DNA of 64,000 bases from Frigoribacterium sp. PhB116 (lineage in GTDB: Bacteria > Actinomycetota > Actinomycetes > Actinomycetales > Microbacteriaceae). Location of the stretch: positions 1 to 64,000 of the forward strand of contig NZ_SOBE01000006.1 in the NCBI RefSeq assembly GCF_004364285.1. The letters run 5' to 3'. The translations under genes and the position numbers were made by a program. This document shows positions 1 through 64,000 of this stretch, in pieces (position 1 is the first letter of the stretch; each line of letters opens with the position of its first letter). The notes under the pieces were generated by a model. That model had not been told where the DNA came from and searched no databases. It saw nothing but the letters and a program-made list of their open reading frames with translations.

Positions 1-95
1 ACGCCGCCGCCCTGCTGAACCAGACCTTCAACACCGACGCCGTCCAGGACGAGATGCTCGTCGGCGTCGCGAAGATCACCGTCGCCACCGAGTAG
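1..95 (+). CDS. C-terminal end of a cut gene (possible HtaA-like secreted protein)
   Basis: An open frame enters from the left edge and stops with TAG at 93-95, giving about 30 residues that end in LVGVAKITVATE. The alternating small/hydrophobic ending resembles the last strand of actinobacterial secreted beta-domain proteins such as HtaA heme-binding repeats, but the fragment is too short to assign. A strong terminator hairpin at 182-210 follows, which fits a true gene end. Confidence 0.55.
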   Translation, partial: AAALLNQTFNTDAVQDEMLVGVAKITVATE

Positions 96-181
96 TACTC
101 GTACTGCTCACCGAGGAGGGCTCATCGAGCAGCCCGCCCGGGTGGCGTCCCCCGTCGGCACCCGCCGACGTTCCCGGTGAA

Positions 182-210
182 GCCCCGTCCCGCACCCTGC
201 GGGACGGGGC
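182..210 (+). terminator. Rho-independent terminator, perfect 13-bp stem
   Basis: Arms 182-194 and 198-210 are perfect complements (GCCCCGTCCCGCA / TGCGGGACGGGGC) around a 3-nt loop, followed by TT. It lies about 87 bp after the stop of the cut gene and should end its transcript. Confidence 0.8.
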
Positions 211-385
211 TTCCCGCGTTCCTCGGCCCGCACCTCCTCGGCACCGCGTCGTGCAGGAGGAGACAGGCCACACCTCCTGAACGGTGCACGACTCAGGACT
301 CTCGCTCCCCCCGCTGCGCGACTCAGGACCGATCTTCCTGAACGAGGAGACGCACGACCGGGGACACACGGGGGCGAGACGACGA

Positions 386-419
386 AGAAGGTCCTCCCCG
401 AGACCGGGGAGGACCTTCT
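386..419 (-). terminator. Terminator of the OpuC-type operon
   Basis: A perfect 15-bp inverted repeat (386-400 and 405-419) with a 4-nt loop lies 21 bp beyond the stop codon of the minus-strand binding-protein gene. On that strand it is followed by a pyrimidine-rich TTCTTC-like run, as expected for a terminator ending the four-gene operon. Confidence 0.85.
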
Positions 420-440
420 ACGTCGGTTCGTGAACGAGAC

Positions 441-1361
441 CTAGAGGAGGTCGTACTCCGTGAGGAACGCGGTGGCGACGCTCGCCGAGTCCTTCTTGTC
501 GACCTGCACCATGGCGAGGTACTCCGTGAGGTTCTCGGTGGTGAGCGCCTCCGAGACGGCGTTGAGCGACTCCTCGACGGTGTCGCTCGACTTGTCCTCG
601 CGGATGATCGGGACGATGTTCTCCGAGAGGAACAAGTTCTTCGTGTCCTCGAGGGTGACGAGGTCGTTCGTCGTGATGGCCGAGTCGGTCGAGAAGAGGT
701 TCGCGACCTCGACGTCGCCGTTCTCGAGCGCGGCGAGCGTCAGCGGTCCGCCGGCGTCGAGGGGCACGAACTCCTTGAAGGTGAGGCCGTAGACCGACTC
801 GAGGCCGACGACGCCCTGCTGGCGCTCCGCGAACTCGGGCCCGCCGGCGAGGCGGAGCTCGCCCGCGACGGGCTCGAGGTCCTCGATGGTCTCGAGGCTG
901 TACTGGTCGGCCGTCGCGCGGGTGACGGTGAGGGTGTCCTTGTCCTCGGCGTCCGACTGGGGCAGCGAGACGATGCCCTCGGGCAGCACGTCCTGCAGCG
1001 CGTCGTACACGTCGTCGGGCGAGGTGACGCCCTCGTCCACGCCGTCGGTCGACAGCGCGGCGAGCAGGGCGCCGTTGTACTCGGGCAGCAGGTCGATCGA
1101 GCCGTCCTCGAGCGCCTTGAGGTAGACCTCGCGGGCGCCGATGTTGAAGGTGCGGCTGACCTTGACGTCCTTGGCCTCGAGTGCCTGGGCGTAGATCTCG
1201 CCGAGCAGCTCGCTCTCGGGGAAGTTCGCCGAGCCGATGGCGATCGTGTCGCTGTCGGACGACGAGCCGCCGCCGGTGCTGGCGGTGGGGTCGGAGCAGG
1301 CGGACAGCGCGAACACGCCGACGCCGATGACGCCGATGGCGCCGAGGAGGGTCTTCTTCAT
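441..1361 (-). CDS. Glycine betaine/choline-type ABC transporter substrate-binding lipoprotein (OpuCC/OsmF family)
   Basis: Extracytoplasmic solute receptor of an OpuC/OsmF-type compatible-solute importer, 306 residues. The N-terminus has a lysine pair, a hydrophobic core and a lipobox (ALSAC), so it is a lipoprotein anchored outside the membrane. The early mature motif GSANFPESELLGEIYAQAL is typical of the OpuAC/ProX-type quaternary-amine receptors. The start at 1361 is chosen over an in-frame codon 27 nt upstream because it begins directly at the signal peptide (MKKTLLG) and an AAGG motif precedes it. It is the last gene of a four-gene operon (ATPase, permease, permease, receptor). The substrate is inferred from family, not visible in the sequence. 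Confidence 0.9.
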   Translation of the reverse strand: MKKTLLGAIGVIGVGVFALSACSDPTASTGGGSSSDSDTIAIGSANFPESELLGEIYAQALEAKDVKVSRTFNIGAREVYLKALEDGSIDLLPEYNGALLAALSTDGVDEGVTSPDDVYDALQDVLPEGIVSLPQSDAEDKDTLTVTRATADQYSLETIEDLEPVAGELRLAGGPEFAERQQGVVGLESVYGLTFKEFVPLDAGGPLTLAALENGDVEVANLFSTDSAITTNDLVTLEDTKNLFLSENIVPIIREDKSSDTVEESLNAVSEALTTENLTEYLAMVQVDKKDSASVATAFLTEYDLL

Positions 1362-1489
1362 GGGGTGTGAGCCTTTGCTCTCGTGCACCTGACGACGATT
1401 CGTTCGGGTGCGGGGGTGTGGGGTGAGAAGGAGGACCAGGAGGTGCTGGTCGAGTTCGAAGAGGCGCGGGCCGGGAGGCGCGCGCCAGG

Positions 1490-2212
1490 TCAGGAGGACG
1501 CGCCGTCGCGCGCCGCCAGCGCGGTGCCGACGCGGCGCCGGGGGATGCGCCCGGTGAGGCCGGGCGACACGACGAGCCGCTGCGTGCCCGCGGCGAGGAG
1601 GTCGAGCACGATCGCCAACGCGGCCACGACGACGGCGCCCGCCACGACGCGGCCGTAGTCGTTGAGCGACAGCCCGTCGATGAGCAGCCGGCCGAGGCCG
1701 CCGATGCCGACGTAGGCGGCGACGGTCGAGGTGGCGACGAGCTGCAGCAGCGCATTGCGGAGGCCGGACGAGATCAGCGGCAGCGCGATCGGCACCTCGA
1801 CCCCGAAGAGCACCTGCAGCGGCCGCATCCCCATGCCCCGGGCGGCGTCGATCGCGGCCGGGTCGACCGCGCGGATGCCCGCGTACGTCGTGGTGAGGAT
1901 CGGCGGGATCGCCAGGATGACCAGGGCGATCAGCACCGGCCCGAAGCCGAGGCCCATGATCACGACGAGCAGGATGATGAGGCCCAGCGTCGGCAGCGAC
2001 CGGCCGGCGTTCGCTGCGTTGATCGCGATGAACGACCCCTTGCCGGTGTGGCCGATGTAGAGACCGAGGGGCAGGGCGATCACGGCCGCGACGACGAGCG
2101 CCTGCACCGTGTACCAGAGGTGCGTCAGCACCAGCTCGGGGATCGAGGCGCGCACGCCGCCGCCCTGCCAGTTGGCGGGGTCGAGCAGGTAGCCGAGCAG
2201 TCCGTCGCTCAT
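1490..2212 (-). CDS. OpuC-type ABC transporter permease (second of two)
   Basis: Inner-membrane permease of the compatible-solute importer, 240 residues with about five to six hydrophobic segments. The binding-protein-dependent transport signature is the EAA-loop stretch around AAIDAARGMGMRPLQVLFGV, followed by the conserved LPLISSGLRNA segment. The start ATG overlaps the stop of the upstream permease gene by 4 nt (ATGA), so the two are translationally coupled and probably form a heterodimeric pore. A 128-nt gap separates it from the receptor gene. Confidence 0.9.
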   Translation of the reverse strand: MSDGLLGYLLDPANWQGGGVRASIPELVLTHLWYTVQALVVAAVIALPLGLYIGHTGKGSFIAINAANAGRSLPTLGLIILLVVIMGLGFGPVLIALVILAIPPILTTTYAGIRAVDPAAIDAARGMGMRPLQVLFGVEVPIALPLISSGLRNALLQLVATSTVAAYVGIGGLGRLLIDGLSLNDYGRVVAGAVVVAALAIVLDLLAAGTQRLVVSPGLTGRIPRRRVGTALAARDGASS

Positions 2213-2862
2213 GCGGCGATCCTCCCTGCCACGCGGGTCCAGGGCGTCACGCGCCGCTGGACCAGCACGATGATCCCGTCGCAGACGGCGGCGAGCAGCA
2301 CCGAGAGCACGATGCCGACGACGATCGGCGGCGTGTAGTTCAGCTGCTGCCCGCGGGTGAAGAGGGCGCCGAGGCCGCCGACGCCGATCAGGGCACCGAC
2401 GCTGACGAGGCTGACGTTGGCGACGGTCGCGACGCGGAGCCCCGCGAGCATGACCGGCAGCGCGATCGGCAGCTCGACCGAGACCAGGCGCCGGAGGCGG
2501 CGGTAGCCCATCGCCGAGGCGGCCTCGGTCACGAGCGGGTCGACCGACTTGAGGCCGTCGGCCACGACCCGCACGAGCAGCGCGATCGTGTAGACGCTGA
2601 GGGCGATGATGATGTTCAACGGCGACAGGATCTGGATGCCCACGATGGTCGGCACGAGCACGATCAGGGCGATCGACGGCACCGCGTAGAGGATGCCGCT
2701 GAGGTTGAGCAGCGGGTGGTAGAGGAACCCGAAGCGGACCGCGAGGTAGCCGATCGGCAGCGACACGACGATGCCGATCAGCACCGGGACCAGCGCCAGG
2801 AACACGTGCTGCGAGAGGGCGGCCTGGATGACCGCGACGTTGTTCTGCAGGTACTGGATCAC
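2209..2862 (-). CDS. OpuC-type ABC transporter permease (first of two)
   Basis: Inner-membrane permease, 217 residues. The EAA-type loop reads TEAASAMGYRRLRRLVSVEL and is followed by PVMLAGLRVAT, which should dock onto the ATPase. The start is the GTG at 2860-2862 (VIQYLQNN); it overlaps the ATPase stop codon by 4 nt (GTGA). The frame stays open far upstream through the ATPase gene, but nothing there resembles a permease. It pairs with the permease at 1490-2212. Confidence 0.9.
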   Translation of the reverse strand: MIQYLQNNVAVIQAALSQHVFLALVPVLIGIVVSLPIGYLAVRFGFLYHPLLNLSGILYAVPSIALIVLVPTIVGIQILSPLNIIIALSVYTIALLVRVVADGLKSVDPLVTEAASAMGYRRLRRLVSVELPIALPVMLAGLRVATVANVSLVSVGALIGVGGLGALFTRGQQLNYTPPIVVGIVLSVLLAAVCDGIIVLVQRRVTPWTRVAGRIAA

Positions 2863-3917
2863 GCCGGGTCGACCTCCCGTCGACGGCGGGCTTCCAGCTG
2901 CTGCATGAGGCTGGTGTGGCGGATCACGCCGTCGGCGACCCCGTTCTCGTCGACGCGGACGACGACGCCGACCGGCGACGTGATCGCGAGGTCGGTCACG
3001 AGGCGCAGCGAGTCCGTGGTCTGGAACGCGCCTCCGGTGGGGGTCGGGGTGGCGGTCGACCCGAGACCGGCGCCCGTCCAGCCGAGGGGCCGGCCGGCCT
3101 GGTCGAGCACGAGCTGCTCGGGCCCGGTCGTCACCTCGGACAGGGGCGCGACGTCGAGGCTCGCGGCCGAGTCGAACGAGAGGCTGCGGAAGCCGCGGTC
3201 GCGGCCGACGAAGCCCGCGACGAAGTCGTCGGCCGGGTTCGCGAGCAGCTCGCGCGGGGTGGCGAACTGGGCGAGGCGGCCGCCCTCCTGGAACACGGCG
3301 ACGTTGTCGCCCAGCTTGATCGCCTCGTCGATGTCGTGGGTGACCATCGCGATGGTCTTGCCGAGGTCGCGCTGCAGCCGCAGGAACTCGGCCTGCAGGC
3401 CCTCGCGGACGATCGGGTCGACGGCGCTGAACGGCTCGTCCATGATCATCACCGGCGGGTCGGCGGCCAGGGCGCGGGCGACGCCCACGCGCTGCTGCTG
3501 ACCACCGGAGAGCTGCACCGGGTAGCGGTCGGCCATCGCCGAGGTCAGCCCGACCCGTTCCATGAGCTCGACCGCCGTGGCGCGGGCCGCCTTCTTGCTC
3601 GTGCCGACGAGGGCGGGCACCGTCATGATGTTCTCGACGATCGTGCGGTGCGGGAACAGGCCGGCGGCCTGGATGACGTAGCCGATGCCGCGGCGCAGCA
3701 GCGCCTCGTCCTGGCCGGCGACGTCGACGCCGTCGATGAGCACGCGGCCGGTCGACGGCGTGACCATGCGGTTGATCATGCGCAGCGAGGTGGTCTTGCC
3801 GCAGCCGGAGGGGCCGACCAGGACCGTGAGCTCGCCGGTCGGCAGCTCCATGTCGAGCTGCTCGACGGCGACCGTGCCGTCCGGATAGACCTTGCTGACG
3901 CCCTCGAACGTGATCAT
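2859..3917 (-). CDS. OpuC-type ABC transporter ATP-binding protein with C-terminal CBS-like domain
   Basis: Drives uptake of glycine betaine, choline or a related solute, 352 residues. Visible motifs are Walker A GPSGCGKTTS, signature LSGGQQQRVGVARAL and Walker B VMIMDEPF followed by a switch His (VTHDIDEA). The last ~100 residues resemble a CBS-type regulatory segment, as in OpuCA, which senses ionic strength. The start at 3917 (MITFEGVSK) has an AAGGAG Shine-Dalgarno 8 nt upstream; longer in-frame starts would add a low-complexity Arg-rich extension. First gene of the operon; the promoter must lie in 3918-4182. Confidence 0.92.
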   Translation of the reverse strand: MITFEGVSKVYPDGTVAVEQLDMELPTGELTVLVGPSGCGKTTSLRMINRMVTPSTGRVLIDGVDVAGQDEALLRRGIGYVIQAAGLFPHRTIVENIMTVPALVGTSKKAARATAVELMERVGLTSAMADRYPVQLSGGQQQRVGVARALAADPPVMIMDEPFSAVDPIVREGLQAEFLRLQRDLGKTIAMVTHDIDEAIKLGDNVAVFQEGGRLAQFATPRELLANPADDFVAGFVGRDRGFRSLSFDSAASLDVAPLSEVTTGPEQLVLDQAGRPLGWTGAGLGSTATPTPTGGAFQTTDSLRLVTDLAITSPVGVVVRVDENGVADGVIRHTSLMQQLEARRRREVDPA

Positions 3918-4182
3918 CTGTTCTCCTTGCCTGTCGGAACCGTGGTGGCCGGGTGTTCGACATGACCGGTAGAACAGCCATACATCGACCATTGTCGCCG
4001 ATTCCTGGTCGGTGCGCGGCGATCGAGGCCTGATCGTGACCTTGGGGGCTTGCGTTCCGTACGGAGCGAGGGAAGTTGCCCGTGGGATCCGAGCCCGAGC
4101 CCGCCTCCGAGCCTGGGCGGGACGGGAACTCAGCGTGACCGTGGTGAGCACGCCCGACGGGCGCAGGGCGGAGGATCGGAGC
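3918..4182. promoter_or_regulatory. Divergent promoter region between the OpuC operon and the MaoC gene
   Basis: 265 bp between divergent genes. The centre carries a perfect 10-bp palindrome TCCGTACGGA (4056-4065) extended imperfectly to GCGTTCCGTACGGAGCG, a plausible dimeric regulator site. AT-richer pieces at 3965-4000 may hold the operon promoter, but no consensus -35/-10 pair is convincing. Confidence 0.35.
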
Positions 4183-4665
4183 ATGACCGAACGCCCCGCC
4201 GTCCCCGTGGCCGACCGCACGCTCTCCGACTACGCGCCCGGGCTGGTGGAGACGCACGGGCCGCTCGAGGTGACCGAGTCCGAGATCGTGGCGTTCGCCT
4301 CCTCCTTCGACCCCCACGACATGCACGTCGACCCGGAGGCTGCGAGGAGGAGCCCGTTCGGCGGCCTCATCGCCAGCGGCTGGCACACGACGGCGCTGAT
4401 GATGCGGCTGATGGTGGGCGGGTTCCTGAACCAGCGGGCGAGCGTCGCCTCGCCCGGCGTCGACGAGCTGCGCTGGCTGCTGCCGGTGCGGCCGGGCGAC
4501 CTGCTGCGGGCGCGGTTCACGGTGCTCTCGTCGCGGATCTCTGCGTCGAAGCCCGACCGCGGCCTCGTGCGCACGCGCATCGAGATGCTGAACCAGCGCG
4601 ACGAGGTCGTCATGTCGCAGGTGATGATGAACCTCGTCCTGCGCGACCTGCCACCCTTCGCCTGA
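4183..4665 (+). CDS. MaoC-like hydratase (R-specific enoyl-CoA hydratase fold)
   Basis: Hot-dog fold protein of 160 residues. The hydratase-2 signature is visible: FDPHDMHVDPEAARRSPFGG followed by LIASGWHTTALMMRL, where the Asp/His pair of the motif should activate water across an enoyl-CoA double bond. The start ATG at 4183 is preceded by GGAGGATCGGA; in-frame starts further upstream lack this. Monocistronic, about 58 bp from the alcohol dehydrogenase. The physiological acyl substrate cannot be told from sequence. Confidence 0.85.
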   Translation: MTERPAVPVADRTLSDYAPGLVETHGPLEVTESEIVAFASSFDPHDMHVDPEAARRSPFGGLIASGWHTTALMMRLMVGGFLNQRASVASPGVDELRWLLPVRPGDLLRARFTVLSSRISASKPDRGLVRTRIEMLNQRDEVVMSQVMMNLVLRDLPPFA

Positions 4666-4723
4666 CCTGGATACAGCCGACAGGTGTCGGGCACGGGTGA
4701 CGCGCCCGGCGTAGCCTCTGGCC

Positions 4724-5767
4724 ATGAAGGCACTCCAGTACACGAAGATCGGTCAGCACCCCGAGGTCGTCGAGATCGAGAAGCCGTCGCCCGGCCCCGG
4801 GCAGGTGCTGCTCAAGATCACCGCGGCCGGCGTCTGCCACAGCGACGAGTTCGTCATGGGCCTCAGCGAGGAGGACTACACGGCGGGCGGCTACCCCCTC
4901 CCCCTGACGCTCGGCCACGAGGGCGCCGGCGTCGTCGACGAGCTCGGCGAGGGCGTCGAGCACCTGCAGATCGGCGACGCCGTCGCCGTCTACGGCCCGT
5001 GGGGCTGCGGCCGCTGCCGCCCCTGCTCGCAGGGCAAGGAGAACTACTGCGTCAACGCGGCGGCCGAGGGCATCAAGCCCCCCGGCCTCGGCGCCCCCGG
5101 CTCGATGGCCGAGTACATGATCGTCGACGACCCGCGCCACCTGGTGCCGCTCGGCGACCTCGATCCCGTCCAGAACGTGTCGCTCACCGACGCCGGCCTC
5201 ACGCCGTACCACGCGATCAAGACCTCGCTCCCGAAGCTCGGGGCGGGCACCTTCGCCGTCGTCATCGGCACCGGCGGACTCGGGCACGTCGGCATCCAGA
5301 TCCTCAAGGCGCTCTCGGGGGCGCAGATCATCGCCCTCGACGTCAGCGACGAGAAGCTCGAGCTGGCCACCCACGTCGGCGCCGACCACGTGCTGATCAG
5401 CGACGAGCACGCGGCCGACGGCATCCGCGAGCTCACGGGCGGGCTGGGCGCGAACGCCGTCTTCGACTTCGTGGGGGCGCCTCCCACGGTGGCCCTCGCC
5501 ACGTCGGTCGCCGCCTCGGAGGCGGACGTCACCCTCGTCGGGATCGGCGGCGGCACCGCTCAGGTCGGCTTCGGCTCGATCGCCTACGACGCCGCCGTCC
5601 GGGTGCCGTACTGGGGCAGCCGCTCCGAGCTGATCGAGGTGCTCGACCTCGCCCGGTCGGGCCGCGTCTCGGTCGAGACGCAGCGGTACTCGCTCGACGA
5701 CGGCCCGGCCGCGTACGAGGCCCTCGCGGCCGGCACGGTCCGCGGCCGCGCGGTCATCGTCCCGTAG
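4724..5767 (+). CDS. Zinc-dependent NAD(P) alcohol dehydrogenase
   Basis: Medium-chain dehydrogenase of 347 residues that oxidises alcohols or reduces aldehydes. Catalytic zinc ligands appear in GVCHSDEF and LGHEGAG; the structural zinc loop is CGRCRPCSQGKENYC; the nucleotide-binding Rossmann turn is GTGGLGHVGIQI. There is no Shine-Dalgarno before the ATG; instead a -10-like TAGCCT (4712-4717) ends exactly 6 nt before it, so a leaderless mRNA is likely. A long perfect palindrome at 5806-5862 follows the stop. Confidence 0.9.
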   Translation: MKALQYTKIGQHPEVVEIEKPSPGPGQVLLKITAAGVCHSDEFVMGLSEEDYTAGGYPLPLTLGHEGAGVVDELGEGVEHLQIGDAVAVYGPWGCGRCRPCSQGKENYCVNAAAEGIKPPGLGAPGSMAEYMIVDDPRHLVPLGDLDPVQNVSLTDAGLTPYHAIKTSLPKLGAGTFAVVIGTGGLGHVGIQILKALSGAQIIALDVSDEKLELATHVGADHVLISDEHAADGIRELTGGLGANAVFDFVGAPPTVALATSVAASEADVTLVGIGGGTAQVGFGSIAYDAAVRVPYWGSRSELIEVLDLARSGRVSVETQRYSLDDGPAAYEALAAGTVRGRAVIVP

Positions 5768-5805
5768 CGCGCACGCGAGCCCGGGCGGGCCGGGCCTCTG
5801 CCCGT

Positions 5806-5862
5806 CGAGGTGACGCGTCGCGGGGGTCCGGCCGGCTCTGACCCCCGCGACGCGTCACCTCG
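5806..5862. repeat. Family A 3'-end palindrome, copy 1 (perfect 23-bp arms)
   Basis: Arms 5806-5828 and 5840-5862 are perfect complements around an 11-nt loop. The core TGACGCGTCGCGGGGGTC recurs at 35898-35964, with a diverged relative at 8205-8267. It lies 38 bp after the alcohol dehydrogenase stop. There is no T-tract, so it is not a textbook terminator. Confidence 0.85.
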
Positions 5863-5878
5863 TTCGCGTCGCGAGCGC

Positions 5879-5938
5879 GTGCGCGAGTGCGCGAGTGCGC
5901 GAGTGCGGGTGCGCGAGTGCGCGAGTGCGGGTGCGCGA
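5879..5938. repeat. Tandem octamer array GTGCGCGA
   Basis: Six perfect GTGCGCGA units (5879, 5887, 5895, 5909, 5917, 5931) interrupted by two GTGCGG hexamers (5903, 5925). It starts 16 bp after the family A palindrome. Slippage-prone; length is expected to vary between strains. Confidence 0.9.
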
Positions 5939-6134
5939 GGTCGGGATCGGTCGTTCGGATGAGCCGAGCGAGGGCGCTCGGCGCGTGCGGCTCATCCCTC
6001 CGGACCGAACCGGACGCCGTGCGGACGGGACCTGCCCGGATCCCTCGACCCGCGCCTCCTGGTGCTCGTAGCGTCCGGAGGGTCGGCACCGCGACGCACC
6101 GTCGCACCCCGCCGACCCGACCGAGGAGCACCTC

Positions 6135-6920
6135 ATGGACCAGGACAGCCCCACCACGCAGACCAGCACCACCCGCACCAGCCCGACCGCCCGCACCGCG
6201 CCCGGCACGAGCCGCGGCGCCTCGTTCCGCCGCGCGGGAGTCGTCGCCGTCGTCGCCTGCGCCGTCACCGGCTCCGCGCTGGGCCTCGGGGCAGCGGGCG
6301 CCTTCGCCACCGACGGCGCGGCCCCGGCCACGTCGTCGGCGCAGGTCGCGGCCGACGCCGCCGCAGCACAGGCCGCGGGCACCGCGAAGGGCGAGCAGAC
6401 CCCGCTGCCGAAGATCACCTACAGCCAGGCCGACCTCGCGGCCTTCGCCGCCTCGCCTTACGCGGACGACGCGCTCAACCTCGCCGTCGTCTGGGGCACG
6501 CCCGACGTCGCCACGGCGAAGGGCAAGGCCGGCGCCGCAATCACGGCCGGCACCCCGCTGCCGTTCGGTCCCGACGACGCCCCCGCCGCCTCGTACACGG
6601 ACGACCAGCAGCTCGCCGCGTTCTTCCTCGGCGGCGCGAGCTGGCAACAGGCCCTCGGGCTGGCGGTCGCCTGGGGCGAGCCCAGCGTCTACCCGGTGAA
6701 GAGCACCATCGGCGCGACCCTGCTGGCCCACGAGGAGGTGCAGCCCGCACCCGCGACCTTCACCGAGGACCAGCAGGTCGCCGCGTTCACCGCGAGCGGC
6801 TACACCGAGGCGAACGCGACCGAGCTCGCCTCGATCTGGCAGAGCGGCTCCGTGCGCGAGGCCGAGGCCCGGGCCGGGGCGGCGCTGCTCGCCGGCGACA
6901 GCCTGCCGGTCGTCCCCTGA
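6135..6920 (+). CDS. Exported or membrane-anchored protein with three internal ~55-residue repeats
   Basis: Not a family I recognise; 261 residues. A Ser/Thr-rich cytoplasmic head (1-33) precedes one hydrophobic segment (about 35-60) ending AFATDGA, either a signal peptide or an anchor. The rest is three repeats starting YSQADLAAFAAS (about 96), YTDDQQLAAFFLGG (about 154) and FTEDQQVAAFTASGY (about 211). Each contains a W (VVWGTP, VAWGEP, SIWQSG), then a region ending in GAxLLAG-like residues and LPxxP. Strong GAGGAG site before the start. It sits 8 bp before the amidoligase gene, so the two are almost certainly co-transcribed. Confidence 0.85.
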   Translation: MDQDSPTTQTSTTRTSPTARTAPGTSRGASFRRAGVVAVVACAVTGSALGLGAAGAFATDGAAPATSSAQVAADAAAAQAAGTAKGEQTPLPKITYSQADLAAFAASPYADDALNLAVVWGTPDVATAKGKAGAAITAGTPLPFGPDDAPAASYTDDQQLAAFFLGGASWQQALGLAVAWGEPSVYPVKSTIGATLLAHEEVQPAPATFTEDQQVAAFTASGYTEANATELASIWQSGSVREAEARAGAALLAGDSLPVVP

Positions 6921-6928
6921 GCCGGGCC

Positions 6929-8206
6929 GTGACGACGCCGACCGGGCACGACGGGACGACGCACGACCCCGCCGGGCCCGCGCACGGCCGGACCGGCACG
7001 GCACTGCGGCGCCGGATCGGCGTCGAGATCGAGCTGATCGCCCCACCCGGCGTCGATCGCGGCGTGCTCGCCCGACGGGTCGCCCTCGCCTCGGGCGGGG
7101 CGGCCCGTCGGGTCTTCCACACCGACTCCGAGCCCTCGCTCGTGCCGGGGATGGGCCACTTCTGGCACCTGACACCGGCATGGGAGGTGTCCGACGCGCG
7201 CGGCGCGCCCGTCGCCTCCTTCGTGGACGACATCACGATCGCCGACGACCTGCGACGCGAGCACGAGGAGGCGCGGGCCGGGAGGGCAGGGGCCGTCACC
7301 CTCGCGCCGTCGTCCCCGGGCCTCTGGCGCGTCCTCTCGGACGACCCTCGCCTCCTCCGCCTCGTGGCCGACCACAGCGACCCGGCCGCCCCCGTCGCGC
7401 AGTCGCTCGACGCGGCTGCGCGGCTCTTCGGCACCGACGTCGAGGTCGTCGGCGGCGTCCGGCGGCTGCGCGACCGCTCGGGGGCGAGCATCGCGATGGC
7501 GGCCCCGCTCGCCCCGGGCCGCGAACGGCCGTGCGAGATCGTGACGGCTCCCCTGGTCGTCGACCACGAGGTGGCGCTGGAGGCGCTGCTCCGGCCCGCG
7601 AGGGAGCTCGGCTTCACCGTCCCCGTCGAGGCCGCCGTGCACCTGCACGTCGACGGGGCGCCGTTCCGCTCGGCGCATGCGTTCGCCAACCTGGTGCGGC
7701 TCTTCGGGCATTGGCGCGGGGCCCTGCACGAGCTGCTCGAGACGAACCCGGCCTGCACGAGGCTCGCGCCGATGCCGCCCGCGGTGCTCGCGCTGGTCGA
7801 GGAGGAGGCGGCCGCCTGGGCCGCGGCGACGAGCGCAGCCCGGACAGGCGCCGACGCCGAGGACGACGTCGTGACGACCGCAGGAGACGACGCGACGACC
7901 GCAGGAGGCGCCGCCTCAGCCGAGCGCTGGCACCGCCTCCAGCAGGCTGCCGCCCGCACCGGCCTGCTCAAGTACATGGACGTGAACCTCACCGCCCTGC
8001 TCACGGACGCCCCCGTGCGCGACACGGTCGAGGTGCGGATCCTGCCCGGCTCGCTCTCCGCCTCCGACATCACGGGCCGGGCCCGGCTCGTCGAGGGCCT
8101 GCTCGACCGCTGCCTCGAGGAGGCGCCCCTCCCGCGCCCGACGACCGCCTCCTCCCCTGCCGCTGCGGCCGCCGAGCTCCTCGCGCTCGCGCGCACCCGC
8201 AGCTGA
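6929..8206 (+). CDS. Amidoligase enzyme (PF12224-like)
   Basis: 425 residues. The N-terminal GVEIEL strand and the C-terminal VEVRILPGSLSASDI block are hallmarks of the glutamine-synthetase-fold amidoligases, which join an amino or amine group to a carboxylate using ATP. The conserved middle His-rich strand AAVHLHVDGAPF fits the metal/ATP site. The start is the GTG at 6929, since no nearer ATG exists and the protein-like sequence begins there. The acidic Asp/Thr-rich stretch near 310-330 is a linker. Partners often found with this family (glutamine amidotransferase, gamma-glutamylcyclotransferase) are absent; its only neighbour in the operon is the three-repeat protein. Substrate unknown. Confidence 0.8.
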   Translation: MTTPTGHDGTTHDPAGPAHGRTGTALRRRIGVEIELIAPPGVDRGVLARRVALASGGAARRVFHTDSEPSLVPGMGHFWHLTPAWEVSDARGAPVASFVDDITIADDLRREHEEARAGRAGAVTLAPSSPGLWRVLSDDPRLLRLVADHSDPAAPVAQSLDAAARLFGTDVEVVGGVRRLRDRSGASIAMAAPLAPGRERPCEIVTAPLVVDHEVALEALLRPARELGFTVPVEAAVHLHVDGAPFRSAHAFANLVRLFGHWRGALHELLETNPACTRLAPMPPAVLALVEEEAAAWAAATSAARTGADAEDDVVTTAGDDATTAGGAASAERWHRLQQAAARTGLLKYMDVNLTALLTDAPVRDTVEVRILPGSLSASDITGRARLVEGLLDRCLEEAPLPRPTTASSPAAAAAELLALARTRS

Positions 8207-8267
8207 TCGAGGTGACGCCCCGAGGGGGTCGCGGACCTCGCGACCCCGCGTCGGCGTCACATCGATC
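8205..8267. repeat. Family A-like 3'-end palindrome, copy 2 (imperfect)
   Basis: Arms 8205-8233 and 8239-8267 pair at about 24 of 29 positions. They share GAGGTGACGC and GGGGGTC with family A. The left arm begins inside the amidoligase stop codon and the right arm ends 10 bp before the stop of the convergent lipoprotein gene, so it could serve both transcripts. Confidence 0.75.
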
Positions 8268-8277
8268 GCCCCGAGGG

Positions 8278-8982
8278 CTAGAACACGGCGAGCGCGCTCG
8301 TCGAGAGCTGCTGCACGGCCGTGTTCGCGCACGCCTCGAAGCTCGAGCCCGAGGCGCCCACGAAGATCGAGCGGACCGACCCGGGCGGGTAGATGCGGAA
8401 CCCGTCGGTCGCGGTCGGCTGGCAGGTGGCGGCGTCGTAGCCGCCGGCCTGGACGATCTTCACGAGCGCCTGGACCTCGCCGCCGGGCGCGAGGCTCTGG
8501 GTGTCGTGCGGCGTCCCGCGGTCGAGCGTGGCGGAGGCGCCGATCTGGGTGCCGTCCCCGCCCCCGACGAACGAGACGCCTGGCCAGCCCTGCAGCGTGC
8601 AGGTGCGGTCGCCGGTGTTCGTGAAGATGAACGCGATGCCGTAGCTGCCGGCCGCGCCGCCGCCTCCGTCGGCGATCTCGACGCCGAGCTCGTCGACCGT
8701 GCACCGGGCCGACGCGTCGCCGGAGGCGCCGTCGCCGAGGTCGCCGCCGCCGCCCGAGGCGCCGTCGGGGCCCGGGGTCGCGCTCGGCTCGGCCGGCGCG
8801 GACGCCGACGGGCTGGCCGACCCGCCGGGCGAGGTCGACGCCGACGACGAGGCAGACGAGGACGGCCCCGAGGAGGCGCCGGTCGCCGACGCGTCCGCGT
8901 CGCCGGAGGTGCACCCCGAGACGAGCAGGCCGAGCGACGAGGCCAGCACGAGGGGCAGGAGGATCTTCGCGGAACGGTTCAT
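8278..8982 (-). CDS. DUF4232 lipoprotein
   Basis: 234 residues. The signal peptide ends in a lipobox (LLVSGC), followed by a ~65-residue Ser/Ala/Pro linker and a C-terminal DUF4232 beta-sandwich. Family marks are the Cys at the start (ARCTVDELGV), the FTNTGDRTCTLQGWPGVSF strand pair, and a late Cys (FEACANT), suggesting a disulfide. Secreted and membrane-tethered; function unknown. The start at 8982 has GGGGA upstream. It diverges from the sensor kinase gene by 78 bp containing a palindrome (8992-9008), so it may be a target of that two-component system. Confidence 0.85.
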   Translation of the reverse strand: MNRSAKILLPLVLASSLGLLVSGCTSGDADASATGASSGPSSSASSSASTSPGGSASPSASAPAEPSATPGPDGASGGGGDLGDGASGDASARCTVDELGVEIADGGGGAAGSYGIAFIFTNTGDRTCTLQGWPGVSFVGGGDGTQIGASATLDRGTPHDTQSLAPGGEVQALVKIVQAGGYDAATCQPTATDGFRIYPPGSVRSIFVGASGSSFEACANTAVQQLSTSALAVF

Positions 8983-8991
8983 GTCCCCGAT

Positions 8992-9008
8992 CGTGCACTC
9001 ACTGCACG
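8992..9008. promoter_or_regulatory. Candidate response-regulator site between lipoprotein and kinase genes
   Basis: CGTGCA-CTCAC-TGCACG, a perfect 6-bp inverted repeat with a 5-nt spacer, is centred in the 78-bp divergent gap. Its spacing suits a LuxR/NarL-type dimer such as the regulator encoded at 10497-11291. The assignment is inferred from position only. Confidence 0.4.
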
Positions 9009-9060
9009 GATGTCGTTCATCCCTCTGGCTGAGAAACGCACGCGCGCCCGGAGCTAGCGT

Positions 9061-10500
9061 GTGGACGTGCAGACAGCAGACGTGAGGGCGGCCGACGAGC
9101 AGGCCGAGGCCGCCGCCGGGTGGGCCTCGACGACGCCCCGGGAGCCCTCCCTGACCGCCCGCCTCCGTGCCGTCGCTCCGCTCCGCGACCTCGGCCCCGG
9201 GCTCCGCCGTGCGCTCCTGCTCGGGCTCGGCGTCGCCGCCTACCTGACGGCGCTGATCGTCGCGCTGCAGTTCAACTGGTACCCCTCCAGCCTGCCGGGC
9301 TACGTCATCGTCGGCCTCACGGCGCTCGTCGCGGCGGCGACCACGAAGCGGTTCCCCCTCGCCTCGCTCACCGGCGTCTCGGCGATCACGGTGGCGATCG
9401 CCTTCGGGCCGGTGCCGGGCGACTGGTACGTCCGGGCGCCCGAGCTGCTGGTGCCGCTGGCGGTGACGGTCTTCATCTCGGTGTCGAACGGGCTCCCCGT
9501 GTTCGCGCCGGCCGCCTCCTTCGCGGCGCTCGCCGTGCTCACCATCGTGCCGTGGCAGGTCGTCGTCGACTCGTGGCTGTCGGCCGGCTCCGTCTTCGAC
9601 GCCTTCGACTGGGCGGTCTTCTACGACCGCTCGACGCAGTTCGGCTACCTCGTCGGCTGTGCGCTCGTCGTCGCGGCCGCGCTCGCGCTGCAGCACCAGC
9701 GGCGGGCCACGGCGCAGCTCGCGGCCCGCAACCGGGAGCTGGTCGCCCTCCGCGCCGAGGAGGCGGTGCGCATCGCCGAGCGCGAGCGCACCCGGATCGC
9801 CCGCGACGTGCACGACGAGGTCGCGCACCACGTCGCCGCTCTCGTGATCGGCGCGCAGGCGGCGGTCCGGGTGGCCGGCCAGCACCCCGACCGCCTGGTC
9901 GCCGCGCTCAACGACGTCGTGCTCGGCGGCAAGGACGTGCTCACCCGCATCCGCACCGTCGTCCGCGTGCTCAAGGCCGCACCGGTCGGGCCGCTCGCCG
10001 ACGCGACGGGCGACCTCGACGTCGAGCTCGAGGCGATGGCGGCGAGGCTGCGCGCCATCGGCTACCAGGTCGACTGCACCGTGCTGGTGCACGGCGAGCT
10101 GCCCGCGGCGCAGCGCATCGCGGTGCTCGGCGTCGTGCAGGAGTGCCTGACCAACACGATGCTGCACTCGTCCGCCGAGGAGGTACGGGCCGCGATCACG
10201 GAGGGCCCCACGGCCTGGCAGGTGGTCGTCACCGACCCCGGGCCCGCCGCCGAGCGGTTCCCCGACGTGCCGCGGGGCGGCGCGGGCATCGCGAACATGC
10301 GCGAGCGGATCGTCGGCCTGGGCGGCGTGCTCGTCACCGGGCACGACGCGGCCGGGACGGGCTGGGCCGTGAGGGCGGAGCTGCCCCGGGGAGGCGCCTC
10401 CTTCTCGGTCGGACCGGCGACGGCGGCCGAGACGGCGGCTGCGGCCGCGACCGACGCCCGCGGTCCTCTCGTGGCGGCGTCGGACGGAGGCCTGTCGTGA
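9061..10500 (+). CDS. HisKA_3-type sensor histidine kinase
   Basis: Membrane sensor kinase of 479 residues. Five or so hydrophobic segments (about 45-205) form the sensor, with no large extracytoplasmic domain. The dimerisation/phosphoacceptor helix is ERTRIARDVHDEVAHH, with His in RDVHDEV. The HATPase domain has the N-box QECLTNTMLHS and a late GGAGIANMRERI G-box. The C-terminal ~35 residues are Ala-rich and disordered. The GTG at 9061 is chosen because GGAG lies 7 nt upstream. The stop overlaps the response regulator start by 4 nt (GTGA). Confidence 0.9.
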   Translation: MDVQTADVRAADEQAEAAAGWASTTPREPSLTARLRAVAPLRDLGPGLRRALLLGLGVAAYLTALIVALQFNWYPSSLPGYVIVGLTALVAAATTKRFPLASLTGVSAITVAIAFGPVPGDWYVRAPELLVPLAVTVFISVSNGLPVFAPAASFAALAVLTIVPWQVVVDSWLSAGSVFDAFDWAVFYDRSTQFGYLVGCALVVAAALALQHQRRATAQLAARNRELVALRAEEAVRIAERERTRIARDVHDEVAHHVAALVIGAQAAVRVAGQHPDRLVAALNDVVLGGKDVLTRIRTVVRVLKAAPVGPLADATGDLDVELEAMAARLRAIGYQVDCTVLVHGELPAAQRIAVLGVVQECLTNTMLHSSAEEVRAAITEGPTAWQVVVTDPGPAAERFPDVPRGGAGIANMRERIVGLGGVLVTGHDAAGTGWAVRAELPRGGASFSVGPATAAETAAAAATDARGPLVAASDGGLS

Positions 10501-11291
10501 CCCTCCGGGTGCTGGTCGTCGACGACCAGGCGATCGCCCGCGCCGGCATCGCGACGATGCTCGACGCCGAGGACGACCTCACGGTCGTGGGCCAGAGCCG
10601 CGACGGCGAGGACGCCGTGCGCGACGCCCTCGAGCTGCGACCCGACGTCGTCGTCATGGACATCCGCATGCCGCGCCTCGACGGCATCGCCGCGACCCGG
10701 CGCATCGTCGCCGAGCCCTCGACGGCCGTCGTGCTCATCACGACCTTCGACGACGACGAGCACCTCTTCGACGGCATCGCCGCGGGTGCCTCGGGGTTCC
10801 TCCTCAAGGACTCCGGGCCCGACCTCATGGCCGCCGCCGTCCGCTCGGCCGCCCGCGGCGACTCGCTGATCGACCCGGCGATGACGCGGGCGCTGATCGA
10901 GCAGACCGTCGCGACAGAGGCGGCGCGCGCGTCGGGCGACTCGCCCGCGCAGTCGCCCGCGCATGCGCCTGCGCAGGTGTCGGCCCAGTCGCCCACGTCG
11001 GCGCCCGCCCTCGCGGGGACCGCCGCGTCCCGGCTGGCCCCGCCGCTCCTCCGTGCCGCGCTCGACGGGCTGAGCGACCGCGAGCTCGACGTGCTCGACG
11101 GGGTCGCGCGGGGCCTCAGCAACGTCGACATCGCCCAGGAGCTCTACCTCAGCATCGCGACCGTCAAGACCCACATCTCGAACCTGCTGGCGAAGACCGG
11201 CACCCGCACGCGCGTGCAGGCAGCCGTCTTCGCGTACGAGTCGGGCTTCGCCCGGGCCGGCCGCGACGCCGGCGGCGGCACCGCCCGCTGA
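10497..11291 (+). CDS. NarL/LuxR-family response regulator
   Basis: Cognate regulator of the upstream kinase, 264 residues. The receiver domain shows the acidic pair LVVDDQ, phosphoacceptor Asp in VVVMDIRMPRLDG, the conserved Thr (LITTFDDD) and Lys (LLKDSGP). The C-terminal LuxR helix-turn-helix is LSDRELDVLDGVARGLSN then IATVKTHISNLLAKTG. Between them is an unusual ~45-residue linker rich in SPAQ/APAQ-like units. The GTG start overlaps the kinase stop by 4 nt. A palindromic repeat follows the stop. Confidence 0.92.
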   Translation: MTLRVLVVDDQAIARAGIATMLDAEDDLTVVGQSRDGEDAVRDALELRPDVVVMDIRMPRLDGIAATRRIVAEPSTAVVLITTFDDDEHLFDGIAAGASGFLLKDSGPDLMAAAVRSAARGDSLIDPAMTRALIEQTVATEAARASGDSPAQSPAHAPAQVSAQSPTSAPALAGTAASRLAPPLLRAALDGLSDRELDVLDGVARGLSNVDIAQELYLSIATVKTHISNLLAKTGTRTRVQAAVFAYESGFARAGRDAGGGTAR

Positions 11292-11299
11292 CCCGCCGC

Positions 11300-11346
11300 A
11301 CTCCGCGCGCACGGCGCACCCCTCGGACCCGCGCGCACGCGGAGAG
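11300..11346. repeat. Family C-related 3'-end palindrome
   Basis: Outer arms CTCCGCG (about 11302) and CGCGGAG (about 11340) flank CGCGCGCAC repeats and the family core CCCCTCGGACCCGCGCGCAC. It lies just after the response regulator stop. The core recurs at 34565-34638 and in part at 22370-22412. Confidence 0.55.
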
Positions 11347-11423
11347 CTGCCCAGCCGGAGGCGCGGCCCGGGGAGCGGGGCTACAGTCGGTCCGCACCGA
11401 GCCGAGCCAGGAGGACGCCCCGC

Positions 11424-12917
11424 ATGACCGTCACCACCGAAGCGGACGCACGCGCCGCCTCCTCCGCGGCCGCGGCCGCACCCGCGCAGGCCCCCGCATC
11501 CGCACAGGCCCCCGCATCCGCACGGCCCCTCGCCGCCGAGGCCGTCGCCGCGTTCGTCGCCGACCTGGCGTCGGCGCTCGACGCCGACCGCGTGCTCCGC
11601 GATCCCGAGTCCCTCGCCCGGTACAGCCACGACGACGCCGAGTGGGCGCCGTTCGAGGCGCCGCTCGCGGTGGTGCTCGCCCGCAGCACGGACGAGGTGA
11701 GCGCGGTGCTCCGCCGGGCCGCCGCCTCCGGCGTCCGGGTCGTGCCGCGCGGTGCGGGCACCGGTCTCTCCGGCGGCGCGAACGCCGTCGCGGACTGCGT
11801 CGTGCTGTCGCTCGAGCTGATGGACGCCGTCACCGAGATCGACGTCGACGAGCGGTACGCCGTCGTGCAGCCCGGGGTGATCAACGACGCCCTGCGTGCC
11901 GCCGTGGCCGAGCACGGTCTCTGGTACCCGCCGGACCCGGCCAGCTCGGCGATCTCGACGATCGGCGGCAACGTCGCCACGAACGCGGGCGGCATCTGCT
12001 GCGTCAAGTACGGCGTGACCCGTGACTACGTGCTGGGCCTCACGGTCGTGCTCGCCGACGGCTCGATCGTGGAGCTCGGGCGGCGCACGGCCAAGGGCGT
12101 CGCCGGCTACGACCTCGTCGGGCTGATGGTCGGGTCGGAGGGCACGCTCGGCGTCGTGACCTCGGTGACCGTGCGGCTGCTGCCGCTCGCCGGGCGCGAC
12201 GAGCGTGCGGTGATCGGGTACTTCCCCTCGCTCGTCGCCGCGGGCGACGCCGTGGCGGCGATCTCGAAGGCCGGGATCATCCCCGCCGCGCTCGAGATGC
12301 TCGACCGCACCTGCCTGCAGGCGGTCGACGACTGGGTGCACCTGGGGCTCCCCTCCGACGTCGACACGCTGCTGCTGGCCCGCGTCGACGAGCGCGGCGC
12401 GGCCGGCGACGAGCTCGCCGACCAAGTCGCCCGGGTGTTCGCGGAGGCGGGCGGCACCGACGTCGAGCTGGCCACGGACCCGGCCGACATCGACCGGCTG
12501 TTCCAGGCGCGACGGCTCGCCTACCCGGCGCTCGAGAGGCTCGGCCCTGTGCTCACCGAGGACATCTGCGTGCCGCGCTCGGCCGTGCCCGAGATGCTCC
12601 GGCGCATCCAGGCGACCGCGGCGGGCGCCGACGTCGTCATCGCGAACATCGCGCACGCGGGCGACGGCAACCTGCACCCGCTGATCATCGCGCCCGAGGG
12701 CGACGAGGCCGCGAAGGCCCGGGCGAAGGTCGCGTTCGACGCCATCGTCGCCGACTGCCTCGACCTCGGCGGCACCGTGACCGGCGAGCACGGCGTGGGC
12801 CTGCTGAAGCTGCCGGGCCTCCGCGAGGAGCTGGGCGAGCGCGTGCTCGCGATGCACCGCTCCGTCAAGGACGCCCTCGACCCCGCCGGCACCCTCAACC
12901 CCGGGAAGGCCTTCTGA
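11424..12917 (+). CDS. FAD-linked 2-hydroxyacid oxidase/dehydrogenase (GlcD family)
   Basis: 497 residues. Oxidises a 2-hydroxy acid such as glycolate or D-lactate to the keto acid. The PCMH-type FAD-binding domain shows VPRGAGTGLSGGANA, the pyrophosphate loop SAISTIGGNVATNAGGIC and GVTRDYVLGL. The C-terminal catalytic domain has NIAHAGDGNLHP and GEHGVGLLKL. An Ala-rich N-terminal extension (about 40 residues) is probably disordered. GGAGG precedes the ATG. Its stop overlaps the next gene by one base, so the oxidase and hydrolase are co-translated. The true substrate is not determined. Confidence 0.88.
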   Translation: MTVTTEADARAASSAAAAAPAQAPASAQAPASARPLAAEAVAAFVADLASALDADRVLRDPESLARYSHDDAEWAPFEAPLAVVLARSTDEVSAVLRRAAASGVRVVPRGAGTGLSGGANAVADCVVLSLELMDAVTEIDVDERYAVVQPGVINDALRAAVAEHGLWYPPDPASSAISTIGGNVATNAGGICCVKYGVTRDYVLGLTVVLADGSIVELGRRTAKGVAGYDLVGLMVGSEGTLGVVTSVTVRLLPLAGRDERAVIGYFPSLVAAGDAVAAISKAGIIPAALEMLDRTCLQAVDDWVHLGLPSDVDTLLLARVDERGAAGDELADQVARVFAEAGGTDVELATDPADIDRLFQARRLAYPALERLGPVLTEDICVPRSAVPEMLRRIQATAAGADVVIANIAHAGDGNLHPLIIAPEGDEAAKARAKVAFDAIVADCLDLGGTVTGEHGVGLLKLPGLREELGERVLAMHRSVKDALDPAGTLNPGKAF

Positions 12918-13804
12918 TGAGCACCGCCAGCACGTTCGTCAGCACCGACGGCGTGACGCTCGCGTGCACGGACTCGGGGGAGGCGCGCGTCGCGACCGGC
13001 AGGACCGACGCGGCCGCCGCTTCCCCCGCGACCACCGCCTCCCGCAGCACGGCCTCCCGCACCGTCGTGCTCGTCGCCGGCTACGCGATGCCCGCCGCGG
13101 CGTGGGCGCTCCAGACCGACGCGCTGCTCGCGGCGGGCCACCGCGTCGTCGAGTTCGACCGGCGTTCGCACGGCGCGAGCGAGGACGTCCTGCACGGCCA
13201 GCGGATCGGCCGCCACGGTGCCGACCTGCACGAGCTGCTCGTGCACCTCGACCTCCACGACGTGGTGCTCGTCGGCCAGTCGATGGGCGCGAGCACGGTC
13301 TGGGCGGCGATCGACCTGTTCGGCACGGACCGCGTCGCGGGAGTGCTGACGATCGACCAGACGCCGAAGCTCGTGAACGACGCGGAGTGGGCGCACGGCT
13401 TCTACGGCATGACGCCCGAGAACAGCGGCACCTTCTTCGACGACGGCATCCCCGACACCGGCCGCGGCGCCCGCGTCGACCCGGCCGCCACCGGCGTCGC
13501 CCGGCTGTTCGAGCGGCTCGGCGGCCCGCCCGCCGTGCGCGAGGCGAACGCGCCCGAGACGCGCAAGCTGCTCCGCGACCACGGCCTGCAGGACTGGCGC
13601 GACGTGATCGCCCGGCTGGACGTGCCCTTCACGATGGTCGCGGGCCGCGACAGCCAGCTCTGGCCCTGCAGCCACGCGGAGGCGGCGGTCGGCGACCACG
13701 CGCTCGGCCGGTCGGTCGTCATCGACGACGCCGGGCACGCGACGAACTTCGACCGCCCCGACGAGTTCAACGGGGTGCTGCTCGCGTTCGTCGCGGGCCT
13801 CTGA
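12917..13804 (+). CDS. Alpha/beta hydrolase
   Basis: Cytoplasmic serine hydrolase, 295 residues. The nucleophile elbow is GQSMGAS; the acid is probably the Asp of MVAGRDSQLW; the base is the His of DDAGHATNFDRP. A short low-complexity insertion follows the first strand. It overlaps the oxidase gene (TGATG) and converges on the PucR-type regulator gene with only 11 bp between stops. The context suggests it cleaves an ester or lactone feeding the FAD oxidase. Confidence 0.85.
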   Translation: MSTASTFVSTDGVTLACTDSGEARVATGRTDAAAASPATTASRSTASRTVVLVAGYAMPAAAWALQTDALLAAGHRVVEFDRRSHGASEDVLHGQRIGRHGADLHELLVHLDLHDVVLVGQSMGASTVWAAIDLFGTDRVAGVLTIDQTPKLVNDAEWAHGFYGMTPENSGTFFDDGIPDTGRGARVDPAATGVARLFERLGGPPAVREANAPETRKLLRDHGLQDWRDVIARLDVPFTMVAGRDSQLWPCSHAEAAVGDHALGRSVVIDDAGHATNFDRPDEFNGVLLAFVAGL

Positions 13805-13815
13805 GGCTCGGGCGC

Positions 13816-15774
13816 CTACGCGGGCCCGGGCGAGCGCGCAGGCGCGGGTCCGTCGAGCTCCCGCGCCGCCCGGCTCAGCCGCAGCAGCACCTGCAGCTCG
13901 AGCGCCCGCTCCCGCCAGGCCGGCCCGAGCAGCCCGTCGAGCGTCGCCAGCCGCTGGTAGACCGTGTTCACGTGCACGCGCAGCGCGGACGCCGTGGCCG
14001 TCGGGCGCCGTCCCTGGTCGAGGAACACCTCGAGCGTCTCCGAGAGGGGCACGCCACGCCGAGCTTCCTCGGCGAGGACCGGCCCGAGCTCGCGCTCGAC
14101 CTGCTCGTGCAGCTCACGGGTGCCGGCGCGGCTGAGCAGCACGGCGAAGACCCCGAGGTCGTCGCCCCGCGACAGCCCGCCGCCGCTGCCCGGGCGGCGG
14201 CCGAGGGCCGTGAGGGCCCGGGCCGTCCGGGCGGCCTCGCCCCACGCGGTGCGGAGCGCGGCCGTCTCGACGACGGGGCCGGCGAGTCCGGCGACGGGCG
14301 CCTCCTGCGCTCCCCAGCGCCCCTCGAGCTCGAGCGAGGCCGGGGCGACCAGCACGAACCGGTCGCGGTGCACCGCGGACGCGACGTGCCCGCCCAGCCC
14401 GAGCCCCGCGACGTGGCTCCGGGCAGCCTCGGGGTCGCCCTCGACCACCACGACGACGTGCGGCCGGCGCGGGTCGAGCCCGGCGCCGCGCCAACGCCGG
14501 TGATCGGCGGTCGCGTCGGGCTCGCCGCGGCTGAGCAGGTCGACCGTGGCGATGTCACGGCCGAGCTGGGCGGCGCGGGCGGTGGCCCTCGCCCCCACGA
14601 GCGTGAGCGCGATCAGGGGCGCGGCCCGCTCGAGCAGCAGCAGGGCGTCGGCGGGCACCGCACCAGCAGGCCCCGCACCAGCAGGCCCGGCGTCCCTGAG
14701 CCCGCCCCGAGGAGGCGCGGTGCCGGCGACCGCGCCCGCAGCGTCCCCGAGACCGAGACCGACACGCAGACCCGCAGGCCCGGCGACCAGCGCCCCGAAC
14801 ACCTGCCCCGCCGCCGCCACCGGCTGCACCGTCTCGGCCCCTACGACGACCGGTCCGGGTTCCCCGCTGCGGGCCGCCCCGGCGAGCGCCGCCCCCACCG
14901 GCCCGTCGGTCGGGTGCTCCACCCACCGCACGGGCACGTCGGTGAGCGCCTGCACCCGTTCGACGAGCGACTCCGGGTCGCCCCCGGCGAGCACGGCCCG
15001 GGTCAGGTCGGCGTCGAGGCGCAGGGTCGACTCGAGCCCCTCCTTGGCCTCGCGCAGCTCGGCGGCAGTCCGCGCGTTGTCGATGGCGACCGCGGCGTGG
15101 GCGGCGAGCCCGGTCAGCAGGCTGATCTCGTGGGGGCCGAAGCGGCGTTCCTCCCGCTTGGCGGCGAGCAGCACCCCGAGCACACGGCCCCGCACGGCCA
15201 GCGGGACGCCGAGCAGCCCGCGGATCGACTCCGCCCGGGCGGCCCGGTCGGCGCTCTCCTCGTGCACGAGCTCGGGGTCGGCCGCGTAGTCCGACGTCCA
15301 GCGCGGGGTCCCGCTCGCGGCGACGCTGCCGACGAGCCCGGCGGTGCGGGGCAGGCGCGTGCCGACCAGGGCGGACGAGCGGTCGCCGCTCGCGACCTCG
15401 ATGCGGAGGTCGTCGCCCACGAGCAGCGCGACGTAGGTGAGGTCGACCCCCAGGAGGCGGCGGGCCTGGTCGACGACCTCCACGAGCAGGTCGGCCGGGT
15501 CGGCCACGGCGGCCAGGCGGCCGGCGATGTCGTTGAGGGCGGCAAGCTCGACCGCGCGCTGTCGGCGTTCCTGCAGCAGCGACGCGACCTCGACCGCGGT
15601 GCGCGCCTCCTGGTCGGTGCGGGCCTCGTCGGCACCGTCGGCGACGAGGAGGCGGCGGTGAGCCTCGAGCTCGGGCACTCCGGCCTGGTCGGCGAGCAGC
15701 TGCAGCCACCCCGGCCCCTGCGGGTCACGTGTCGCCTGCAGATCAGGTGTCGCGTGCGGGTCACGCTCAGCCAT
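13816..15774 (-). CDS. GAF domain transcriptional regulator of the PucR/CdaR type
   Basis: 652 residues. A GAF domain (about 85-245) includes LLGVPLAVRGRVLGVLLAAK and AAVAIDNARTAAEL. A GGDEF-like/linker middle follows (430-560). The C-terminal PucR helix-turn-helix reads LSETLEVFLDQGRRPTATA then LRVHVNTVYQRLA. The ATG at 15774 is preferred to one 15 nt upstream because GGAGGG lies 6 nt before it. It is divergent from an MFS gene and convergent with the oxidase-hydrolase pair, so it is the likely local regulator of this catabolic block, responding to a small ligand. Confidence 0.88.
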   Translation of the reverse strand: MAERDPHATPDLQATRDPQGPGWLQLLADQAGVPELEAHRRLLVADGADEARTDQEARTAVEVASLLQERRQRAVELAALNDIAGRLAAVADPADLLVEVVDQARRLLGVDLTYVALLVGDDLRIEVASGDRSSALVGTRLPRTAGLVGSVAASGTPRWTSDYAADPELVHEESADRAARAESIRGLLGVPLAVRGRVLGVLLAAKREERRFGPHEISLLTGLAAHAAVAIDNARTAAELREAKEGLESTLRLDADLTRAVLAGGDPESLVERVQALTDVPVRWVEHPTDGPVGAALAGAARSGEPGPVVVGAETVQPVAAAGQVFGALVAGPAGLRVGLGLGDAAGAVAGTAPPRGGLRDAGPAGAGPAGAVPADALLLLERAAPLIALTLVGARATARAAQLGRDIATVDLLSRGEPDATADHRRWRGAGLDPRRPHVVVVVEGDPEAARSHVAGLGLGGHVASAVHRDRFVLVAPASLELEGRWGAQEAPVAGLAGPVVETAALRTAWGEAARTARALTALGRRPGSGGGLSRGDDLGVFAVLLSRAGTRELHEQVERELGPVLAEEARRGVPLSETLEVFLDQGRRPTATASALRVHVNTVYQRLATLDGLLGPAWRERALELQVLLRLSRAARELDGPAPARSPGPA

Positions 15775-15897
15775 GGTGGTTCCCTCCATCCGATGGGTCG
15801 AGAGTAGACGGAACAGCCGTTGTGGGGGCAGGGGGCCGAGGCGCAGGGTTGAGCGTCCCCGAGCGGCAGCGCCGCCCCTCAGCTCAGGAGCCCCCCC

Positions 15898-17319
15898 ATG
15901 ACCGACGTCGACCGCACCACCGCCTCCGCCGGCAGCACGCCCGGCACCGCCTCCGGCACACCCGGTGACGTGCCCGGCACGATCGGCAGCACCGCCGCCT
16001 CCCTCGTCGCGCCCACCCCCGGCTCCGCGGGGCCCGCCGGCATCGCCGCCGTCGCGGAGGCGAGTGACGTGAGCGTCGGCCCACCGCGCCTCCGTCGGCT
16101 CTCGATCGGGCTCGCGCTCGTCTACGTGTCGATCCTCGCGATCAACTCGGGCGGGCTCGGCATCCTCATCCCGAACCTCGTGGCCGACATCGACGAGGCC
16201 TCGAAGATCGGCAACCTGGCGATCGTGACGACGGTGGCGTTCCTCGCGAACGTGTTCGCGCAGCCGATCGCCGGTGCCCTGTCGGACGCGACCCGCTCGC
16301 GCTTCGGCCGGCGCTCGCCCTGGATGGTCGGCGGCGCGCTGCTCGCCGCCGGCTTCTTCGCCGGCCTGCCGCTGGCGAGCTCGATCGTCACCGTCGCCCT
16401 GATCTGGCTCGTCGTGCAGCTCGGGCTCAACGCGCTGCAGGCCGCGGCCACGGCACTCGTGCCCGACCGCTTCCCGGCCGCCAAGCGCGGCGGGGTCTCG
16501 GGCTTCATCGGCCTCGGCATCACGGTCGGCAACGCGGTGGGGGCCGTCGTCGCCGGCTCGGCCTCCGGTGCGGGAGCCCTGCCCTACCTCGTGCTCGCCG
16601 CCCTCGTGCTCGTGGTCGTCGCCGTGTTCGTCGTGGTGAACCCCGACCGCTCGAGCCTCGACGAGGCGGCCGGCCCCGCCGCGCCCCGACCCACGTTCCG
16701 CGAGTTCGCCCGCGGCTTCTGGGTCTCGCCGCGGAAGCACCCCGACTTCGCGTGGGCATTCGCGGCGCGGTTCCTCATGGTGATCGGCTTCTACGGCGCG
16801 CAGACCTTCGGCCTGTACATCCTGCGCGACTACATCGGGCTGAGCGACGCCGCCTCGAACGCCTTCGCCGCCCAGATCGGTGTCGTGCTGCTGCTCGGCG
16901 TGCTCATCTCGGCGCTGGCCAGCGGCGTGCTGTCCGACCGGATCGGCCGCCGCAAGCCGTTCATCGTCTGGGCCTCGGTCGTCATGGCGATCGGCCTGGT
17001 CGTGCCCCTCGTGATGCCGACGACGACCGGCATCCTGATCTACAGCTTCCTGCTCGGCCTCGGCTTCGGCGCCTACATCTCGATCGACCTGGCCCTCATG
17101 ACGGAGGTGCTGCCCGCCTCCCTGACGTCGGGCGCCAGCTCCGCGGGACGCGACCTGGCCATCCTCGGCCTCGCCACCACGCTGCCCCAGGCCCTCAGCC
17201 CCTCGATCGCGGCCGGCCTCGTCTCGATCACCGGGGGCTACCCCGTGCTGTTCATCTCGGGCATCGTGTTCGTGGTGCTCGGCGCCCTCGCGGTGATCCC
17301 GATCAAGTCGGTGCGCTGA
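15898..17319 (+). CDS. MFS transporter (SLC45/sugar-transporter-like)
   Basis: 473 residues with about 12 membrane segments after a ~60-residue Gly/Thr/Ala-rich cytoplasmic head. The first intracellular loop ALSDATRSRFGRRSPWM and the repeat-half equivalent GVLSDRIGRRKPFIV are typical of the SLC45-like MFS branch. It is divergent from the PucR-type regulator gene (123-bp gap) and followed 79 bp later by a second hydrolase. Probably imports the substrate handled by the surrounding oxidase and hydrolases; the substrate is inferred only from context. Confidence 0.88.
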   Translation: MTDVDRTTASAGSTPGTASGTPGDVPGTIGSTAASLVAPTPGSAGPAGIAAVAEASDVSVGPPRLRRLSIGLALVYVSILAINSGGLGILIPNLVADIDEASKIGNLAIVTTVAFLANVFAQPIAGALSDATRSRFGRRSPWMVGGALLAAGFFAGLPLASSIVTVALIWLVVQLGLNALQAAATALVPDRFPAAKRGGVSGFIGLGITVGNAVGAVVAGSASGAGALPYLVLAALVLVVVAVFVVVNPDRSSLDEAAGPAAPRPTFREFARGFWVSPRKHPDFAWAFAARFLMVIGFYGAQTFGLYILRDYIGLSDAASNAFAAQIGVVLLLGVLISALASGVLSDRIGRRKPFIVWASVVMAIGLVVPLVMPTTTGILIYSFLLGLGFGAYISIDLALMTEVLPASLTSGASSAGRDLAILGLATTLPQALSPSIAAGLVSITGGYPVLFISGIVFVVLGALAVIPIKSVR

Positions 17320-17398
17320 GGCGGCGACGCACCCGCTCGCCCCTGTTCGACCTGCCCCGACCGCCCCGCCCTGATCGACACGAACCCCGAGGGACCCC

Positions 17399-18130
17399 AT
17401 GCAGCTGCACACGACCACCACCGGCGACGGCGAGCGGCACGTGGGGCTGGTGCACGGGCTGGGCGCCGACGGCGAGACGTGGCGGCCGCTCGTCGACCGG
17501 ATGCTCGAGACGGGCCGGTACACGGTGACGACGGTCGACCTGCGGGGCCACGGGCACAGCGGCCGGGCCGCGTCGTACGGCCTCGACGAGTTCGCGACGG
17601 ACCTGGTCGAGGCCCTGCCGACGGGCCTGCACAGCGTGGTCGGGCACTCGCTCGGCGGCGCCGTGCTCGTCCGGGCGGTCGCGCGGCTGCAGCCGCTCCG
17701 GGCGATCTACCTCGACCCGGGCTTCCACCTGGCGCTGCCGACCAGCGGCCTCGCCGGGCGGCTTTTCTGGGCCGTGCCGCCGCTGACGCTGGCCGTGGCA
17801 GGCCTCGCGCAGGCACGCACGACCAAGGCGGTGCGCGCGAGCTACGACGCGGCGACGGTCGCGCTGCTCGACGACGCCCGCGAGCGGTTCGACACGAGGA
17901 TGGCGATCGGGGTGTTCCGTGACGTGGCGCACGCGCCGATCGAGGTGGCGCCTCCTGCGGTGCCCTCGGTCGTCGTGCTCTCGGACGACAGCCCGGCCGT
18001 GCTGCCCGAGCCCGTCGCCCGCTCGCTCGAGGGCGTCGGCTGGGAGCTGCGCCGCCTGCCCGGCGTGCACCACGACATGCACCTCGAGGCGCCCGACCGC
18101 GTGTTCGAGCTCGTCGCCGACGTGCTCTAG
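17399..18130 (+). CDS. Alpha/beta hydrolase
   Basis: 243 residues. The first strand opens with the oxyanion segment LVHGLGADGETWRP, the nucleophile elbow is VVGHSLGGAVL, and the C-terminal base is the His in LPGVHHDMHLEAP. Compact lid region (about 105-165). It follows the MFS gene by 79 bp in the same direction and could be co-transcribed. A paralogous fold, but not a close copy of the hydrolase at 12917-13804. Substrate unknown. Confidence 0.88.
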   Translation: MQLHTTTTGDGERHVGLVHGLGADGETWRPLVDRMLETGRYTVTTVDLRGHGHSGRAASYGLDEFATDLVEALPTGLHSVVGHSLGGAVLVRAVARLQPLRAIYLDPGFHLALPTSGLAGRLFWAVPPLTLAVAGLAQARTTKAVRASYDAATVALLDDARERFDTRMAIGVFRDVAHAPIEVAPPAVPSVVVLSDDSPAVLPEPVARSLEGVGWELRRLPGVHHDMHLEAPDRVFELVADVL

Positions 18131-18140
18131 CGCGCCTCCC

Positions 18141-18213
18141 TCGAGTTGCGAGCCGCGAGTCGCCCCGGATCGTCACGTGGCCGGGCCGGAGGCGACCGTT
18201 CGGGGCAACTCGT
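18141..18213. repeat. Family B 3'-end palindrome, copy 1 (diverged)
   Basis: The right arm TTCGGGGCAACTCG (18199-18212) matches family B exactly; the left side carries CGAGTTGC and, nested, GAGTCGCCCCGGATCG. It lies between convergent stop codons (18130 and 18225), almost filling the gap. Confidence 0.7.
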
Positions 18214-18224
18214 GCGGCTGCGCC

Positions 18225-18890
18225 TCAGCCGAAGGGCAGCGGAGACGTGATGTCGGTCTGCGCGAGCACGACGGCCGCGGCGACGGCCACCACCCCGAGC
18301 AGCCCGCCCCGCCACCACCGCTCGCTGAGCAGGTACCCCGCAGAGGCGAGCGCGCCCGCCCCGGCCACGACGCTGAGCGCGACCGAGACGAACACCTGCG
18401 CGACGGACTGCGTCTCCGGGTCGCCCGTGAACGCCGTGACGACGACGCACACGAGCATGATCAGGACGAAGAGACCTCCGAACACTGCGCCGATCCCGAC
18501 GATCCCGAAGAGCAGCTCCGAGGTCGGCTCCCACCGGATCAGCCGCTGCTGCCGGGGCGACCCGAGGTGCTCGGTCGTCTCCGGGGGCAGCCCGCCCGAC
18601 AGGGCGAGGTAGTCGCGCACCTCCTCCTCCGTCTCGAACTGCAGCAGCGACCGGCGCAGCGCGTGACGCTCACGGGCGTCGAGCGAGGCGAGGTCGTGGG
18701 CGCCCCACCGGGCCGCCTGGTCGGGGTTGCCGGCCCGGCGGTAGAACTCCGAGAGGGCGTCGCGGTAGGCCCGCTCGTCCGGGTGGCGACGGGCGTGGAC
18801 CAGCAGCGAGTCCCACGCGGCCCGGTGCTCGCCGTCGTCGAAGCGCGCGCGGGCGGCGTCGACGATCTCGCGGGTCGTGCGGGTGGGCAT
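18225..18890 (-). CDS. Membrane protein with N-terminal TPR-like helices (DUF6584-like)
   Basis: 221 residues. The N-terminal half is helical with a TPR-like rhythm (ARFDDGEHRAAWDSLLVHAR, then DALSEFYRRAGNPDQAARWG) and residues on amino-acid order such as RHALRRSLLQFETEEEVRDY. Three or four hydrophobic segments fill the second half (about 130-215). The layout resembles Streptomyces proteins labelled DUF6584; I recognise it only loosely. GGAG precedes the ATG at 18890. Divergent from a small leaderless gene. Role unknown. Confidence 0.75.
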   Translation of the reverse strand: MPTRTTREIVDAARARFDDGEHRAAWDSLLVHARRHPDERAYRDALSEFYRRAGNPDQAARWGAHDLASLDARERHALRRSLLQFETEEEVRDYLALSGGLPPETTEHLGSPRQQRLIRWEPTSELLFGIVGIGAVFGGLFVLIMLVCVVVTAFTGDPETQSVAQVFVSVALSVVAGAGALASAGYLLSERWWRGGLLGVVAVAAAVVLAQTDITSPLPFG

Positions 18891-18947
18891 GCGGGACTCC
18901 GGGGAAAGGGGTCGGGAGGCGGACCTCGTCACGATAGCGTCGCCTCC

Positions 18948-19208
18948 GTGGATCGACGGCCTCATGACGCAGGGAGCGATCCCGCGCACGCCAGGGTCAC
19001 ACCCGACGTGCCCGCGCACGACGGGCCGATGCACGAGGGGCCGAGGCACCTCGGCCGTCCGCTCAGCCGACGTGAGCGACGAGAGGCGGAGGACGCCCGT
19101 GCCCGAGGAGGCGCCCCGCGCCGGTTCCCCCGCCTGCACCGCTGGCTGCAGCGCTGGGTCGCCCACCCCGTGGCCGTGTTCCTCGACGCCCTCGGCAACG
19201 CCTTCTGA
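18948..19208 (+). CDS. Small basic protein of unknown function
   Basis: 86 residues if started at the GTG at 18948, which sits 7 nt after a -10-like TAGCGT (18935-18940), suggesting a leaderless mRNA; the alternative ATG at 19029 would give 59 residues. The middle is strongly basic (SRRERREAEDARARGG) and the C-terminus is an amphipathic/hydrophobic segment (WLQRWVAHPVAVFLDALG), perhaps a membrane-associated helix. No family recognised. Codon bias is ordinary for the window, which is the main support for it being real. Confidence 0.5.
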   Translation: MDRRPHDAGSDPAHARVTPDVPAHDGPMHEGPRHLGRPLSRRERREAEDARARGGAPRRFPRLHRWLQRWVAHPVAVFLDALGNAF

Positions 19209-19369
19209 CCGAGCCCCCTCCTCGACGAGGCCCGTTCACAGCCGCCTCTTACCGAATCCCTGAGGTTCTGTTAGGTTCCGGCATGGGGCTAGCCCCCTCT
19301 TCGTTCCTGGCGCTGGGCCTCGACGGACATGCAACGACGCACGTATCCACCTCGAGAGAAAGAACGCCC
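19209..19369 (+). promoter_or_regulatory. Promoter/leader of the LAYTG surface protein
   Basis: Relatively AT-rich. A possible -35 TTACCG (about 19248) and -10 TTAGGT (about 19270) are 16 nt apart. The leader contains the perfect palindrome GGGGCTAGCCCC at 19284-19295, which could form a small hairpin. The assignment is weak. Confidence 0.35.
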
Positions 19370-20971
19370 TTGCGCTCATCAGCCAGAAGGGGCCTCGTCG
19401 CTGCGCCGACGGCCCTCGCACTCGCCCTCGGAGGTGTCCTGCTCGCCGCAGGGCCCGCCTCCGCGGCCGCCCCCGTGACGATCACGTCGCCGGCGCCCGG
19501 CTCCACCTACGACAACTCGGCCGGCCTGCCTCAGGTCGTGCCGATCACGGGCACCGGCCTGCCGACCACCGACGACCTCGTGCTCACCTACGACATCGGC
19601 ACCGGCACCCCCGCTCAGGCCCTGTTCAGCGGCACGACGCACAACGACGACGGCTCGTTCTTCGTGAACGCCAACTTCGGACAGCTGCCCCCGGGTGAGA
19701 CGACGGTCCTGGCGACCGTCGCGGGCGCGGATGCGCAGTCGGGCCTCGCCGACCCCGAGGTGACCCCGCTGGCCTACACCTTCGAGCTTGCCGTCGCGCC
19801 GAACCCGGCATCCCCCTTCACCGTGACCTACCCCGGCACGGGCACGGTCGTCGACACGACCACGCCCGTCTTCACCGGAACGGCGCAGCCCGGCAGCACG
19901 GTCACGGTGACGTACAGCAACAAGAACCTCGGCAACTCCACCGCCGGCACCGGCATCGCCGACCTCGCCGGCAACTACTCGATCCCGACGACGTTCCTCG
20001 ACCTCGCACCGGGCTCGCTCGGCACGGGTGCGAACGTCACCCAGTCGAACCCCGACGCTCAGGTCGGACGCCTCTCGGTGAACTTCACGTTCGCCCAGGC
20101 GCCCGTGCCCGCGATCGCCCCGACGATCACGGCGACGCCCGACGAGGTGACCGTCGACGAGGCGACCACCACCGGTGTCGCGATCGCTGCCACCGGCTTC
20201 AGCCCTGGCGAGGAGATCACCACCGTCGTGACCGACTCCGAGGGCGCCGTCGTCGAGCTCGCCGACCGTGCGCTGAACTACTACGCGGACGACACCGTTG
20301 GCGCCTACGCCGACACGGTCGTCTTCGCCGACGACGTGCTCGCCGACGACTACACGATCACGCTGACCGGCGTCCGCTCGGGCATCGTCCAGGCCGTCGA
20401 CGTCACCGTCGCCGACGAGGTCGTCCTGCTCACGCCCACCCCGGTGATCACCAGCCCCACGGAGGGGCAGGTCGTCACAGGCGGCACCGTCACGATCTCG
20501 GGCACCGGCCCCGTCGGCACGGGCATCGTCCTGACCGTCGCCGACTCGTCGTTCCTCGACGGGACAGTCACCGAGACCCCCGCCGCGGGCCGCTTCTACA
20601 TCACCGACCTCGCCGACCCGATCCTTGTCGACGACGCGGGCAACTGGACCGTCTCCGTCGAGCTGCTCCCCGGTGAGTACGTGACCCAGGCGATCGCTGC
20701 CGAGCTGAACGCAGACGGCTCCGTGAACGAGACCGGAGGTGTGTCCGAGCCTTCGAACGTCGTCGCCTTCTCGCTCGTCGCGGCCCCGGCCGCTGTGGTA
20801 CCTCCCGGCGTGACGCCGGCGGCTCCCGTCGCCCGTCCGGCAGGTCTCGCCTACACCGGGTCCGAGGCGTCGCAGGGCGTCGTCGGCGCCGCGCTGCTGC
20901 TCCTCCTCGGCGGAGGGCTGCTCGTCGCCGCCCGTCGCCGCCGTGCGCTGACCGTCGACTCGGCCGAGTAG
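19370..20971 (+). CDS. Cell-wall-anchored surface protein with LAYTG sorting signal
   Basis: 533 residues. The N-terminal signal peptide (RRGLVAAPTALALALGG to ASAAAP) leads into Thr/Val-rich Ig-like beta repeats: segments beginning VTITSPAPGSTYDN, FTVTYPGTGTVVDTT and PTPVITSPTEGQVVTGG. The C-terminus is RPAGLAYTGSEA, a hydrophobic span (VVGAALLLLLGGG) and RRRR: the LAxTG signal of actinobacterial class E sortases. The TTG at 19370 is chosen because the signal peptide starts there and AGAAAG precedes it; an ATG 87 nt upstream would give an odd head. Likely an adhesin or structural wall protein. Confidence 0.85.
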   Translation: MRSSARRGLVAAPTALALALGGVLLAAGPASAAAPVTITSPAPGSTYDNSAGLPQVVPITGTGLPTTDDLVLTYDIGTGTPAQALFSGTTHNDDGSFFVNANFGQLPPGETTVLATVAGADAQSGLADPEVTPLAYTFELAVAPNPASPFTVTYPGTGTVVDTTTPVFTGTAQPGSTVTVTYSNKNLGNSTAGTGIADLAGNYSIPTTFLDLAPGSLGTGANVTQSNPDAQVGRLSVNFTFAQAPVPAIAPTITATPDEVTVDEATTTGVAIAATGFSPGEEITTVVTDSEGAVVELADRALNYYADDTVGAYADTVVFADDVLADDYTITLTGVRSGIVQAVDVTVADEVVLLTPTPVITSPTEGQVVTGGTVTISGTGPVGTGIVLTVADSSFLDGTVTETPAAGRFYITDLADPILVDDAGNWTVSVELLPGEYVTQAIAAELNADGSVNETGGVSEPSNVVAFSLVAAPAAVVPPGVTPAAPVARPAGLAYTGSEASQGVVGAALLLLLGGGLLVAARRRRALTVDSAE

Positions 20972-21271
20972 CACCGCACCGCACCACCGCACCTCAGCTG
21001 CACCTCAGCTGCACCTCGCCCGCCCCGGGCGGCACCACGGACTTCCGTGGTCGTCGGCCGGGGCGGGCGTCGCTCTGGCTGGCGCGGCATGCCCCCTGGA
21101 CGCGGGCGAGTTCGTCGTCCGCGGGCTGTGGCGACGGCCCGCTCGCGACGAACAGGCCCGTGGTCGGCGGGTCAGACGAGCCGAGGAGGCAGGCGAGCAG
21201 ACGAGGCAGTTCGGATGACTTCCGCAGGTCCTCCCGGGGGTCTGCACATCGGGGGCCAGCACGATGTGCTC
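20972..21271. other. 300-bp spacer holding a terminator; no gene seen
   Basis: Begins with two copies of CACCTCAGCTG (about 20990-21013), then the nested hairpin at 21017-21069. The remaining 200 bp are unique; an in-frame ATG at about 21213 preceded by GAGG could be an alternative, 19-codon-longer start of the next gene. Confidence 0.5.
21017..21069 (+). terminator. Nested hairpin terminator after the LAYTG gene
   Basis: Outer arms 21017-21028 (CGCCCGCCCCGG) and 21058-21069 are perfect complements and enclose a second hairpin CCACGG-ACTT-CCGTGG (21035-21050). It lies 46 bp after the stop. Confidence 0.65.
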
Positions 21272-22321
21272 ATGCCCGACTTCAAGCGCCTCCTGGGCGC
21301 CGCCGCGAAAGCGCTCGGCGACTCGAACTCCTCCTCGTCCTCCTCCCGCAACGGCCAGCCGCCGCGACCGGGCGCCGGCTCCGGGTCCAGCTCAGGTTCC
21401 GGCACCGACTGGCGTGACCTCGTCCGCACGGCGGCCGACAAGCTGACCCGCGACGGCCACCAGCAGCAGCAGGGCGACCAGCGAGGAGGCGGCCCGCAGC
21501 AGGGGCAGGCTGGCTACGGCCAGCAGGGGCAGGCCTACGACCAGCAGGGCCGGCAGGGCGACGGCCAGCAGCGGCAGAGCCAGCAGGGCGGCTACGACGG
21601 GCGTCGGCAGGGTGAGCAGCAGCGCCCGGCCCAGCAGCACGGCGCGTCCGGCGCTCCCCGCGCGACCGAGGCCGACCGCGTCGCCCTCGGCAAGTACGAC
21701 TACCTCCTCCGCACGGCCGAGCCCGAGCAGCTCGAGCAGGTGCACCGCGACGCGTTCGCCCGCCTGACCCCGCAGCAGCGCGAGCTCGTCCAAGCACGCC
21801 TCACGGAGGAGCTCCCCGCGCACGAGCAGCCCCGCAGCGGCAGCACCGACGACCTCGCCCGGGCCGCCACCCGCGGCGAGACCGTGCACCCCGGGCTCAT
21901 GCAGCGCGTCTTCGGCGGCCACGGACGCCCCGGACAGGACTCGGGCGGCACCGCCACCGGCGCCCGTCAGGGCTCCGGCGCAGGGAAGTTCGCTGCAGGA
22001 GCTGCCGCCGGCGCGGGAGTCGCCGCACTCGGCGGCCTCGCACTCGCGGTCGCTGGCGGTGCCGCCGTCAGCAGCGTCGCGGGCCCGCTCCTCTCGGGAG
22101 CGCTCGCGAACGGCGTCGACTTCGGCGGCCTCGCCGAGAACTTCGGGCTCGAGGGCATCGCCGGGCTCTCCGAGGGCCTCGGCGGCCTGACCGAGGGCGT
22201 CGACGGCATCGCACAGGGCGGCGAGGAGTACCTCACCGGCCTCGGCGAGCAGGTCGGCGGCCTCGGCGAGGGCTTCCAGATCCCCGGGCTGGGCGACCTC
22301 GGCGGTCTCTTCGACCGCTAG
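21272..22321 (+). CDS. Low-complexity Gln-rich protein with Gly/Ala-rich hydrophobic tail
   Basis: 349 residues, no family recognised. The order is: a short helical head (MPDFKRLLGAAAKALG), a Ser-rich patch, a Gln/Gly-rich disordered block (about 58-125, many QQGQ units), a structured helical core (KYDYLLRTAEPEQLEQVHRD then FARLTPQQRELVQARL), a linker, then a Gly/Ala hydrophobic helix (AAGAGVAALGGLALAVAGG) and a final stretch of GLxxGLGG repeats. The core resembles a domain seen in actinobacterial proteins often mis-called cation-transporting ATPases. Start uncertain: an upstream ATG near 21213 has a better ribosome site. PEBP gene follows. Confidence 0.7.
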   Translation: MPDFKRLLGAAAKALGDSNSSSSSSRNGQPPRPGAGSGSSSGSGTDWRDLVRTAADKLTRDGHQQQQGDQRGGGPQQGQAGYGQQGQAYDQQGRQGDGQQRQSQQGGYDGRRQGEQQRPAQQHGASGAPRATEADRVALGKYDYLLRTAEPEQLEQVHRDAFARLTPQQRELVQARLTEELPAHEQPRSGSTDDLARAATRGETVHPGLMQRVFGGHGRPGQDSGGTATGARQGSGAGKFAAGAAAGAGVAALGGLALAVAGGAAVSSVAGPLLSGALANGVDFGGLAENFGLEGIAGLSEGLGGLTEGVDGIAQGGEEYLTGLGEQVGGLGEGFQIPGLGDLGGLFDR

Positions 22322-22369
22322 CGCGCCTCCTGCGGCACCACACCTGCCCGCACCCGCGGGCCCCGCTCA

Positions 22370-22412
22370 GACCCTCGTGCGCGCACGGGGGTCTGCGCGG
22401 TTTCCGAGGGTG
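22370..22412. repeat. Family C 3'-end palindrome, copy 2 (short)
   Basis: Outer arms ACCCTCG (22371-22377) and CGAGGGT (22406-22412) enclose TGCGCGCA and TGCGCGGTTTC, matching the family C core (CGCGCGCAC / GTGCGCGGTTCCGAGGGG). It is about 50 bp after the stop of the Gln-rich protein gene. Confidence 0.6.
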
Positions 22413-22466
22413 CCGGAGCATGATCCCCCAGGAGGCGCCACCCGGCCGCCCCAGGAAAGGACCGTC

Positions 22467-23018
22467 ATGAGCGACACCACCGGAAACGACCCCTTCGCCC
22501 GCCTCCCCGAGGTGCCGAGCTTCACCGTCACGAGCGCCACCGTCGAGGACGGCGCCCCCTTCGCGCAGCAGCAGTACTCCGGGGCCTTCGGCGTCCCCGG
22601 CGGCCAGGACGTGTCGCCGCAGCTCTCGTGGTCGGGTGCCCCTGAGGGCACCAAGAGCTACGCCGTCACCGTCTACGACCCCGACGCCCCCACGCAGTCG
22701 GGCTTCTGGCACTGGGCCGTCGCGAACATCCCGGCGTCCGTGACCGACCTGCCCGAGGGCGCCGGCGACGCGACCGGCGCGCAGCTCCCCGAGGGGGCGT
22801 ACCAGTTGCCGAACGACTCGCGGGCTCCCTCGTTCATCGGTGCCGCACCTCCTGCGGGCCACGGCCAGCACCGCTACTTCGTGACGGTGCACGCGCTCGA
22901 CGTCGAGGACATCGAGGTGCCCGCCGACGGGACGCCCGCGTTCCTCAACTTCACGATCGCGTCGCACATCCTCGCGCGCGCCACGCTCGTCGCGACCGGC
23001 GAGATCCCCGCCGAGTAG
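22467..23018 (+). CDS. YbhB/YbcL family PEBP-like protein
   Basis: 183 residues, phosphatidylethanolamine-binding-protein fold of the YbhB/YbcL (Raf-kinase-inhibitor-like) type. Signatures are QDVSPQLSWSGAPEGTKSY, the ligand-pocket motif YDPDAPTQSGFWHWAVANI and the GHGQHRYFVTVHALD strand. Cytoplasmic, no signal peptide. A clear GGAAAGGA site lies before the ATG at 22467. Bacterial members bind small anionic ligands; no defined pathway. Standing alone between two repeat-bearing spacers. Confidence 0.92.
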   Translation: MSDTTGNDPFARLPEVPSFTVTSATVEDGAPFAQQQYSGAFGVPGGQDVSPQLSWSGAPEGTKSYAVTVYDPDAPTQSGFWHWAVANIPASVTDLPEGAGDATGAQLPEGAYQLPNDSRAPSFIGAAPPAGHGQHRYFVTVHALDVEDIEVPADGTPAFLNFTIASHILARATLVATGEIPAE

Positions 23019-23043
23019 CCGGCCCAGGAGGCGGCAGCGGCAC

Positions 23044-23098
23044 GGGTTGCCCCGAACTGCTGCTCCCGACTCACGGGGGCAGCAGTTCGGGGCGACTC
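23044..23098. repeat. Family B 3'-end palindrome, copy 2
   Basis: Arms 23044-23063 and 23079-23098 pair at 18 of 20 positions around a 15-nt loop. The core is TTGCCCCGAACTGCTGC. It begins 26 bp after the PEBP stop codon. Confidence 0.85.
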
Positions 23099-23139
23099 GC
23101 CGTCGCCACCTGCCGCGTGTGCCGGGGCTAGGGCGGCCT

Positions 23140-23190
23140 CGGCAACATGTGCTTTCACTGTGGAGTCACATCATGGTGAAGCTAGTCTGA
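23140..23190 (+). promoter_or_regulatory. Candidate promoter/operator of the flavin monooxygenase gene
   Basis: An AT-richer island with two interleaved inverted repeats: TTCAC (23154) / GTGAA (23176) and ATGTG (23147) / CACAT (23167). A -10-like TAGTCT is at 23183-23188. It is a plausible binding site for the MarR protein encoded downstream. Confidence 0.45.
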
Positions 23191-23232
23191 CGTCATGCAG
23201 CCGAGATCGGCCGCTCCACGGAAGGCTCCACG

Positions 23233-24459
23233 ATGACCACACCCCCCTCCTCCCCGGCCGCGCGCCCCCGCGTCCTCGTCACCGGAGCGAGCATCGCCGG
23301 CCCGGCACTCGCCTGGGGCCTCGCGAAGTCCGGCTTCGACGTCGTGCTGCTCGAGCGCTCCGCCGAGCCCCGCGAGACCGGCCAGAACATCGACGTCCGC
23401 GGGCTCGGTCGCGAGATCCTGACCCGGATGGGCGTCGAGGAGGCGGTGCTCGCGAACCTGACCGGCGAGGACGGCACGCGCTTCGTCGACGAGTCCGGCC
23501 GCCCCTACGCCGTGTTCCCGCGAGAGGAGGGGCAGGACGGCCCGACCGCCGAGGTCGAGATCCTGCGCGGGCGGCTCGCGGGCATCCTCGCGGACCTCGT
23601 CCCGGCCGACGTCGAGCGCCGCTTCGGCGACTTCGTCGTGGGGGCCGAGCAGGACGCGACGGGCGTCGACGCCACCTTCGACAGCGGCGCCGAGGAGCGT
23701 TTCGACCTGTTCCTGGTGGCCGAGGGGCGCAGCTCGCGCACCCGCCGCCTCCTCTTCGCGGACGAGACCGAGCTGCGCGACTTCGGCGTCAGCATCACGT
23801 ACGGCACGATCGACCGCCGGCCCGGCGACGTCGACTCCTGGGACTGGTTCACCGCGGCCCGCGGCCGCGTCGCGTCGGTGCGGCCCGACAACCTCGGCAC
23901 GATCAGGGCGTGCATGTCGTTCGAGTCCGAGCCGATGGGCTTCGAGGGGCTCCCGGTGGAGGCGCAGCTGCAGCTGCTGAGGGAGCGCTTCCGAGGTGCG
24001 GGCTGGCAGACCGAGCGCATCCTCGACGGCTTCGACGCCCGTCCGGACGAGTTCTACACGCAGCGGATGGAGCAGGTCGTCATGTCGACCTGGAGCCGGG
24101 GCCGCATCGCGCTCGTCGGCGACGCCGCCTGGGGCTCGGGCCCGACGGGCATGGGCACGACGCTGTCGCTGGTCGGTGCGCACATCCTCGTCGGCGAGCT
24201 CGCCGCGAGCCCGGATCGCCCGGCGCATGCCTTCGCCCGGTACGAACGGCAGATGCGTCGCTACGCCGACAGCGCGCAAGGGCTGCCGCGCGGCGGGGCG
24301 AAGCTGATGCACCCGTCGTCGGGCGCCGGGGTGAAGGCGATCCAGACGATGCACCGCGTCACCGCGTCGCGGCCGGTCCGGAAGTTCTTCCAGGCGAACC
24401 TGCTCACGAGCGAGAAGCACGTGTCGGTGCTGGCCGAGTACCCGCAGCTGCGTGCCTGA
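23233..24459 (+). CDS. FAD-dependent monooxygenase (PHBH/TetX-like class A)
   Basis: 408 residues. The N-terminal FAD Rossmann motif is VTGASIAGPALAWGLAKSGF with LLERS; the DG-type motif appears as DLFLVAEGRSSRTRR; the GD motif is GRIALVGDAAWGSGPTGMG. It hydroxylates an aromatic or polyketide-like compound using NAD(P)H and O2; TetX/RifMo-like detoxification is possible but not demonstrated. GGAAGG precedes the ATG. The MarR regulator gene follows after 64 nt, a usual arrangement for an inducible detoxification unit. Confidence 0.88.
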   Translation: MTTPPSSPAARPRVLVTGASIAGPALAWGLAKSGFDVVLLERSAEPRETGQNIDVRGLGREILTRMGVEEAVLANLTGEDGTRFVDESGRPYAVFPREEGQDGPTAEVEILRGRLAGILADLVPADVERRFGDFVVGAEQDATGVDATFDSGAEERFDLFLVAEGRSSRTRRLLFADETELRDFGVSITYGTIDRRPGDVDSWDWFTAARGRVASVRPDNLGTIRACMSFESEPMGFEGLPVEAQLQLLRERFRGAGWQTERILDGFDARPDEFYTQRMEQVVMSTWSRGRIALVGDAAWGSGPTGMGTTLSLVGAHILVGELAASPDRPAHAFARYERQMRRYADSAQGLPRGGAKLMHPSSGAGVKAIQTMHRVTASRPVRKFFQANLLTSEKHVSVLAEYPQLRA

Positions 24460-24523
24460 GGCCGGCGACCCAGGGCCCGATGCGGGGACGATCGCGACGA
24501 CGTCTCGATGGGAGGATCGACCC

Positions 24524-25036
24524 ATGACGACGCCGACGCCGCCCCCGCCGACGCCGAGGACGCAGGTGCTCGAGGCCCTGCGGCACTACGCCGTGACCTA
24601 CCAGGAGTCGGCCCACCAGCTCGCCCGCTGGATGGAGCTGCCGACCGTCGACGGCACGGCCCTCGGCGAGGTGATCTGGGCCGAGCGCGAGGACGCGCCG
24701 CTCACGCCGGCGAAGCTCTCGAGCAGGATCGGCCTGACCTCGGGCGCGACGACCGCCCTGCTCAACCGGCTCGAGGCCCAGGGCCTGGTCGCCCGCAGCC
24801 GCGAGAGCACCGACCGCCGTGTCGTGACGCTGCGGGCGACCGAGCAGGCGCACGAGCGCATCGAGCCGTTCCTTCGCCGGGGCGGTGCCGCCCTCGAGGC
24901 GGCCCTGGACGACTACGACGACGAGGCGCTGGAGGCGGTGCGCGCGTTCCTGACGCGGCTCGCCGCGGTGCTGCCGGGCGCCTCCGACGCGTCGCCGCCG
25001 CCGCCCGCGGACGAATCGCCGACCACCGCCTCCTGA
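24524..25036 (+). CDS. MarR family transcriptional regulator
   Basis: 170 residues. The winged helix-turn-helix shows LTPAKLSSRIGLTSGATT then LLNRLEAQGLVARSRESTDR and the wing RRVVTLRATEQA. A Pro-rich tail closes the protein. GGAGGATCG lies 7 nt before the ATG. It is encoded directly after the monooxygenase and is likely its repressor, releasing DNA when an aromatic ligand binds. Confidence 0.9.
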   Translation: MTTPTPPPPTPRTQVLEALRHYAVTYQESAHQLARWMELPTVDGTALGEVIWAEREDAPLTPAKLSSRIGLTSGATTALLNRLEAQGLVARSRESTDRRVVTLRATEQAHERIEPFLRRGGAALEAALDDYDDEALEAVRAFLTRLAAVLPGASDASPPPPADESPTTAS

Positions 25037-25099
25037 GGGACCGCCGCCTCCTCGAGCCCCTCCGTCTCTCGGCGGCCCTCCGCCTCCCGGACGACGTCT

Positions 25100-25162
25100 C
25101 GACGAGTTGCCCCGAACAGCTGCCTCCGAGCGAGCGAGGCCGCACGTCGGGGCAACTCGTCG
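25100..25162. repeat. Family B 3'-end palindrome, copy 3 (perfect 16-bp outer arms)
   Basis: Arms 25100-25115 (CGACGAGTTGCCCCGA) and 25147-25162 are perfect complements with a 31-nt interior. It follows the MarR gene and ends 35 bp before the next start codon. Confidence 0.88.
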
Positions 25163-25197
25163 TCGACGCGGCGCGGGCGCCGTGCCAGGGTGCAGGG

Positions 25198-25734
25198 ATG
25201 ACCTCCCCGCAGGCGCTCTCGGAGACCGATCGCCGGCTCGTCGCCGCGTGGGCGGCCGACTGCGCGGAGCGCGTCCTGCCCCTCTTCGAGCAGGAGGCGC
25301 CCGCCGACGACCGCCCTCGCGACGGCATCACGCGCACCCGCGCCTTCGCCCGCGGAGAGCTCGACGCCGTCGGCGAGATCCGTCGCCGCTTCGTCGCCGG
25401 TCGTGCCGCACAGGCCGTGACCTCGCCCGCGGCCAGGGCCGCCGCGTGGTCGGCAGGGCAAGCGTCGGGCGTCGCGCACATGGGCGCGCACGCCCTGGGC
25501 GCCGCGGCCTACGCCGTGAAGGCCGTCACCCTGGCCGCCCCCGACGACGACGGGACCGCAGGAGGCGCGGCCGAGATCACCTGGCAGCTGCGGCACCTGA
25601 GCCCGCCGGTCCGCAGGGCTCTCGCGCGCCTCCCCCTGCTCGGAGAGGACAGCTCGGGCCCGCTCGGCACCGGCCTGCTCGCGTCGGGCACGCTCGGCGA
25701 CGCGATCCGCACGCTCCAGGGGGGCCTGCGCTAG
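25198..25734 (+). CDS. Imm-5-like putative immunity protein
   Basis: 178 residues, all-helical. The opening LSETDRRLVAAWAADCAERV, then LPLFEQEAPADDRPRDGI and TRAFARGEL, match the Imm-5-like domain found in many actinobacterial proteins. In polymorphic toxin systems Imm-5 proteins neutralise a partner toxin, but orphan copies are common and their role is unclear. No toxin gene is nearby. The helix-rich centre AAWSAGQASGVAHMGAHALG is well conserved in the family. No clear Shine-Dalgarno precedes the ATG. Confidence 0.75.
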   Translation: MTSPQALSETDRRLVAAWAADCAERVLPLFEQEAPADDRPRDGITRTRAFARGELDAVGEIRRRFVAGRAAQAVTSPAARAAAWSAGQASGVAHMGAHALGAAAYAVKAVTLAAPDDDGTAGGAAEITWQLRHLSPPVRRALARLPLLGEDSSGPLGTGLLASGTLGDAIRTLQGGLR

Positions 25735-25749
25735 CCGCCCGCGCCTCCC

Positions 25750-25812
25750 CTCGCGCTCGCACTCGCGCTCGCACTCGCACTCGCACTCGCACTCGCACTC
25801 GCACTCGCACTC
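25750..25812. repeat. Tandem hexamer array CTCGCA/CTCGCG
   Basis: About ten CTCGC(A/G) units run uninterrupted from the Imm-5-like gene's 3' spacer straight into a family B palindrome. Probably strain-variable in length. Confidence 0.9.
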
Positions 25813-25873
25813 GACGAGTTGCCCCGAACCGCTGCCCTGAGCCCCGGGAAGCAGCAGTTCGGGGCAACTCGAC
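25811..25873. repeat. Family B 3'-end palindrome, copy 4
   Basis: Arms 25817-25835 and 25851-25870 pair with core GAGTTGCCCCGAAC / GTTCGGGGCAACTC plus GCTGC/GCAGC. Flanking TCGACG/CGACG extend the symmetry. The spacer between the Imm-5-like gene and the small membrane protein gene contains it. Confidence 0.88.
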
Positions 25874-25911
25874 GCCGCCACTGTCCACTTCGCGAAGGCA
25901 GCCGACCGCGT

Positions 25912-25926
25912 CGCTAGATGCTCTAG
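25912..25926. promoter_or_regulatory. Candidate operator upstream of a small membrane protein
   Basis: GCTAGA-TGC-TCTAGC, a perfect 6-bp inverted repeat with a 3-nt centre, lies about 80 bp before the ATG at 26005. The sequence between (GTGACAAGATGCACATGCATAGAAAT) is AT-rich for this genome and probably holds the promoter; written here in pieces: GTGACA, then TAGAAA 13 nt later. Confidence 0.4.
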
Positions 25927-26004
25927 CCGACCGTGACAAGATGCACATGCATAGAAATCCGACGTCGACCCCATGCAGCGCAGAACTGCCGAGAGGAGCC
26001 CACC

Positions 26005-26151
26005 ATGAGCATCATCCGCCCCACGAGCCCCTTCTCCGAGGTCCGCGACCACGAGCGCCAGGTGACGCTCTTCGTGGTCGCGTCGTCGGCCGTCGCGACC
26101 TGCGCCAGCCTCGTCGTCGGGATGCTCTTCCTCCTCGGCCTCAGCCATTGA
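26005..26151 (+). CDS. Small single-pass membrane protein (48 residues)
   Basis: Begins MSIIRPTSPFSEVRDHERQV and continues into one hydrophobic helix (VVASSAVATCASLVVGMLFL), ending GLSH. GAGAGGAG lies 7 nt before the ATG, the strongest ribosome site nearby. No family recognised. A promoter-like AT-rich tract and its own downstream terminator (26180-26215) suggest a free-standing transcript. Confidence 0.7.
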   Translation: MSIIRPTSPFSEVRDHERQVTLFVVASSAVATCASLVVGMLFLLGLSH

Positions 26152-26179
26152 CACGTCGCCTCCCGCGTTCCGGGACGCC

Positions 26180-26215
26180 GACGGCCCCGCACCCTGACGA
26201 GGGTGCGGGGCCGTC
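26180..26215. terminator. Bidirectional terminator, perfect 16-bp stem
   Basis: Arms 26180-26195 and 26200-26215 are perfect complements (GACGGCCCCGCACCCT) with loop GACG. It is placed between the convergent small membrane protein gene and the LAYTG surface protein gene. Confidence 0.88.
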
Positions 26216-26236
26216 CTGGCGTCGGGGCGACCAGCC

Positions 26237-27544
26237 CTAGGAGCGACGGCCCCGGAGGCGCGACGCAGCCACGGCCACGCTGCCGGCGGCGACGAGACCG
26301 GCGGCCAGCACGAGCCACGCCGACGCGTCCGAGCCGGTGTAGGCGAGGCCCGCCGGGCGCGTCGTGCGCACCGGGACCACGGCGACCGGCGCGACGGCGG
26401 TGGGGACGACGGCGGCCGGCGCCGTCGGGACGGGCAGGACGGGCGCCGCGGCGGCGACCGAGAACTGCACGGGCACGGAGAAGTCGGAGGCGGCGCTCCC
26501 GTCACGACGGAGCACGGCCGCGTCGCTCACGTAGTCTCCGGCGGGCAGCACGAACGACGCCGTGAAGTGCCCGGTCTCGTCGATCGGCACGAGCGTGAAG
26601 GCCACGCCCTCCTCCGGGTCGAACGCGATCGGCTCCTCGTCCGTGACGAACCCAGGGTCGTCGGCCGGGGCCTCGTCCTCCGCGACGCGGACGAGTTCGA
26701 CGCCGTCCGCCTCGTCGGCGACGCCCTCGTCGCTGCCCTGGTCGGGCTCAAGGGACTCGACCAGCGAGGCGTCGACGACGCTGACGAGGGCCACCTGGCC
26801 CGGCTCGCCGTTCTCGCCCTGGACGCTGACGACTCCCGCGGTCGCGGAGACCGGTGCCTCGAGGTGCGGGGCGACGACGAAGGCGCTGACGCGGATCTCG
26901 AGCGAGGCCTCGTTGCCGGACTCGTCGAACACGTTGAGGGTCACGATGTCCGGGACGGCGGCGTCGTTCGGCACGACCACGATGATGGTCGTGTCGCCGT
27001 CGATGCTGAAGGTGAGGCCGGGCGCGGGGCGGATCCAGCTCGAGAGGTCCTCGCCCTGCGATCCGACGAGGCCGACCGTGGCCTCGTCGCCGGGGGTGAA
27101 GCCGACGGTGCCGAAGAAGCTCGCGAAGCCCGGGTGCAGGTCACTGCCGTCCTGCGAGAAGACCTCGGGGGCGTCGACGACGACCTCGTCGCCGCCGTCC
27201 TCGGGGGCCGCCGACGGGGTCGGGGCGACCGGCGCCACGACCTCGGGCTCGGACGGGGCGGCCTCGCCGTCCGCGGCGAGGGTGGTCTCGGCGCGGGGCG
27301 CAACGGGGACGCTCTCGGCGGCGCCTGCCTCGGCAGCGCTGGGCGACACGGGGAGGCTCTCGGCGACGCCGGCCTCGGCAGCGGGCGAGACGGCCGTCGT
27401 CGCGTCGGGGCCCTCCGCCACGACGGACGACGACGCGGGCACGTCGCCGTCGGCGGCGAAGGCCGCGGCGGGCGTGAGGACGAGGGCGGCGGCGAGCGCC
27501 GCCGCGGGCAGGGCGCACGCGCGGATGCGGCGGGAAGTGGTCAC
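26237..27544 (-). CDS. Second cell-wall-anchored protein with LAYTG sorting signal
   Basis: 435 residues. The signal peptide (ALPAAALAAALVLTPAAAFA) leads to a Val/Ala/Glu/Pro-rich stalk (about 35-140) containing two near-identical AEAGxAESxPVxP-type units, then beta-rich repeats (TVGFTPGDEATVGLVGSQGE, VAPHLEAPVSATAGVVSVQG). It ends TRPAGLAYTGSDASAW, a hydrophobic span and RLRGRRS: a class E sortase LAxTG signal nearly identical to that of the protein at 19370-20971. The GTG at 27544 has GGGGGA upstream; the frame is open further but shows no protein-like signal there. Confidence 0.85.
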   Translation of the reverse strand: MTTSRRIRACALPAAALAAALVLTPAAAFAADGDVPASSSVVAEGPDATTAVSPAAEAGVAESLPVSPSAAEAGAAESVPVAPRAETTLAADGEAAPSEPEVVAPVAPTPSAAPEDGGDEVVVDAPEVFSQDGSDLHPGFASFFGTVGFTPGDEATVGLVGSQGEDLSSWIRPAPGLTFSIDGDTTIIVVVPNDAAVPDIVTLNVFDESGNEASLEIRVSAFVVAPHLEAPVSATAGVVSVQGENGEPGQVALVSVVDASLVESLEPDQGSDEGVADEADGVELVRVAEDEAPADDPGFVTDEEPIAFDPEEGVAFTLVPIDETGHFTASFVLPAGDYVSDAAVLRRDGSAASDFSVPVQFSVAAAAPVLPVPTAPAAVVPTAVAPVAVVPVRTTRPAGLAYTGSDASAWLVLAAGLVAAGSVAVAASRLRGRRS

Positions 27545-27753
27545 GGATCCCCCAGGAATCGAGTCGGGTCGAGCCGGAGACGCCCGGCGGACCGACGCTA
27601 GAGCGGCGCGGGGCCCCTCCGCGCCTCCGGGTGCGCCGGGAGGACCGGCCGTGATCCGATCGTGACGAGATCGTCCCCCGTCGGGCACCGAGCGGGGGAC
27701 GGCCGCGGGCGCGCGGCCGCGGAGCGCGAGGGAGCAGGCGCCCAGGGCGGTCC

Positions 27754-28119
27754 TCAACGGGCGCCGGCCGCCTCCTCGTCCACGGCCGGTCTCGCGGCCG
27801 GCCCCGACTTCAGCAGCTTCAGCCCGACGACGCTGCCGACGATCCCCGCGAGCAGCAGCACCCGCACGACCGTGACGGCCTCACCGCCGGTGAGCATGCT
27901 CCAGGTGACGGTGAACGCCGCGCCGAGCCCGGCCCAGATCGCGTACGCGGTGCTGATCGGGATGTGCCGCGTCACCCAGCCGAGCGTCAGCATCGAGGCG
28001 GCGAGGCCGAGCACGAAGACGACGGAGGGGGCGAGCACCGAGAGCCCCTCGCTCCGACCCAGCGCGGTCGCCCAGACCGCCTCGAGCACGGCGCTGACGA
28101 CGAGCACGACCCACGGCAT
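27754..28119 (-). CDS. SMR family efflux subunit (second of a pair)
   Basis: Four-helix small multidrug resistance protein, 121 residues with a charged tail. The conserved Glu of helix 1 is present (VVSAVLEAVWATAL), and the helix 3 motif is TAYAIWAGLGAAFTV. Its ATG overlaps the stop of the preceding SMR gene by one base, so the two are probably subunits of a heterodimeric pump like EbrAB or YkkCD. The divergent TetR gene is the likely repressor. Candidate cargos are guanidinium-like or quaternary cations. Confidence 0.88.
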   Translation of the reverse strand: MPWVVLVVSAVLEAVWATALGRSEGLSVLAPSVVFVLGLAASMLTLGWVTRHIPISTAYAIWAGLGAAFTVTWSMLTGGEAVTVVRVLLLAGIVGSVVGLKLLKSGPAARPAVDEEAAGAR

Positions 28120-28433
28120 CAGCTGACCACCTTGAGGCCGACGACGCAGCCGATCAGCACGGCCAGCAGCAGTGCGCGGGCGACGGTCAGCACCTCTTGG
28201 CCGCGGACGACCGCGATGATCACCGTCAGCACGGCACCGATCCCGACCCAGACGGCGTAGGCCGTGCCGACGGGCAGGTCGTTCATCGCCAGCGCGAGGC
28301 CGACCATGCTCAGGACGAGCGCGACGACGAACAGCGCGGTCGGCCCCTTCTTCGTGAAGTTCCCCGAGGCGCCGAGCGCCGAGGCCCACACGGCCTCGAG
28401 CACCCCCGCGACGATCAACAGCACCCAGGCCAT
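28119..28433 (-). CDS. SMR family efflux subunit (first of a pair, SugE/Gdx-like)
   Basis: 104 residues, four helices. The helix 1 motif VAGVLEAVWASALGASGNFTKKG and the helix 3 motif LPVGTAYAVWVGIGAV point to the SugE/Gdx side of the family, some members of which export guanidinium. The ATG at 28433 is preceded by GGAGAGG; in-frame upstream codons add a non-conserved head. Encoded on a transcript divergent from TetR. Confidence 0.88.
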   Translation of the reverse strand: MAWVLLIVAGVLEAVWASALGASGNFTKKGPTALFVVALVLSMVGLALAMNDLPVGTAYAVWVGIGAVLTVIIAVVRGQEVLTVARALLLAVLIGCVVGLKVVS

Positions 28434-28496
28434 GACGGGCCCCTCTCCTCCGGCGCACCGAGCCGACCTCATGTCGACACCCTGCGCGACTCGTTG

Positions 28497-28545
28497 TCGC
28501 ACAGTCGTGCGGACTCAGTTCTAGCACGTTTTCGCACAGTCGTGC
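28497..28545. promoter_or_regulatory. Two identical TetR-type operator candidates
   Basis: TCGCACAGTCGTGC occurs at 28497-28510 and again at 28532-28545, 35 bp apart. Each contains the palindrome GCAC-AGTC-GTGC. They lie in the 124-bp gap between the divergent SMR pair and the TetR gene, the downstream one 12 bp before the TetR ATG, so TetR could repress both directions. Confidence 0.75.
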
Positions 28546-28557
28546 CAGAATCGACGG

Positions 28558-29181
28558 ATGCCCCGCACCGTTGATCTCGACGACCGCCGCCGCATCGTCG
28601 GCGAAGCCGCCTGGCGGGTGCTGGTCCGGGACGGACCGACGGAGGTGTCCGTCCGCAAGGTCGCCGCCGAGGCCGGGCTGCCTCCTTCATCGCTCCGCTA
28701 CACGTTCCCGACGCAGGCGAGCGTGCGCGACGCCGCGGTCGAGCTGCTGGTGTCGCGGCTGCGCGAGCGCGTCGACCGGGCGGCGGACACGACCGGCGGA
28801 CGCGACGCGGCCCGGGCCGTCCTGCTCGAACTGCTCCCCCTCGACGACGAGCGGCGCGCCGAGATGGAGGTGACCGTCGCCTTCACCGCCCTCGCCCTGA
28901 CCGACCCCTCGCTGCGGACGGCGCACGAGCAGACGCACGCGGCGGTCCGCGACGTCTGCGCGCTGGCGCTGGTGCACCTCGGCACCGACGGCGCGGCCAG
29001 CCCGCGCCCGGCGGGCGGCGCGGCCAGCACCCCCGAGCCGGCCCACGTCGACGTCGAGCTCACCCACGCCGTCGTGGACGGCCTGGCCCTGCACCTGCTC
29101 GCCCAGGCCGTCGGGACCGACGCCTCCTGGGCGGTCACGGCCCTCGACGCGCACCTGGCGCTGCTGGCGCTGCGCCCCTGA
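28558..29181 (+). CDS. TetR family transcriptional regulator
   Basis: 207 residues. The N-terminal helix-turn-helix shows RRRIVGEAAWRVLVRDGPTE, then VSVRKVAAEAGLPPSSLRYT. The variable C-terminal ligand domain carries an Ala/Gly/Pro-rich insertion near 150. No Shine-Dalgarno is evident. Divergent from the SMR pair with two identical operators between them, so it is the probable repressor of that pump and of itself. Confidence 0.9.
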   Translation: MPRTVDLDDRRRIVGEAAWRVLVRDGPTEVSVRKVAAEAGLPPSSLRYTFPTQASVRDAAVELLVSRLRERVDRAADTTGGRDAARAVLLELLPLDDERRAEMEVTVAFTALALTDPSLRTAHEQTHAAVRDVCALALVHLGTDGAASPRPAGGAASTPEPAHVDVELTHAVVDGLALHLLAQAVGTDASWAVTALDAHLALLALRP

Positions 29182-29187
29182 CGCACC

Positions 29188-29247
29188 GCACCGCGTTTCG
29201 TACAACGCACCGCGTCCAGACCCGGTGCGTTGCACGAAACCCGGTGC
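29188..29247. repeat. Type D 3'-end palindrome (23 of 25 bp)
   Basis: Arms 29188-29212 and 29223-29247 pair at 23 of 25 positions with a 10-nt loop. The core is GTTTCGT(A/G)CAACGCACCG. It follows the TetR stop by 6 bp and lies between convergent genes. Confidence 0.88.
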
Positions 29248-29339
29248 GAAGCCGCGCGGCAGCACTGACGGCCAGCCCGCAGGAGGTGCGGCTCGCGTCG
29301 ACAGGCCGCACCCGGCCGCTTGCCGCCCGCACACGCACG

Positions 29340-29366
29340 AACGCCCCCGCGCACGGCGAGGGCGTT
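29340..29366 (-). terminator. Weak terminator hairpin for the minus-strand alcohol dehydrogenase
   Basis: AACGCCC (29340-29346) pairs with GGGCGTT (29360-29366), with partial pairing inside. It lies 21 bp beyond the stop of the minus-strand gene. Confidence 0.5.
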
Positions 29367-29386
29367 GTGCGACCAGCGGGTGAGAC

Positions 29387-30433
29387 CTACGCGAACGTCG
29401 CCGCGTCGATCACGAAGCGGTAGCGCACGTCCGACTTGAGCACGCGGTCGTAGGCCTCGTTGATCTGGTCGGCGCTGATCAGCTCCGTCTCGGGCAGGAT
29501 GCCGTGCTCGGCGCAGAAGTCGAGCATCTCCTGGGTCTCGCGGATGCCGCCGATGGCCGAGCCGGCCCAGCTGCGGCGAGCCGGGATCAGCGCGAACGCG
29601 GGCACCTCGAGGGGCTCCGAGGGGGCACCGACGTTGACGAGGGTGCCGTCGACGGCGAGCAGGCCGAGGTAGGCGCCCATGTCGATCTTGGCCGACACCG
29701 TGTTGACGATCAGGTCGAACGAGTTCGCCAGGTCGGTGAAGGTCTGCTCGTCGCTGGTCGCGTAGTGCGCCTTGGCACCGAAGCGGAGCGAGTCCTCCTT
29801 CTTGGAGGTCGTCTGCGACAGCACGGTCACGTCGGCGCCGAGCGCGGCGGCGATCTTCACGCCCATGTGGCCGAGGCCGCCCATGCCGACGATGGCGACC
29901 TTGGTTCCCTCGGTGACGCCCCAGTGGTGCAGCGGCGAGTAGAGCGTGATGCCGGCGCAGAGCAGCGGCGCGACCTTGTCGTAGTCGAGCGACTCGGGCA
30001 CGCGCAGCACGAAGTCCTCGGTGACGACGACGGCCTGCGAGTAGCCGCCCTGCGTGACGGTGCCGTCGGCGGGGTCGACGCTCGTGTAGGTGCCGGTGTT
30101 GCCCTTCGCGCAGTACTGCTCGTCGCCGCGCTGGCAGTACTCGCACTCGCCGCACGAGTTGACCATGCAGCCGACGCCGACGCGGTCGCCGACCTTGTGC
30201 TTCGTGACCTCGGAGCCGACCTCCGAGACGGTGCCGACGATCTCGTGGCCGACGACCTGCGGGTACTGGATCTCGCCCCACTCGCCACGGACGGTGTGGA
30301 TGTCGCTGTGGCAGATGCCGGCGTAGGCGATGTCGATCATGACGTCCTTCGGGCCGACGTCGCGGCGCTCGATGGTCGTCGGGACGAGGGGCTCGGTGGC
30401 GGACGGTGCCGCGTAGGCCTTGACGGTGCGCAT
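29387..30433 (-). CDS. Zinc-dependent NAD(P) alcohol dehydrogenase (CAD/YahK type)
   Basis: 348 residues. Reduces aldehydes or oxidises primary alcohols with NADP(H). Catalytic zinc ligands are in [15 protein letters not shown] and VVGHEIVG; the structural zinc loop is [15 protein letters not shown]; the coenzyme motif is [14 protein letters not shown]. The full length and the HSDxH pattern are those of cinnamyl-alcohol-dehydrogenase-like YahK/AdhC enzymes. The leader carries a heptamer tandem repeat. AGGAG lies 8 nt before the ATG. Confidence 0.92.
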
Positions 30434-30483
30434 GTGTGCTCCTGTGTTCGTGTTCGGTGATGATGTCGGGAAGTGGAGAAGAA

Positions 30484-30525
30484 GAGGGAAGAGGGAAGAG
30501 GGAAGAGGGAAGAGGGAAGAGAGAA
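30484..30525. repeat. Heptamer tandem repeat GAGGGAA in the alcohol dehydrogenase leader
   Basis: Five perfect GAGGGAA units (30484-30518) and one variant GAGAGAA. On the transcribed minus strand it reads TTCCCTC and lies 51-92 nt upstream of the ATG, where changes in copy number would alter promoter or leader spacing. Confidence 0.92.
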
Positions 30526-30582
30526 GTAAGAAGGAGGCGCGGTTCCGGCTGCGGAGCCCGCCCGCGTCGACGAGGCGCCGCG

Positions 30583-31806
30583 TCACCACCGAGCGGGGAA
30601 GGCGCTGCGCCTGCCCCACACCGTGAGGCCGAGGGCGACGGCCCCTGCTCCCATCATGACGACGGGCAGCACGAGAGGGCCGACCCCGCCGAGCAGCAGC
30701 GCTCCGAGGACACCCGCGGCGAAGATGGCGACGTTGAAGGCGACCGGCAGGAACGAGTTCGCGACGTCCGCCTCCGCGCCTCCTGCGGTGGTCAGCGCCG
30801 CCTGCAGCTGGGCCGAGGCTCCCCCGAAGGTCAGTCCCCAGAGCACGGAGGCGGCGAGCACCGCGGCCGGGGACGCCTGGCCTACCAGCAGCACGGCCCC
30901 CGCGACGACGAACAGGGCGACGCTGCCGTGCAGCAGGGGCCGGGGGTGTCGGTCGAGCAGCGCGCCGGTGACGACGATGCCGCCGATCGACGAGACCCCG
31001 TAGACGAGCAGCGTCAGGTCGACGCCGAGGCCCGAGCCGCCGGCCCGCAGGTACGGCGCGACGTACGTGTAGATCGTGTTGTGCGCGATCATCCACGCGG
31101 CGATGACGGCCAGGATCACGACGACCCCGGGGAGGCGGAGGACGCGGCCGAGCGGGAGGCGGCCCGAGGCCGGGGCGGGCGCCGGGGTCGCGTCGGGCAC
31201 CACGGCGAGCACGAGCACGAGGGCGACGAGCCCGATCAGGCTGAGGCCGCCGAACGACCAGCGCCAGTCGAGGGTCGTGCCGAGCCAGGAGCCGAGGGGC
31301 GTCCCGAACGCGAAGCCGACGGGAGCTCCCGCCGAGACGATCGCGAGCGCGCGACCCGCGCTGCCGGGCGGGCTGATGCGGCGGCCGTACACGGCGAGCA
31401 TGCCCCAGATCGTGCCCGAGAAGGCCCCGGCGACGAACCGGGACGCGAGTGCGACGCCGACCGTCGGGGCGAAGGCGGTCACGACGTTCGCGAGGACGAG
31501 CCCGGCGAGCGCCGCCGCGAGCACGGGGCGACGCCGCAGCCCACGGGTGAGCGTGATCGCGGGGACGGTCGCGACGACGGTGCCCAGCGCGTACGCGCTG
31601 ATGAGCAGCCCGACGGTGCCCTCGCCCGTGTCGAGCCCGGACGCGATCTGCGGCAGCAGCCCGGCCGGCATCGTCTCCATGGCGACGAGCACGAAGCCGA
31701 TCGTCGCGAGCACGACGAGCGAGAACAGCGGCAGACGGGTCGGGGTCGACGTACCGGGCTCGCCCGAGAGGGCGACGTCGGCAGCGGGCGCGGGCGCGTT
31801 CGTCAG
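30583..31806 (-). CDS. MFS exporter (DHA1 family) with probable CTG start
   Basis: 407 residues if started at the CTG at 31804-31806. Twelve segments; motif A after helix 2 is [11 protein letters not shown], and the exporter motif C-like stretch is [21 protein letters not shown]. The nearest standard start, a GTG at 31713, would cut helix 1 ([19 protein letters not shown]) in half; no ATG/GTG/TTG lies between it and the upstream in-frame stop (31894-31896). GAGAGGA sits exactly 6 nt before the CTG, and the resulting head ([12 protein letters not shown]) is a normal MFS N-terminus. Drug or sugar efflux; cargo unknown. Confidence 0.8.
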
Positions 31807-32087
31807 GACGGGTCCTCTCAGGGTCGAGGGCAGGGGCGCGCTGCGGTCAGCAGCAGCGGTAGGAGGAGGAGGGGGCGACGCCGACCTGCGGCGTCACGCC
31901 TCACGCTACGCACGCGCCCCGCAGGCTGACAGGCACTGCCAGGGCACCCCTCCCGACGAGCGCTCCTTCTCCGCTCCTCTGGCTGGTGTCAACCCCTCCA
32001 GGTGAACGGCAGGTGTCATTTGCGTGAACTGCAACCTTGTGTTCAGCTATGAGTTCGCCCACACCGCCGTGGACGAGGAAGGCCGAG

Positions 32088-33521
32088 ATGACCACCGACC
32101 ACCGCGCCCCGCGCACCCCCACCGAGACGTCGTCGCGACGAGGGCTGACCGCCTTCCTCGCGGCCCCGCCGCCCGCTCCCCGACTCGACGACGCGACCGT
32201 CGCCCGTCGCTACCCGCGCCTCCGGCTGCAGGTGTTCCTGGGCATCTTCATCGGCTACGCCGCGTACTACCTGATCCGCAACAACGTGCCGCTCGTGTCG
32301 ACGATCCTCAAGGACGAGAACGGCTTCAGCACCGTCGGCCTCGGCGTCATCACCAACGGCGTGCTGCTCGCCTACGGCTTCAGCAAGTTCCTCAGTGCGA
32401 TCGTGAGCGACAAGAGCAGCGCGCGGTTCTTCCTGCCGATCGGTCTCGCACTCTCGGCCCTCGCGAACCTGTTCATCGCCTTCGTCCCCGCGGTGGGCGC
32501 CTCCGTCGCGTTCTTCGCCGTGGTGATGATCTTCAACGGGTTCTTCCAGGGCATGGGCTGGCCGCCCAGCGGCCGCACCCTGGTGCACTGGTTCTCCACC
32601 TCCGAGCGCGGCGGCAAGACCGCGATCTGGAACGTCGCGCACAACGTGGGAGGCGCGGGTGCCGGAGGCCTCGCCGGTGTCGCGCTCGCGTCGTTCGGCA
32701 CCTGGCAGAGCGTGTTCTGGTTCCCCGCGGTCGTCTGCCTCGTCATCGCGGTCGTCGCGCTGGTGCTGCTGCGCGACACCCCCGAGTCCGAGGGCCTGCC
32801 GCCCATCGAGGAGTACCGGAACGACCCGGCCCCCGTCGAGACCGACGCCGCCGACGAGGGCGCCTCGACCTGGTCGACGATCCGCCGCTACGTGCTCACG
32901 AACCGCACCATGGTGAACCTGGCCCTGGCCAACGTGTTCGTCTACACGCTGCGCTACGGGGTGCTCGTCTGGGCGCCGGTCTACCTGTCCGAGGTGCGCG
33001 GCGCGAGCCTCGGCGAGGGCATCGCCGGGTTCTCGCTGTTCGAGCTGGCCGGGATCCCCGGCACCCTGCTCTGCGGCTACATCAGCGACAAGGTGTTCAA
33101 GGGCCGCCGCTCCCCCACGGGCATCCTGTTCATGACCGCGGTCGCCGTCGCCGTCGCCGTCTACTGGCTGTCGCCGGTCGAGGGCCCGCTCTGGATCTCG
33201 CTCGCCATGCTCGTCGCCATCGGCGGCCTCATCTACGGCCCGGTCATGCTGATCGGCCTGCAGGCGCTCGACCTCAGCCCGCGCTCGGTCGCCGGCACCG
33301 CGGCCGGGTTCACGGGGCTGTTCGGCTACGTGCTCGGCGCGACGCTCGCCTCCACCGGCATCGGCCTGGCCGTCCACGCGTTCGGCTGGGACGTCACCTT
33401 CGTGCTGATCCTCGCCTGCGTGGTGCTCGCCATCGTGCTGCTGGCGGTCGTCGGCCGCGACGAGCGCGCGCTGAACGAGCGCAAGCGCGCCCGTGACGCC
33501 GAGGAGGCGGAGGCCCGCTAG
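32088..33521 (+). CDS. MFS transporter of the organophosphate:phosphate antiporter family (GlpT/UhpT-like)
   Basis: 477 residues, 12 segments. The family signature near helix 1 is GYAAYYLIRNNVPL, followed by GVLLAYGFSKFLSAIVSDK and FFQGMGWPPSGRTLVHWFS, typical of GlpT/UhpT/PgtP. It imports a sugar phosphate or glycerol-3-phosphate in exchange for phosphate. The ATG at 32088 has AGGAAGG upstream; an ATG 39 nt earlier lacks one. Followed by a strong terminator (33563-33600), so probably monocistronic. Confidence 0.9.
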   Translation: MTTDHRAPRTPTETSSRRGLTAFLAAPPPAPRLDDATVARRYPRLRLQVFLGIFIGYAAYYLIRNNVPLVSTILKDENGFSTVGLGVITNGVLLAYGFSKFLSAIVSDKSSARFFLPIGLALSALANLFIAFVPAVGASVAFFAVVMIFNGFFQGMGWPPSGRTLVHWFSTSERGGKTAIWNVAHNVGGAGAGGLAGVALASFGTWQSVFWFPAVVCLVIAVVALVLLRDTPESEGLPPIEEYRNDPAPVETDAADEGASTWSTIRRYVLTNRTMVNLALANVFVYTLRYGVLVWAPVYLSEVRGASLGEGIAGFSLFELAGIPGTLLCGYISDKVFKGRRSPTGILFMTAVAVAVAVYWLSPVEGPLWISLAMLVAIGGLIYGPVMLIGLQALDLSPRSVAGTAAGFTGLFGYVLGATLASTGIGLAVHAFGWDVTFVLILACVVLAIVLLAVVGRDERALNERKRARDAEEAEAR

Positions 33522-33562
33522 GCGGGACCACCTGCGCTCGTCGCACGCGTACCTCCCCCAGA

Positions 33563-33600
33563 ACGACGAACCTCCGTGATCTTCCGCGGAGGTTCGTCGT
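33563..33600. terminator. Terminator, perfect 14-bp stem
   Basis: Arms 33563-33576 and 33587-33600 (ACGACGAACCTCCG and its complement) with a 10-nt loop, followed by TT. Placed between the convergent transporter and SGNH-like genes. Confidence 0.85.
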
Positions 33601-33622
33601 TTCCACGTCGGGACGGCGCCCC

Positions 33623-34408
33623 TCAGCTCGACTCGTCGAGCACCCTCACGAGCTCGGGCCAGAGGCTCGCCGCCCACAGCTCGTGCACGCGCCGCCAGGA
33701 CCACAGCTGGCCGTTGAGCCGGGCGCTGCCGACGGCCGGCTCGGGCTCGGGGAACGGCACGAAGACGCAGTCGCCGCGGTCCCGGACGAGCCGCTCGGAC
33801 TCGGCGTTGAGCCGCGCGATCTGCCCGTGGACGCGGCCTCGCGCCCCGCGCGACGTGAGCCGCAGCCGGTCGATCGGCGGGATCCCCGCGACGAGCACCG
33901 GGCTGAGCACGCTCCCCGGGTGCCGTGCGGCGTCGAGCAGCCGGTCGAGGTCGCGGCGCCACGCGGCGGCGGAGGTCATCAGCAGCACGTCGCTGAACCC
34001 CAGCGCGACGACGACCGCGTCGACGTCGGGCACGGCCGAGGTCGGCTCGTCGGCCGCCTCCCGCACGGTCAGCACCTGGGCCGGGCCCTCGACCCAGACG
34101 AACGGCCGTCCCCGCGCGGCGCCGACCGCGGCCGCGACGCGGCTGAGCGTCGTCAGCTCCTCCTCGAGCACGCCGAACCGGGCCGCGGCCGCGTTGCCGA
34201 CGTAGGCGACCCGGTCGGCGGTGACGTCCTCGAGCAGCGAAGGAGGCGCGGTGGCCGCAGGCGGGAACGTCCCCGAACGCACGGCCCGACGGAAGAGCGC
34301 GAGCCGGAGCCTCAGCGCCGGCCGCAGGCAGGCCCAGACGACGTCACGCGGCTGCAGCGTCGGCACGCCGCGCTCCGTCGCGCCGCGGTCGCTCCGGGGG
34401 TAGGTCAT
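33623..34408 (-). CDS. Degenerate SGNH/GDSL-hydrolase-like protein lacking the catalytic serine
   Basis: 261 residues. The fold is recognisable: block I, normally GDSxxxG, reads YVGNAAAARFG (about 69-79), so Asp and Ser are replaced by Asn and Ala; block III, normally GxND, reads VVALGFSDVLLMT; the C-terminal block reads RRVHELWAASLWPEL. With no nucleophile Ser it should not hydrolyse esters by the usual route. No signal peptide or membrane segment. GAGGAGGGG precedes the ATG. Probably a structural or regulatory homologue. Function unknown. Confidence 0.7.
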   Translation of the reverse strand: MTYPRSDRGATERGVPTLQPRDVVWACLRPALRLRLALFRRAVRSGTFPPAATAPPSLLEDVTADRVAYVGNAAAARFGVLEEELTTLSRVAAAVGAARGRPFVWVEGPAQVLTVREAADEPTSAVPDVDAVVVALGFSDVLLMTSAAAWRRDLDRLLDAARHPGSVLSPVLVAGIPPIDRLRLTSRGARGRVHGQIARLNAESERLVRDRGDCVFVPFPEPEPAVGSARLNGQLWSWRRVHELWAASLWPELVRVLDESS

Positions 34409-34478
34409 CGCCCCTCCTCGGTCGGTCCGACCCTACGCCCGGACCGCCCGACGGCGACCGCGAGCGTGGTGGGCGAAG

Positions 34479-34538
34479 CGCCGTGCGCCGTGCGCCGTGC
34501 GCCGTGCGCCGTGCGCCGTGCGCCGTGCGCCGTGCGCG
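34479..34538. repeat. Tandem heptamer array GCGCCGT
   Basis: About eight consecutive GCGCCGT units in the spacer between two minus-strand genes, close to a family C palindrome. Confidence 0.9.
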
Positions 34539-34564
34539 CAGGCGACCACGCGCGTCGGCGCGTC

Positions 34565-34638
34565 CGTCCGCACCCTCAGGACCCGCGCGCACCCTCGCTC
34601 GCGCGCGCGGGTGTGCGCGGTTCCGAGGGGTGCGGACG
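34565..34638. repeat. Family C 3'-end palindrome, copy 3
   Basis: Arms 34565-34593 and 34610-34638 pair at about 25 of 29 positions; the core is ACCCCTCGGAACCGCGC. It straddles the stop codon (34576) of the VanZ gene, so the last codons of that gene form one arm. Confidence 0.82.
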
Positions 34639-35367
34639 CCGTCGCGACGGGCCTGCCGTCGCGAGCACCGCCTCCTGCGGGCTCGAGGTCGTGCGCATGT
34701 TCGCGCTCGTGTTCGCGCTCGTGTTCGCGCTCGTGTTCGCGCTCATGTTCGCGCTCGTGTTCGCGCCCGTGGCGGCCAGCTCGAGGCGCCGGCCCGAGAG
34801 GACCCGACACCCGACGCGCAGCACGGCCCGCCAGAGCACCGCGCCGACGACGGCTCCGGCGGTGTTGGCGATCACGTCGTCGATGTCGGTCGCACGGTTG
34901 CCGCCGATCGTGAGGTGCAGCACCAGCTGCAGCAGCTCGACCGAGACGCTGGCGACCAGCGCGATCGCGGCGACCGGCACGATGCCGCGCAGGCGACGCC
35001 GCCCCGCCGGCCCAGGCCTCGCTCGCCCACGTGCCGCCAGCCCGCGGCCCGTCAGGTACGCCCCGAGGGGCACCGTCATCACGATGTTCAGCCAGAACGA
35101 CCGGAGGTGCAGCGAGCTGAGCGCGTCGAGGTTCATCATCGGGCGCCACGGCGAGTCCGGAGGTGCGTCGAGGTCGATCACGAACGGGAAGAACGTGACC
35201 GCGACCAGTGCCCCGAGGTAGGCGACGAACGACGTCCGCCAGAGGGTCGTCCCCACGTCGGCCCCGGCTCGCCGCGAGCGCAGCCCCACGAGCGCGACGG
35301 CGACGATCGTCACGGGGACGACGGTCGCGAGCGCGGGGAGGACGACGGGCGAGGATGCGGCGAACAT
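34576..35367 (-). CDS. VanZ family membrane protein with repeat-derived tail
   Basis: 263 residues. Four or five hydrophobic segments (about 8-165); the VanZ signatures are LRSFWLNIVMTVPLGAYL and SVSVELLQLVLHL followed by NRATDIDDVIANTAGAVVG. VanZ-like proteins are linked to glycopeptide tolerance and envelope properties, but a specific role cannot be assigned. The tail (about 195-225) consists of SAN(T/M) units encoded by a 12-bp tandem repeat and then reads through a family C palindrome, so the last ~60 residues look like recent repeat-driven extension. Confidence 0.8.
   Translation of the reverse strand: MFAASSPVVLPALATVVPVTIVAVALVGLRSRRAGADVGTTLWRTSFVAYLGALVAVTFFPFVIDLDAPPDSPWRPMMNLDALSSLHLRSFWLNIVMTVPLGAYLTGRGLAARGRARPGPAGRRRLRGIVPVAAIALVASVSVELLQLVLHLTIGGNRATDIDDVIANTAGAVVGAVLWRAVLRVGCRVLSGRRLELAATGANTSANMSANTSANTSANTSANMRTTSSPQEAVLATAGPSRRRPHPSEPRTPARASEGARGS
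34694..34769. repeat. 12-bp in-frame tandem repeat in the VanZ gene
   Basis: Units of (T/A)TGTTCGCGCTCG-type sequence repeat six to seven times with single-base variants, encoding alternating SANT and SANM tetrapeptides on the minus strand. Because the unit is 12 bp, slippage keeps the frame. Confidence 0.88.
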
Positions 35368-35462
35368 GGGGTCCTTTCGTTCGACGTCCAGTCTCGCCGC
35401 CGACCCTCGCCGCCCGCTTCGCCCGCAGGGCTGAAAGCGCTCCGCCTGTGTAGACAGTCCCC

Positions 35463-35654
35463 ATGAAGATGAACACGCGCCTCGGGCGCATCATGTACGG
35501 GATCAGCCTCGTCATCAGCGTCGGCATGCTCGTCGTCGTGTGGGCCGTGCTGCAGCCGAGCGTCGTGTTCTCGGTCTTCTTCACGCTCTTCGTCGTCGGG
35601 ATCGCCGTGTGGAACGGCCGCAAGGCCTTCGGCGCCTCGCCGGAGCCGCGCTGA
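35463..35654 (+). CDS. Small two-segment membrane protein (63 residues)
   Basis: Begins MKMNTRLGRIMYGISLVISV; two hydrophobic helices (ISLVISVGMLVVVWAVL and VFSVFFTLFVVGIAVWN) separated by a short loop; charged ends. No Shine-Dalgarno; the -10-like TAGACA (35451-35456) ends 6 nt before the ATG, suggesting leaderless expression. No family recognised. Confidence 0.75.
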   Translation: MKMNTRLGRIMYGISLVISVGMLVVVWAVLQPSVVFSVFFTLFVVGIAVWNGRKAFGASPEPR

Positions 35655-35977
35655 CTGCCCCCCTGCTCCGGCCGCAGGCCCGGGTCCGGGTACGGGTCCG
35701 GGTCCCGGTCCGGCCGCAGGCCCGGGTCCGGGTCCGGGTCCGCAAATGCCGACCGCACCGCACGCAATGCGGACTTTTCCGGTCGTTGCGAGTGTCCTCG
35801 CGCCTCCCCGGTCGGGTCTTGCGGCCGGAAGCGCCCCCGAGGCAGGTGCGACCGAAGGAGGCGCCTCTCGCCCCCGGCTCCCGGGCCCGTCCTCGCGATC
35901 GAGATGACGCGTCGCGGGGGTCTGCTCTTCCCGGATCCCTTCGACGCGTCACATGGTTCGAGAGCGGGGGGCTCGGG
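35655..35977. other. 323-bp spacer between convergent genes: tandem repeat and palindrome
   Basis: Starts with a duplicated GC-rich block: the 24-bp unit at 35668-35691 recurs at 35710-35733, with GGGTCC hexamers between and after (to 35740). An unusual AAATGC/GCATTTG-like patch (about 35742-35776, CGCAAATGCC then CGCAATGCGG) follows, then the family A palindrome at 35898-35964. No gene seen. Confidence 0.7.
35898..35964. repeat. Family A 3'-end palindrome, copy 3
   Basis: Left arm from about 35899 (GAGATGACGCGTCGCGGGGG) and right arm GACGCGTCACAT (35943-35954) with flanking matches. It shares TGACGCGTCGCGGGGGTC with copy 1 at 5806. It lies just before the stop of the MarR gene on the minus strand. 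Confidence 0.82.
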
Positions 35978-36556
35978 CTAGGCGGACGCTGAGCTCGTGC
36001 CCGCAGACCGCGTAGCCGCGTGCCGCGTCATCGAGGTCGCGAGCTCGGCGAGCGCCGTCGTCACGACGGCCAGCTCGGGTCGCGACGCGAGCCCGTCGAA
36101 GACCTCGAGGTAGTACCCGATCTCGCCCTCGATCAGGGTGACGCCGTCAGGGGCGATGACGAGGACGCTGCTGCGCCGGTCCGACGGGTGGGCGGCGCGG
36201 TCCAGGAACCCTGCGTCGGTCATCCGGTCGACGAGGCTCGTGACGGAGCCCGACGAGAGATCGAGGTACGCGGCGAGCTCGCGCGGCGTGACGTCGGTGC
36301 CGCCGTGCACGAAGTACAGCGCGCGGAGGTCCGAGACGCCGATCCCGTGGTCGGCCGCGACGATCTTCATCAGGGTCTCCGCGCGCATCTGCGCGACGCC
36401 GAAGGCCTGCATGAAGCCGGTGACGGAGTCGGGGCCGACGCCGGCGTCGTGGCCGGCGCCTCCGTCGAGGGAGGGTGCCGCGGCCGGGGTCGGGTCCGGT
36501 GCGGTGTTCGGTCGGGTCATGTGCCTGGGTCGGGTCGAGAGTGTCGGGCTGGTCAT
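35978..36556 (-). CDS. MarR family transcriptional regulator
   Basis: 192 residues. A ~45-residue Thr/Pro-rich head precedes the winged helix-turn-helix: DVTPRELAAYLDLSSGSVTS then LVDRMTDAGFLDRAAHPSD and the wing RRSSVLVIAPDGV. The ATG at 36556 has GGAG 6 nt upstream. Divergent from a hypothetical gene with an inverted repeat in the gap. Its ligand is unknown. Confidence 0.85.
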   Translation of the reverse strand: MTSPTLSTRPRHMTRPNTAPDPTPAAAPSLDGGAGHDAGVGPDSVTGFMQAFGVAQMRAETLMKIVAADHGIGVSDLRALYFVHGGTDVTPRELAAYLDLSSGSVTSLVDRMTDAGFLDRAAHPSDRRSSVLVIAPDGVTLIEGEIGYYLEVFDGLASRPELAVVTTALAELATSMTRHAATRSAGTSSASA

Positions 36557-36596
36557 GTTCGCTCCTGCGCTGAGATCGGCATCCGTGCCGACCATT

Positions 36597-36612
36597 AGAT
36601 TAGCGAGAATCT
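36597..36612. promoter_or_regulatory. Candidate MarR operator
   Basis: AGATTA-GCGA-GAATCT, a 16-bp near-perfect inverted repeat in an AT-rich stretch, 41 bp upstream of the MarR start. Autoregulation is inferred. Confidence 0.5.
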
Positions 36613-36726
36613 CGACCATCGAGACACCCCCCGTTCGGTACGACGCAAAGCGGATAGCCGAGGAGTTGCCCACCCGGTGCCCGCACCGCCCCGGCTCGCC
36701 GATCCCGACGTCGCTAGCCTGTCGGC

Positions 36727-38172
36727 ATGTCCACACCTCGACCTGACAGCGAGAGCACGCCAGCCGCCTCCGGCGAGCTCCTGACGCCCCTCGCCGCCGT
36801 GGCCGTCGACGCCGCCACGATCGTCGTCGACGCCGTGCGACCGGTCGCGGCGATCGTCACGGACGACGAGGTCCGCTTCGTCACGTGGCCCGACGTGCCC
36901 CGTCCGGCCGGTGCTGTCGAGGAGGCGGAGGTGCGGTCGACACCGGAGGGCGCATGGGTCGTCTACCGCGACGCGAGCGGTGACGCGTCGCCGCGCCGGA
37001 CCGCCGTGCACCTCACTCCCGAGGGCGTCACGGCCGCCGTCGACCTGGGCACCGGCCGGCCGATCGGGGCGGACGCCTCCGGCCTCTGGATCGGCGACCC
37101 CCGAGACGCCTCGGAGTGGATGGGCACGTTCCCGGGAGGAGAAGAGCTCGACGGCGGCGGGCTCGGCACCGACGCCGATGCCGACGCAGCCGATCTCGAC
37201 CCGAGCACCCTCCCCTGGATCCCCGAGACGTCGTTCTGGCCCGACCCCGCCGACTGGACCGAGCCGATCGACGCAGGCCTCGCCGAGCACGACCACGACC
37301 ACCACGCATTCGTGGTCGCCGACACGGACGACGACGTCGGTCCCGACGACGACGACGTCGGCTGGACCCTCGCCTTCGGGAACCCCGGCGACGTCGGGGA
37401 CTCTGCCGACTCCTCCTCAGACCCGCAGCCCAACGACCCGGGCCCGACTCCTCCGACCGACCTGCACCTCCTCAGCCCCGCAGGCGAACGCTCCACGATC
37501 CGGGTCGACCACCTCGTCGACGAGGTGCGCCGAGAGGGTGACGAGATCGTGCTGCGCTATCACCGGCGCGGCCCCCGCCACGAGACCTCGAGCTTCGGCG
37601 GCGGCTGGGACGTCGTCTACGAGCCACGCGAGGCCAGGGTCGACGTCGCCGACGGCCTCCCCGACGGCGTGGACACCGACGAGCTGCCGTGGCAGCCCGC
37701 GCCGGAGCCGCAGGAGGAGGACTGGCAGCGCGAGGAGGACCGTCGCGAGGAGGTGCTCGCCCCCTGGCGAGACCGTCTCGACCTGGCAGGCGTCGAGGGT
37801 GCGCGCTGGCCGCTCGCCCCTCTGGACCAGGCATCGCGCGATGCGGCCGCGGCAGCTCTGCGCGCCCAGTTCGAGCGGCTGGACGAGCCGGACATCGTCT
37901 GGACCCGCGAGCACCCCGAGCCGAGACGGGGCCGGAGCCCGTACCGCTCCCTCGAGGTGGAGACCGTCGGCAGCTGGCCGACGACCGAGCTGCTGGTCAG
38001 CTTCGAGCACGCCGACGTGCCGTTCCTGCGACTGCGTCGGCGCTACCGCGTCTTCGACGACACCGGCTGGCCACTCGACTGGCTCTGGGTCTCCGTGCAC
38101 CTCGACGAGGACATCGCCACGCGACAGATCCCTGCCCGCACGGAGGCCGTCGACGGCGTCCTCGACATCTGA
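36727..38172 (+). CDS. Acidic hypothetical protein (481 residues)
   Basis: No family recognised. The N-terminal part (1-135) is beta-rich (DDEVRFVTWPDVPRP, AVHLTPEGVTAAVDLGTG); the middle (about 150-245) is extremely Asp-rich and includes HDHDHHAFVVADTDDDVG; the C-terminal part is a mixed region of charged helix (EEEDWQREEDRREEVLAPW) and beta strands (LEVETVGSWPTTELLVSFEH, RRYRVFDDTGW). No signal peptide. Leaderless start predicted: TAGCCT ends 6 nt before the ATG. Divergent from MarR, followed by a terminator. Confidence 0.8.
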   Translation: MSTPRPDSESTPAASGELLTPLAAVAVDAATIVVDAVRPVAAIVTDDEVRFVTWPDVPRPAGAVEEAEVRSTPEGAWVVYRDASGDASPRRTAVHLTPEGVTAAVDLGTGRPIGADASGLWIGDPRDASEWMGTFPGGEELDGGGLGTDADADAADLDPSTLPWIPETSFWPDPADWTEPIDAGLAEHDHDHHAFVVADTDDDVGPDDDDVGWTLAFGNPGDVGDSADSSSDPQPNDPGPTPPTDLHLLSPAGERSTIRVDHLVDEVRREGDEIVLRYHRRGPRHETSSFGGGWDVVYEPREARVDVADGLPDGVDTDELPWQPAPEPQEEDWQREEDRREEVLAPWRDRLDLAGVEGARWPLAPLDQASRDAAAAALRAQFERLDEPDIVWTREHPEPRRGRSPYRSLEVETVGSWPTTELLVSFEHADVPFLRLRRRYRVFDDTGWPLDWLWVSVHLDEDIATRQIPARTEAVDGVLDI

Positions 38173-38296
38173 GCCCTGCCCTCGCCCGGCCGTCACCCTC
38201 CCCACCGACGCGCCGCGCCTCCTCGCCGACCTGCTGGCCGGGCTGCTGGGCCCGAGACCCGCCACCGGCAAGCCTTCAGCGGGCGGGTCCGTCGCC

Positions 38297-38320
38297 GGCG
38301 GGCCGTCGTGACGGCCCGCC
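38297..38320 (+). terminator. Terminator-like hairpin
   Basis: GGCGGGCCGTC (38297-38307) pairs with GACGGCCCGCC (38310-38320) over 11 bp. It is 125 bp after the hypothetical gene's stop. No T-run follows. Confidence 0.5.
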
Positions 38321-38388
38321 CCCGACGAACCCGCCCGCCCGACATCCCAGCAGCCCTCGGGCCACCACGCGCGCGATCACAGACGTTC

Positions 38389-38440
38389 TTTCTGAGATCA
38401 GGGCTGATCTCAGAAGATCGCACCCCAGCGTTCTGAGATC
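38389..38440. promoter_or_regulatory. Triple TTCTGAGATC motif upstream of a membrane protein gene
   Basis: TTCTGAGATC at 38390-38399, its inverse GATCTCAGAA at 38406-38415, and a direct third copy at 38431-38440. The first two form an 11-bp perfect palindrome around GGGC. Located 68-118 bp before the ATG at 38508, where a regulator array would be expected. Confidence 0.55.
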
Positions 38441-38507
38441 GCGCCAGCGCGACGCCTCGACCGACGACCAGCCACCGACGCCAGCACCGACCTGGCAGGC
38501 TGACCGC

Positions 38508-39080
38508 ATGCCCCGCCGCCCCCTCGAACCCGCGCCCGGCACCTCGGAGACCGCCCTCCGTCGGTCCTCGCTGGTGCAGCTGGTCATCCAGGGTGTGCTC
38601 GGCGTGATGGTCTTCTCGCCTCTGCTGCTCGGCGGCGACGACGACCTCGACGTCGTCCGCCTGTGGCTGCTCGCGATCTGGGCCACCGCCTTCGTGGCCC
38701 TGATCGTCCAGTTCCGGGCTCTCGGGTCGTGGCGCTCGGACCCCGTCCGTGACGACGAGACGATCCTCTGGGGCACGTCGGCCGTGCTGGTCCGGCCCAC
38801 AGGCGGACTAGGCCACGGGGGGCGCTTCTCCCTCTCGAACCACCGCCTCCGCTACACGCCGGGCCCCGTCGCGCGCCTCCGAGGCGCGACCGCACAGGAG
38901 TGGTCCGCCGAGTCGCTCACCGGCGCCCACGTGACGCCGAGCACGGGTCGGTCCTGGACGTCGGGGCGCTGGGCCGTGATCGACCGGGAGGGCGGCGACG
39001 CCGTCACCCTCGTGTCGACGGAGCCCCGGGCCGTCGCCGACGAGATCGACCAGGTGGTCAGGGAGCGGCTGCGCCACTGA
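38508..39080 (+). CDS. Two-helix membrane protein with PH/GRAM-like cytoplasmic domain
   Basis: 190 residues. Two hydrophobic helices lie near the N-terminus (LVIQGVLGVMVFSPLLLGG and LWLLAIWATAFVALIVQF). The remaining ~110 residues are beta-rich with FSLSNHRLRYTPGPVARLRG, reminiscent of bacterial PH/GRAM-like domains. The start at 38508 has CAGGCT 6 nt before it in place of a ribosome site, which may be a poor leaderless -10. No known function. Confidence 0.75.
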   Translation: MPRRPLEPAPGTSETALRRSSLVQLVIQGVLGVMVFSPLLLGGDDDLDVVRLWLLAIWATAFVALIVQFRALGSWRSDPVRDDETILWGTSAVLVRPTGGLGHGGRFSLSNHRLRYTPGPVARLRGATAQEWSAESLTGAHVTPSTGRSWTSGRWAVIDREGGDAVTLVSTEPRAVADEIDQVVRERLRH

Positions 39081-39106
39081 GCTCATCACGGTCGCACGGA
39101 AATCCA

Positions 39107-39150
39107 CAACACCTCTTGCGCAACAACTCTTGTGCACTTACCGTTGCCCC
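39107..39150 (+). promoter_or_regulatory. ArsR-family gene promoter with embedded direct repeats
   Basis: -35 TTGCGC (39116-39121), exactly 17 nt, -10 TACCGT (39139-39144), then 6 nt to the ATG. The direct repeats CAACACCTCTTGCGC (39107-39121) and CAACAACTCTTGTGC (39121-39135) overlap both elements, so a repressor bound here would block the promoter; autoregulation by the ArsR protein is likely. Confidence 0.7.
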
Positions 39151-39750
39151 ATGACCCGCGACGAACCCCGCTCCGCCCTCACCGACGCCGCCTCGATGCG
39201 CGCGCTGGCCCACCCGACGCGGCTGCGCCTCCTCGGCCTGCTGCGTCAGCGCGGTCCGCAGACCGCGGCACAGCTCGGCGACGTGGTCGACGAGGCGCCG
39301 GGCACGGTCAGCTACCACCTGTCGAAGCTCGCGGCGAGCGACCTGATCCAGGCCGCCGACCCGCAGAGCGCCGACCGTCGCGAGCGCTGGTGGCAGGCCA
39401 CGGCACTCCTCACCTCGTGGGAGCCCGCCGAGCTGCTCGACGACCCCGAGCGCCTCAGTGCGTCGGCGGCCCTCGAGAAGTCGATCGTCCAGGCGAACGC
39501 CGCGCGGTACACCCGGTACGTCGACGAGATGCCGGCCCTGCCGCGCGGGTGGGTCGCGGCGGCGGCGGGCGGCGACCGAGCGATCCGCCTCACGGTCACG
39601 GAGCTCGCCGCCCTCCGCGCCGAGCTCGAGTCCGTCGTCGACCGCTGGGTCGACGTCGGCGACGCGCACGACCCCGCCGACGACGACGGAGCCGAGACCG
39701 TCGTCCTCGCCTACCAGGCCTACCGGCACCCCGGAGGCGCGGGCGCGTGA
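39151..39750 (+). CDS. ArsR-type helix-turn-helix transcriptional regulator
   Basis: 199 residues. The winged helix begins SMRALAHPTRLRLLGLLRQR, then TAAQLGDVVDEAPGTVSYH and LSKLAASDLIQAADPQSADR. A C-terminal helical extension follows (about 110-195), as in the ArsR-like regulators that sit before MFS exporters. The ATG at 39151 is probably the first base of the mRNA (see promoter). GTGA overlap with the exporter gene makes them one operon. Confidence 0.9.
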   Translation: MTRDEPRSALTDAASMRALAHPTRLRLLGLLRQRGPQTAAQLGDVVDEAPGTVSYHLSKLAASDLIQAADPQSADRRERWWQATALLTSWEPAELLDDPERLSASAALEKSIVQANAARYTRYVDEMPALPRGWVAAAAGGDRAIRLTVTELAALRAELESVVDRWVDVGDAHDPADDDGAETVVLAYQAYRHPGGAGA

Positions 39751-41108
39751 CCGAGGACGCCCCCGCACCCGAGACAGTCGCCCCGGCACCTGCCGGCCCG
39801 ACCAGCGCGGCGGGCCCGGCAGGCCCGACCAGCGCCTCCCGCGCCTCCCGCACCGCCCTCTCCGCCCTCGTCGCGGCCCACGCGATCTCGCAGACCGGCA
39901 ACGTCGTCACGGCCTTCGCGGTCCCGTTCTACGTCCTCGCGCTCGGCGGCTCCGGCGTCGAGATCGGCGTCGCCGCGGCCTTCGCGACCGCGCCGGTGAT
40001 CATCGGCGGGCCGCTCGGCGGGGTCGTCGTCGACCGCGTCGGCCATCGCAGGGCCGCGATAGTCGCGGATGTCGTGAGCGGCGCCTCCGTGCTGGCGATG
40101 CCGGTGCTGGCGCTGACCGTCGGGCTGCCGTTCTGGGCCCTGCTGGCGCTCGTCTTCGTCGCCGGCCTGCTCGACACCCCCGGCCAGACCGCGCGTCGGG
40201 TGATGCTCCCCGGCCTCACCGAGCGCGCCGGCATCCGCATCGAGCGGAGCGTCGGCCTGCTCGACGGCTCCGAGCGCTTCGCCAAGCTGATCGGCGCGTC
40301 GCTGGCCGGTCTGCTCGTCGCCGCTGTCGGGCCTGTCCCGTCGCTGTTCGTCAACGCGGCGACGTTCGCCGTCTCGGCGGTGCTGACCTGGACGCTGGTG
40401 CCACGCGACGCGCGCGCAGCCGCAGCTACAGCACCAGGTGACGCCGACCTCGGGGACGCGGCCCGCGCCTCCTACTGGCAGGACCTCGCCGAGGGAGCCC
40501 GCTTCGTCGTCCGCGACCCCCTGATGCGGCTGATCGTGGCGCTGGTGCTGGTCACGAACCTCCTCGACGCGGCGCGCGGATCGACCCTGCTGCCGCTCTA
40601 CGCCAACGACCGACTAGGAGGCGCGGCCGCCCTGGGACTGCTGGTCGCGACCATGGGCGGCTGCGCCCTGCTCGGCAACGTCGTCTTCGGCTTCGTCGCG
40701 CACCGGGTGCCGCGGCGGGTCACGTTCGCGCTCTGCTTCGCGCTGGCCGGCGGCCCCTCGAGCCTGGCGTTCGCGCTCGGCGTTCCGCTGCCGGTGCTGG
40801 TCGCGGCGACGGCGTTGTCGGGGCTGGCGGCGGGGGCGCTCAACCCGATCCTCGCGACGGTCGAGCTCGAGCGCGTGCCCGAGCACCTGCGCGGCCGCGT
40901 GTTCGGGCTCCTCAACGCGGGAGCCTGGGCCGGGGTCCCGTTCGGAGCCCTCCTCGGCGGAGTCGCCGCCGACACGATCGGCCTCACCATCGCCTTCGGC
41001 ATCGTCGCGGCCGTCTACGTGGCGGTGACGCTCACGCCGCTCGCGGGCGGGTCGTGGCGGCTGATGGAACGCGGCGCGGTCCGTCTCGAGAAGGGCAGAA
41101 CGCCCTAG
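39747..41108 (+). CDS. MFS transporter (MefA/enterobactin-exporter-like)
   Basis: 453 residues, about 12 segments after a Pro/Ala-rich head. Motif A is GGVVVDRVGHRRAAIVADVV; the cytoplasmic loop after helix 4 is DTPGQTARRVMLPGL, characteristic of the macrolide-efflux/EntS-like MFS group; NPILATVELERVPEHLRGRVFG is the matching C-half signature. The GTG start overlaps the ArsR stop by 4 nt. Expected to export a drug or siderophore-like compound under ArsR control. Confidence 0.9.
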   Translation: MTEDAPAPETVAPAPAGPTSAAGPAGPTSASRASRTALSALVAAHAISQTGNVVTAFAVPFYVLALGGSGVEIGVAAAFATAPVIIGGPLGGVVVDRVGHRRAAIVADVVSGASVLAMPVLALTVGLPFWALLALVFVAGLLDTPGQTARRVMLPGLTERAGIRIERSVGLLDGSERFAKLIGASLAGLLVAAVGPVPSLFVNAATFAVSAVLTWTLVPRDARAAAATAPGDADLGDAARASYWQDLAEGARFVVRDPLMRLIVALVLVTNLLDAARGSTLLPLYANDRLGGAAALGLLVATMGGCALLGNVVFGFVAHRVPRRVTFALCFALAGGPSSLAFALGVPLPVLVAATALSGLAAGALNPILATVELERVPEHLRGRVFGLLNAGAWAGVPFGALLGGVAADTIGLTIAFGIVAAVYVAVTLTPLAGGSWRLMERGAVRLEKGRTP

Positions 41109-41117
41109 CCTCGGCTC

Positions 41118-41639
41118 ATGAGCACCGACGATCAGACGAGCACCGACGACCGGACGAGCACCGACGACTGGGAGGCGCGCGTCGCCGCCCTCTGGGCCGA
41201 CACCGAGGTCGACGACGCGCAGCGGATCACCCTGATGGAGGCGCTGGCGGCCGCAGCGCCTCACCCCGCCCTGGGCTCGTTCGAGCTGGGCGGCGCCCAC
41301 GACTCGGGCGGGCAGGAGGCGGAGGCCGACGTCCACTACGCCGCCGCGACCGCGGCCGGTCTCGACGCCGTCGACCCCACGCGTGCGGCCCAGATGGTGG
41401 TGCAGCACGCCTCGACCCTCCGCAACCTCGGCCGGCTCGACGAGGCGATCGCGATGCTGCGTGACGCTCCCGAGCACCCTGCCACCGGCGCCGCGCCGAG
41501 GGTGTTCCTCGCGCTCGCGCTGCACAGCGCCGGCCGCGCCGACGAGGCGCTCCGGGTCGCGATCGAGGCCGTCGAGCCCACCCTGCCGCGGTACCACCGC
41601 TCGGTGAAGGCGTACGCGGCGGCCCTGACGCAGCAGTAG
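41118..41639 (+). CDS. Tetratricopeptide repeat protein
   Basis: 173 residues. The N-terminus holds three STDDxxT units encoded by an ~18-bp repeat. The helical body includes LGGAHDSGGQEAEADVHYAA, AQMVVQHASTLRNLGRLDEA and VFLALALHSAGRADEALRVA, i.e. TPR pairs, ending HRSVKAYAAALTQQ. TAGCCT ends 6 nt before the ATG; its first bases lie in the exporter stop codon, so an internal leaderless promoter is possible besides read-through from the exporter 9 nt upstream. A broken copy of its 3' end lies at 43052. Confidence 0.82.
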   Translation: MSTDDQTSTDDRTSTDDWEARVAALWADTEVDDAQRITLMEALAAAAPHPALGSFELGGAHDSGGQEAEADVHYAAATAAGLDAVDPTRAAQMVVQHASTLRNLGRLDEAIAMLRDAPEHPATGAAPRVFLALALHSAGRADEALRVAIEAVEPTLPRYHRSVKAYAAALTQQ

Positions 41640-41669
41640 CGGCCGCGGGATCGGCTGCCTCGCTCGTGC

Positions 41670-42425
41670 TCAGGACCGCCGGACGACGTCCAGCGCCTCG
41701 CCGACCGCTCGCGGCGGGCCGGCGACGTGCCATCGGCGCCCCGCGTGCTCGACGACCTCCGCTCTGCCGCCGACCCCCTCGACGAGGGCTCGTCCGGGCA
41801 GCCAGTCCCAGTCCGCGCAGTCCTCCTGGATCCAGAGCCCGAGTCGCCCGGCGGCCACGTCCGCGAGGTCGCAGGTCCCCGACCCGCTCACCCTGAGCGT
41901 CGCCGCGGCTCCGACGACCGCGAGGACGACGGCCAGGGCGAGAGGATCACGGACGTTCGTCGCATCCAAGTACGTCGCGACACTGCATTCGCTGAGGCAG
42001 CGGTCCTCGAGCGGCCCGACCTCGGCGCCGTTCAGCTCGACCCGACCGCCGGCCGCCACCCACGTCTCGCGGGCACCGGGAACGTGGACCGCCGCTGCCG
42101 GAACACGCCCCGCCTCCTCGAGCGCCACAGCACTGCACCAGGTGACCAGGCCCGAGACGAAGTTGTAGGTGCCGTCGATCGGGTCGGCGACCCAGCGACG
42201 ACCGGTACGGGAGGCCCAGCTGGCGCCCTCCTCCCCCGTAAGACCGTCGCCCGGGCGCCCGATGCGCAGCAACTCCTGGATGCGCGCCTCGGCTGCCCGA
42301 TCGGCCGCGGTGACGAGGTCGGCCGTCGAGGTCTTCTGCTGGGCGGAGATGCCCTCGACTCGCATGGACACCGCGATGCGAGCGGCCTCCGTGACCAGCG
42401 TCCGTGCGAGCTCGGCGTCGTCCAT
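41670..42425 (-). CDS. Inositol monophosphatase family protein
   Basis: 251 residues. Mg-dependent phosphatase fold: the metal-site motifs are LTGEEG, ADPIDGTYNFVSG and the C-terminal CADWDWLPGRALVEGVGG, where the last differs from the usual WDxAAG by Leu-Pro. It probably dephosphorylates inositol-, histidinol- or nucleotide-type phosphates. The minus-strand start has TAGCGT 6 nt before the ATG and no ribosome site (leaderless). Not linked to the inositol catabolic cluster 4 kb away by direction or operon. Confidence 0.88.
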   Translation of the reverse strand: MDDAELARTLVTEAARIAVSMRVEGISAQQKTSTADLVTAADRAAEARIQELLRIGRPGDGLTGEEGASWASRTGRRWVADPIDGTYNFVSGLVTWCSAVALEEAGRVPAAAVHVPGARETWVAAGGRVELNGAEVGPLEDRCLSECSVATYLDATNVRDPLALAVVLAVVGAAATLRVSGSGTCDLADVAAGRLGLWIQEDCADWDWLPGRALVEGVGGRAEVVEHAGRRWHVAGPPRAVGEALDVVRRS

Positions 42426-42501
42426 GCCCCCACGCTACCGACCACGCATGCGCAGGCGGGCGGGGCAGGGCGACCACCGCCGCGTGCCCTGTCCTGTCGC
42501 A

Positions 42502-42795
42502 TCACTCGTGCGGAACGTCGTCCGCCCCTGTCGCACCCGGCTCGTCGTCGACCAGGTCAGCATTCGCGTAGGCCAGCTCGTGCAGGTACGACGCGAGCGC
42601 CTGCAGCGCGAGCGAGTTGACGACGGCGAGCACGCTCCCGGCCAGGAACCACAATTGCCCGGACACGATCGCGGCGATGCCGAACCCCAGGGCCGAGAGC
42701 CACGAGACCTTCCCCGCAGTGTCCGCGAGCTCTCGCGGGATCATGCCCCAGACCTTCTGGTCCTCGAGGACGGCGACGTGGACGGGCTCGTGCAT
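42502..42795 (-). CDS. Small membrane protein (97 residues)
   Basis: A soluble head (MHEPVHVAVLEDQKVWGMIP) and two hydrophobic helices (LSALGFGIAAIVSGQLWFLA and VLAVVNSLALQAL), then an acidic tail. TACAGT ends 6 nt before the ATG, so leaderless expression is likely. No family recognised. Confidence 0.7.
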   Translation of the reverse strand: MHEPVHVAVLEDQKVWGMIPRELADTAGKVSWLSALGFGIAAIVSGQLWFLAGSVLAVVNSLALQALASYLHELAYANADLVDDEPGATGADDVPHE

Positions 42796-42821
42796 GGCGC
42801 CACTGTAGCGGCGCTCGGCCC

Positions 42822-43037
42822 CTAGATCGCAGCTCGGGGCGGAAGCTGGTCGTGGACGCTCCAGAGCGACTTCCGCACGTCGCACGCCGCGTCCACGTCG
42901 CCGGGCAGGCGACTCGAGAACTCCCAGTCGGGCACCTCGTCGATCGCCGCCATCACACAGCCCGAGATCATGTCGAACTCGTCGCGCGTCAGCGTCAGGT
43001 GCACCTTCTCGGGATCGTCGGAGTTCGTCAGTTCCAT
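42822..43037 (-). CDS. Small acidic hypothetical protein (71 residues)
   Basis: Begins MELTNSDDPEKVHLTLTRDE and contains ISGCVMAAIDEVPDWEFSSR then GDVDAACDVRKSLWSVHDQL. Soluble, no motif recognised. AAGGG lies 8 nt before the ATG at 43037. The promoter-proximal DNA next to its start is the broken TPR fragment. Confidence 0.65.
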   Translation of the reverse strand: MELTNSDDPEKVHLTLTRDEFDMISGCVMAAIDEVPDWEFSSRLPGDVDAACDVRKSLWSVHDQLPPRAAI

Positions 43038-43051
43038 CGGGGAGCCCTTCG

Positions 43052-43122
43052 AGATCGCGATCGAAGCCCTCGAGCCGACCTGGCCGCAGTACCACCGCTC
43101 GGTGAAGGCGTACGCGGGCGCC
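43052..43122 (+). pseudogene. Fragment of a TPR gene (paralogue of 41118-41639)
   Basis: 43055-43117 matches 41557-41619 at 57 of 63 bases, translating to IAIEALEPTWPQYHRSVKAY versus VAIEAVEPTLPRYHRSVKAY. The upstream part of the gene is missing and the frame after the match is not TPR-like. It lies between two minus-strand hypothetical genes, so it is a remnant of duplication followed by deletion. Confidence 0.85.
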
Positions 43123-43151
43123 GCATGCGGAACGAAATCACTCGACCTGGC

Positions 43152-43856
43152 TCATTTCGCAGAGCCGTACGGCTGCTCCGGCAAAGGCAGCCACTCGCTG
43201 AACGCCTCACGCAGCATCTCGCGATCCTCATCCGTCATGCCGAGCACGTCGAAGCCGCCGTCGTAGGGAGCCAAGCACCACGAGCACGACTCGTCGCCCA
43301 CGGCGAACCGGATGGCATCGGCGGCGACCTCGTCGGACAGCGCCCGCAACGCCTCGACGGAGAGGGGACCGACGTGGAGCCAGATGTCGTAGTCGATCTG
43401 GTCCTCGTCTTCCCCGTCACTCCAGGTCGCGAGGAACGAGCCCGGCGGCAGAAGCTCGGCGAGAGCGCCGAGCCCTTCCCTGCGCCGAGGCCGCCGACGG
43501 CTCCGACCCAGCACGAACAACAAGGAGTCCTCCGAGTGGTGCAGCGCCCTGAGCGACGTGTGCAGAGCCAGGAACCGGTCCCAGATCTCCTCGCGCTCCT
43601 CCTCGGTCTCGGGGAGACGTTCGTGATTCGGCAGGGAGTGGAAACGGAGGACACGATCGGGCCAGTCCCACCGCATCAGGTGCGAGAGAGGGGCGGTCGA
43701 GCCCCATACGGATCGCCACCGAGCGAGCACGCTCTCACGCGTCTCCGCCGAGGGAGCCTCGGCGACCCCACCAGCCCGGTCTCGTCCGGCGGGCCGAGCC
43801 TCAGCGCCGTCACCCTGGAGACCGACGGACGACTTGGCCCGCCTGCGGAAGATCAC
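43152..43856 (-). CDS. DUF3885-like protein
   Basis: 234 residues. The segment RWDWPDRVLRFHSLPNHERL and the ending WCLAPYDGGFDVLGMTDEDR then EAFSEWLPL match the DUF3885 pattern (a conserved YDGG or YDDRG followed by a helix with W-L). The Arg-rich, Ala-rich head (1-45) is probably disordered. The GTG at 43856 overlaps the upstream gene's stop by 4 nt, the usual coupling here; a GTG 12 nt earlier is possible. Function unknown; such proteins are often near contact-dependent toxin or immunity loci, but none is seen here. Confidence 0.78.
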   Translation of the reverse strand: MIFRRRAKSSVGLQGDGAEARPAGRDRAGGVAEAPSAETRESVLARWRSVWGSTAPLSHLMRWDWPDRVLRFHSLPNHERLPETEEEREEIWDRFLALHTSLRALHHSEDSLLFVLGRSRRRPRRREGLGALAELLPPGSFLATWSDGEDEDQIDYDIWLHVGPLSVEALRALSDEVAADAIRFAVGDESCSWCLAPYDGGFDVLGMTDEDREMLREAFSEWLPLPEQPYGSAK

Positions 43857-44119
43857 TCGTCGTCCCACTCGTCACGGAGCTCCTTGGCCAGCACCGCCAC
43901 CTGCACCGTCAGCGCCCCGAGCAGTTCCTCACGGTTGAGCCTGTTCGTCGTCCGGTAGGCCCAGCCGGTCTCCCCCTCGGAGTCGAGGGTCTTGACGAGC
44001 ACGAAGGCCTCGATGGCCGTCTCGCCCGCTTCCAGAGGGTGGACCTCCAGCCCGGCCAGAGCCTGCTCGAGCGGAACGCGCTTCTCGTCTGGTGCGGGGA
44101 TCCCGGAATGACTGCCCAT
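43853..44119 (-). CDS. Small hypothetical protein (88 residues), coupled to DUF3885 gene
   Basis: Contains RVPLEQALAGLEVHPLEAG, then AIEAFVLVKTLDSEGETGWA and RTTNRLNREELLGALTVQVA, a compact alpha/beta protein without a recognised family. TTTACT ends 6 nt before the ATG at 44119, suggesting leaderless initiation; a GTG 18 nt further upstream is an alternative. Forms a two-gene operon with the DUF3885 gene through a 4-nt overlap. Confidence 0.72.
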   Translation of the reverse strand: MGSHSGIPAPDEKRVPLEQALAGLEVHPLEAGETAIEAFVLVKTLDSEGETGWAYRTTNRLNREELLGALTVQVAVLAKELRDEWDDE

Positions 44120-44281
44120 CGGACGAGTAAAGCGCACGCCTGAGCCCTCGACCGCCGGGACGACGTCGAGGTTCCCTCAGCGAACCCGACGGTTCGGTCG
44201 CTAGTCTCACCGCACGGCAACACCCGTCGCCCACCGCGACACCTGCCGGACCCGCAGCACCCGATGGCAAAGGAGCCACCC

Positions 44282-45025
44282 ATGGACAGACTGACCAGCA
44301 AGATCGCCCTCATCAGCGGAGGCGCCCGAGGCATGGGCGCATCGCACGCCCGCGCAATCGTGGCCGAGGGAGGCAAGGTCGTCATCGGCGACCTGCTCGA
44401 CGACGAGGGCCGCGCCCTCGCGGACGAGCTCGGCGACGCCGCCCGCTACGTGCACCTCGACGTGACGTCGCCCGGCGACTGGGAGGCGGCGGTCGCCACC
44501 GCCGTCAGCGAGTTCGGCGGCCTCAACGTGCTCGTGAACAACGCCGGCATCGTCAACTTCGGCCGCCTCGGCACGTACACGCTCGACCAGTGGAACCTCA
44601 TCCTCGGCATCAACGTCACGGGAGCCTTCCTCGGCATCACCGCGGCGAAGGAGGCGCTGGTCGCGTCTGCCCCGTCGAGCATCGTCAACATCTCCTCCAC
44701 CGCAGGACTGCAGGGCACCACGGCGCTGCACGGCTACGTGGCCTCGAAGTTCGCCCTCCGCGGCCTGACCAAGTCCGTCGCCCTCGAGCTCGGCTCGGCG
44801 AACGTCCGCTCGAACTCGGTGCACCCCGGGGTCATCCGCACCCCGATGACCGACGGCCTCGAGCTCGGCGACCAGCTCGGCGCCCTGCACCGCATCGGCG
44901 AGCCCCAGGAAGTCTCGAACCTGGTGGTCTACCTGGCCAGCGACGAGTCCAGCTTCCAGACCGGGGCCGAGTTCGTCATCGACGGCGGCGAGCTCGCCGG
45001 CGAGAGCGACAGCGTCAGCGAGTAG
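44282..45025 (+). CDS. Short-chain dehydrogenase/reductase
   Basis: 247 residues, classical SDR. The coenzyme motif is SGGARGMGAS, the NNAGI motif is present, and the catalytic triad is Ser in NISSTAGL, Tyr in LHGYVASKFAL and Lys four residues on; Asp-39-like GDLLDDEG suggests NAD preference. It resembles 3-alpha(or 20-beta)-hydroxysteroid dehydrogenases of actinobacteria. AAAGGAG precedes the ATG. A 27-bp-arm palindrome follows the stop by 15 bp. Confidence 0.92.
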   Translation: MDRLTSKIALISGGARGMGASHARAIVAEGGKVVIGDLLDDEGRALADELGDAARYVHLDVTSPGDWEAAVATAVSEFGGLNVLVNNAGIVNFGRLGTYTLDQWNLILGINVTGAFLGITAAKEALVASAPSSIVNISSTAGLQGTTALHGYVASKFALRGLTKSVALELGSANVRSNSVHPGVIRTPMTDGLELGDQLGALHRIGEPQEVSNLVVYLASDESSFQTGAEFVIDGGELAGESDSVSE

Positions 45026-45040
45026 CCCGGACCGAGCCGG

Positions 45041-45100
45041 ACACCCCTGAGTGGACGATGCACCCCGCAACGACGGGGTGCATCGTCCACTTCGGGGTGT
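45041..45100. repeat. Type E 3'-end palindrome (25 of 27 bp)
   Basis: Arms 45041-45067 and 45074-45100 pair at 25 of 27 positions around a 6-nt loop. The core is GTGGACGATGCACCCCG. It is between the convergent SDR and VOC genes. Confidence 0.9.
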
Positions 45101-45149
45101 CAGGCCACGGGGTGCCCGACTACGAGATGTCGGGCCTGCCCGCCGCCCG

Positions 45150-45575
45150 TCACACCCCCGGCTGCGGAGCCCGGACGTCGAGCGCCCACACGACGCCGAA
45201 CCGGTCGCGGAGCTGCCCTGCCAACGGCGACCACGCGGAGGCGCCCAGCGGCTGCCGGATCTCGGCCCCGTCGACGAGCCCCTCCCACACCGCCGTGATC
45301 TCGGCGGCGTCGTCGCCGCTGAGGTAGACGTAGCAGGAGTTCGCCCCCTGGTCGTACTCCTGGTGCGGCCAGACGTCGAACGCCATGACGCGGACCCCGC
45401 TCGCGGTCTCGACCTGCCCCCAGACGATCCGGTCCGCCCACGCCGGGTCGTCGGAGGCGCCCATCTGTCCGTAGGTCATGGCCGTCACCTCGGTGCCGAG
45501 TGCGGCGGCCCAGAAGTCGAGAGCCTGGCGGGCGTCTCCGTCGAAGTTGAGGTGCGGGGTGGTCGAGATGGTCAT
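45150..45575 (-). CDS. VOC family protein (PhnB/glyoxalase-like)
   Basis: 141 residues, a single vicinal-oxygen-chelate domain: it begins TPHLNFDGDARQALDFWAAA, then LGTEVTAMTYGQMG, and has the second-half strand QGANSCYVYLSGDDAAEI and the ending DRFGVVWALDV. PhnB-like members are often annotated as 3-demethylubiquinone methyltransferases without evidence. GAGGAG lies before the ATG at 45575. Divergent from a WYL regulator with a palindrome between them. Confidence 0.9.
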   Translation of the reverse strand: MTISTTPHLNFDGDARQALDFWAAALGTEVTAMTYGQMGASDDPAWADRIVWGQVETASGVRVMAFDVWPHQEYDQGANSCYVYLSGDDAAEITAVWEGLVDGAEIRQPLGASAWSPLAGQLRDRFGVVWALDVRAPQPGV

Positions 45576-45642
45576 GTCTGTCTCCTCGTCGTCGCGCAGT
45601 CCTCGGTGGTGAGGCCCGCGTCGAGAGCGACTCTCCTCCCCG

Positions 45643-45665
45643 ATGCGGTCAGATCGTGACCGCAT
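45643..45665. promoter_or_regulatory. Operator candidate between VOC and WYL genes
   Basis: ATGCGGTCA-GATCG-TGACCGCAT: perfect 9-bp arms with a 5-nt spacer, ending 19 bp before the WYL start codon and 68 bp before the VOC start. It is the obvious site for the WYL regulator. Confidence 0.7.
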
Positions 45666-45684
45666 CCGGTGCGATCATCGGGAC

Positions 45685-46656
45685 GTGACCAGCCCCTCCT
45701 CGCGGATCCTCACGCTCCTCTCACTGCTGCAGGTGCGACGGGAGAGCTCGGCGACGTTCCTGGCTGAGCGACTCGGCGTGAGCCCGCGCACGGTCCGCCG
45801 CGACGTCGAGCGCCTGCGCGAGCTCGGCTACACGGTGACGACCCTGCGAGGACCAGCGGGCGGCTACCGTCTGTCGGCGGGTGCCGAGCTGCCGCCCCTG
45901 CTCTTCGACGACGACCAGGCCGTGGCCGTCGCGCTCGCGCTCGCCGTGGCGCCCGCCTCCGGCACCGCCATCGGCGAGGCGGCTGCTCGTGCGCTCGGCA
46001 CCGTGCGGCAGGTGATGCCGTCTCGGCTACGGCACCGGATGGACTCGATCGAGGTGCTCAGCACGCCGTCGGCGGTGGTCGTCGAGCCGGAGGTGCTGGT
46101 CGCGGTGATCGAGGCGACCAGCGCCCACGAGGTGCTCCGGTTCGACTACGCACCCGTCTGGGGCGAGGCCGAGGTCGGCCCACCGCTCTCGGTCGAGCCG
46201 CACGCCGTCGTCACGAGCAACGGCCGGTGGTACCTCCTGGCGTGGGCGCCCGCCGCCGCCGACTGGCGCACCTACCGCGTCGACCGGATGCACCCGCGGG
46301 CGGCCACGCGCCGGTCGTTCAGCCGGCGCCCCGTGCCCGGCGACGACCCGGTCGCCTTCGTCGCGGCGCGGTTCCGCGGGTCGACCGACGCCTCCTGGCC
46401 CTGCGTCGGCACGGCGCTGCTGGACCTCCCGGCGAGCGACGTCGCCCCCTACGTCGACGCCGACGCCCTCGTCGAGCAGGGGGACGACGGTCGGACGAGG
46501 CTCACGACGGGCTCGTGGTCGTGGCGTGCCCTCGCGGCCCGGTTCGCCGGGTTCGACGCGGACCTGACGCTCGAGGGGCCGCCGGCACTCGTCGAGGCAG
46601 GGCAGGAGCTGGCGCGGCGGCTGCTCGACTCGCGAGGCCCGGGTCGCCGGCCGTGA
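45685..46656 (+). CDS. WYL-domain helix-turn-helix transcriptional regulator
   Basis: 323 residues. The N-terminal winged helix shows ATFLAERLGVSPRTVRRDVE then RLRELGYTVTTLRGPAGGY; the WYL domain contains VTSNGRWYLLAWAPAAADWR and YRVDRM; the C-terminal WCX extension is present. The GTG at 45685 starts the conserved region. WYL proteins respond to nucleic-acid or small ligands; here paired divergently with a VOC gene. A 21-bp triple repeat begins in the last codons. Confidence 0.9.
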   Translation: MTSPSSRILTLLSLLQVRRESSATFLAERLGVSPRTVRRDVERLRELGYTVTTLRGPAGGYRLSAGAELPPLLFDDDQAVAVALALAVAPASGTAIGEAAARALGTVRQVMPSRLRHRMDSIEVLSTPSAVVVEPEVLVAVIEATSAHEVLRFDYAPVWGEAEVGPPLSVEPHAVVTSNGRWYLLAWAPAAADWRTYRVDRMHPRAATRRSFSRRPVPGDDPVAFVAARFRGSTDASWPCVGTALLDLPASDVAPYVDADALVEQGDDGRTRLTTGSWSWRALAARFAGFDADLTLEGPPALVEAGQELARRLLDSRGPGRRP

Positions 46657-46702
46657 CGCTCGGGTCGCCGGCCGTGACGCTCGGGTCGCCGGCCGTGACG
46701 CT
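46640..46702. repeat. Three perfect 21-bp tandem repeats over the WYL stop codon
   Basis: Unit GGGTCGCCGGCCGTGACGCTC (given in two parts: GGGTCGCCGGCC and GTGACGCTC) at 46640-46660, 46661-46681 and 46682-46702. The first copy contains the TGA stop (46654-46656). Confidence 0.92.
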
Positions 46703-46773
46703 CGCATCACATCGCGCGAGGGGCTCCTAGGGCAGCGTCGAGACGACCACCTCCGTTGCCTCCCCCAGAAGTT

Positions 46774-46823
46774 TGTGCCATTGTTAGGACAATTGGCCCC
46801 ACCGGGAAGGCATACAGCGACGT
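46774..46823 (+). promoter_or_regulatory. Control region of the plus-strand inositol unit
   Basis: The inverted repeat ATTGT-TAGG-ACAAT (46780-46793) contains, on the minus strand, TGTCCTAACA, which fits the C. glutamicum IolR motif KGWCHTRACA as I recall it. Downstream, TACAGCGACGTATGA (46813-46827) is identical to the 15 nt around the iolC start codon. Likely operator plus promoter; exact -35/-10 unclear. Confidence 0.5.
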
Positions 46824-46874
46824 ATGAACCAGAACCAGTCCGCTCACCCCACCCTGCTGTCGGCGCTCCGATGA
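46824..46874 (+). CDS. Candidate 16-codon leader ORF upstream of the IolE-like gene
   Basis: ATG at 46824 in the 15-nt block shared with iolC encodes MNQNQSAHPTLLSALR and stops at TGA 46872-46874, overlapping the ATG of the next gene (46871) by 3 nt in ATGA form. The shared start context and perfect coupling geometry suggest translation of this peptide delivers ribosomes to the structural gene, which has no good ribosome site of its own. The peptide could be regulatory or only a coupling device. Confidence 0.5.
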   Translation: MNQNQSAHPTLLSALR

Positions 46875-47788
46875 AGGCGTCCGTGGCCGGAGCCCCCGTC
46901 AGCTTCGGCGTCTTCGAGCTCACCCCGGAGGGCGCCGACGTCGTCGGCCCCGACGAGCTCGTCGACGTCCTGGCCGAGAGCGGCTACGCCGGCGTCGACC
47001 TCGGGCCCGTCGACTACCTCGGCCGCGGCGACGAGCTGCGCGCCCGGCTCGTCCGCTCGGGCCTCGAGCTCGCCGGCGGCTGGGTCCAGCTGCCGTTCTC
47101 GGACGACGACGCCTTCGACGCCGCGCTCCCCCAGCTGCACGAGGCCCTGCGCATCTTCGCCGAGGCGTCCGAGGACGGCCCCTCGCGGCTGCCGCTCCCG
47201 ACCCTCGCCGACGACGGGTCCGACGCTCGTCGCGCCGGCCCGGGCCGGGGCGCCACCGCCGACCCGCTCGACGAGCGCCGCTGGTCGACCCTCGTCGCCA
47301 ACGTCGAGCGTGCCGCCGCCCTGACGCGGGCGGCCGGCTTCGAGCCGACCTTCCACCACCACGCGGGCACGTTCATCGAGTCGCCGGACGAGATCGACCG
47401 GTTCCTCTCGGCCGTCGACGTCGGCCTGACCCTCGACACCGGGCACCTCGTGATCGGGGGCGGCGACCCCGTGCTCGCGATCGAGCGGTGGGGCGACCGC
47501 ATCAACCACCTGCACCTCAAGGACGTCGACGTCGCCGAGCTCCGGCGCGTGCTGGACCAAGGAGGCGGCATGCGCGAGGTCTGGTCGTCCGGCTCCTTCG
47601 TGGCGTTCGGCCAGGGCGACGTCGACCTCGGGGCGGTGATGGGCGCCGTCGACCGACAGGGCTTCGACGGCTGGATCGTCGTCGAGCAGGACGTGCTCAA
47701 CGCCCCCGACGCCGACATCGCCGCGTTCCGGGCCGAGCGGGGCGCCGACCAGCTCGTCAACCGCGAGGCCCTGCGCACCTGGGCCTGA
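46871..47788 (+). CDS. Sugar phosphate isomerase/epimerase, IolE-like (probable inosose dehydratase)
   Basis: 305 residues, xylose-isomerase-like TIM barrel. The N-terminal AGAPVSFGVFELTP corresponds to the NAPCSWG-type opening of inosose dehydratases; metal ligands are in FEPTFHHHAGTFIE, LTLDTGHLVIGGGDP and INHLHLKDVD; the last ligand Glu is in WIVVEQDVL. IolE removes water from scyllo-inosose to give the diketone used by IolD. First gene of the plus-strand iol unit, 91 bp before iolG. Reached by coupling from the 16-codon leader ORF. No other IolE candidate fits better in the window. Confidence 0.8.
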   Translation: MKASVAGAPVSFGVFELTPEGADVVGPDELVDVLAESGYAGVDLGPVDYLGRGDELRARLVRSGLELAGGWVQLPFSDDDAFDAALPQLHEALRIFAEASEDGPSRLPLPTLADDGSDARRAGPGRGATADPLDERRWSTLVANVERAAALTRAAGFEPTFHHHAGTFIESPDEIDRFLSAVDVGLTLDTGHLVIGGGDPVLAIERWGDRINHLHLKDVDVAELRRVLDQGGGMREVWSSGSFVAFGQGDVDLGAVMGAVDRQGFDGWIVVEQDVLNAPDADIAAFRAERGADQLVNREALRTWA

Positions 47789-47879
47789 CGCCCCTGGCAC
47801 CTGGCGCTCCACAGCTACCGCACCACCACCTCCTGCCCTTCGGGGCCCCACGACGCCCACGGGCAGCAAGGACGACGAC

Positions 47880-48884
47880 GTGACCACTCCCCTCCGCTTC
47901 GGACTCATCGGCACGGGCCGCATCGGCCAGGTGCACGCCGCGAACATCGCGGCCGACCCCGAGGCCGTGCTGGCCTGGGTCTGCGACCCCTTCGTCGAGG
48001 GCGCGCAGGCCGTCTCGGCCCGCCACGGCGGCACCGTGACGACCGACGCGGCCGAGATGTTCGCGTCGGGCGACGTCGACGCCGTCCTCATCGCCTCGCC
48101 CACGGCGACGCACGTCGACCTGCTGGGGGCGGCGCTCGACGTCGGCGTCCCCGCGCTCTGCGAGAAGCCGATCGACCTCGACATCGCGCGGGTCGACGCG
48201 CTGCTGCCCCGGGTGCAGTCCTCGGGCATCCCGATCGCGCTCGGCTTCAACCGGCGCTTCGACCCCGCGTTCGCCGCGGCGCGCGCCCGGGTGGCGGCCG
48301 GCGAGATCGGCGAGCTCGAGCAGCTCTCGATCGTGAGCCGCGACCCGGCGGCTCCTCCGGCGGCGTACGTCGGGGTCTCGGGCGGCATCTTCCGCGACAT
48401 GACCATCCACGACTTCGACATGGCCCGGTTCTTCCTGCCGGACATCGTCGAGGTGACGGCCACCGGCACGACCGTCTTCGACCCGGGCGCCCGCGAGCAC
48501 GGCGACTTCGACACCGCGATGGTGACGCTCCGCTCCTCTTCCGGAGCCCTGGTCTCGATCACCAACTCCCGGCACAGCGCCGTGGGCTACGACCAGCGGC
48601 TCGAGGCGTTCGGCGCCGAGGGCTCGCTGCAGGTGTCGAACGCCCTCACCAGCCTCGTCAGCGTCTCGACCGCCTCCCACGTCGAGGCGAAGCCGCCGTA
48701 CCAGGACTTCTTCCTCGAGCGGTACGCGGCGGCCTACGTCGCCGAGCTGCGGGCGTTCATCCAGCTGGCCCGGGGCGAGGAGTCGGCGAGCCCGACCTTC
48801 GCCGACGGTCGCGCCGCGCTCGTCCTCGCCGACGCCGCCGCGCGCTCCGCGGTCGAGCGCGTCTCCGTCGCCGTCGAGCTCTGA
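47880..48884 (+). CDS. iolG: Inositol 2-dehydrogenase (Gfo/Idh/MocA family)
   Basis: 334 residues. Oxidises myo-inositol to scyllo-inosose with NAD. The Rossmann motif is GLIGTGRIGQVHAANI, the catalytic Lys is in ALCEKPIDLD, and the C-terminal substrate-domain motif GGIFRDMTIHDFDMARF carries the paired Asp/His typical of IolG. The GTG start at 47880 has CAAGGACGACGAC before it. 7 bp before the IolI-like gene. Identification is supported by the surrounding iol genes. Confidence 0.88.
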   Translation: MTTPLRFGLIGTGRIGQVHAANIAADPEAVLAWVCDPFVEGAQAVSARHGGTVTTDAAEMFASGDVDAVLIASPTATHVDLLGAALDVGVPALCEKPIDLDIARVDALLPRVQSSGIPIALGFNRRFDPAFAAARARVAAGEIGELEQLSIVSRDPAAPPAAYVGVSGGIFRDMTIHDFDMARFFLPDIVEVTATGTTVFDPGAREHGDFDTAMVTLRSSSGALVSITNSRHSAVGYDQRLEAFGAEGSLQVSNALTSLVSVSTASHVEAKPPYQDFFLERYAAAYVAELRAFIQLARGEESASPTFADGRAALVLADAAARSAVERVSVAVEL

Positions 48885-48891
48885 GCCGACG

Positions 48892-49674
48892 ATGCCTGTC
48901 CAGCTGGCGGCCTCGGCCGAGATGCTGTTCCGCGAGCTGCCGGTCGTCGACCGCGTCCGGCGCCTGCACGAGCTCGGCTTCCAGGTCGAGATCTGGGGCT
49001 GGTCGACGAAGGACCTGCCTGCCCTCGCCGCCACCGGGGCCACCTTCTCGTCGATGACCGGCTACCTCGCCGGCGACCTGACCACGCCCGACGGCGTCGC
49101 CGAGCTGCTGCGCACCGTCGAGCTGTCGATCGCCGCGGCCGAGGTCATCGACTCCCCTCGGCTCAACCTGCACGGCACCGGGCTCGACCCGGACGGGCTG
49201 CCGGTGCGCCCCCTGCGCCCGGACGAGGAGGTGGCGCCCGGCGACCGCGAACGAGCCCAGGAGACGCTCGCCCGCCTGGCACTGCTCGGCGAGCGCCACG
49301 GGCGCGTCTTCACCCTCGAGAACCTCAACACCGCGGTCGACCACCCGGGCACGCCCTTCGCCCGCGCCGAGGACACGCTCGCGCTCGTGAGCGCCGTCGA
49401 CAGCCCCGGCCTGCGCCTCAACCTCGACCTGTACCACGCACAGATCGGCGAGGGGAACCTGATCGAGCTGCTGCGGCGCGCGCTGCCGTGGGTCGGCGAG
49501 ATCCAGGTGGCAGACGTGCCGGGACGCTTCGAACCGGGGACGGGCGAGATCCGGTACCCGGCGATCGCGGCCGAGCTGCGCACGCTCGGCTACGAGGGCG
49601 TCGTGGGGCTCGAGGCCTGGCCGTCCGGCGACTCGGAGACGGCACTCGAGCGCTTCCGCGCCTCCTTCGCCTGA
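48892..49674 (+). CDS. TIM-barrel isomerase (IolI/hydroxypyruvate isomerase-like)
   Basis: 260 residues. Xylose-isomerase-like barrel closer to hydroxypyruvate isomerase: FTLENLNTAVDHPGTPFA, LRLNLDLYHAQIGEGNL and the ending VGLEAWPSGDSETAL carry the expected Glu/Asp/His metal ligands. In inositol clusters this position is taken by IolI (interconverts inosose isomers) or IolH. It lies 7 bp after iolG, so part of the same operon. Specific activity is inferred. Confidence 0.82.
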   Translation: MPVQLAASAEMLFRELPVVDRVRRLHELGFQVEIWGWSTKDLPALAATGATFSSMTGYLAGDLTTPDGVAELLRTVELSIAAAEVIDSPRLNLHGTGLDPDGLPVRPLRPDEEVAPGDRERAQETLARLALLGERHGRVFTLENLNTAVDHPGTPFARAEDTLALVSAVDSPGLRLNLDLYHAQIGEGNLIELLRRALPWVGEIQVADVPGRFEPGTGEIRYPAIAAELRTLGYEGVVGLEAWPSGDSETALERFRASFA

Positions 49675-49702
49675 GGAGGCGCGACTCGGCGAGCCCGACC
49701 CG

Positions 49703-50887
49703 TCACAGGTCGTAGGTGGTCGGCCCCTCGACCTGCCCCACCGTCTCCCACGCCCTGGCCCGGTCGCTGCGGACCGCCGACTCGACGATCTCGGCGGCCG
49801 ACCAGGCGTCGGCGGCGGACGGCGCCAGCTGGCGCCCCTCGACCACGGAGCGCAGGAACAACTGCGCCTCGATCGTCTTGAGGTCGTCGAAGCCCATGCT
49901 CGTGCCGGCGCCCGGCTGGAACCGGGCGAAGTCGCCGAAGCCGGGCTGCGCCATGACGGTGCGGTACCCGCTCGTGTCGTCGGCGACCTGCAGCTCGTTC
50001 AGCCGCTGGAAGTCCCAGCGCAGCGACCCCTTCGTCCCGTAGACCTCGAGCGCGTACTCCGCGCGCGGCCCGATCGCGACGCGGCTCGACTCGAGCACGA
50101 CGACGGCGCCCGAGTCGAAGCGGCCGAGCACGGCGGCGTAGTCCTCGTTCTCGACAGCGCCGGTGGCCCCGCCCTCGGCGCCCTTGCTGAAGTGGCCGGC
50201 GGCCCCCGAGCCCGGCAGCGGACGCTCGCGGATGAAGGTCTCGGTGAGCCCGGTCACGGAGTCGATGCGCCCGACGACGAACTGGGCCAGGTCCGCGCCG
50301 TGCGACAGCAGGTCGCCCAGGACCCCCGACCCGGCCCGGTCGCGCTGGAACCGCCAGGTCAGGGCGCCGAGCGGATCGGCGGAGTAGTCGGCGAGCAGGC
50401 TGACCCGCACGTTCGTCACGGTGCCGAGCGCGCCCGAGCGGACGAGCTCCCGGGCGCGGGCGACCGCGGGCGCATGGCGGTAGTTGAAGCCGACCGAGGT
50501 GACGACGCCGGCGTCGGAGGCGGCGCGGGCGATCTCGGACGACTCCGCGGCCGACCGGCCCATCGGCTTCTCGATCCAGAACGGCTTGCCCGCGGCGGCC
50601 GCGGCGAGCGCGACCTCGTGGTGGAGGAAGTTCGGCGCGCAGATCGAGACGACGTCGACCTCGGGGTCGGCGATCACCTCACGGTAATCTGCGGTGGTAC
50701 GGCGATAGCCGAGCACCGTCTCGGCGTGGTGTCGTGCGCCGGCGTCCGTGTCGGCGGCGGACACCAGCTCCGCCCGCACCGGCAGCTCGGGATAGTGCTC
50801 CGCGACGGCGCGGTACGCCCGCGAGTGCAGCCGTCCCATCCATCCGAGCGAGACGAGGCCTACTCCTACGCGATCCGGTGTCGACAT
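49703..50887 (-). CDS. Second Gfo/Idh/MocA oxidoreductase of the inositol island
   Basis: 394 residues. The Rossmann motif reads GLVSLGWMGRLHSRAY, with Lys in FWIEKPMGRSAAE and a C-terminal beta domain ending EIVESAVRSDRARAW. The long form and AGSGVLGDLLSHGADLAQF resemble dehydrogenases acting on scyllo-inositol or glucoside-type substrates. CAGGAG precedes the ATG at 50887. Minus-strand, convergent on the iolGEI unit (28-bp gap) and divergent from the ABC importer, so it may share the importer's regulation. May convert another inositol isomer. Confidence 0.85.
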   Translation of the reverse strand: MSTPDRVGVGLVSLGWMGRLHSRAYRAVAEHYPELPVRAELVSAADTDAGARHHAETVLGYRRTTADYREVIADPEVDVVSICAPNFLHHEVALAAAAAGKPFWIEKPMGRSAAESSEIARAASDAGVVTSVGFNYRHAPAVARARELVRSGALGTVTNVRVSLLADYSADPLGALTWRFQRDRAGSGVLGDLLSHGADLAQFVVGRIDSVTGLTETFIRERPLPGSGAAGHFSKGAEGGATGAVENEDYAAVLGRFDSGAVVVLESSRVAIGPRAEYALEVYGTKGSLRWDFQRLNELQVADDTSGYRTVMAQPGFGDFARFQPGAGTSMGFDDLKTIEAQLFLRSVVEGRQLAPSAADAWSAAEIVESAVRSDRARAWETVGQVEGPTTYDL

Positions 50888-51056
50888 GGTTCTCCTGACG
50901 TCGTCGGCGGGCCCCCTGTCGAGCAGGGGGCAGAGCGAGCTTATCCCAATGACAGAATGTATTGACAAGCATGACCCCCTCACACATACTCGGACCCGAC
51001 ACCGACGTCACCCCGGACCGTCCTGCGCGACGAGCTCCGCATCGAAGGGACTTTCA
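50888..51056 (+). promoter_or_regulatory. Divergent promoter region of the importer, with good sigma-70-type promoter
   Basis: -35 TTGACA (50962-50967), 17 nt, -10 CATACT (50985-50990), giving a leader of about 60 nt to the binding-protein start. Around the -35, CAAT (50948) and ATTG (50961) form a loose inverted repeat in the sequence CCAATGACAGAATGTATTG; this may be a GntR site. Confidence 0.7.
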
Positions 51057-52025
51057 ATGAAGAAGCGACTCCTCGCCGGCCTCGGCCTCGCCGCGACGAC
51101 CGGGCTCCTCCTCGCCGGCTGCGCGGGAACGGGCCAGGAGACGGCCAGCCCCGACGACGGCGGCGGGGACCTCACCTTCGCCGTCGTCACCCACTCCGGC
51201 CCCGGAGACGCCTTCTGGGACCGCGTCAAGTCGGGGGCCGAGACGGCCGGCGACGACTACGGCGCCACGATCACCTACAACTCCGACGCCGACCCCGCGA
51301 AGCAGTCGCAGCTCATCGACAACGCGGTGGCGCAGGAGGTGGACGGCATCGTCGTCTCGATGGCCAACCCCGACGGCGTCGAGGACAGCGTCAAGAAGGC
51401 CGTCGCCGCGGGCATCCCCGTCGTGACCATCAACTCGGGCATCGAGCGCTCGTCCGAGTTCGGCGCCCTGACCCACATCGGCCAGAGCGAGACCGTCGCC
51501 GGCGAGGCCGTCGGCACGAGGCTCGCCGACGAAGGCCTCGGCAACGCGCTCTGCGTCATCCAGGAGGCCGGCAACGTCGGCCTCGAGGACCGCTGCGCCG
51601 CCGCGGCCAAGACCTTCGGCGGCACGATGACGAACCTCCAGGTCGACGGCACGAACGACGCCGACGTGAAGGCGACCATCAAGTCGAAGCTGCAGGCCGA
51701 CCCGTCCATCGACGGGGTCCTCACCCTCGGCGGCCAGTACGCCATCGACGCGGTCGGCGCGGTCGAGGAGTCGGGCAGCGACGCGAAGATCGGCACCTTC
51801 GACCTGTCGGAGGACGTCGTGGCCGACGTCGAGAACGGCTCCATCCTGTTCGCCGTCGACCAGCAGCCCTACGTGCAGGGCTTCCTCGGCGTCACCGCCC
51901 TGCAGCTCTTCGTCACCAACGGCAACGTCATCGGCGGCGGCCAGCCGGTCTACTCCGGTCCCGCCTTCGTCACGAAGGACAACGCGGCCCAGGTCGCCGA
52001 GTTCGCCGCCAACGGCACTCGCTAG
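51057..52025 (+). CDS. Sugar (inositol) ABC transporter substrate-binding lipoprotein
   Basis: 322 residues, periplasmic-binding-protein-like (type 1) receptor. The signal peptide ends in lipobox LLLAGC; the mature part begins with LTFAVVTHSGPGDAFWDRV and contains the hinge strands DGIVVSMANPDGVEDSVKKA and GIPVVTINSG; the C-terminal LFAVDQQPYVQGFLGVTAL is typical of ribose/inositol receptors. GAAGGGA precedes the ATG. A hairpin at 52037-52066 follows, likely keeping receptor mRNA more abundant than permease mRNA. Confidence 0.9.
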   Translation: MKKRLLAGLGLAATTGLLLAGCAGTGQETASPDDGGGDLTFAVVTHSGPGDAFWDRVKSGAETAGDDYGATITYNSDADPAKQSQLIDNAVAQEVDGIVVSMANPDGVEDSVKKAVAAGIPVVTINSGIERSSEFGALTHIGQSETVAGEAVGTRLADEGLGNALCVIQEAGNVGLEDRCAAAAKTFGGTMTNLQVDGTNDADVKATIKSKLQADPSIDGVLTLGGQYAIDAVGAVEESGSDAKIGTFDLSEDVVADVENGSILFAVDQQPYVQGFLGVTALQLFVTNGNVIGGGQPVYSGPAFVTKDNAAQVAEFAANGTR

Positions 52026-52036
52026 GCACACTCCCC

Positions 52037-52066
52037 GGGGGCCGGCGCGATCGGCAGCCGGCCCCC
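52037..52066 (+). terminator. Intercistronic hairpin after the binding-protein gene
   Basis: GGGGGCCGGC (52037-52046) and GCCGGCCCCC (52057-52066) are perfect complements around 10 nt. Situated between receptor and permease genes, as an attenuating or mRNA-stabilising element. Confidence 0.8.
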
Positions 52067-52094
52067 TCTCCTCCCCCCGACCCAGGAGTCACCG

Positions 52095-53138
52095 TTGACG
52101 ACCACTGACATCGTGACGATCGCGACGAGGCCACGCCTCGAGCGACGTCCGCTCCGCAAGATCCTCGCCCGGCCCGAGACGGGCGCCTTCGTCGCCGCGC
52201 TCGCGGTGCTCCTGTTCTTCTCCCTCTACACGCCCCAGTTCCTGAGCTTCGCCGGAGCCGGCGTCTGGCTCGAGTCGGCCTCGACGTTCGGCATCATGGC
52301 CGTCGCGGTGGCCGTGCTGATGATCGGCGGCGAGTTCGACCTCTCGGCCGGTGTCATGACCGGTTTCTCGGCCCTCATCGTGGGCATCCTCACGACCCAC
52401 TACGGCCTCAGCATCTGGGTCGCGGTCGTCATCTCGCTCGTCGTCTGCCTCGGCGTCGGCGCCGTCAACGGCATCCTCGTGATGAAGACGGGCCTGCCGA
52501 GCTTCATCGTCACCCTCGGCACGTTCTTCGCCCTCGCCGGCATCGACCTCGCCGTCACCAAGATCATCACCGGGCAGGTCGCCATCCAGGGCATGACCAA
52601 GGTGCCCGCCTACGACTCGATCCAGCCCCTGTTCGGCGCGTCGGTCCAGATCGGCGGCGGCACCTTCTACGTGTCCGTGCTCTGGTGGTTCCTCGTCGCG
52701 GCGGCGGCCACCTGGATCCTGCTGCGCACCCGCGCCGGCAACTGGATCTTCGCGGTCGGAGGGGCCCTGAACTCGTCCCGCCAGGTGGGCGTGCCCGTCC
52801 TCAAGACCAAGATCGGCCTGTTCATGGGCACGGCCGGGGCCGCCTGGCTGGTCGGCATGATCTCGCTCTTCCGCACCTCGACCGTCCAGGCCAACACCGG
52901 CGTGGGCCAGGAGTTCATCTACATCATCTGCGCCGTCGTCGGCGGCTGCCTCATGACCGGCGGCTACGGCTCAGCGATCGGCGCCGCCCTCGGCGCGCTG
53001 ATCTACGGCATGGTCTTCCAGGGCATCACCTTCGCCCAGTGGGACACCAACTGGCTGCGCACGGTGCTCGGCGGCATGCTGCTCGCCGCGGTGCTGCTGA
53101 ACAACTTCGTCAGGACACGAGCAGGAGGCGGGCGATGA
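52095..53138 (+). CDS. Sugar ABC transporter permease (RbsC/IatP type)
   Basis: 347 residues, about nine to ten membrane helices. Conserved elements are [20 protein letters not shown] then [14 protein letters not shown], and late [20 protein letters not shown], standard for the ribose/inositol permease family. The start is a TTG at 52095 with AGGAG 7 nt upstream; no ATG or GTG precedes the conserved sequence. Its stop overlaps the ATPase start by 4 nt. Confidence 0.9.
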
Positions 53139-54103
53139 GCACCGACACCACCAGCGACCGCGCCGACCGCGCCGCCAGCACCGACCGCTCCGGCGCCCCG
53201 GCTGTGCCGCCGCGTGCCGACGTCGGCACGACGATCGTCGAGGTCCGCGACATCGGCAAGAGCTACGGGGCGGTCAACGCCCTCTCCGGGGTCTCGACCA
53301 CGGTCGCGGCCGGCCAGGTCACCTGCGTGCTCGGCGACAACGGCGCCGGCAAGTCCACCTTCATCAAGATGCTGGCCGGTGCCCACACCCCGAGCCACGG
53401 CGAGCTGCTGCTCGACGGCGAGCCGGTCACCTTCGCCTCGCCGAGGGCCGCCCTCAGCGCCGGGATCGCGACGGTCTACCAGGACCTCGCGGTCGTGCCG
53501 CTGATGCCCGTCTGGCGGAACTTCTTCCTCGGCTCCGAGATGACGACGGGGGTCGGCCCGTTCCGTCGCCTCGACGTGAAGGCGATGAAGAAGATCACCT
53601 TCGAGGAGCTGGCCCGCATGGGCATCGACCTGCGCGACGTCGACCAGCCGATCGGCACCCTGTCGGGCGGCGAGCGCCAGTGCGTCGCCATCGCCCGCGC
53701 CGTCTACTTCGGCGCCCGCGTGCTCATCCTCGACGAGCCGACGGCCGCCCTCGGCGTCAAGCAGTCCGGCGTCGTGCTCAAGTACATCGCCCGCTCGCGC
53801 GACCAAGGACTCGGCGTCGTGTTCATCACGCACAACCCCCACCACGCGTACCCGGTGGGCGACCGGTTCCTGCTGCTCAACCGCGGCATGAGCCTCGGCA
53901 ACTTCGAGAAGAGCGAGATCACGCTGCCCGAGCTGACGGCCCTGATGGCAGGCGGCGCCGAGCTCGACTCGCTCGCGCACGAGCTCGAGCGCGAGATGCC
54001 GGGCTCGCCCGTCGCCCGCGAGCTGGCCGCCGACGCCTCGGAGACGACGACGCCGGCGACCGTGACGCCGCCGCCGACGACGAGCACCGCGCCGCGCAGC
54101 TGA
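53135..54103 (+). CDS. Sugar ABC transporter ATP-binding protein, single-domain
   Basis: 322 residues. Walker [11 protein letters not shown], signature [19 protein letters not shown] and Walker [13 protein letters not shown]. Unlike RbsA/MglA-type ATPases it has only one nucleotide-binding domain, so the complex must use a homodimer. The tail (about 290-322) is a disordered Thr/Pro-rich stretch. Coupled (ATGA overlap) to the permease. A short gap precedes the GntR gene. Confidence 0.9.
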
Positions 54104-54177
54104 GGCCGCGCGGCAAGGCCCGAGCCCTGCCGATCCGCCGCTGTGGGAGGATCGAGGACCACCGATCAAGAGCGGAC

Positions 54178-54942
54178 ATGATGCCTCAGGACGAGCAGCT
54201 GCTGCCCCCCGACTTCTTCCTCGGGCTCGATCGCTCCGGCCCGGTGCCGCTCTACTACCAGGTGTCGAACCTCCTCGAGGAGGCCATCCACGACGAGACG
54301 CTGCCCGCCGGCGCCCGGCTCGAGAACGAGGTGGCGCTGAGCGCGCGGCTCGGGCTCTCGCGCCCGACCATCCGTCGGGCGATCCAGGAGCTGGTGGACA
54401 AGGGCCTGCTCGTGCGTCGCCGCGGCATCGGCACCCAGGTCGTCCACGGCCGCGTCACCCGCAACGTCGAGCTGACGAGCCTCTACGAGGACCTGGAGCG
54501 GACGGGCCAGAAGCCCGAGACGCAGCTGCTCTCGTCGTCCGTCGAGGGCGCCGACGAGAAGACGGCCGAGGCGCTCGGCGTCGAGGTCGACAGCCCCGTC
54601 CTGCACCTCGCACGGATGCGCTCCGCCGACGGCGTGCCCCTGGCCGTGCTCGACAACGTGCTGCCCGAGCCGTTCGTCGACCTCGACATGGAGTCGCTCG
54701 AGAAGCACGGGCTCTACCAGCTGCTCCGCGGCCGCGGGGTGACGATGCGCGTCGCGAAGCAGCGCATCGGTGCCCGCTCGGCCACCGCCTCCGAGGCTCG
54801 CCTGCTCGACCTGCCCAAGAGCGCGGCTGTGCTGACCATGGGACGCACCGCCTTCGACAACTCCGGGCGCGCGGTCGAGCACGGTCAGCACTGCTACCGG
54901 CCTGACCTGTACTCGTTCGAGATCACTCTCGTCGAGCGCTGA
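54178..54942 (+). CDS. GntR family regulator with UTRA domain (candidate iol regulator)
   Basis: 254 residues. The winged helix-turn-helix is in LYYQVSNLLEEAIHDETLPA then RLENEVALSARLGLSRPTIR and RAIQELVDKGLLVRRRGIGT; the UTRA ligand domain follows (about 95-250), ending HGQHCYRPDLYSFEITLVER, the standard UTRA finish. Start 54178 or the adjacent ATG at 54181. Position between the importer and the minus-strand catabolic genes makes it the probable regulator of the island; ligand may be an inositol intermediate. Confidence 0.88.
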   Translation: MMPQDEQLLPPDFFLGLDRSGPVPLYYQVSNLLEEAIHDETLPAGARLENEVALSARLGLSRPTIRRAIQELVDKGLLVRRRGIGTQVVHGRVTRNVELTSLYEDLERTGQKPETQLLSSSVEGADEKTAEALGVEVDSPVLHLARMRSADGVPLAVLDNVLPEPFVDLDMESLEKHGLYQLLRGRGVTMRVAKQRIGARSATASEARLLDLPKSAAVLTMGRTAFDNSGRAVEHGQHCYRPDLYSFEITLVER

Positions 54943-54961
54943 CCTGCGCTGACCCGCGGCG

Positions 54962-56839
<1,878 letters not shown>

Positions 56840-56917
56840 GTCGTCGTGTCCTGTCGTCGTGGCTTCGTCGCCGTGAGTGGTCGTCGTGCTGGTGCTGGTG
56901 GTGCGCTGCTGGTCGTG

Positions 56918-56958
56918 CAGGTGCTGCGGGTGCTGCGGGTGCTGCGGGTGCTCGTGCT
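56918..56958. repeat. Short tandem repeat GGTGCTGC
   Basis: The 9-bp unit GTGCTGCGG is repeated about four times in the 128-bp gap between iolB and iolD, with related CTGGTG units before it. Confidence 0.75.
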
Positions 56959-56967
56959 GGTCGCGCG

Positions 56968-57885
56968 TCAGGCTCGACGCTCGTAGGGGAGGCGCGGGTC
57001 GACGTCCTGCCCCTCCCACGTCCCTCTGATCCAGCCGTGGGCCGGGTCGTCCGAGATGTGCCAGACCCGCTCGGGGTCAGGCCCCGCCATGACGTTCAGG
57101 TAGTAGAGGTCGTAGCCGGGGGCCGCGACGCAAGGGCCGTGCCAGCCGTGCGGCAGCAGGGCCACGTCGCCGGTGCGCACCTCGGCGAGCACGTCGATCT
57201 CGCCGGCCGGCGACGAGTAGGCGCGGACGAAGCCGAACGGATCGGCCTCGGGCGGCGCCTCGAGGCCCCGCTCGACCGCGGTCTCGAAGTAGTAGATCTC
57301 CTCGAGCCGCGACTCCTGCCCGGCCTGCAGCTCGTCGTGCTTGTGCGGCGGCCAGCTCGACCAGTTCTCGGCAGGCGTGACCACCTCGCAGACGATGAAC
57401 CGACCGGCGTCGAGCGCCTGGGGCGTCCCGAAGTTGTGCACCTGGCGGCTGGAGCGACCTGCGCCGCGCAGCTCGACCGGCACCTCGTCGCGCCGGACGT
57501 GCCGACTGGGGTGCACCTCCTCGGTGGGCGCCTCGGCCACGGCCACGCGTCCCTCCCCCGCGATCGTCGCCGAGGCGCCGGTCGACAGGTAGAGGACGTC
57601 GGTCGGGCCGTCGAAGACCGAGGGCCGTCCCTCCAGCTGCGTGGTCTCGTGCTGTCCGGGCTCGAGGTCCCCCGAGCCCTGGTGCCGGACGGTGAACGAC
57701 CCCGACAGCGGGACGACGAGGCGCTCGACGCCTGCCGCGGGCAGCGTGAGCTCGCCGCCGGGCACGAGCTCGGCGACGCGCAGACCCGTGTGCTGCCAGC
57801 CGTCGATCCCGTCGTCGACGACGGACTCCCACTCGCCGCGGGCCAGGGCGCCCCTCGGGAACACCGTCTCGTTCTGCGTGGTCAT
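56968..57885 (-). CDS. iolB: 5-deoxy-glucuronate isomerase
   Basis: 305 residues, bicupin of the KduI/IolB family converting 5-deoxyglucuronate to 2-deoxy-5-keto-gluconate. The metal-binding His cluster is in WSSWPPHKHDELQAGQESRL with the adjacent LEEIYYFE, and a second in LLPHGWHGPCVAAPGYDLYY. GAGGAGG lies before the ATG. Between iolA (35 nt) and iolD (128 nt) in the same operon. Confidence 0.93.
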   Translation of the reverse strand: MTTQNETVFPRGALARGEWESVVDDGIDGWQHTGLRVAELVPGGELTLPAAGVERLVVPLSGSFTVRHQGSGDLEPGQHETTQLEGRPSVFDGPTDVLYLSTGASATIAGEGRVAVAEAPTEEVHPSRHVRRDEVPVELRGAGRSSRQVHNFGTPQALDAGRFIVCEVVTPAENWSSWPPHKHDELQAGQESRLEEIYYFETAVERGLEAPPEADPFGFVRAYSSPAGEIDVLAEVRTGDVALLPHGWHGPCVAAPGYDLYYLNVMAGPDPERVWHISDDPAHGWIRGTWEGQDVDPRLPYERRA

Positions 57886-57920
57886 GCCGCGCCTCCTCGT
57901 GCTGTCTCGGTCCTGGCGGC

Positions 57921-59450
57921 TCAGTTCTGCGGGAACCCGAGGTCGACGCCGCCGTGCGACGGGTCGAGCCAGCGCGAGGTGATCGCCTTCTGCTGGGTGA
58001 AGAACCGGACGCCCTCGGCACCGTGGGCCTTCGTGTCGCCGAAGAGCGAGTCCTTCCAGCCGCCGAACGAGAACGTCGCGACGGGCACCGGGATCGGCAC
58101 GTTGATGCCGATCATCCCGACCTGCACCTCGTTCTGGAAGCGCCGCGCCGCACCTCCGTCGTTCGTGAAGATCGCCGTGCCGTTGCCGAACGCGCCGTCG
58201 TTGATCAGGGCGACGCCGTCCTCGTAGGAGGCGACGCGCACGATCGAGAGGACCGGTCCGAAGATCTCCTCCGTGTAGGCCCGCGACGTGGTGGGGACCT
58301 TGTCGAGCAGGGTCGGTCCGAGCCAGAAGCCCGCGGCGTCGCCGTCGACATCGATGCCGCGGCCGTCGATGACGACCTCGGCGCCGTCCTCCTCGGCGAT
58401 CGCGATGTAGGAGGCGACCTTGTCGCGGTGCTGCTCGGTCACCAGGGGGCCCATGTCGCAGCCGCGACGACCGTCGCCGATGCGCAGCTTCGCCGCACGG
58501 TCCTTGATCTTGACGATCAGCTCGTCGGCGACGGGCTCGACCGCGACGACGACGGAGATCGCCATGCAGCGCTCGCCCGCCGAGCCGAAGCCGGCGTTGA
58601 TGGCGGAGTCGGCGACGAGGTCGAGGTCGGCGTCGGGCAGCACGAGCATGTGGTTCTTCGCGCCGCCGAGGGCCTGCACGCGCTTGTGGTTGGCCGTGCC
58701 CGTCTCGGAGACGTACCGGGCGATCGGGGTGGAGCCGACGAACGAGACGGCGCGGACGTGCGGGTGCGTGAGCAGCCCGTCGACGGCCTGCTTGTCGCCG
58801 TTCAGCACCGAGAAGACGCCGTCGGGCAGCCCGGCCTCGGACCAGAGGGCAGCGAGCCAGAGCGCGGCGGAGGGATCCTTCTCGGACGGCTTCAGGATGA
58901 CGGTGTTGCCGGCGGCGATGGCGATGGGGAAGAACCACATCGGCACCATCGCGGGGAAGTTGAAGGGCGAGATGACGCCGACGACGCCCAGCGGCTGCTT
59001 CGTCGAGTAGACGTCGACGCCGGTCGACACCTGCTCGGAGTACTCGCCCTTGAGGTGGTGCGCGAGGCCGGTCGCGAACTCGACGACCTCCTGGCCGCGG
59101 GTGATCTCGCCGAGCGCGTCGGAGACGACCTTGCCGTGCTCGGAGGTGATGATCTCGGCGAGCTCGCCCTTCTTCGCCTCGAGCAGCTCGCGGAACCGGA
59201 AGAGGATCTGCTGGCGCTTGGCGAGCGAGAGATCACGCCAGGCGGGGAACGCGGCCTGGGCCGAGGCGATCGCCGCGGCGATCTCAGCGTCGTCAGCGAG
59301 GGCGACGTGCTTCGTCACGACGCCGAGCGCCGGGTCGTAGACGGGGGCCGTGCGGCCGGAGGTCGACGGCGACTCGCGGCCGTCGATCCAGTGCGGGACG
59401 ACGGGCAGGTCGGCGGCGGTGTCGGCAGCGTTCGTCAGGGTGTCAGACAT
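57921..59450 (-). CDS. iolA: Methylmalonate-semialdehyde dehydrogenase (acylating)
   Basis: 509 residues, CoA-acylating aldehyde dehydrogenase turning malonate semialdehyde into acetyl-CoA and CO2. Aldehyde dehydrogenase landmarks: ISPFNFPAMVPMWFFPIAIA, VSFVGSTPIARY, ALGGAKNHMLVLPDADLD and the catalytic Cys in AGFGSAGERCMAISV. The last is the MmsA/IolA-type CMA motif. Encoded 26 bp after the aldolase gene in the iol operon. Confidence 0.93.
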   Translation of the reverse strand: MSDTLTNAADTAADLPVVPHWIDGRESPSTSGRTAPVYDPALGVVTKHVALADDAEIAAAIASAQAAFPAWRDLSLAKRQQILFRFRELLEAKKGELAEIITSEHGKVVSDALGEITRGQEVVEFATGLAHHLKGEYSEQVSTGVDVYSTKQPLGVVGVISPFNFPAMVPMWFFPIAIAAGNTVILKPSEKDPSAALWLAALWSEAGLPDGVFSVLNGDKQAVDGLLTHPHVRAVSFVGSTPIARYVSETGTANHKRVQALGGAKNHMLVLPDADLDLVADSAINAGFGSAGERCMAISVVVAVEPVADELIVKIKDRAAKLRIGDGRRGCDMGPLVTEQHRDKVASYIAIAEEDGAEVVIDGRGIDVDGDAAGFWLGPTLLDKVPTTSRAYTEEIFGPVLSIVRVASYEDGVALINDGAFGNGTAIFTNDGGAARRFQNEVQVGMIGINVPIPVPVATFSFGGWKDSLFGDTKAHGAEGVRFFTQQKAITSRWLDPSHGGVDLGFPQN

Positions 59451-59476
59451 GGTCCTGCTTCTCTTCTCGGGAGGGA

Positions 59477-60397
59477 TCAGCCGTGCACGAGCGCGGCGGC
59501 GGTGTCGACCGCGGCGACCACGTCGCCGTCGGCCGGGTACAGCAGGGTGCGGCCGACGACGAGGCCGCGGACGCCGGGCAGGCCGAGCGCGGCTTCCCAC
59601 GACGCGTAGGTCTCGTCGGGGCGGCCGGAGGGATCGCCGCCGAGGAGGAGGGTCGGCAGCGTCGTCGACGCCATCACCCGCTCCATCTCGGGCACGACGG
59701 GGAGCTTGAGCCACGACCAGGCGGACGTGGCACCGAGGCCCGAGGCGATGGCGACGGACGTGACGACCGCCTCCGGCGTGAGGTCGTTCTCGACGGCGCC
59801 GTCGACCCAGCGGCTCACGAACGGCTCGAGCATGATCGGCACCTGTGCCGCCGCGGCGGCGTCGACGGCGCGGGCGGTCGACTCGAGGGTGGCCGCGGTC
59901 GCGGCGTCGCCGAGGTTGATCCTGATCAGCAGCTTGGCGAAGTCGATGCCCGACGCGACGATGCTCGGCACGTCGTAGCCGGTGAACCGGTCGTCCATCT
60001 CGAACGAGGCGCCCTTGAGGCCGCCGCGGTTCATCGAGCCGACCACGACCTTGCCCTCGAGGGCGCCGAGCAGGGCGAGGTCCTCGATGACGTCGGGCGT
60101 GCCGAGCACGCCGTCGACGCCCGGTCGCGAGAGGGCGGTGACGAGGCGGGTGAGCATCTCGTAGCGGTCGGCCATCGCCGCGGGGTCGTCGCGGACGCCG
60201 AGCGCCCCACGGGCCGGGTGGTCGGCGGCGACGATGAAGAGGCGGCCGTCGTCGGCGAGCAGCGACCGGCGAGCGCGGTCGCGCACCCGGGGCAGCACGG
60301 TCTGCGGGGCGAAGGTGCGGGCGTGGCGCAGCGCCTCGAAGTCGAGGGAGGCGGCGGCGAGGCCGGGGCTGGTGGTGGTGACCTCAGGCGTCGACAT
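59477..60397 (-). CDS. Cgl0158-type TIM-barrel aldolase candidate (IolJ role)
   Basis: 306 residues. Similar to the Cgl0158 proteins that occupy this place in actinobacterial inositol clusters: RLFIVAADHPARGALGVRDD, KVVVGSMNRGGLKGASFEMD, DFAKLLIRINLGDAAT and WSWLKLPVVPEM. The fold is deoxyribose-phosphate-aldolase-like. It could cleave 2-deoxy-5-keto-gluconate-6-phosphate to malonate semialdehyde and dihydroxyacetone phosphate, since no IolJ/FbaA-type gene is present. It overlaps iolC by 14 nt. Confidence 0.82.
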   Translation of the reverse strand: MSTPEVTTTSPGLAAASLDFEALRHARTFAPQTVLPRVRDRARRSLLADDGRLFIVAADHPARGALGVRDDPAAMADRYEMLTRLVTALSRPGVDGVLGTPDVIEDLALLGALEGKVVVGSMNRGGLKGASFEMDDRFTGYDVPSIVASGIDFAKLLIRINLGDAATAATLESTARAVDAAAAAQVPIMLEPFVSRWVDGAVENDLTPEAVVTSVAIASGLGATSAWSWLKLPVVPEMERVMASTTLPTLLLGGDPSGRPDETYASWEAALGLPGVRGLVVGRTLLYPADGDVVAAVDTAAALVHG

Positions 60398-61370
60398 GGG
60401 CGATGCTCCTCACGATCTCGTCGACCTCGGCGGTCGAGGGCATGGCGGTCGAGCACTCGCGGCGGCTGGCGACGATCGCGCCGGCGACGTTGGCGAAGCG
60501 GAGGACGTCCCGCAGCGACCAGTCCTCTTGCAGAAGCCCGTGGCAGAGCGCACCGCCGAAGCCGTCGCCCGCGCCGAGGCCGTTGACGACCTCGACGAAG
60601 TGGGGCGGCACCTCCACGGTCTCGTCGCGGGTCTTCGCGAGCACGCCGCGCGGGCCCTGCTTCACGATCGCCAGGTCGAGACCGCGGTCGAGCAGCGCGT
60701 CGGCGGCACGGTGCGGGTCGGTCTCGCCGACGGCGATCTCGCACTCCTCGCGGTTGCCGACGGCCACGCTGACGTGCTCGAGGGCCAGCGACACCTCGCG
60801 CCGGGCGTCGTCGGGCGACGACCAGAACATGGGCCGGTAGTCGAGGTCGAGGATCGTGAGCGGCGTGCGTCCGCGAGCCTCCCAGGCAGCGTGGTGAGCC
60901 GTCCGGCTCGGGTCCTCGGAGAGGCCGGTGACGGTGGCCCAGAAGATGCGGGCGTCGGTGATCGCGTCGAGGTCGAGCTCGTCGGCGTTCACGACCATGT
61001 CGGGAGCCTTGGGCGCCCGGTAGAAGTAGAGGGGGAAGTCGTCGGGCGGGAAGATCTCGCAGAACGTGACCGGGGTGTTGAGGTCGGGCACCGTGCGGAC
61101 GAAGCGGGTCGAGACCCCGAGGCGCTCGAGCTCGCCCGAGACGAAGCGGCCGAAGGGGTCGTCGCCGGTGCGGGTGATGATCGCGGTCCGGAGGCCGTGC
61201 CGGGCGGCGGCGACGGTCACGTTGGCGGCACTGCCGCCGAGGTACTTGCCGAACGTCTCGACCTGCTCGAGACCGACGCCGTCCTGCAGCGGGTAGAGAT
61301 CGACGCCCGAGCGTCCGATGGTGACGAGGTCGAGGGGCGCGGACGTCGCGGAGGTGGTGGTGTCGGTCAT
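60384..61370 (-). CDS. iolC: 5-dehydro-2-deoxygluconokinase
   Basis: 328 residues, PfkB-family kinase phosphorylating 2-deoxy-5-keto-gluconate. N-terminal signature GKYLGGSAANVTVAAARHGL; the C-terminal PfkB motif is EVVNGLGAGDGFGGALCHGL with the catalytic Asp in GAGDGF. First gene of the minus-strand iol unit. The 15 nt around its start (TACAGCGACGTATGA on the coding strand) are identical to those at 46813-46827. The start at 61370 lacks a good ribosome site. Confidence 0.93.
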   Translation of the reverse strand: MTDTTTSATSAPLDLVTIGRSGVDLYPLQDGVGLEQVETFGKYLGGSAANVTVAAARHGLRTAIITRTGDDPFGRFVSGELERLGVSTRFVRTVPDLNTPVTFCEIFPPDDFPLYFYRAPKAPDMVVNADELDLDAITDARIFWATVTGLSEDPSRTAHHAAWEARGRTPLTILDLDYRPMFWSSPDDARREVSLALEHVSVAVGNREECEIAVGETDPHRAADALLDRGLDLAIVKQGPRGVLAKTRDETVEVPPHFVEVVNGLGAGDGFGGALCHGLLQEDWSLRDVLRFANVAGAIVASRRECSTAMPSTAEVDEIVRSIAHVDA

Positions 61371-61520
61371 ACGTCGCTGTACACCTTGCTGATCGTGGAG
61401 TCGGGCCCGCCCTGTCGCGGCCCTCATGTGCTTACATATGAACATAGCGCACGACCGTCGAGAAGTCACGGCCGCCCGTAGAGTCGAGTGACCCACACGT
61501 CCCACCACGACGGGAGCGAC
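61371..61520. promoter_or_regulatory. Divergent promoter region of iolC and a membrane protein gene
   Basis: On the iolC strand it contains ATGTTCATATGTAAGCACAT, an AT-rich imperfect inverted repeat (61421-61444 region), followed by AAGGTGTACAGCGACGT directly before the ATG. The plus-strand gene has CGGGAG before 61521. An operator in the ATGTTCATATGTAAG region is likely. Confidence 0.45.
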
Positions 61521-61952
61521 ATGGCACTCCGCATCACCTCGGCCACGTCGAAGGTCGGCATCGTCCTGGTGGCGGTCATCCTCGGCTTCGCCCTCGGGTT
61601 CTTCGCGATGTCCCTGCTCGGCCCCACGGCCGGGGCCCTCACGCTCCTGGCCGTCACCGTCGCCACGGTCGTCTTCTGCGGGCGCACCTTCCGAGCGGAC
61701 GGCGAGCCGACCGCCCCTCCTCGTCCGGCGTGGCGCCTCACCGGCGGGACGACCTCGAGCATCGTGATGGCGGGGTTCTTCGTCCTCCAGGGGCTGAGCA
61801 CGGTCCTCGCCCTCGCCGCCGGCGACGACGGAGCCGCCGTCGCGGTCGTCTCGGCGCTGGTCTACGCAGCACTCGCCGCGGCCTCCGTCCTGTCGGCCGT
61901 CACGCAGCGGGCAGGCCGGCTTCGAGCGCAGCATCCTGGCAGCGTCGGCTGA
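61521..61952 (+). CDS. Four-segment membrane protein (143 residues)
   Basis: Hydrophobic segments: VGIVLVAVILGFALGFFAM, GALTLLAVTVATVVFCG, IVMAGFFVLQGLSTVLALAA and VVSALVYAALAAASVLSAV. No catalytic or family motif recognised. GGGAG 5 nt before the ATG supports the start. Divergent from iolC, but no evidence it belongs to inositol metabolism. Confidence 0.78.
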   Translation: MALRITSATSKVGIVLVAVILGFALGFFAMSLLGPTAGALTLLAVTVATVVFCGRTFRADGEPTAPPRPAWRLTGGTTSSIVMAGFFVLQGLSTVLALAAGDDGAAVAVVSALVYAALAAASVLSAVTQRAGRLRAQHPGSVG

Positions 61953-62007
61953 GGCTGCCTGCAGGCCGTCGAACGACCGACACGTCCTTCGTCGAGCATG
62001 ACGCCCT

Positions 62008-62068
62008 CGACCCGACCCGACTCGACCTGACTCGACCCGACCCGACCCGGCCCGGCCCGACTCGACCC
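62008..62068. repeat. CGACCC-type tandem repeat
   Basis: Pentamer/decamer units of CGACC and CGACT (CTCGACCCGA, CCCGACTCGA) fill the spacer downstream of the membrane protein gene. Confidence 0.85.
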
Positions 62069-62122
62069 GCGATGCTCCCCCCGGTGGATGATGCCGACGT
62101 GCCGACGTGATGGACTCGTCTC

Positions 62123-63334
62123 ATGACCGATGGTGACGCCCGGCTTCCCCCGCACACGTCCCGACCCGGCGCCGTGAGGACAGCAGCGACGGGCGCGGCG
62201 CTGTGGCTCGTGAGCGGAGGCCTGGCCGTCGCCGTCAGCTGGAGCGGACTGCTCCCGGCCAGCGTCGGCGCGGTCCTGCCCGCGACCATCCCGTTCTCGC
62301 CCGGGGTGCGCCCCTGGGCTTGGGGCGTGGGCACGACGCTGCTGGCCGCAGCCGTCGTCTTCCTCGTCGCGCGCCTCCTCGTCCCGCTCGCCGGTCGGGT
62401 CGACGACCGCACCGCGCGGTTCGCGCTCGCCTGGTTCGCGCTCGTCCTGGCAGGAGGCTCGGCCGGCCTCGCCCTGGACCTCGCGACGATCGTGGGCGCG
62501 CTCCCGGCACCGCGCCTCCGCATGCTCCTCGACGGCCTGGGCACGGACGCGACCGTCGGCGCCTGGTGGGGAGTGGTGCAGGGCTGGCTGCCTGCCCTGC
62601 TCGTCCGGCGGCACGCGACGGGCACGGCCACATCGCCTTCCGGGCCCGACGACCGGACGACCCCTCCGACGGGCTCCGCCGCCCGTCGGCGGCAGGCGGT
62701 CCTCGTCACGACCGCCGTCGTCGCGGCCGCTGCGGTCGTCGCCACCGGCGCGCTCGGGCAGCGTGCGGCACGCGTCGTGTCCGCGCAGGAGGCGGCGGTC
62801 GCCGAGGGCGCGGACCCCGGCCTGGGCGCCCTCCCCGACCCGTACGCCGAGGGCACGCCCGTCCCGACGCTGGATCCCGACCGTGATCCGGACCGCGACC
62901 CGTCGTGGTGCACCCGGGACCAGGCCATGCTGCTGCTCGGGGAGACCGGCGCGGCGACGGGTCACCGCAGCCAGACGCTGCGGCTGACGAACTTCACGGA
63001 TGCCGCGTGCGTCGTCGAGGGCTATCCCGACGTCGCGTTCGCCGACCAGAACGGCAACGAGCTCGCGGTCACCGTCGAGCAGGGCGCGTCGTTCCTCGCG
63101 GAGGACCCGGGCTACGACCAGTTCGAGCTGCCCGCCGGGGCCTCGGCCGTCACGACACTGGGCTGGGACGCGGGCGCCACCTCCGGCGCCCTCGTCGCGA
63201 GGACCCTCTTCGCGGCGCCCTTCCCGACCGACGCACGCGGCTCGTGGCCCGTCGAGCTCGACGTCGTCGAGGGGTCGGTCGTGCACGTGACCGCGTGGGC
63301 GCTCGAGACCGGTGGGCAGGGCGCGACGCCCTGA
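62123..63334 (+). CDS. Membrane protein with C-terminal DUF4232 domain
   Basis: 403 residues. Three to four N-terminal hydrophobic segments (about 22-155), then a single anchor (about 190-212), a Pro/Asp-rich linker, and a DUF4232 domain from about 260: the Cys in SWCTRDQAMLLLGE, LRLTNFTDAACVVEGYPDVAF, and QFELPAGASAVTTLGWD. Membrane-bound relative of the lipoprotein at 8278-8982. Function unknown. A one-mismatch palindrome follows the stop. Confidence 0.82.
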   Translation: MTDGDARLPPHTSRPGAVRTAATGAALWLVSGGLAVAVSWSGLLPASVGAVLPATIPFSPGVRPWAWGVGTTLLAAAVVFLVARLLVPLAGRVDDRTARFALAWFALVLAGGSAGLALDLATIVGALPAPRLRMLLDGLGTDATVGAWWGVVQGWLPALLVRRHATGTATSPSGPDDRTTPPTGSAARRRQAVLVTTAVVAAAAVVATGALGQRAARVVSAQEAAVAEGADPGLGALPDPYAEGTPVPTLDPDRDPDRDPSWCTRDQAMLLLGETGAATGHRSQTLRLTNFTDAACVVEGYPDVAFADQNGNELAVTVEQGASFLAEDPGYDQFELPAGASAVTTLGWDAGATSGALVARTLFAAPFPTDARGSWPVELDVVEGSVVHVTAWALETGGQGATP

Positions 63335-63338
63335 CGCG

Positions 63339-63394
63339 GTCTCGTTCCGAGCATCCCGTCGCGTCCTGGCGAGACGGGGTGCTCGGAACGAGAC
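63339..63394. repeat. Type F 3'-end palindrome (21 of 22 bp)
   Basis: Arms 63339-63360 and 63373-63394 pair at 21 of 22 positions with a 12-nt loop. The core is GTCTCGTTCCGAGCA. It begins 5 bp after the DUF4232 gene's stop. Confidence 0.9.
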
Positions 63395-63438
63395 GGAACA
63401 CGACGGACTCGGCGAGTCCGCCCGCTACCCTCTGAGCC

Positions 63439-63687
63439 ATGACCGGAGACCGTGTCCTCGCGCCCGAGCCGCCCGCCGACGGGTCGAAGCTGAAGGGCCC
63501 CGCGTCGTACTTCCCGAGCATCGAGAAGACCTACGGGCGTCCGATCCAGGAGTGGCTCGATCTCGTGAACGAGCGGCTCGACCAAGACGCCCACATGCAG
63601 GTCGTCGCGTGGTTGAAGTCCGAGCACGGCATGGGCCACGGCCACGCGAACGCGATCGTCGCCTACGTGCGAGCCGCCCGCGCCTGA
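63439..63687 (+). CDS. DUF4287 protein
   Basis: 82 residues. The core KGPASYFPSIEKTYGRPIQE then WLDLVNERL and VVAWLKSEHGMGHGHANAIV matches DUF4287, a small helical domain with the conserved GxxxGHA-type ending. Leaderless start likely: TACCCT ends 7 nt before the ATG and no ribosome site is visible. Function unknown. Confidence 0.88.
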   Translation: MTGDRVLAPEPPADGSKLKGPASYFPSIEKTYGRPIQEWLDLVNERLDQDAHMQVVAWLKSEHGMGHGHANAIVAYVRAARA

Positions 63688-63907
63688 CCGGGACACCGCC
63701 CTGTCGCCGCAGCGCGGAACCTGACACGACCCGGAGATGATCTTTCCTCGATCGAGCGGATGACATCCGGCAACAGGTTGGTAACGCGGCGCCCGGAGAG
63801 ACGAACCGGCTCGTACGGTAGGCCACAGGGCCCCACGACCACCTGGTCACCGGGCTCGTCGGGGGCGAGCACGAGGCTCGCGTCGATCATCCGTACAAGG
63901 GGGAACC
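63688..63907 (+). other. 220-bp leader/promoter spacer before a secreted protein gene
   Basis: AT-richer than average in 63730-63785 (GATGATCTTTCC, CAACAGGTTGGTAACG), so a promoter is likely there. Multiple short stems are possible. I see no riboswitch consensus. AAGGGGGA lies just before the ATG at 63908. Confidence 0.45.
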
Positions 63908-64000
63908 ATGAAGAGATCCGTGCTCACCGCACTGGTCCTGCCGTCCGTCGTCGCCGTGATGCTGGGGGGGACGGCACTGTCCGCGCCGATGGCGTCGGCG
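63908..64000 (+). CDS. N-terminus of a secreted protein (cut by window end)
   Basis: 31 residues: Lys/Arg pair (MKRSVLTALVLPSVVAVMLG), hydrophobic core, then GGTALSAPMASA, a signal peptidase I-type site. GGGGGA precedes the ATG by 4 nt. The rest lies outside the window, so the product cannot be named. Confidence 0.75.
   Translation, partial: MKRSVLTALVLPSVVAVMLGGTALSAPMASA

Follow-up and report, generated by a model that had tools for sequence, protein, structure and literature searches.

The four hairpins that lie between positions 18,141 and 25,873 of a 64,000-nucleotide stretch from Frigoribacterium sp. PhB116 (the whole stretch is called the window below) are members of an apparently undescribed family of palindromes of nearly fixed length. 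We think the chances somewhat better than even that they represent a small mobile palindrome, non-autonomous and REPIN-like or miniature-inverted-repeat-like. No description of such a family in Microbacteriaceae was found in the open-licence literature, and a term search of two papers on REP families found no mention of Actinobacteria.

In the window, the unit measures 57 nt from a terminal C to a terminal G and consists of two 24-nt inverted arms with 9 freer bases between them. An earlier note on this DNA had described four palindromes with a shared arm, each following a stop codon. Four copies are indeed present beyond chance expectation, except that the first starts at 18156, the stretch from 18141 being a partial arm; each lies past a + strand stop codon, at the distances given in Table 1. 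The shared arm is real for most of the set. Compared with GAGTTGCCCCGAAC, four of the eight arms (14 nt each) are identical and two carry one mismatch, while the remaining two carry two and three, the last being the left arm of copy 1. At up to three mismatches, the arm occurs 13 times in the whole window against 8.46 expected, a count reached by 9 of 100 shuffles and thus not unusual, so that the signal comes from arms that match almost exactly and are paired in a fixed way. Across the 3.37-Mb genome, allowing at most one mismatch, the arm yields 15 matches compared with 0 for a reversed-pattern control; 13 of them fall inside units matched by our covariance model and two (C2:28428 and C2:129132) outside any such unit. 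Copies 2, 3 and 4 fold far better than shuffled sequence (z of -10.9, -7.4 and -7.3, respectively), and the region 18136-18218 around copy 1 little better (z -1.2; 21 of 200 shuffles as good). Two further window units with other arms went unreported by the first covariance model even at an E value of 10, and their membership is assigned by architecture only. No Rfam family matched the window or 17 loci at the gathering score.

Table 1 Units in the window and sites compared between genomes
Feature	Position	Strand	Arms	Context
Copy 1, 57-nt palindromic unit	18156..18212	no strand	left arm diverged, GAGTCGCCCCGGAT at 18157	between convergent genes 17399-18130 (+) and 18225-18890 (-); 25 nt past the + strand gene end
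Copy 2, 57-nt palindromic unit	23043..23099	no strand		24 nt past PEBP-family gene 22467-23018 (+)
Copy 3, 57-nt palindromic unit	25103..25159	no strand		66 nt past MarR-family gene 24566-25036 (+)
Copy 4, 57-nt palindromic unit	25815..25871	no strand		80 nt past Imm-5-like gene 25198-25734 (+); orthologous copy in G012 at L088:2956
Further unit, 57 nt, by architecture	5806..5862	no strand	other arms, CGAGGTGACGCG	38 nt past gene end; orthologous site in G003 holds two TTGCCCC-class units
Further unit, 57 nt, by architecture	8208..8264	no strand	other arms, CGAGGTGACGCCCC	between convergent genes
Orthologous pair	G000 L009 / G012 L090		different arm classes	
Orthologous pair	G000 L010 / G015 L069		different arm classes	
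Orthologous pair	window 5806 / G003 L071:8183/8304		different arm classes	
G009 burst site	L163			without unit in G005 and G006, same junction
G009 burst site	L164			without unit in G005 and G006, same junction
G009 burst site	L165			without unit in G005 and G006, same junction
G009 burst site	L160:2567			without unit in G005
G009 burst site	L161			without unit in G005 (about 550 bp of other sequence)
G009 burst site	L162			without unit in G005
G009 burst site	L166:3043			without unit in G006
G009 burst site	L166:3798			without unit in G006 (carries an unrelated palindrome)

To delimit the family, we built a covariance model, R1, from eight copies of the window genome. It returned 34 matches in that genome at E ≤10, counting both strands and including weak matches, and further matches at E ≤0.001 in 14 of 16 Frigoribacterium genomes including the window genome, one of which, in G013, is only 51 nt long. 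A broader model, R2, built from 37 sequences, was run on larger genome sets with stricter filters, under which weak matches are lost. It matched 35 of 120 Microbacteriaceae genomes and 28 of 85 genera at E ≤1e-5. In a sample of the order, 11 genomes out of 198 had matches at E ≤1e-6, four of them from other families, and a phylum-level sample gave 2 of 246, namely the window genome and one 36-nt match lacking the unit's architecture. Length is nearly invariant across this range: among 167 copies taken around the better of the matches listed (118 from Frigoribacterium, 49 from other genera), 165 measure 56-58 nt (55 nt in 2, 56 in 29, 57 in 104, 58 in 32). The stretch taken from G104 (L146) does not contain the unit, since the contig stops at that point. 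A search of a genome-contig database for exact arm pairs, from which the window genome's near records were possibly excluded, returned two stretches, both from Frigoribacterium faeni AS3.2; the one arm class queried had no exact match in viral contigs, and a single 141-base query had none in plasmids.

Most copies fetched from one genome carry the same arm sequence, in some genomes accompanied by a second class, and this dominant sequence differs between lineages. The class of the window genome, CGAGTTGCCCCGAAC, also occurs in G003 and G015, and other genomes have CGAGATGTCACGAC and CGAGTGGTCCCG (both G009), CGAGGCGTCGCAATC (G061), TGAGGGGTCCCATATG (G062) or CGGGTGGACGCG (G122). Beneath this variation, 30 hand-picked arm classes have in common the skeleton YGAG..G.C.C.....G, in which G2 is present in 30 of 30, A3, G4 and G17 in 29, G7 and C9 in 28, and C11 in 26. 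This skeleton does not correspond to the RYYYAAC/GTTRRRY core sites of integron attC sites. In all nine groups compared, conservation is lower in the loop than in the stem; in the 23 copies of G009, mean pairwise identity is 0.94 for the outer stem, 0.60 for the loop and 0.41 for the flank. The spacer of about 8-10 nt is nearly fixed in length and drifts in sequence. Several copies are old and common to different species, and at older orthologous sites the two species may hold hairpins of different arm class (Table 1).

The earlier note had also suggested that complementarity is maintained by selection or copying. Between lineages, the evidence bears out a maintained complementarity: in a mixed-class set of 37 exact 57-mers, 89.9% of cells are paired compared with 74.4% in shuffles, and 142 cells are changed on both sides compared with 46.2, values that none of 500 shuffles reached, even if relatedness among the 57-mers inflates the pairing figures and much of the signal consists of both arms tracking the lineage consensus. 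Copy by copy, the effect is modest. Collecting the copies of the window genome alone, as had been proposed, gave no covariation beyond shuffles, neither for the eight copies first aligned nor for nine copies of a strict class (430 of 2000 shuffles as good); it appears once more genomes are added. We applied a strict test, with non-overlapping arm classes, unique sequences and arms dealt between copies in 2000 shuffles. Five of ten groups paired better than shuffles (G003, with 0 shuffles as good; G061, 3; G015, 8; G009 and G074, 15 each), and five did not (G000, 430; G122, 405; TGGTCCC, 684; G001, 1355; G062, 1810). Rare deviating arm positions are mirrored in the opposite arm in 30 of 136 cases against 4.35 expected, 16 of the 30 coming from the small groups G061 and G074 and none from the G009 burst class described below (0 of 10) or the TGGTCCC class (0 of 14). 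These counts supersede those from looser classes (10 of 12 groups pairing better than shuffles; 64 mirrored deviations in 184, against 4.8 expected), which overlapped and were mixed. The arms of one copy are thus linked in complementarity, but weakly: they are complementary mainly because both match the lineage consensus, and compensation at the level of the copy is modest. The difference GGGTTGC with GCGACTC, previously taken as compensatory, is better described as two one-sided changes that leave G.T wobbles.

Regarding position, 169 copies (the 167 plus the two other window units) comprise 70 at convergent gene pairs, 81 in tandem gaps, 13 at divergent pairs and 5 within called ORFs, with orthologous copies counted separately and genes called by a codon-bias script. 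The convergent share of convergent plus divergent sites is expected to be 0.30 from unbiased stretches and 0.45 from hit-centred ones, so that 70 against 13 supports the enrichment at 3' ends that the earlier note implied. In tandem gaps with room, the unit stands closer to the upstream stop than to the downstream start in 69 of 80 cases, at a median relative position of 0.28.

Mobility was examined in G009. With up to three mismatches, the arm CGAGATGTCACGACNTGCCGCTCA has 44 forward and 43 reverse matches in this genome, and this burst class forms 41 pairs, 40 at 58 nt and one at 57 nt, together with five single arms. The same class gives far fewer matches in relatives (forward/reverse: G004 12/9, G005 3/4, G006 3/6, G008 3/0). 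We placed nine burst-class sites by both flanks in fetched stretches of G005 or G006. Eight of the nine lack the unit there (Table 1); at the ninth, L166:1397, G006 also holds a unit of this class. The best hairpin scores at the eight unit-less sites are 5-6 at six of them, 8-10 at L165 and 22 at L166:3798, relative to a baseline with a median of 6 and 34% at 10 or more, the hairpin finder being prone to overlook hairpins with an unpaired interior such as that at the filled site L100:1468. At L164 and L165, the two clean junctions measured, the gain amounts to about 80 and 86 bp and exceeds the 58-nt unit; no target duplication was seen next to the unit at the L163-L165 junctions, where the extra gained flank leaves the insertion ends undefined. 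Three TGGTCCC-class sites tested were all filled in relatives. In addition, the burst class lies between divergent genes in 5 of 24 cases, compared with 8 of 143 for all other copies (p 0.023), which is what one would expect were inserted copies later purged. Doublets also occur: in G122 two units separated by a 16-nt spacer of unrelated sequence stand at six of seven places fetched, and six further doublets with other spacers (27-182 nt) were found in five other genomes. The recent copying proposed in the earlier note is supported by the lineage burst and by the sites without the unit in relatives, yet gene conversion, the mode suggested, is insufficient alone, because units were gained where relatives show no such hairpin.

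We searched for an enzyme that could move the unit. The Y1 transposase family (PF01797; IS200-like and including RAYTs) was found at E ≤0.001 in none of 16 Frigoribacterium genomes and in one of 120 Microbacteriaceae genomes, G026, which also has units; the same search was positive in 5 of 14 control genomes. When 252 neighbouring genes were clustered, the largest cluster had 10 members. Pfam searches covered 147 of the 252 in sets of 63 and 84, which matched 79 and 118 families, respectively. No family was present in more than five members, and the 25 families listed per set include no transposase; nor was a transposase found among ten genes between nearby copies and ten window genes. A parent element was sought with two arm classes in two genomes, G000 and G009; no wider arm pair near a gene was seen in G009, and a parent with diverged ends may exist.

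Several known systems resemble the units in part. MITEs have two inverted ends with little between them and no gene, and the units resemble them in these respects, in the lineage burst and in the sites that are empty in relatives; they differ in pairing over about 24 bp, and neither a target duplication at the junctions above nor, in G000 or G009, a parent with the same ends was seen. The intrinsic terminators of GC-rich actinobacteria are strong GC-rich hairpins past stop codons, as the units are, although the units are nearly fixed in length, repeated in sequence and without a T tract. REPs and REPINs of the GTAG superfamily are described, in the accessible portions of the sources, as short extragenic palindromes mobilised by RAYTs that occur in doublets, keep complementary stems despite variation and spread non-autonomously within a genome (PMC3116915, PMC2817692). 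The units, too, are short extragenic palindromes with complementary stems, stand as doublets in some genomes and would spread non-autonomously, but compared with those accounts they are longer (55-58 nt), actinobacterial, without a GTAG head and found where the Y1 family is nearly absent (0 of 16 and 1 of 120 genomes). In 334 ten-base flanks of the 167 copies, GTAG occurs in 4 and GTGG in 12, one of each adjacent to the unit. CGTC-tagged REPs, which include some rickettsial RPE and the neisserial dRS3, are presented in the accessible part of the report as palindromes without a dedicated transposase in several phyla; their loops measure 4-5 bp, and they carry a CGTC tag and short tails, both unpaired (PMC3733652). 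For the units, too, no dedicated transposase was found, but as far as that part describes the tagged class they differ in having paired ends, YGAG...CTCR, and a loop of about 8-10 nt; CGTC is adjacent in none of the 334 flanks, and 23 hold it somewhere. Without a characteristic tag of either kind, and with the Y1 family nearly absent, the units are placed in neither REP superfamily as portrayed in the portions cited, despite a REP-like way of life. REP families in the accessible literature are mobilised by or listed beside IS200-like RAYT enzymes, or have no known mover.

Several readings compete with mobility. The units could be transcription terminators, strong bidirectional hairpins selected at gene 3' ends, with the likeness of arms within a genome arising from occasional copying. 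The strong enrichment at 3' ends and between convergent genes would fit, as would the unrelated hairpins that stand at some orthologous 3' ends (the site of window copy 23043 in G015 and that of L166:3798 in G006). However, other intergenic hairpins measure anywhere between 26 and 76 nt (in a scan limited to 26-79) when the unit keeps to 55-58, a terminator does not need a lineage-specific arm sequence, and the DNA downstream is poor in T: of 49 tandem copies, 33 have at most one T in the 8 nt that follow, and none has more than 4. The low scores at six of the eight unit-less sites likewise speak against this reading, within the limits of the finder given above. Selection at the RNA level might favour G.U over A.C pairs on the sense strand, and the two are equal in tandem contexts (82 and 83; 56/69 in Frigoribacterium without the burst, 23/12 in other genera and 3/2 in the burst); ordinary control hairpins are equal as well (21 and 18), so this test does not discriminate. 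We consider terminators an unlikely explanation, if still the first of the alternatives. Quasi-palindrome template switching, a known process during replication, perfects any palindrome with no selection on structure and could make the covariation a mutational one. The mirrored rare changes and the lack of a strand-wise G.U excess fit such a process acting on DNA, yet it leaves the nearly fixed length, the cross-genus skeleton and the conservation of stem over loop unexplained, 106 of the 136 rare changes are unmirrored, and in G015 the outer arm pairs better (289 of 300) than the inner arm (192 of 300). As a full account it is very improbable, though it may act alongside mobility.

The units might also be binding sites of a chromosome-organising protein, with the arms as inverted half-sites at fixed spacing that serve origin-proximal nucleoid organisation or supercoiling control, for which BIME-gyrase and nucleoid-occlusion sites offer a comparison. 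Spacers nearly fixed in length without conserved sequence would suit half-sites, the conserved skeleton positions G7 and G17 are 10 bp apart, and in half of the strict arm classes the two arms deviate from the consensus independently of each other, the behaviour expected of half-sites. Furthermore, across seven genomes in a single contig each, the half nearer dnaA holds 49 of the 61 listed sites, or 30 of 40 once thinned to one site per 50 kb (p 0.002; G009, in several contigs, was left out, and the length of G101 was taken as 4.0 Mb). The bias is not found in every genome, with KS p of 0.32 for G006 and 0.08 for G062 and both listed G101 sites in the far half. Intergenic hairpins of all kinds thin out similarly in a G015 sample (49 in 12 stretches less than 1 Mb from dnaA, 14 in 8 stretches beyond), so the trend is possibly general. 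Many genomes have no units at the cut-offs used (85 of 120 Microbacteriaceae and 2 of 16 Frigoribacterium), copy number differs several-fold between close relatives, and independent half-sites have no need of the excess of mirrored deviations. We regard this reading, too, as unlikely and rank it after terminators.

Taken as a mobile palindrome, the unit would be recognised through its arms and copied by a trans-acting enzyme or binding protein, presumably a mobiliser other than an IS200/RAYT transposase. New copies would insert between genes. Those lying upstream of a gene would mostly be purged and those at 3' ends retained, and there the hairpin might terminate transcripts, or protect them, in both directions. 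Judged from sequence, such a function for retained copies is plausible. Several observations tell against mobility. Neither a mobiliser nor an autonomous element with these arms was found in the searches above; the gain was 80 and 86 bp rather than 58, without evident target duplication; and absence from two relatives could reflect loss. The loops of burst copies are too different for young copies, unless there were several source copies, and the mirroring expected of a hairpin substrate is missing from the burst and TGGTCCC classes. Several copies are old and interspecific, and the origin-proximal clustering is not predicted by mobility. The missing mobiliser, the extra flank, the weak compensation within copies and the origin trend leave room for protein-binding half-sites.

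A broader proposal, which we put forward tentatively and hold possible at somewhat less than an even chance, is that the units represent a third superfamily of palindromic mobile repeats, here observed in Micrococcales only, that moves without an IS200/RAYT enzyme. The responsible factor would read the constant skeleton together with lineage-specific bases in a fixed geometry; the arm code would be replaced wholesale between lineages, the arms staying complementary, and copies would come to rest at the ends of genes, for the most part in the half of the chromosome near the origin. If a family with fixed geometry, numerous diverged arm codes and no RAYT does exist, palindromes can spread by another route, and the variation in arm code would provide a comparative data set in which the responsible protein may be traced by matched variation.

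Copies of the palindrome lie close together both in the window, where four fall within 7.7 kb (18156-25871), and in contig 4 of the Frigoribacterium genome G003, where nine are found in ~20 kb (6381-26505); part of the latter cluster is orthologous to the window. On contig 17 of genome G241, three matched 57-nt units with a period of ~94 nt occupy positions 169145-169390 (stretches L255 and L251), and this triplet is a locally amplified tandem form. Immediately preceding window copy 4 is a short tandem repeat, CTCGCA/CTCGCG (25745-25813), and similar CTCGCACTCG sequence is present in G012 (L088) ahead of the orthologous copy.

Other palindromes were also encountered. At the G006 site (L228) orthologous to L166:3798, an unrelated long palindrome with GAACCCCGTT arms stands in place of the 58-nt unit of G009. 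A G015 hairpin (L114:10336-10393) lies between convergent genes ~6 kb from dnaA, and its two ends are parS-like TGTTTCACGTGAAAC palindromes. A scan for intergenic hairpins revealed another long-palindrome family of 70-76 nt, with arms around GAGGGCGGGTC, recurring in the G015 sample, and grouping by eye yielded additional look-alike sets of five arm types in the G015 stretches and the window.

Positions of the other palindromes in G015 stretches (L) and the window
Arms	Positions	Basis
GAGGGCGGGTC	L113:9559-9634, L113:12042-12111, L117:14662-14733, L129:930-1005	hairpin scan
GGCGGGTTC	L117:338-401, L117:14461-14536	by eye
GAACCCGCGCGCACCC	L113:15753-15820, L117:1469-1536, L117:11543-11606	by eye
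GAACCGAACCATGAACCGCG	L118:6932-6991, L118:12408-12447	by eye
GTTCCGAGCATC	L116:17293, L119:11433, window 63339-63394	by eye
AGTGGACGATGCACCCCG	L117:17317, L129:18047, window 45036-45105	by eye

The genus Frigoribacterium seems to hold many palindrome families of this look-alike kind.
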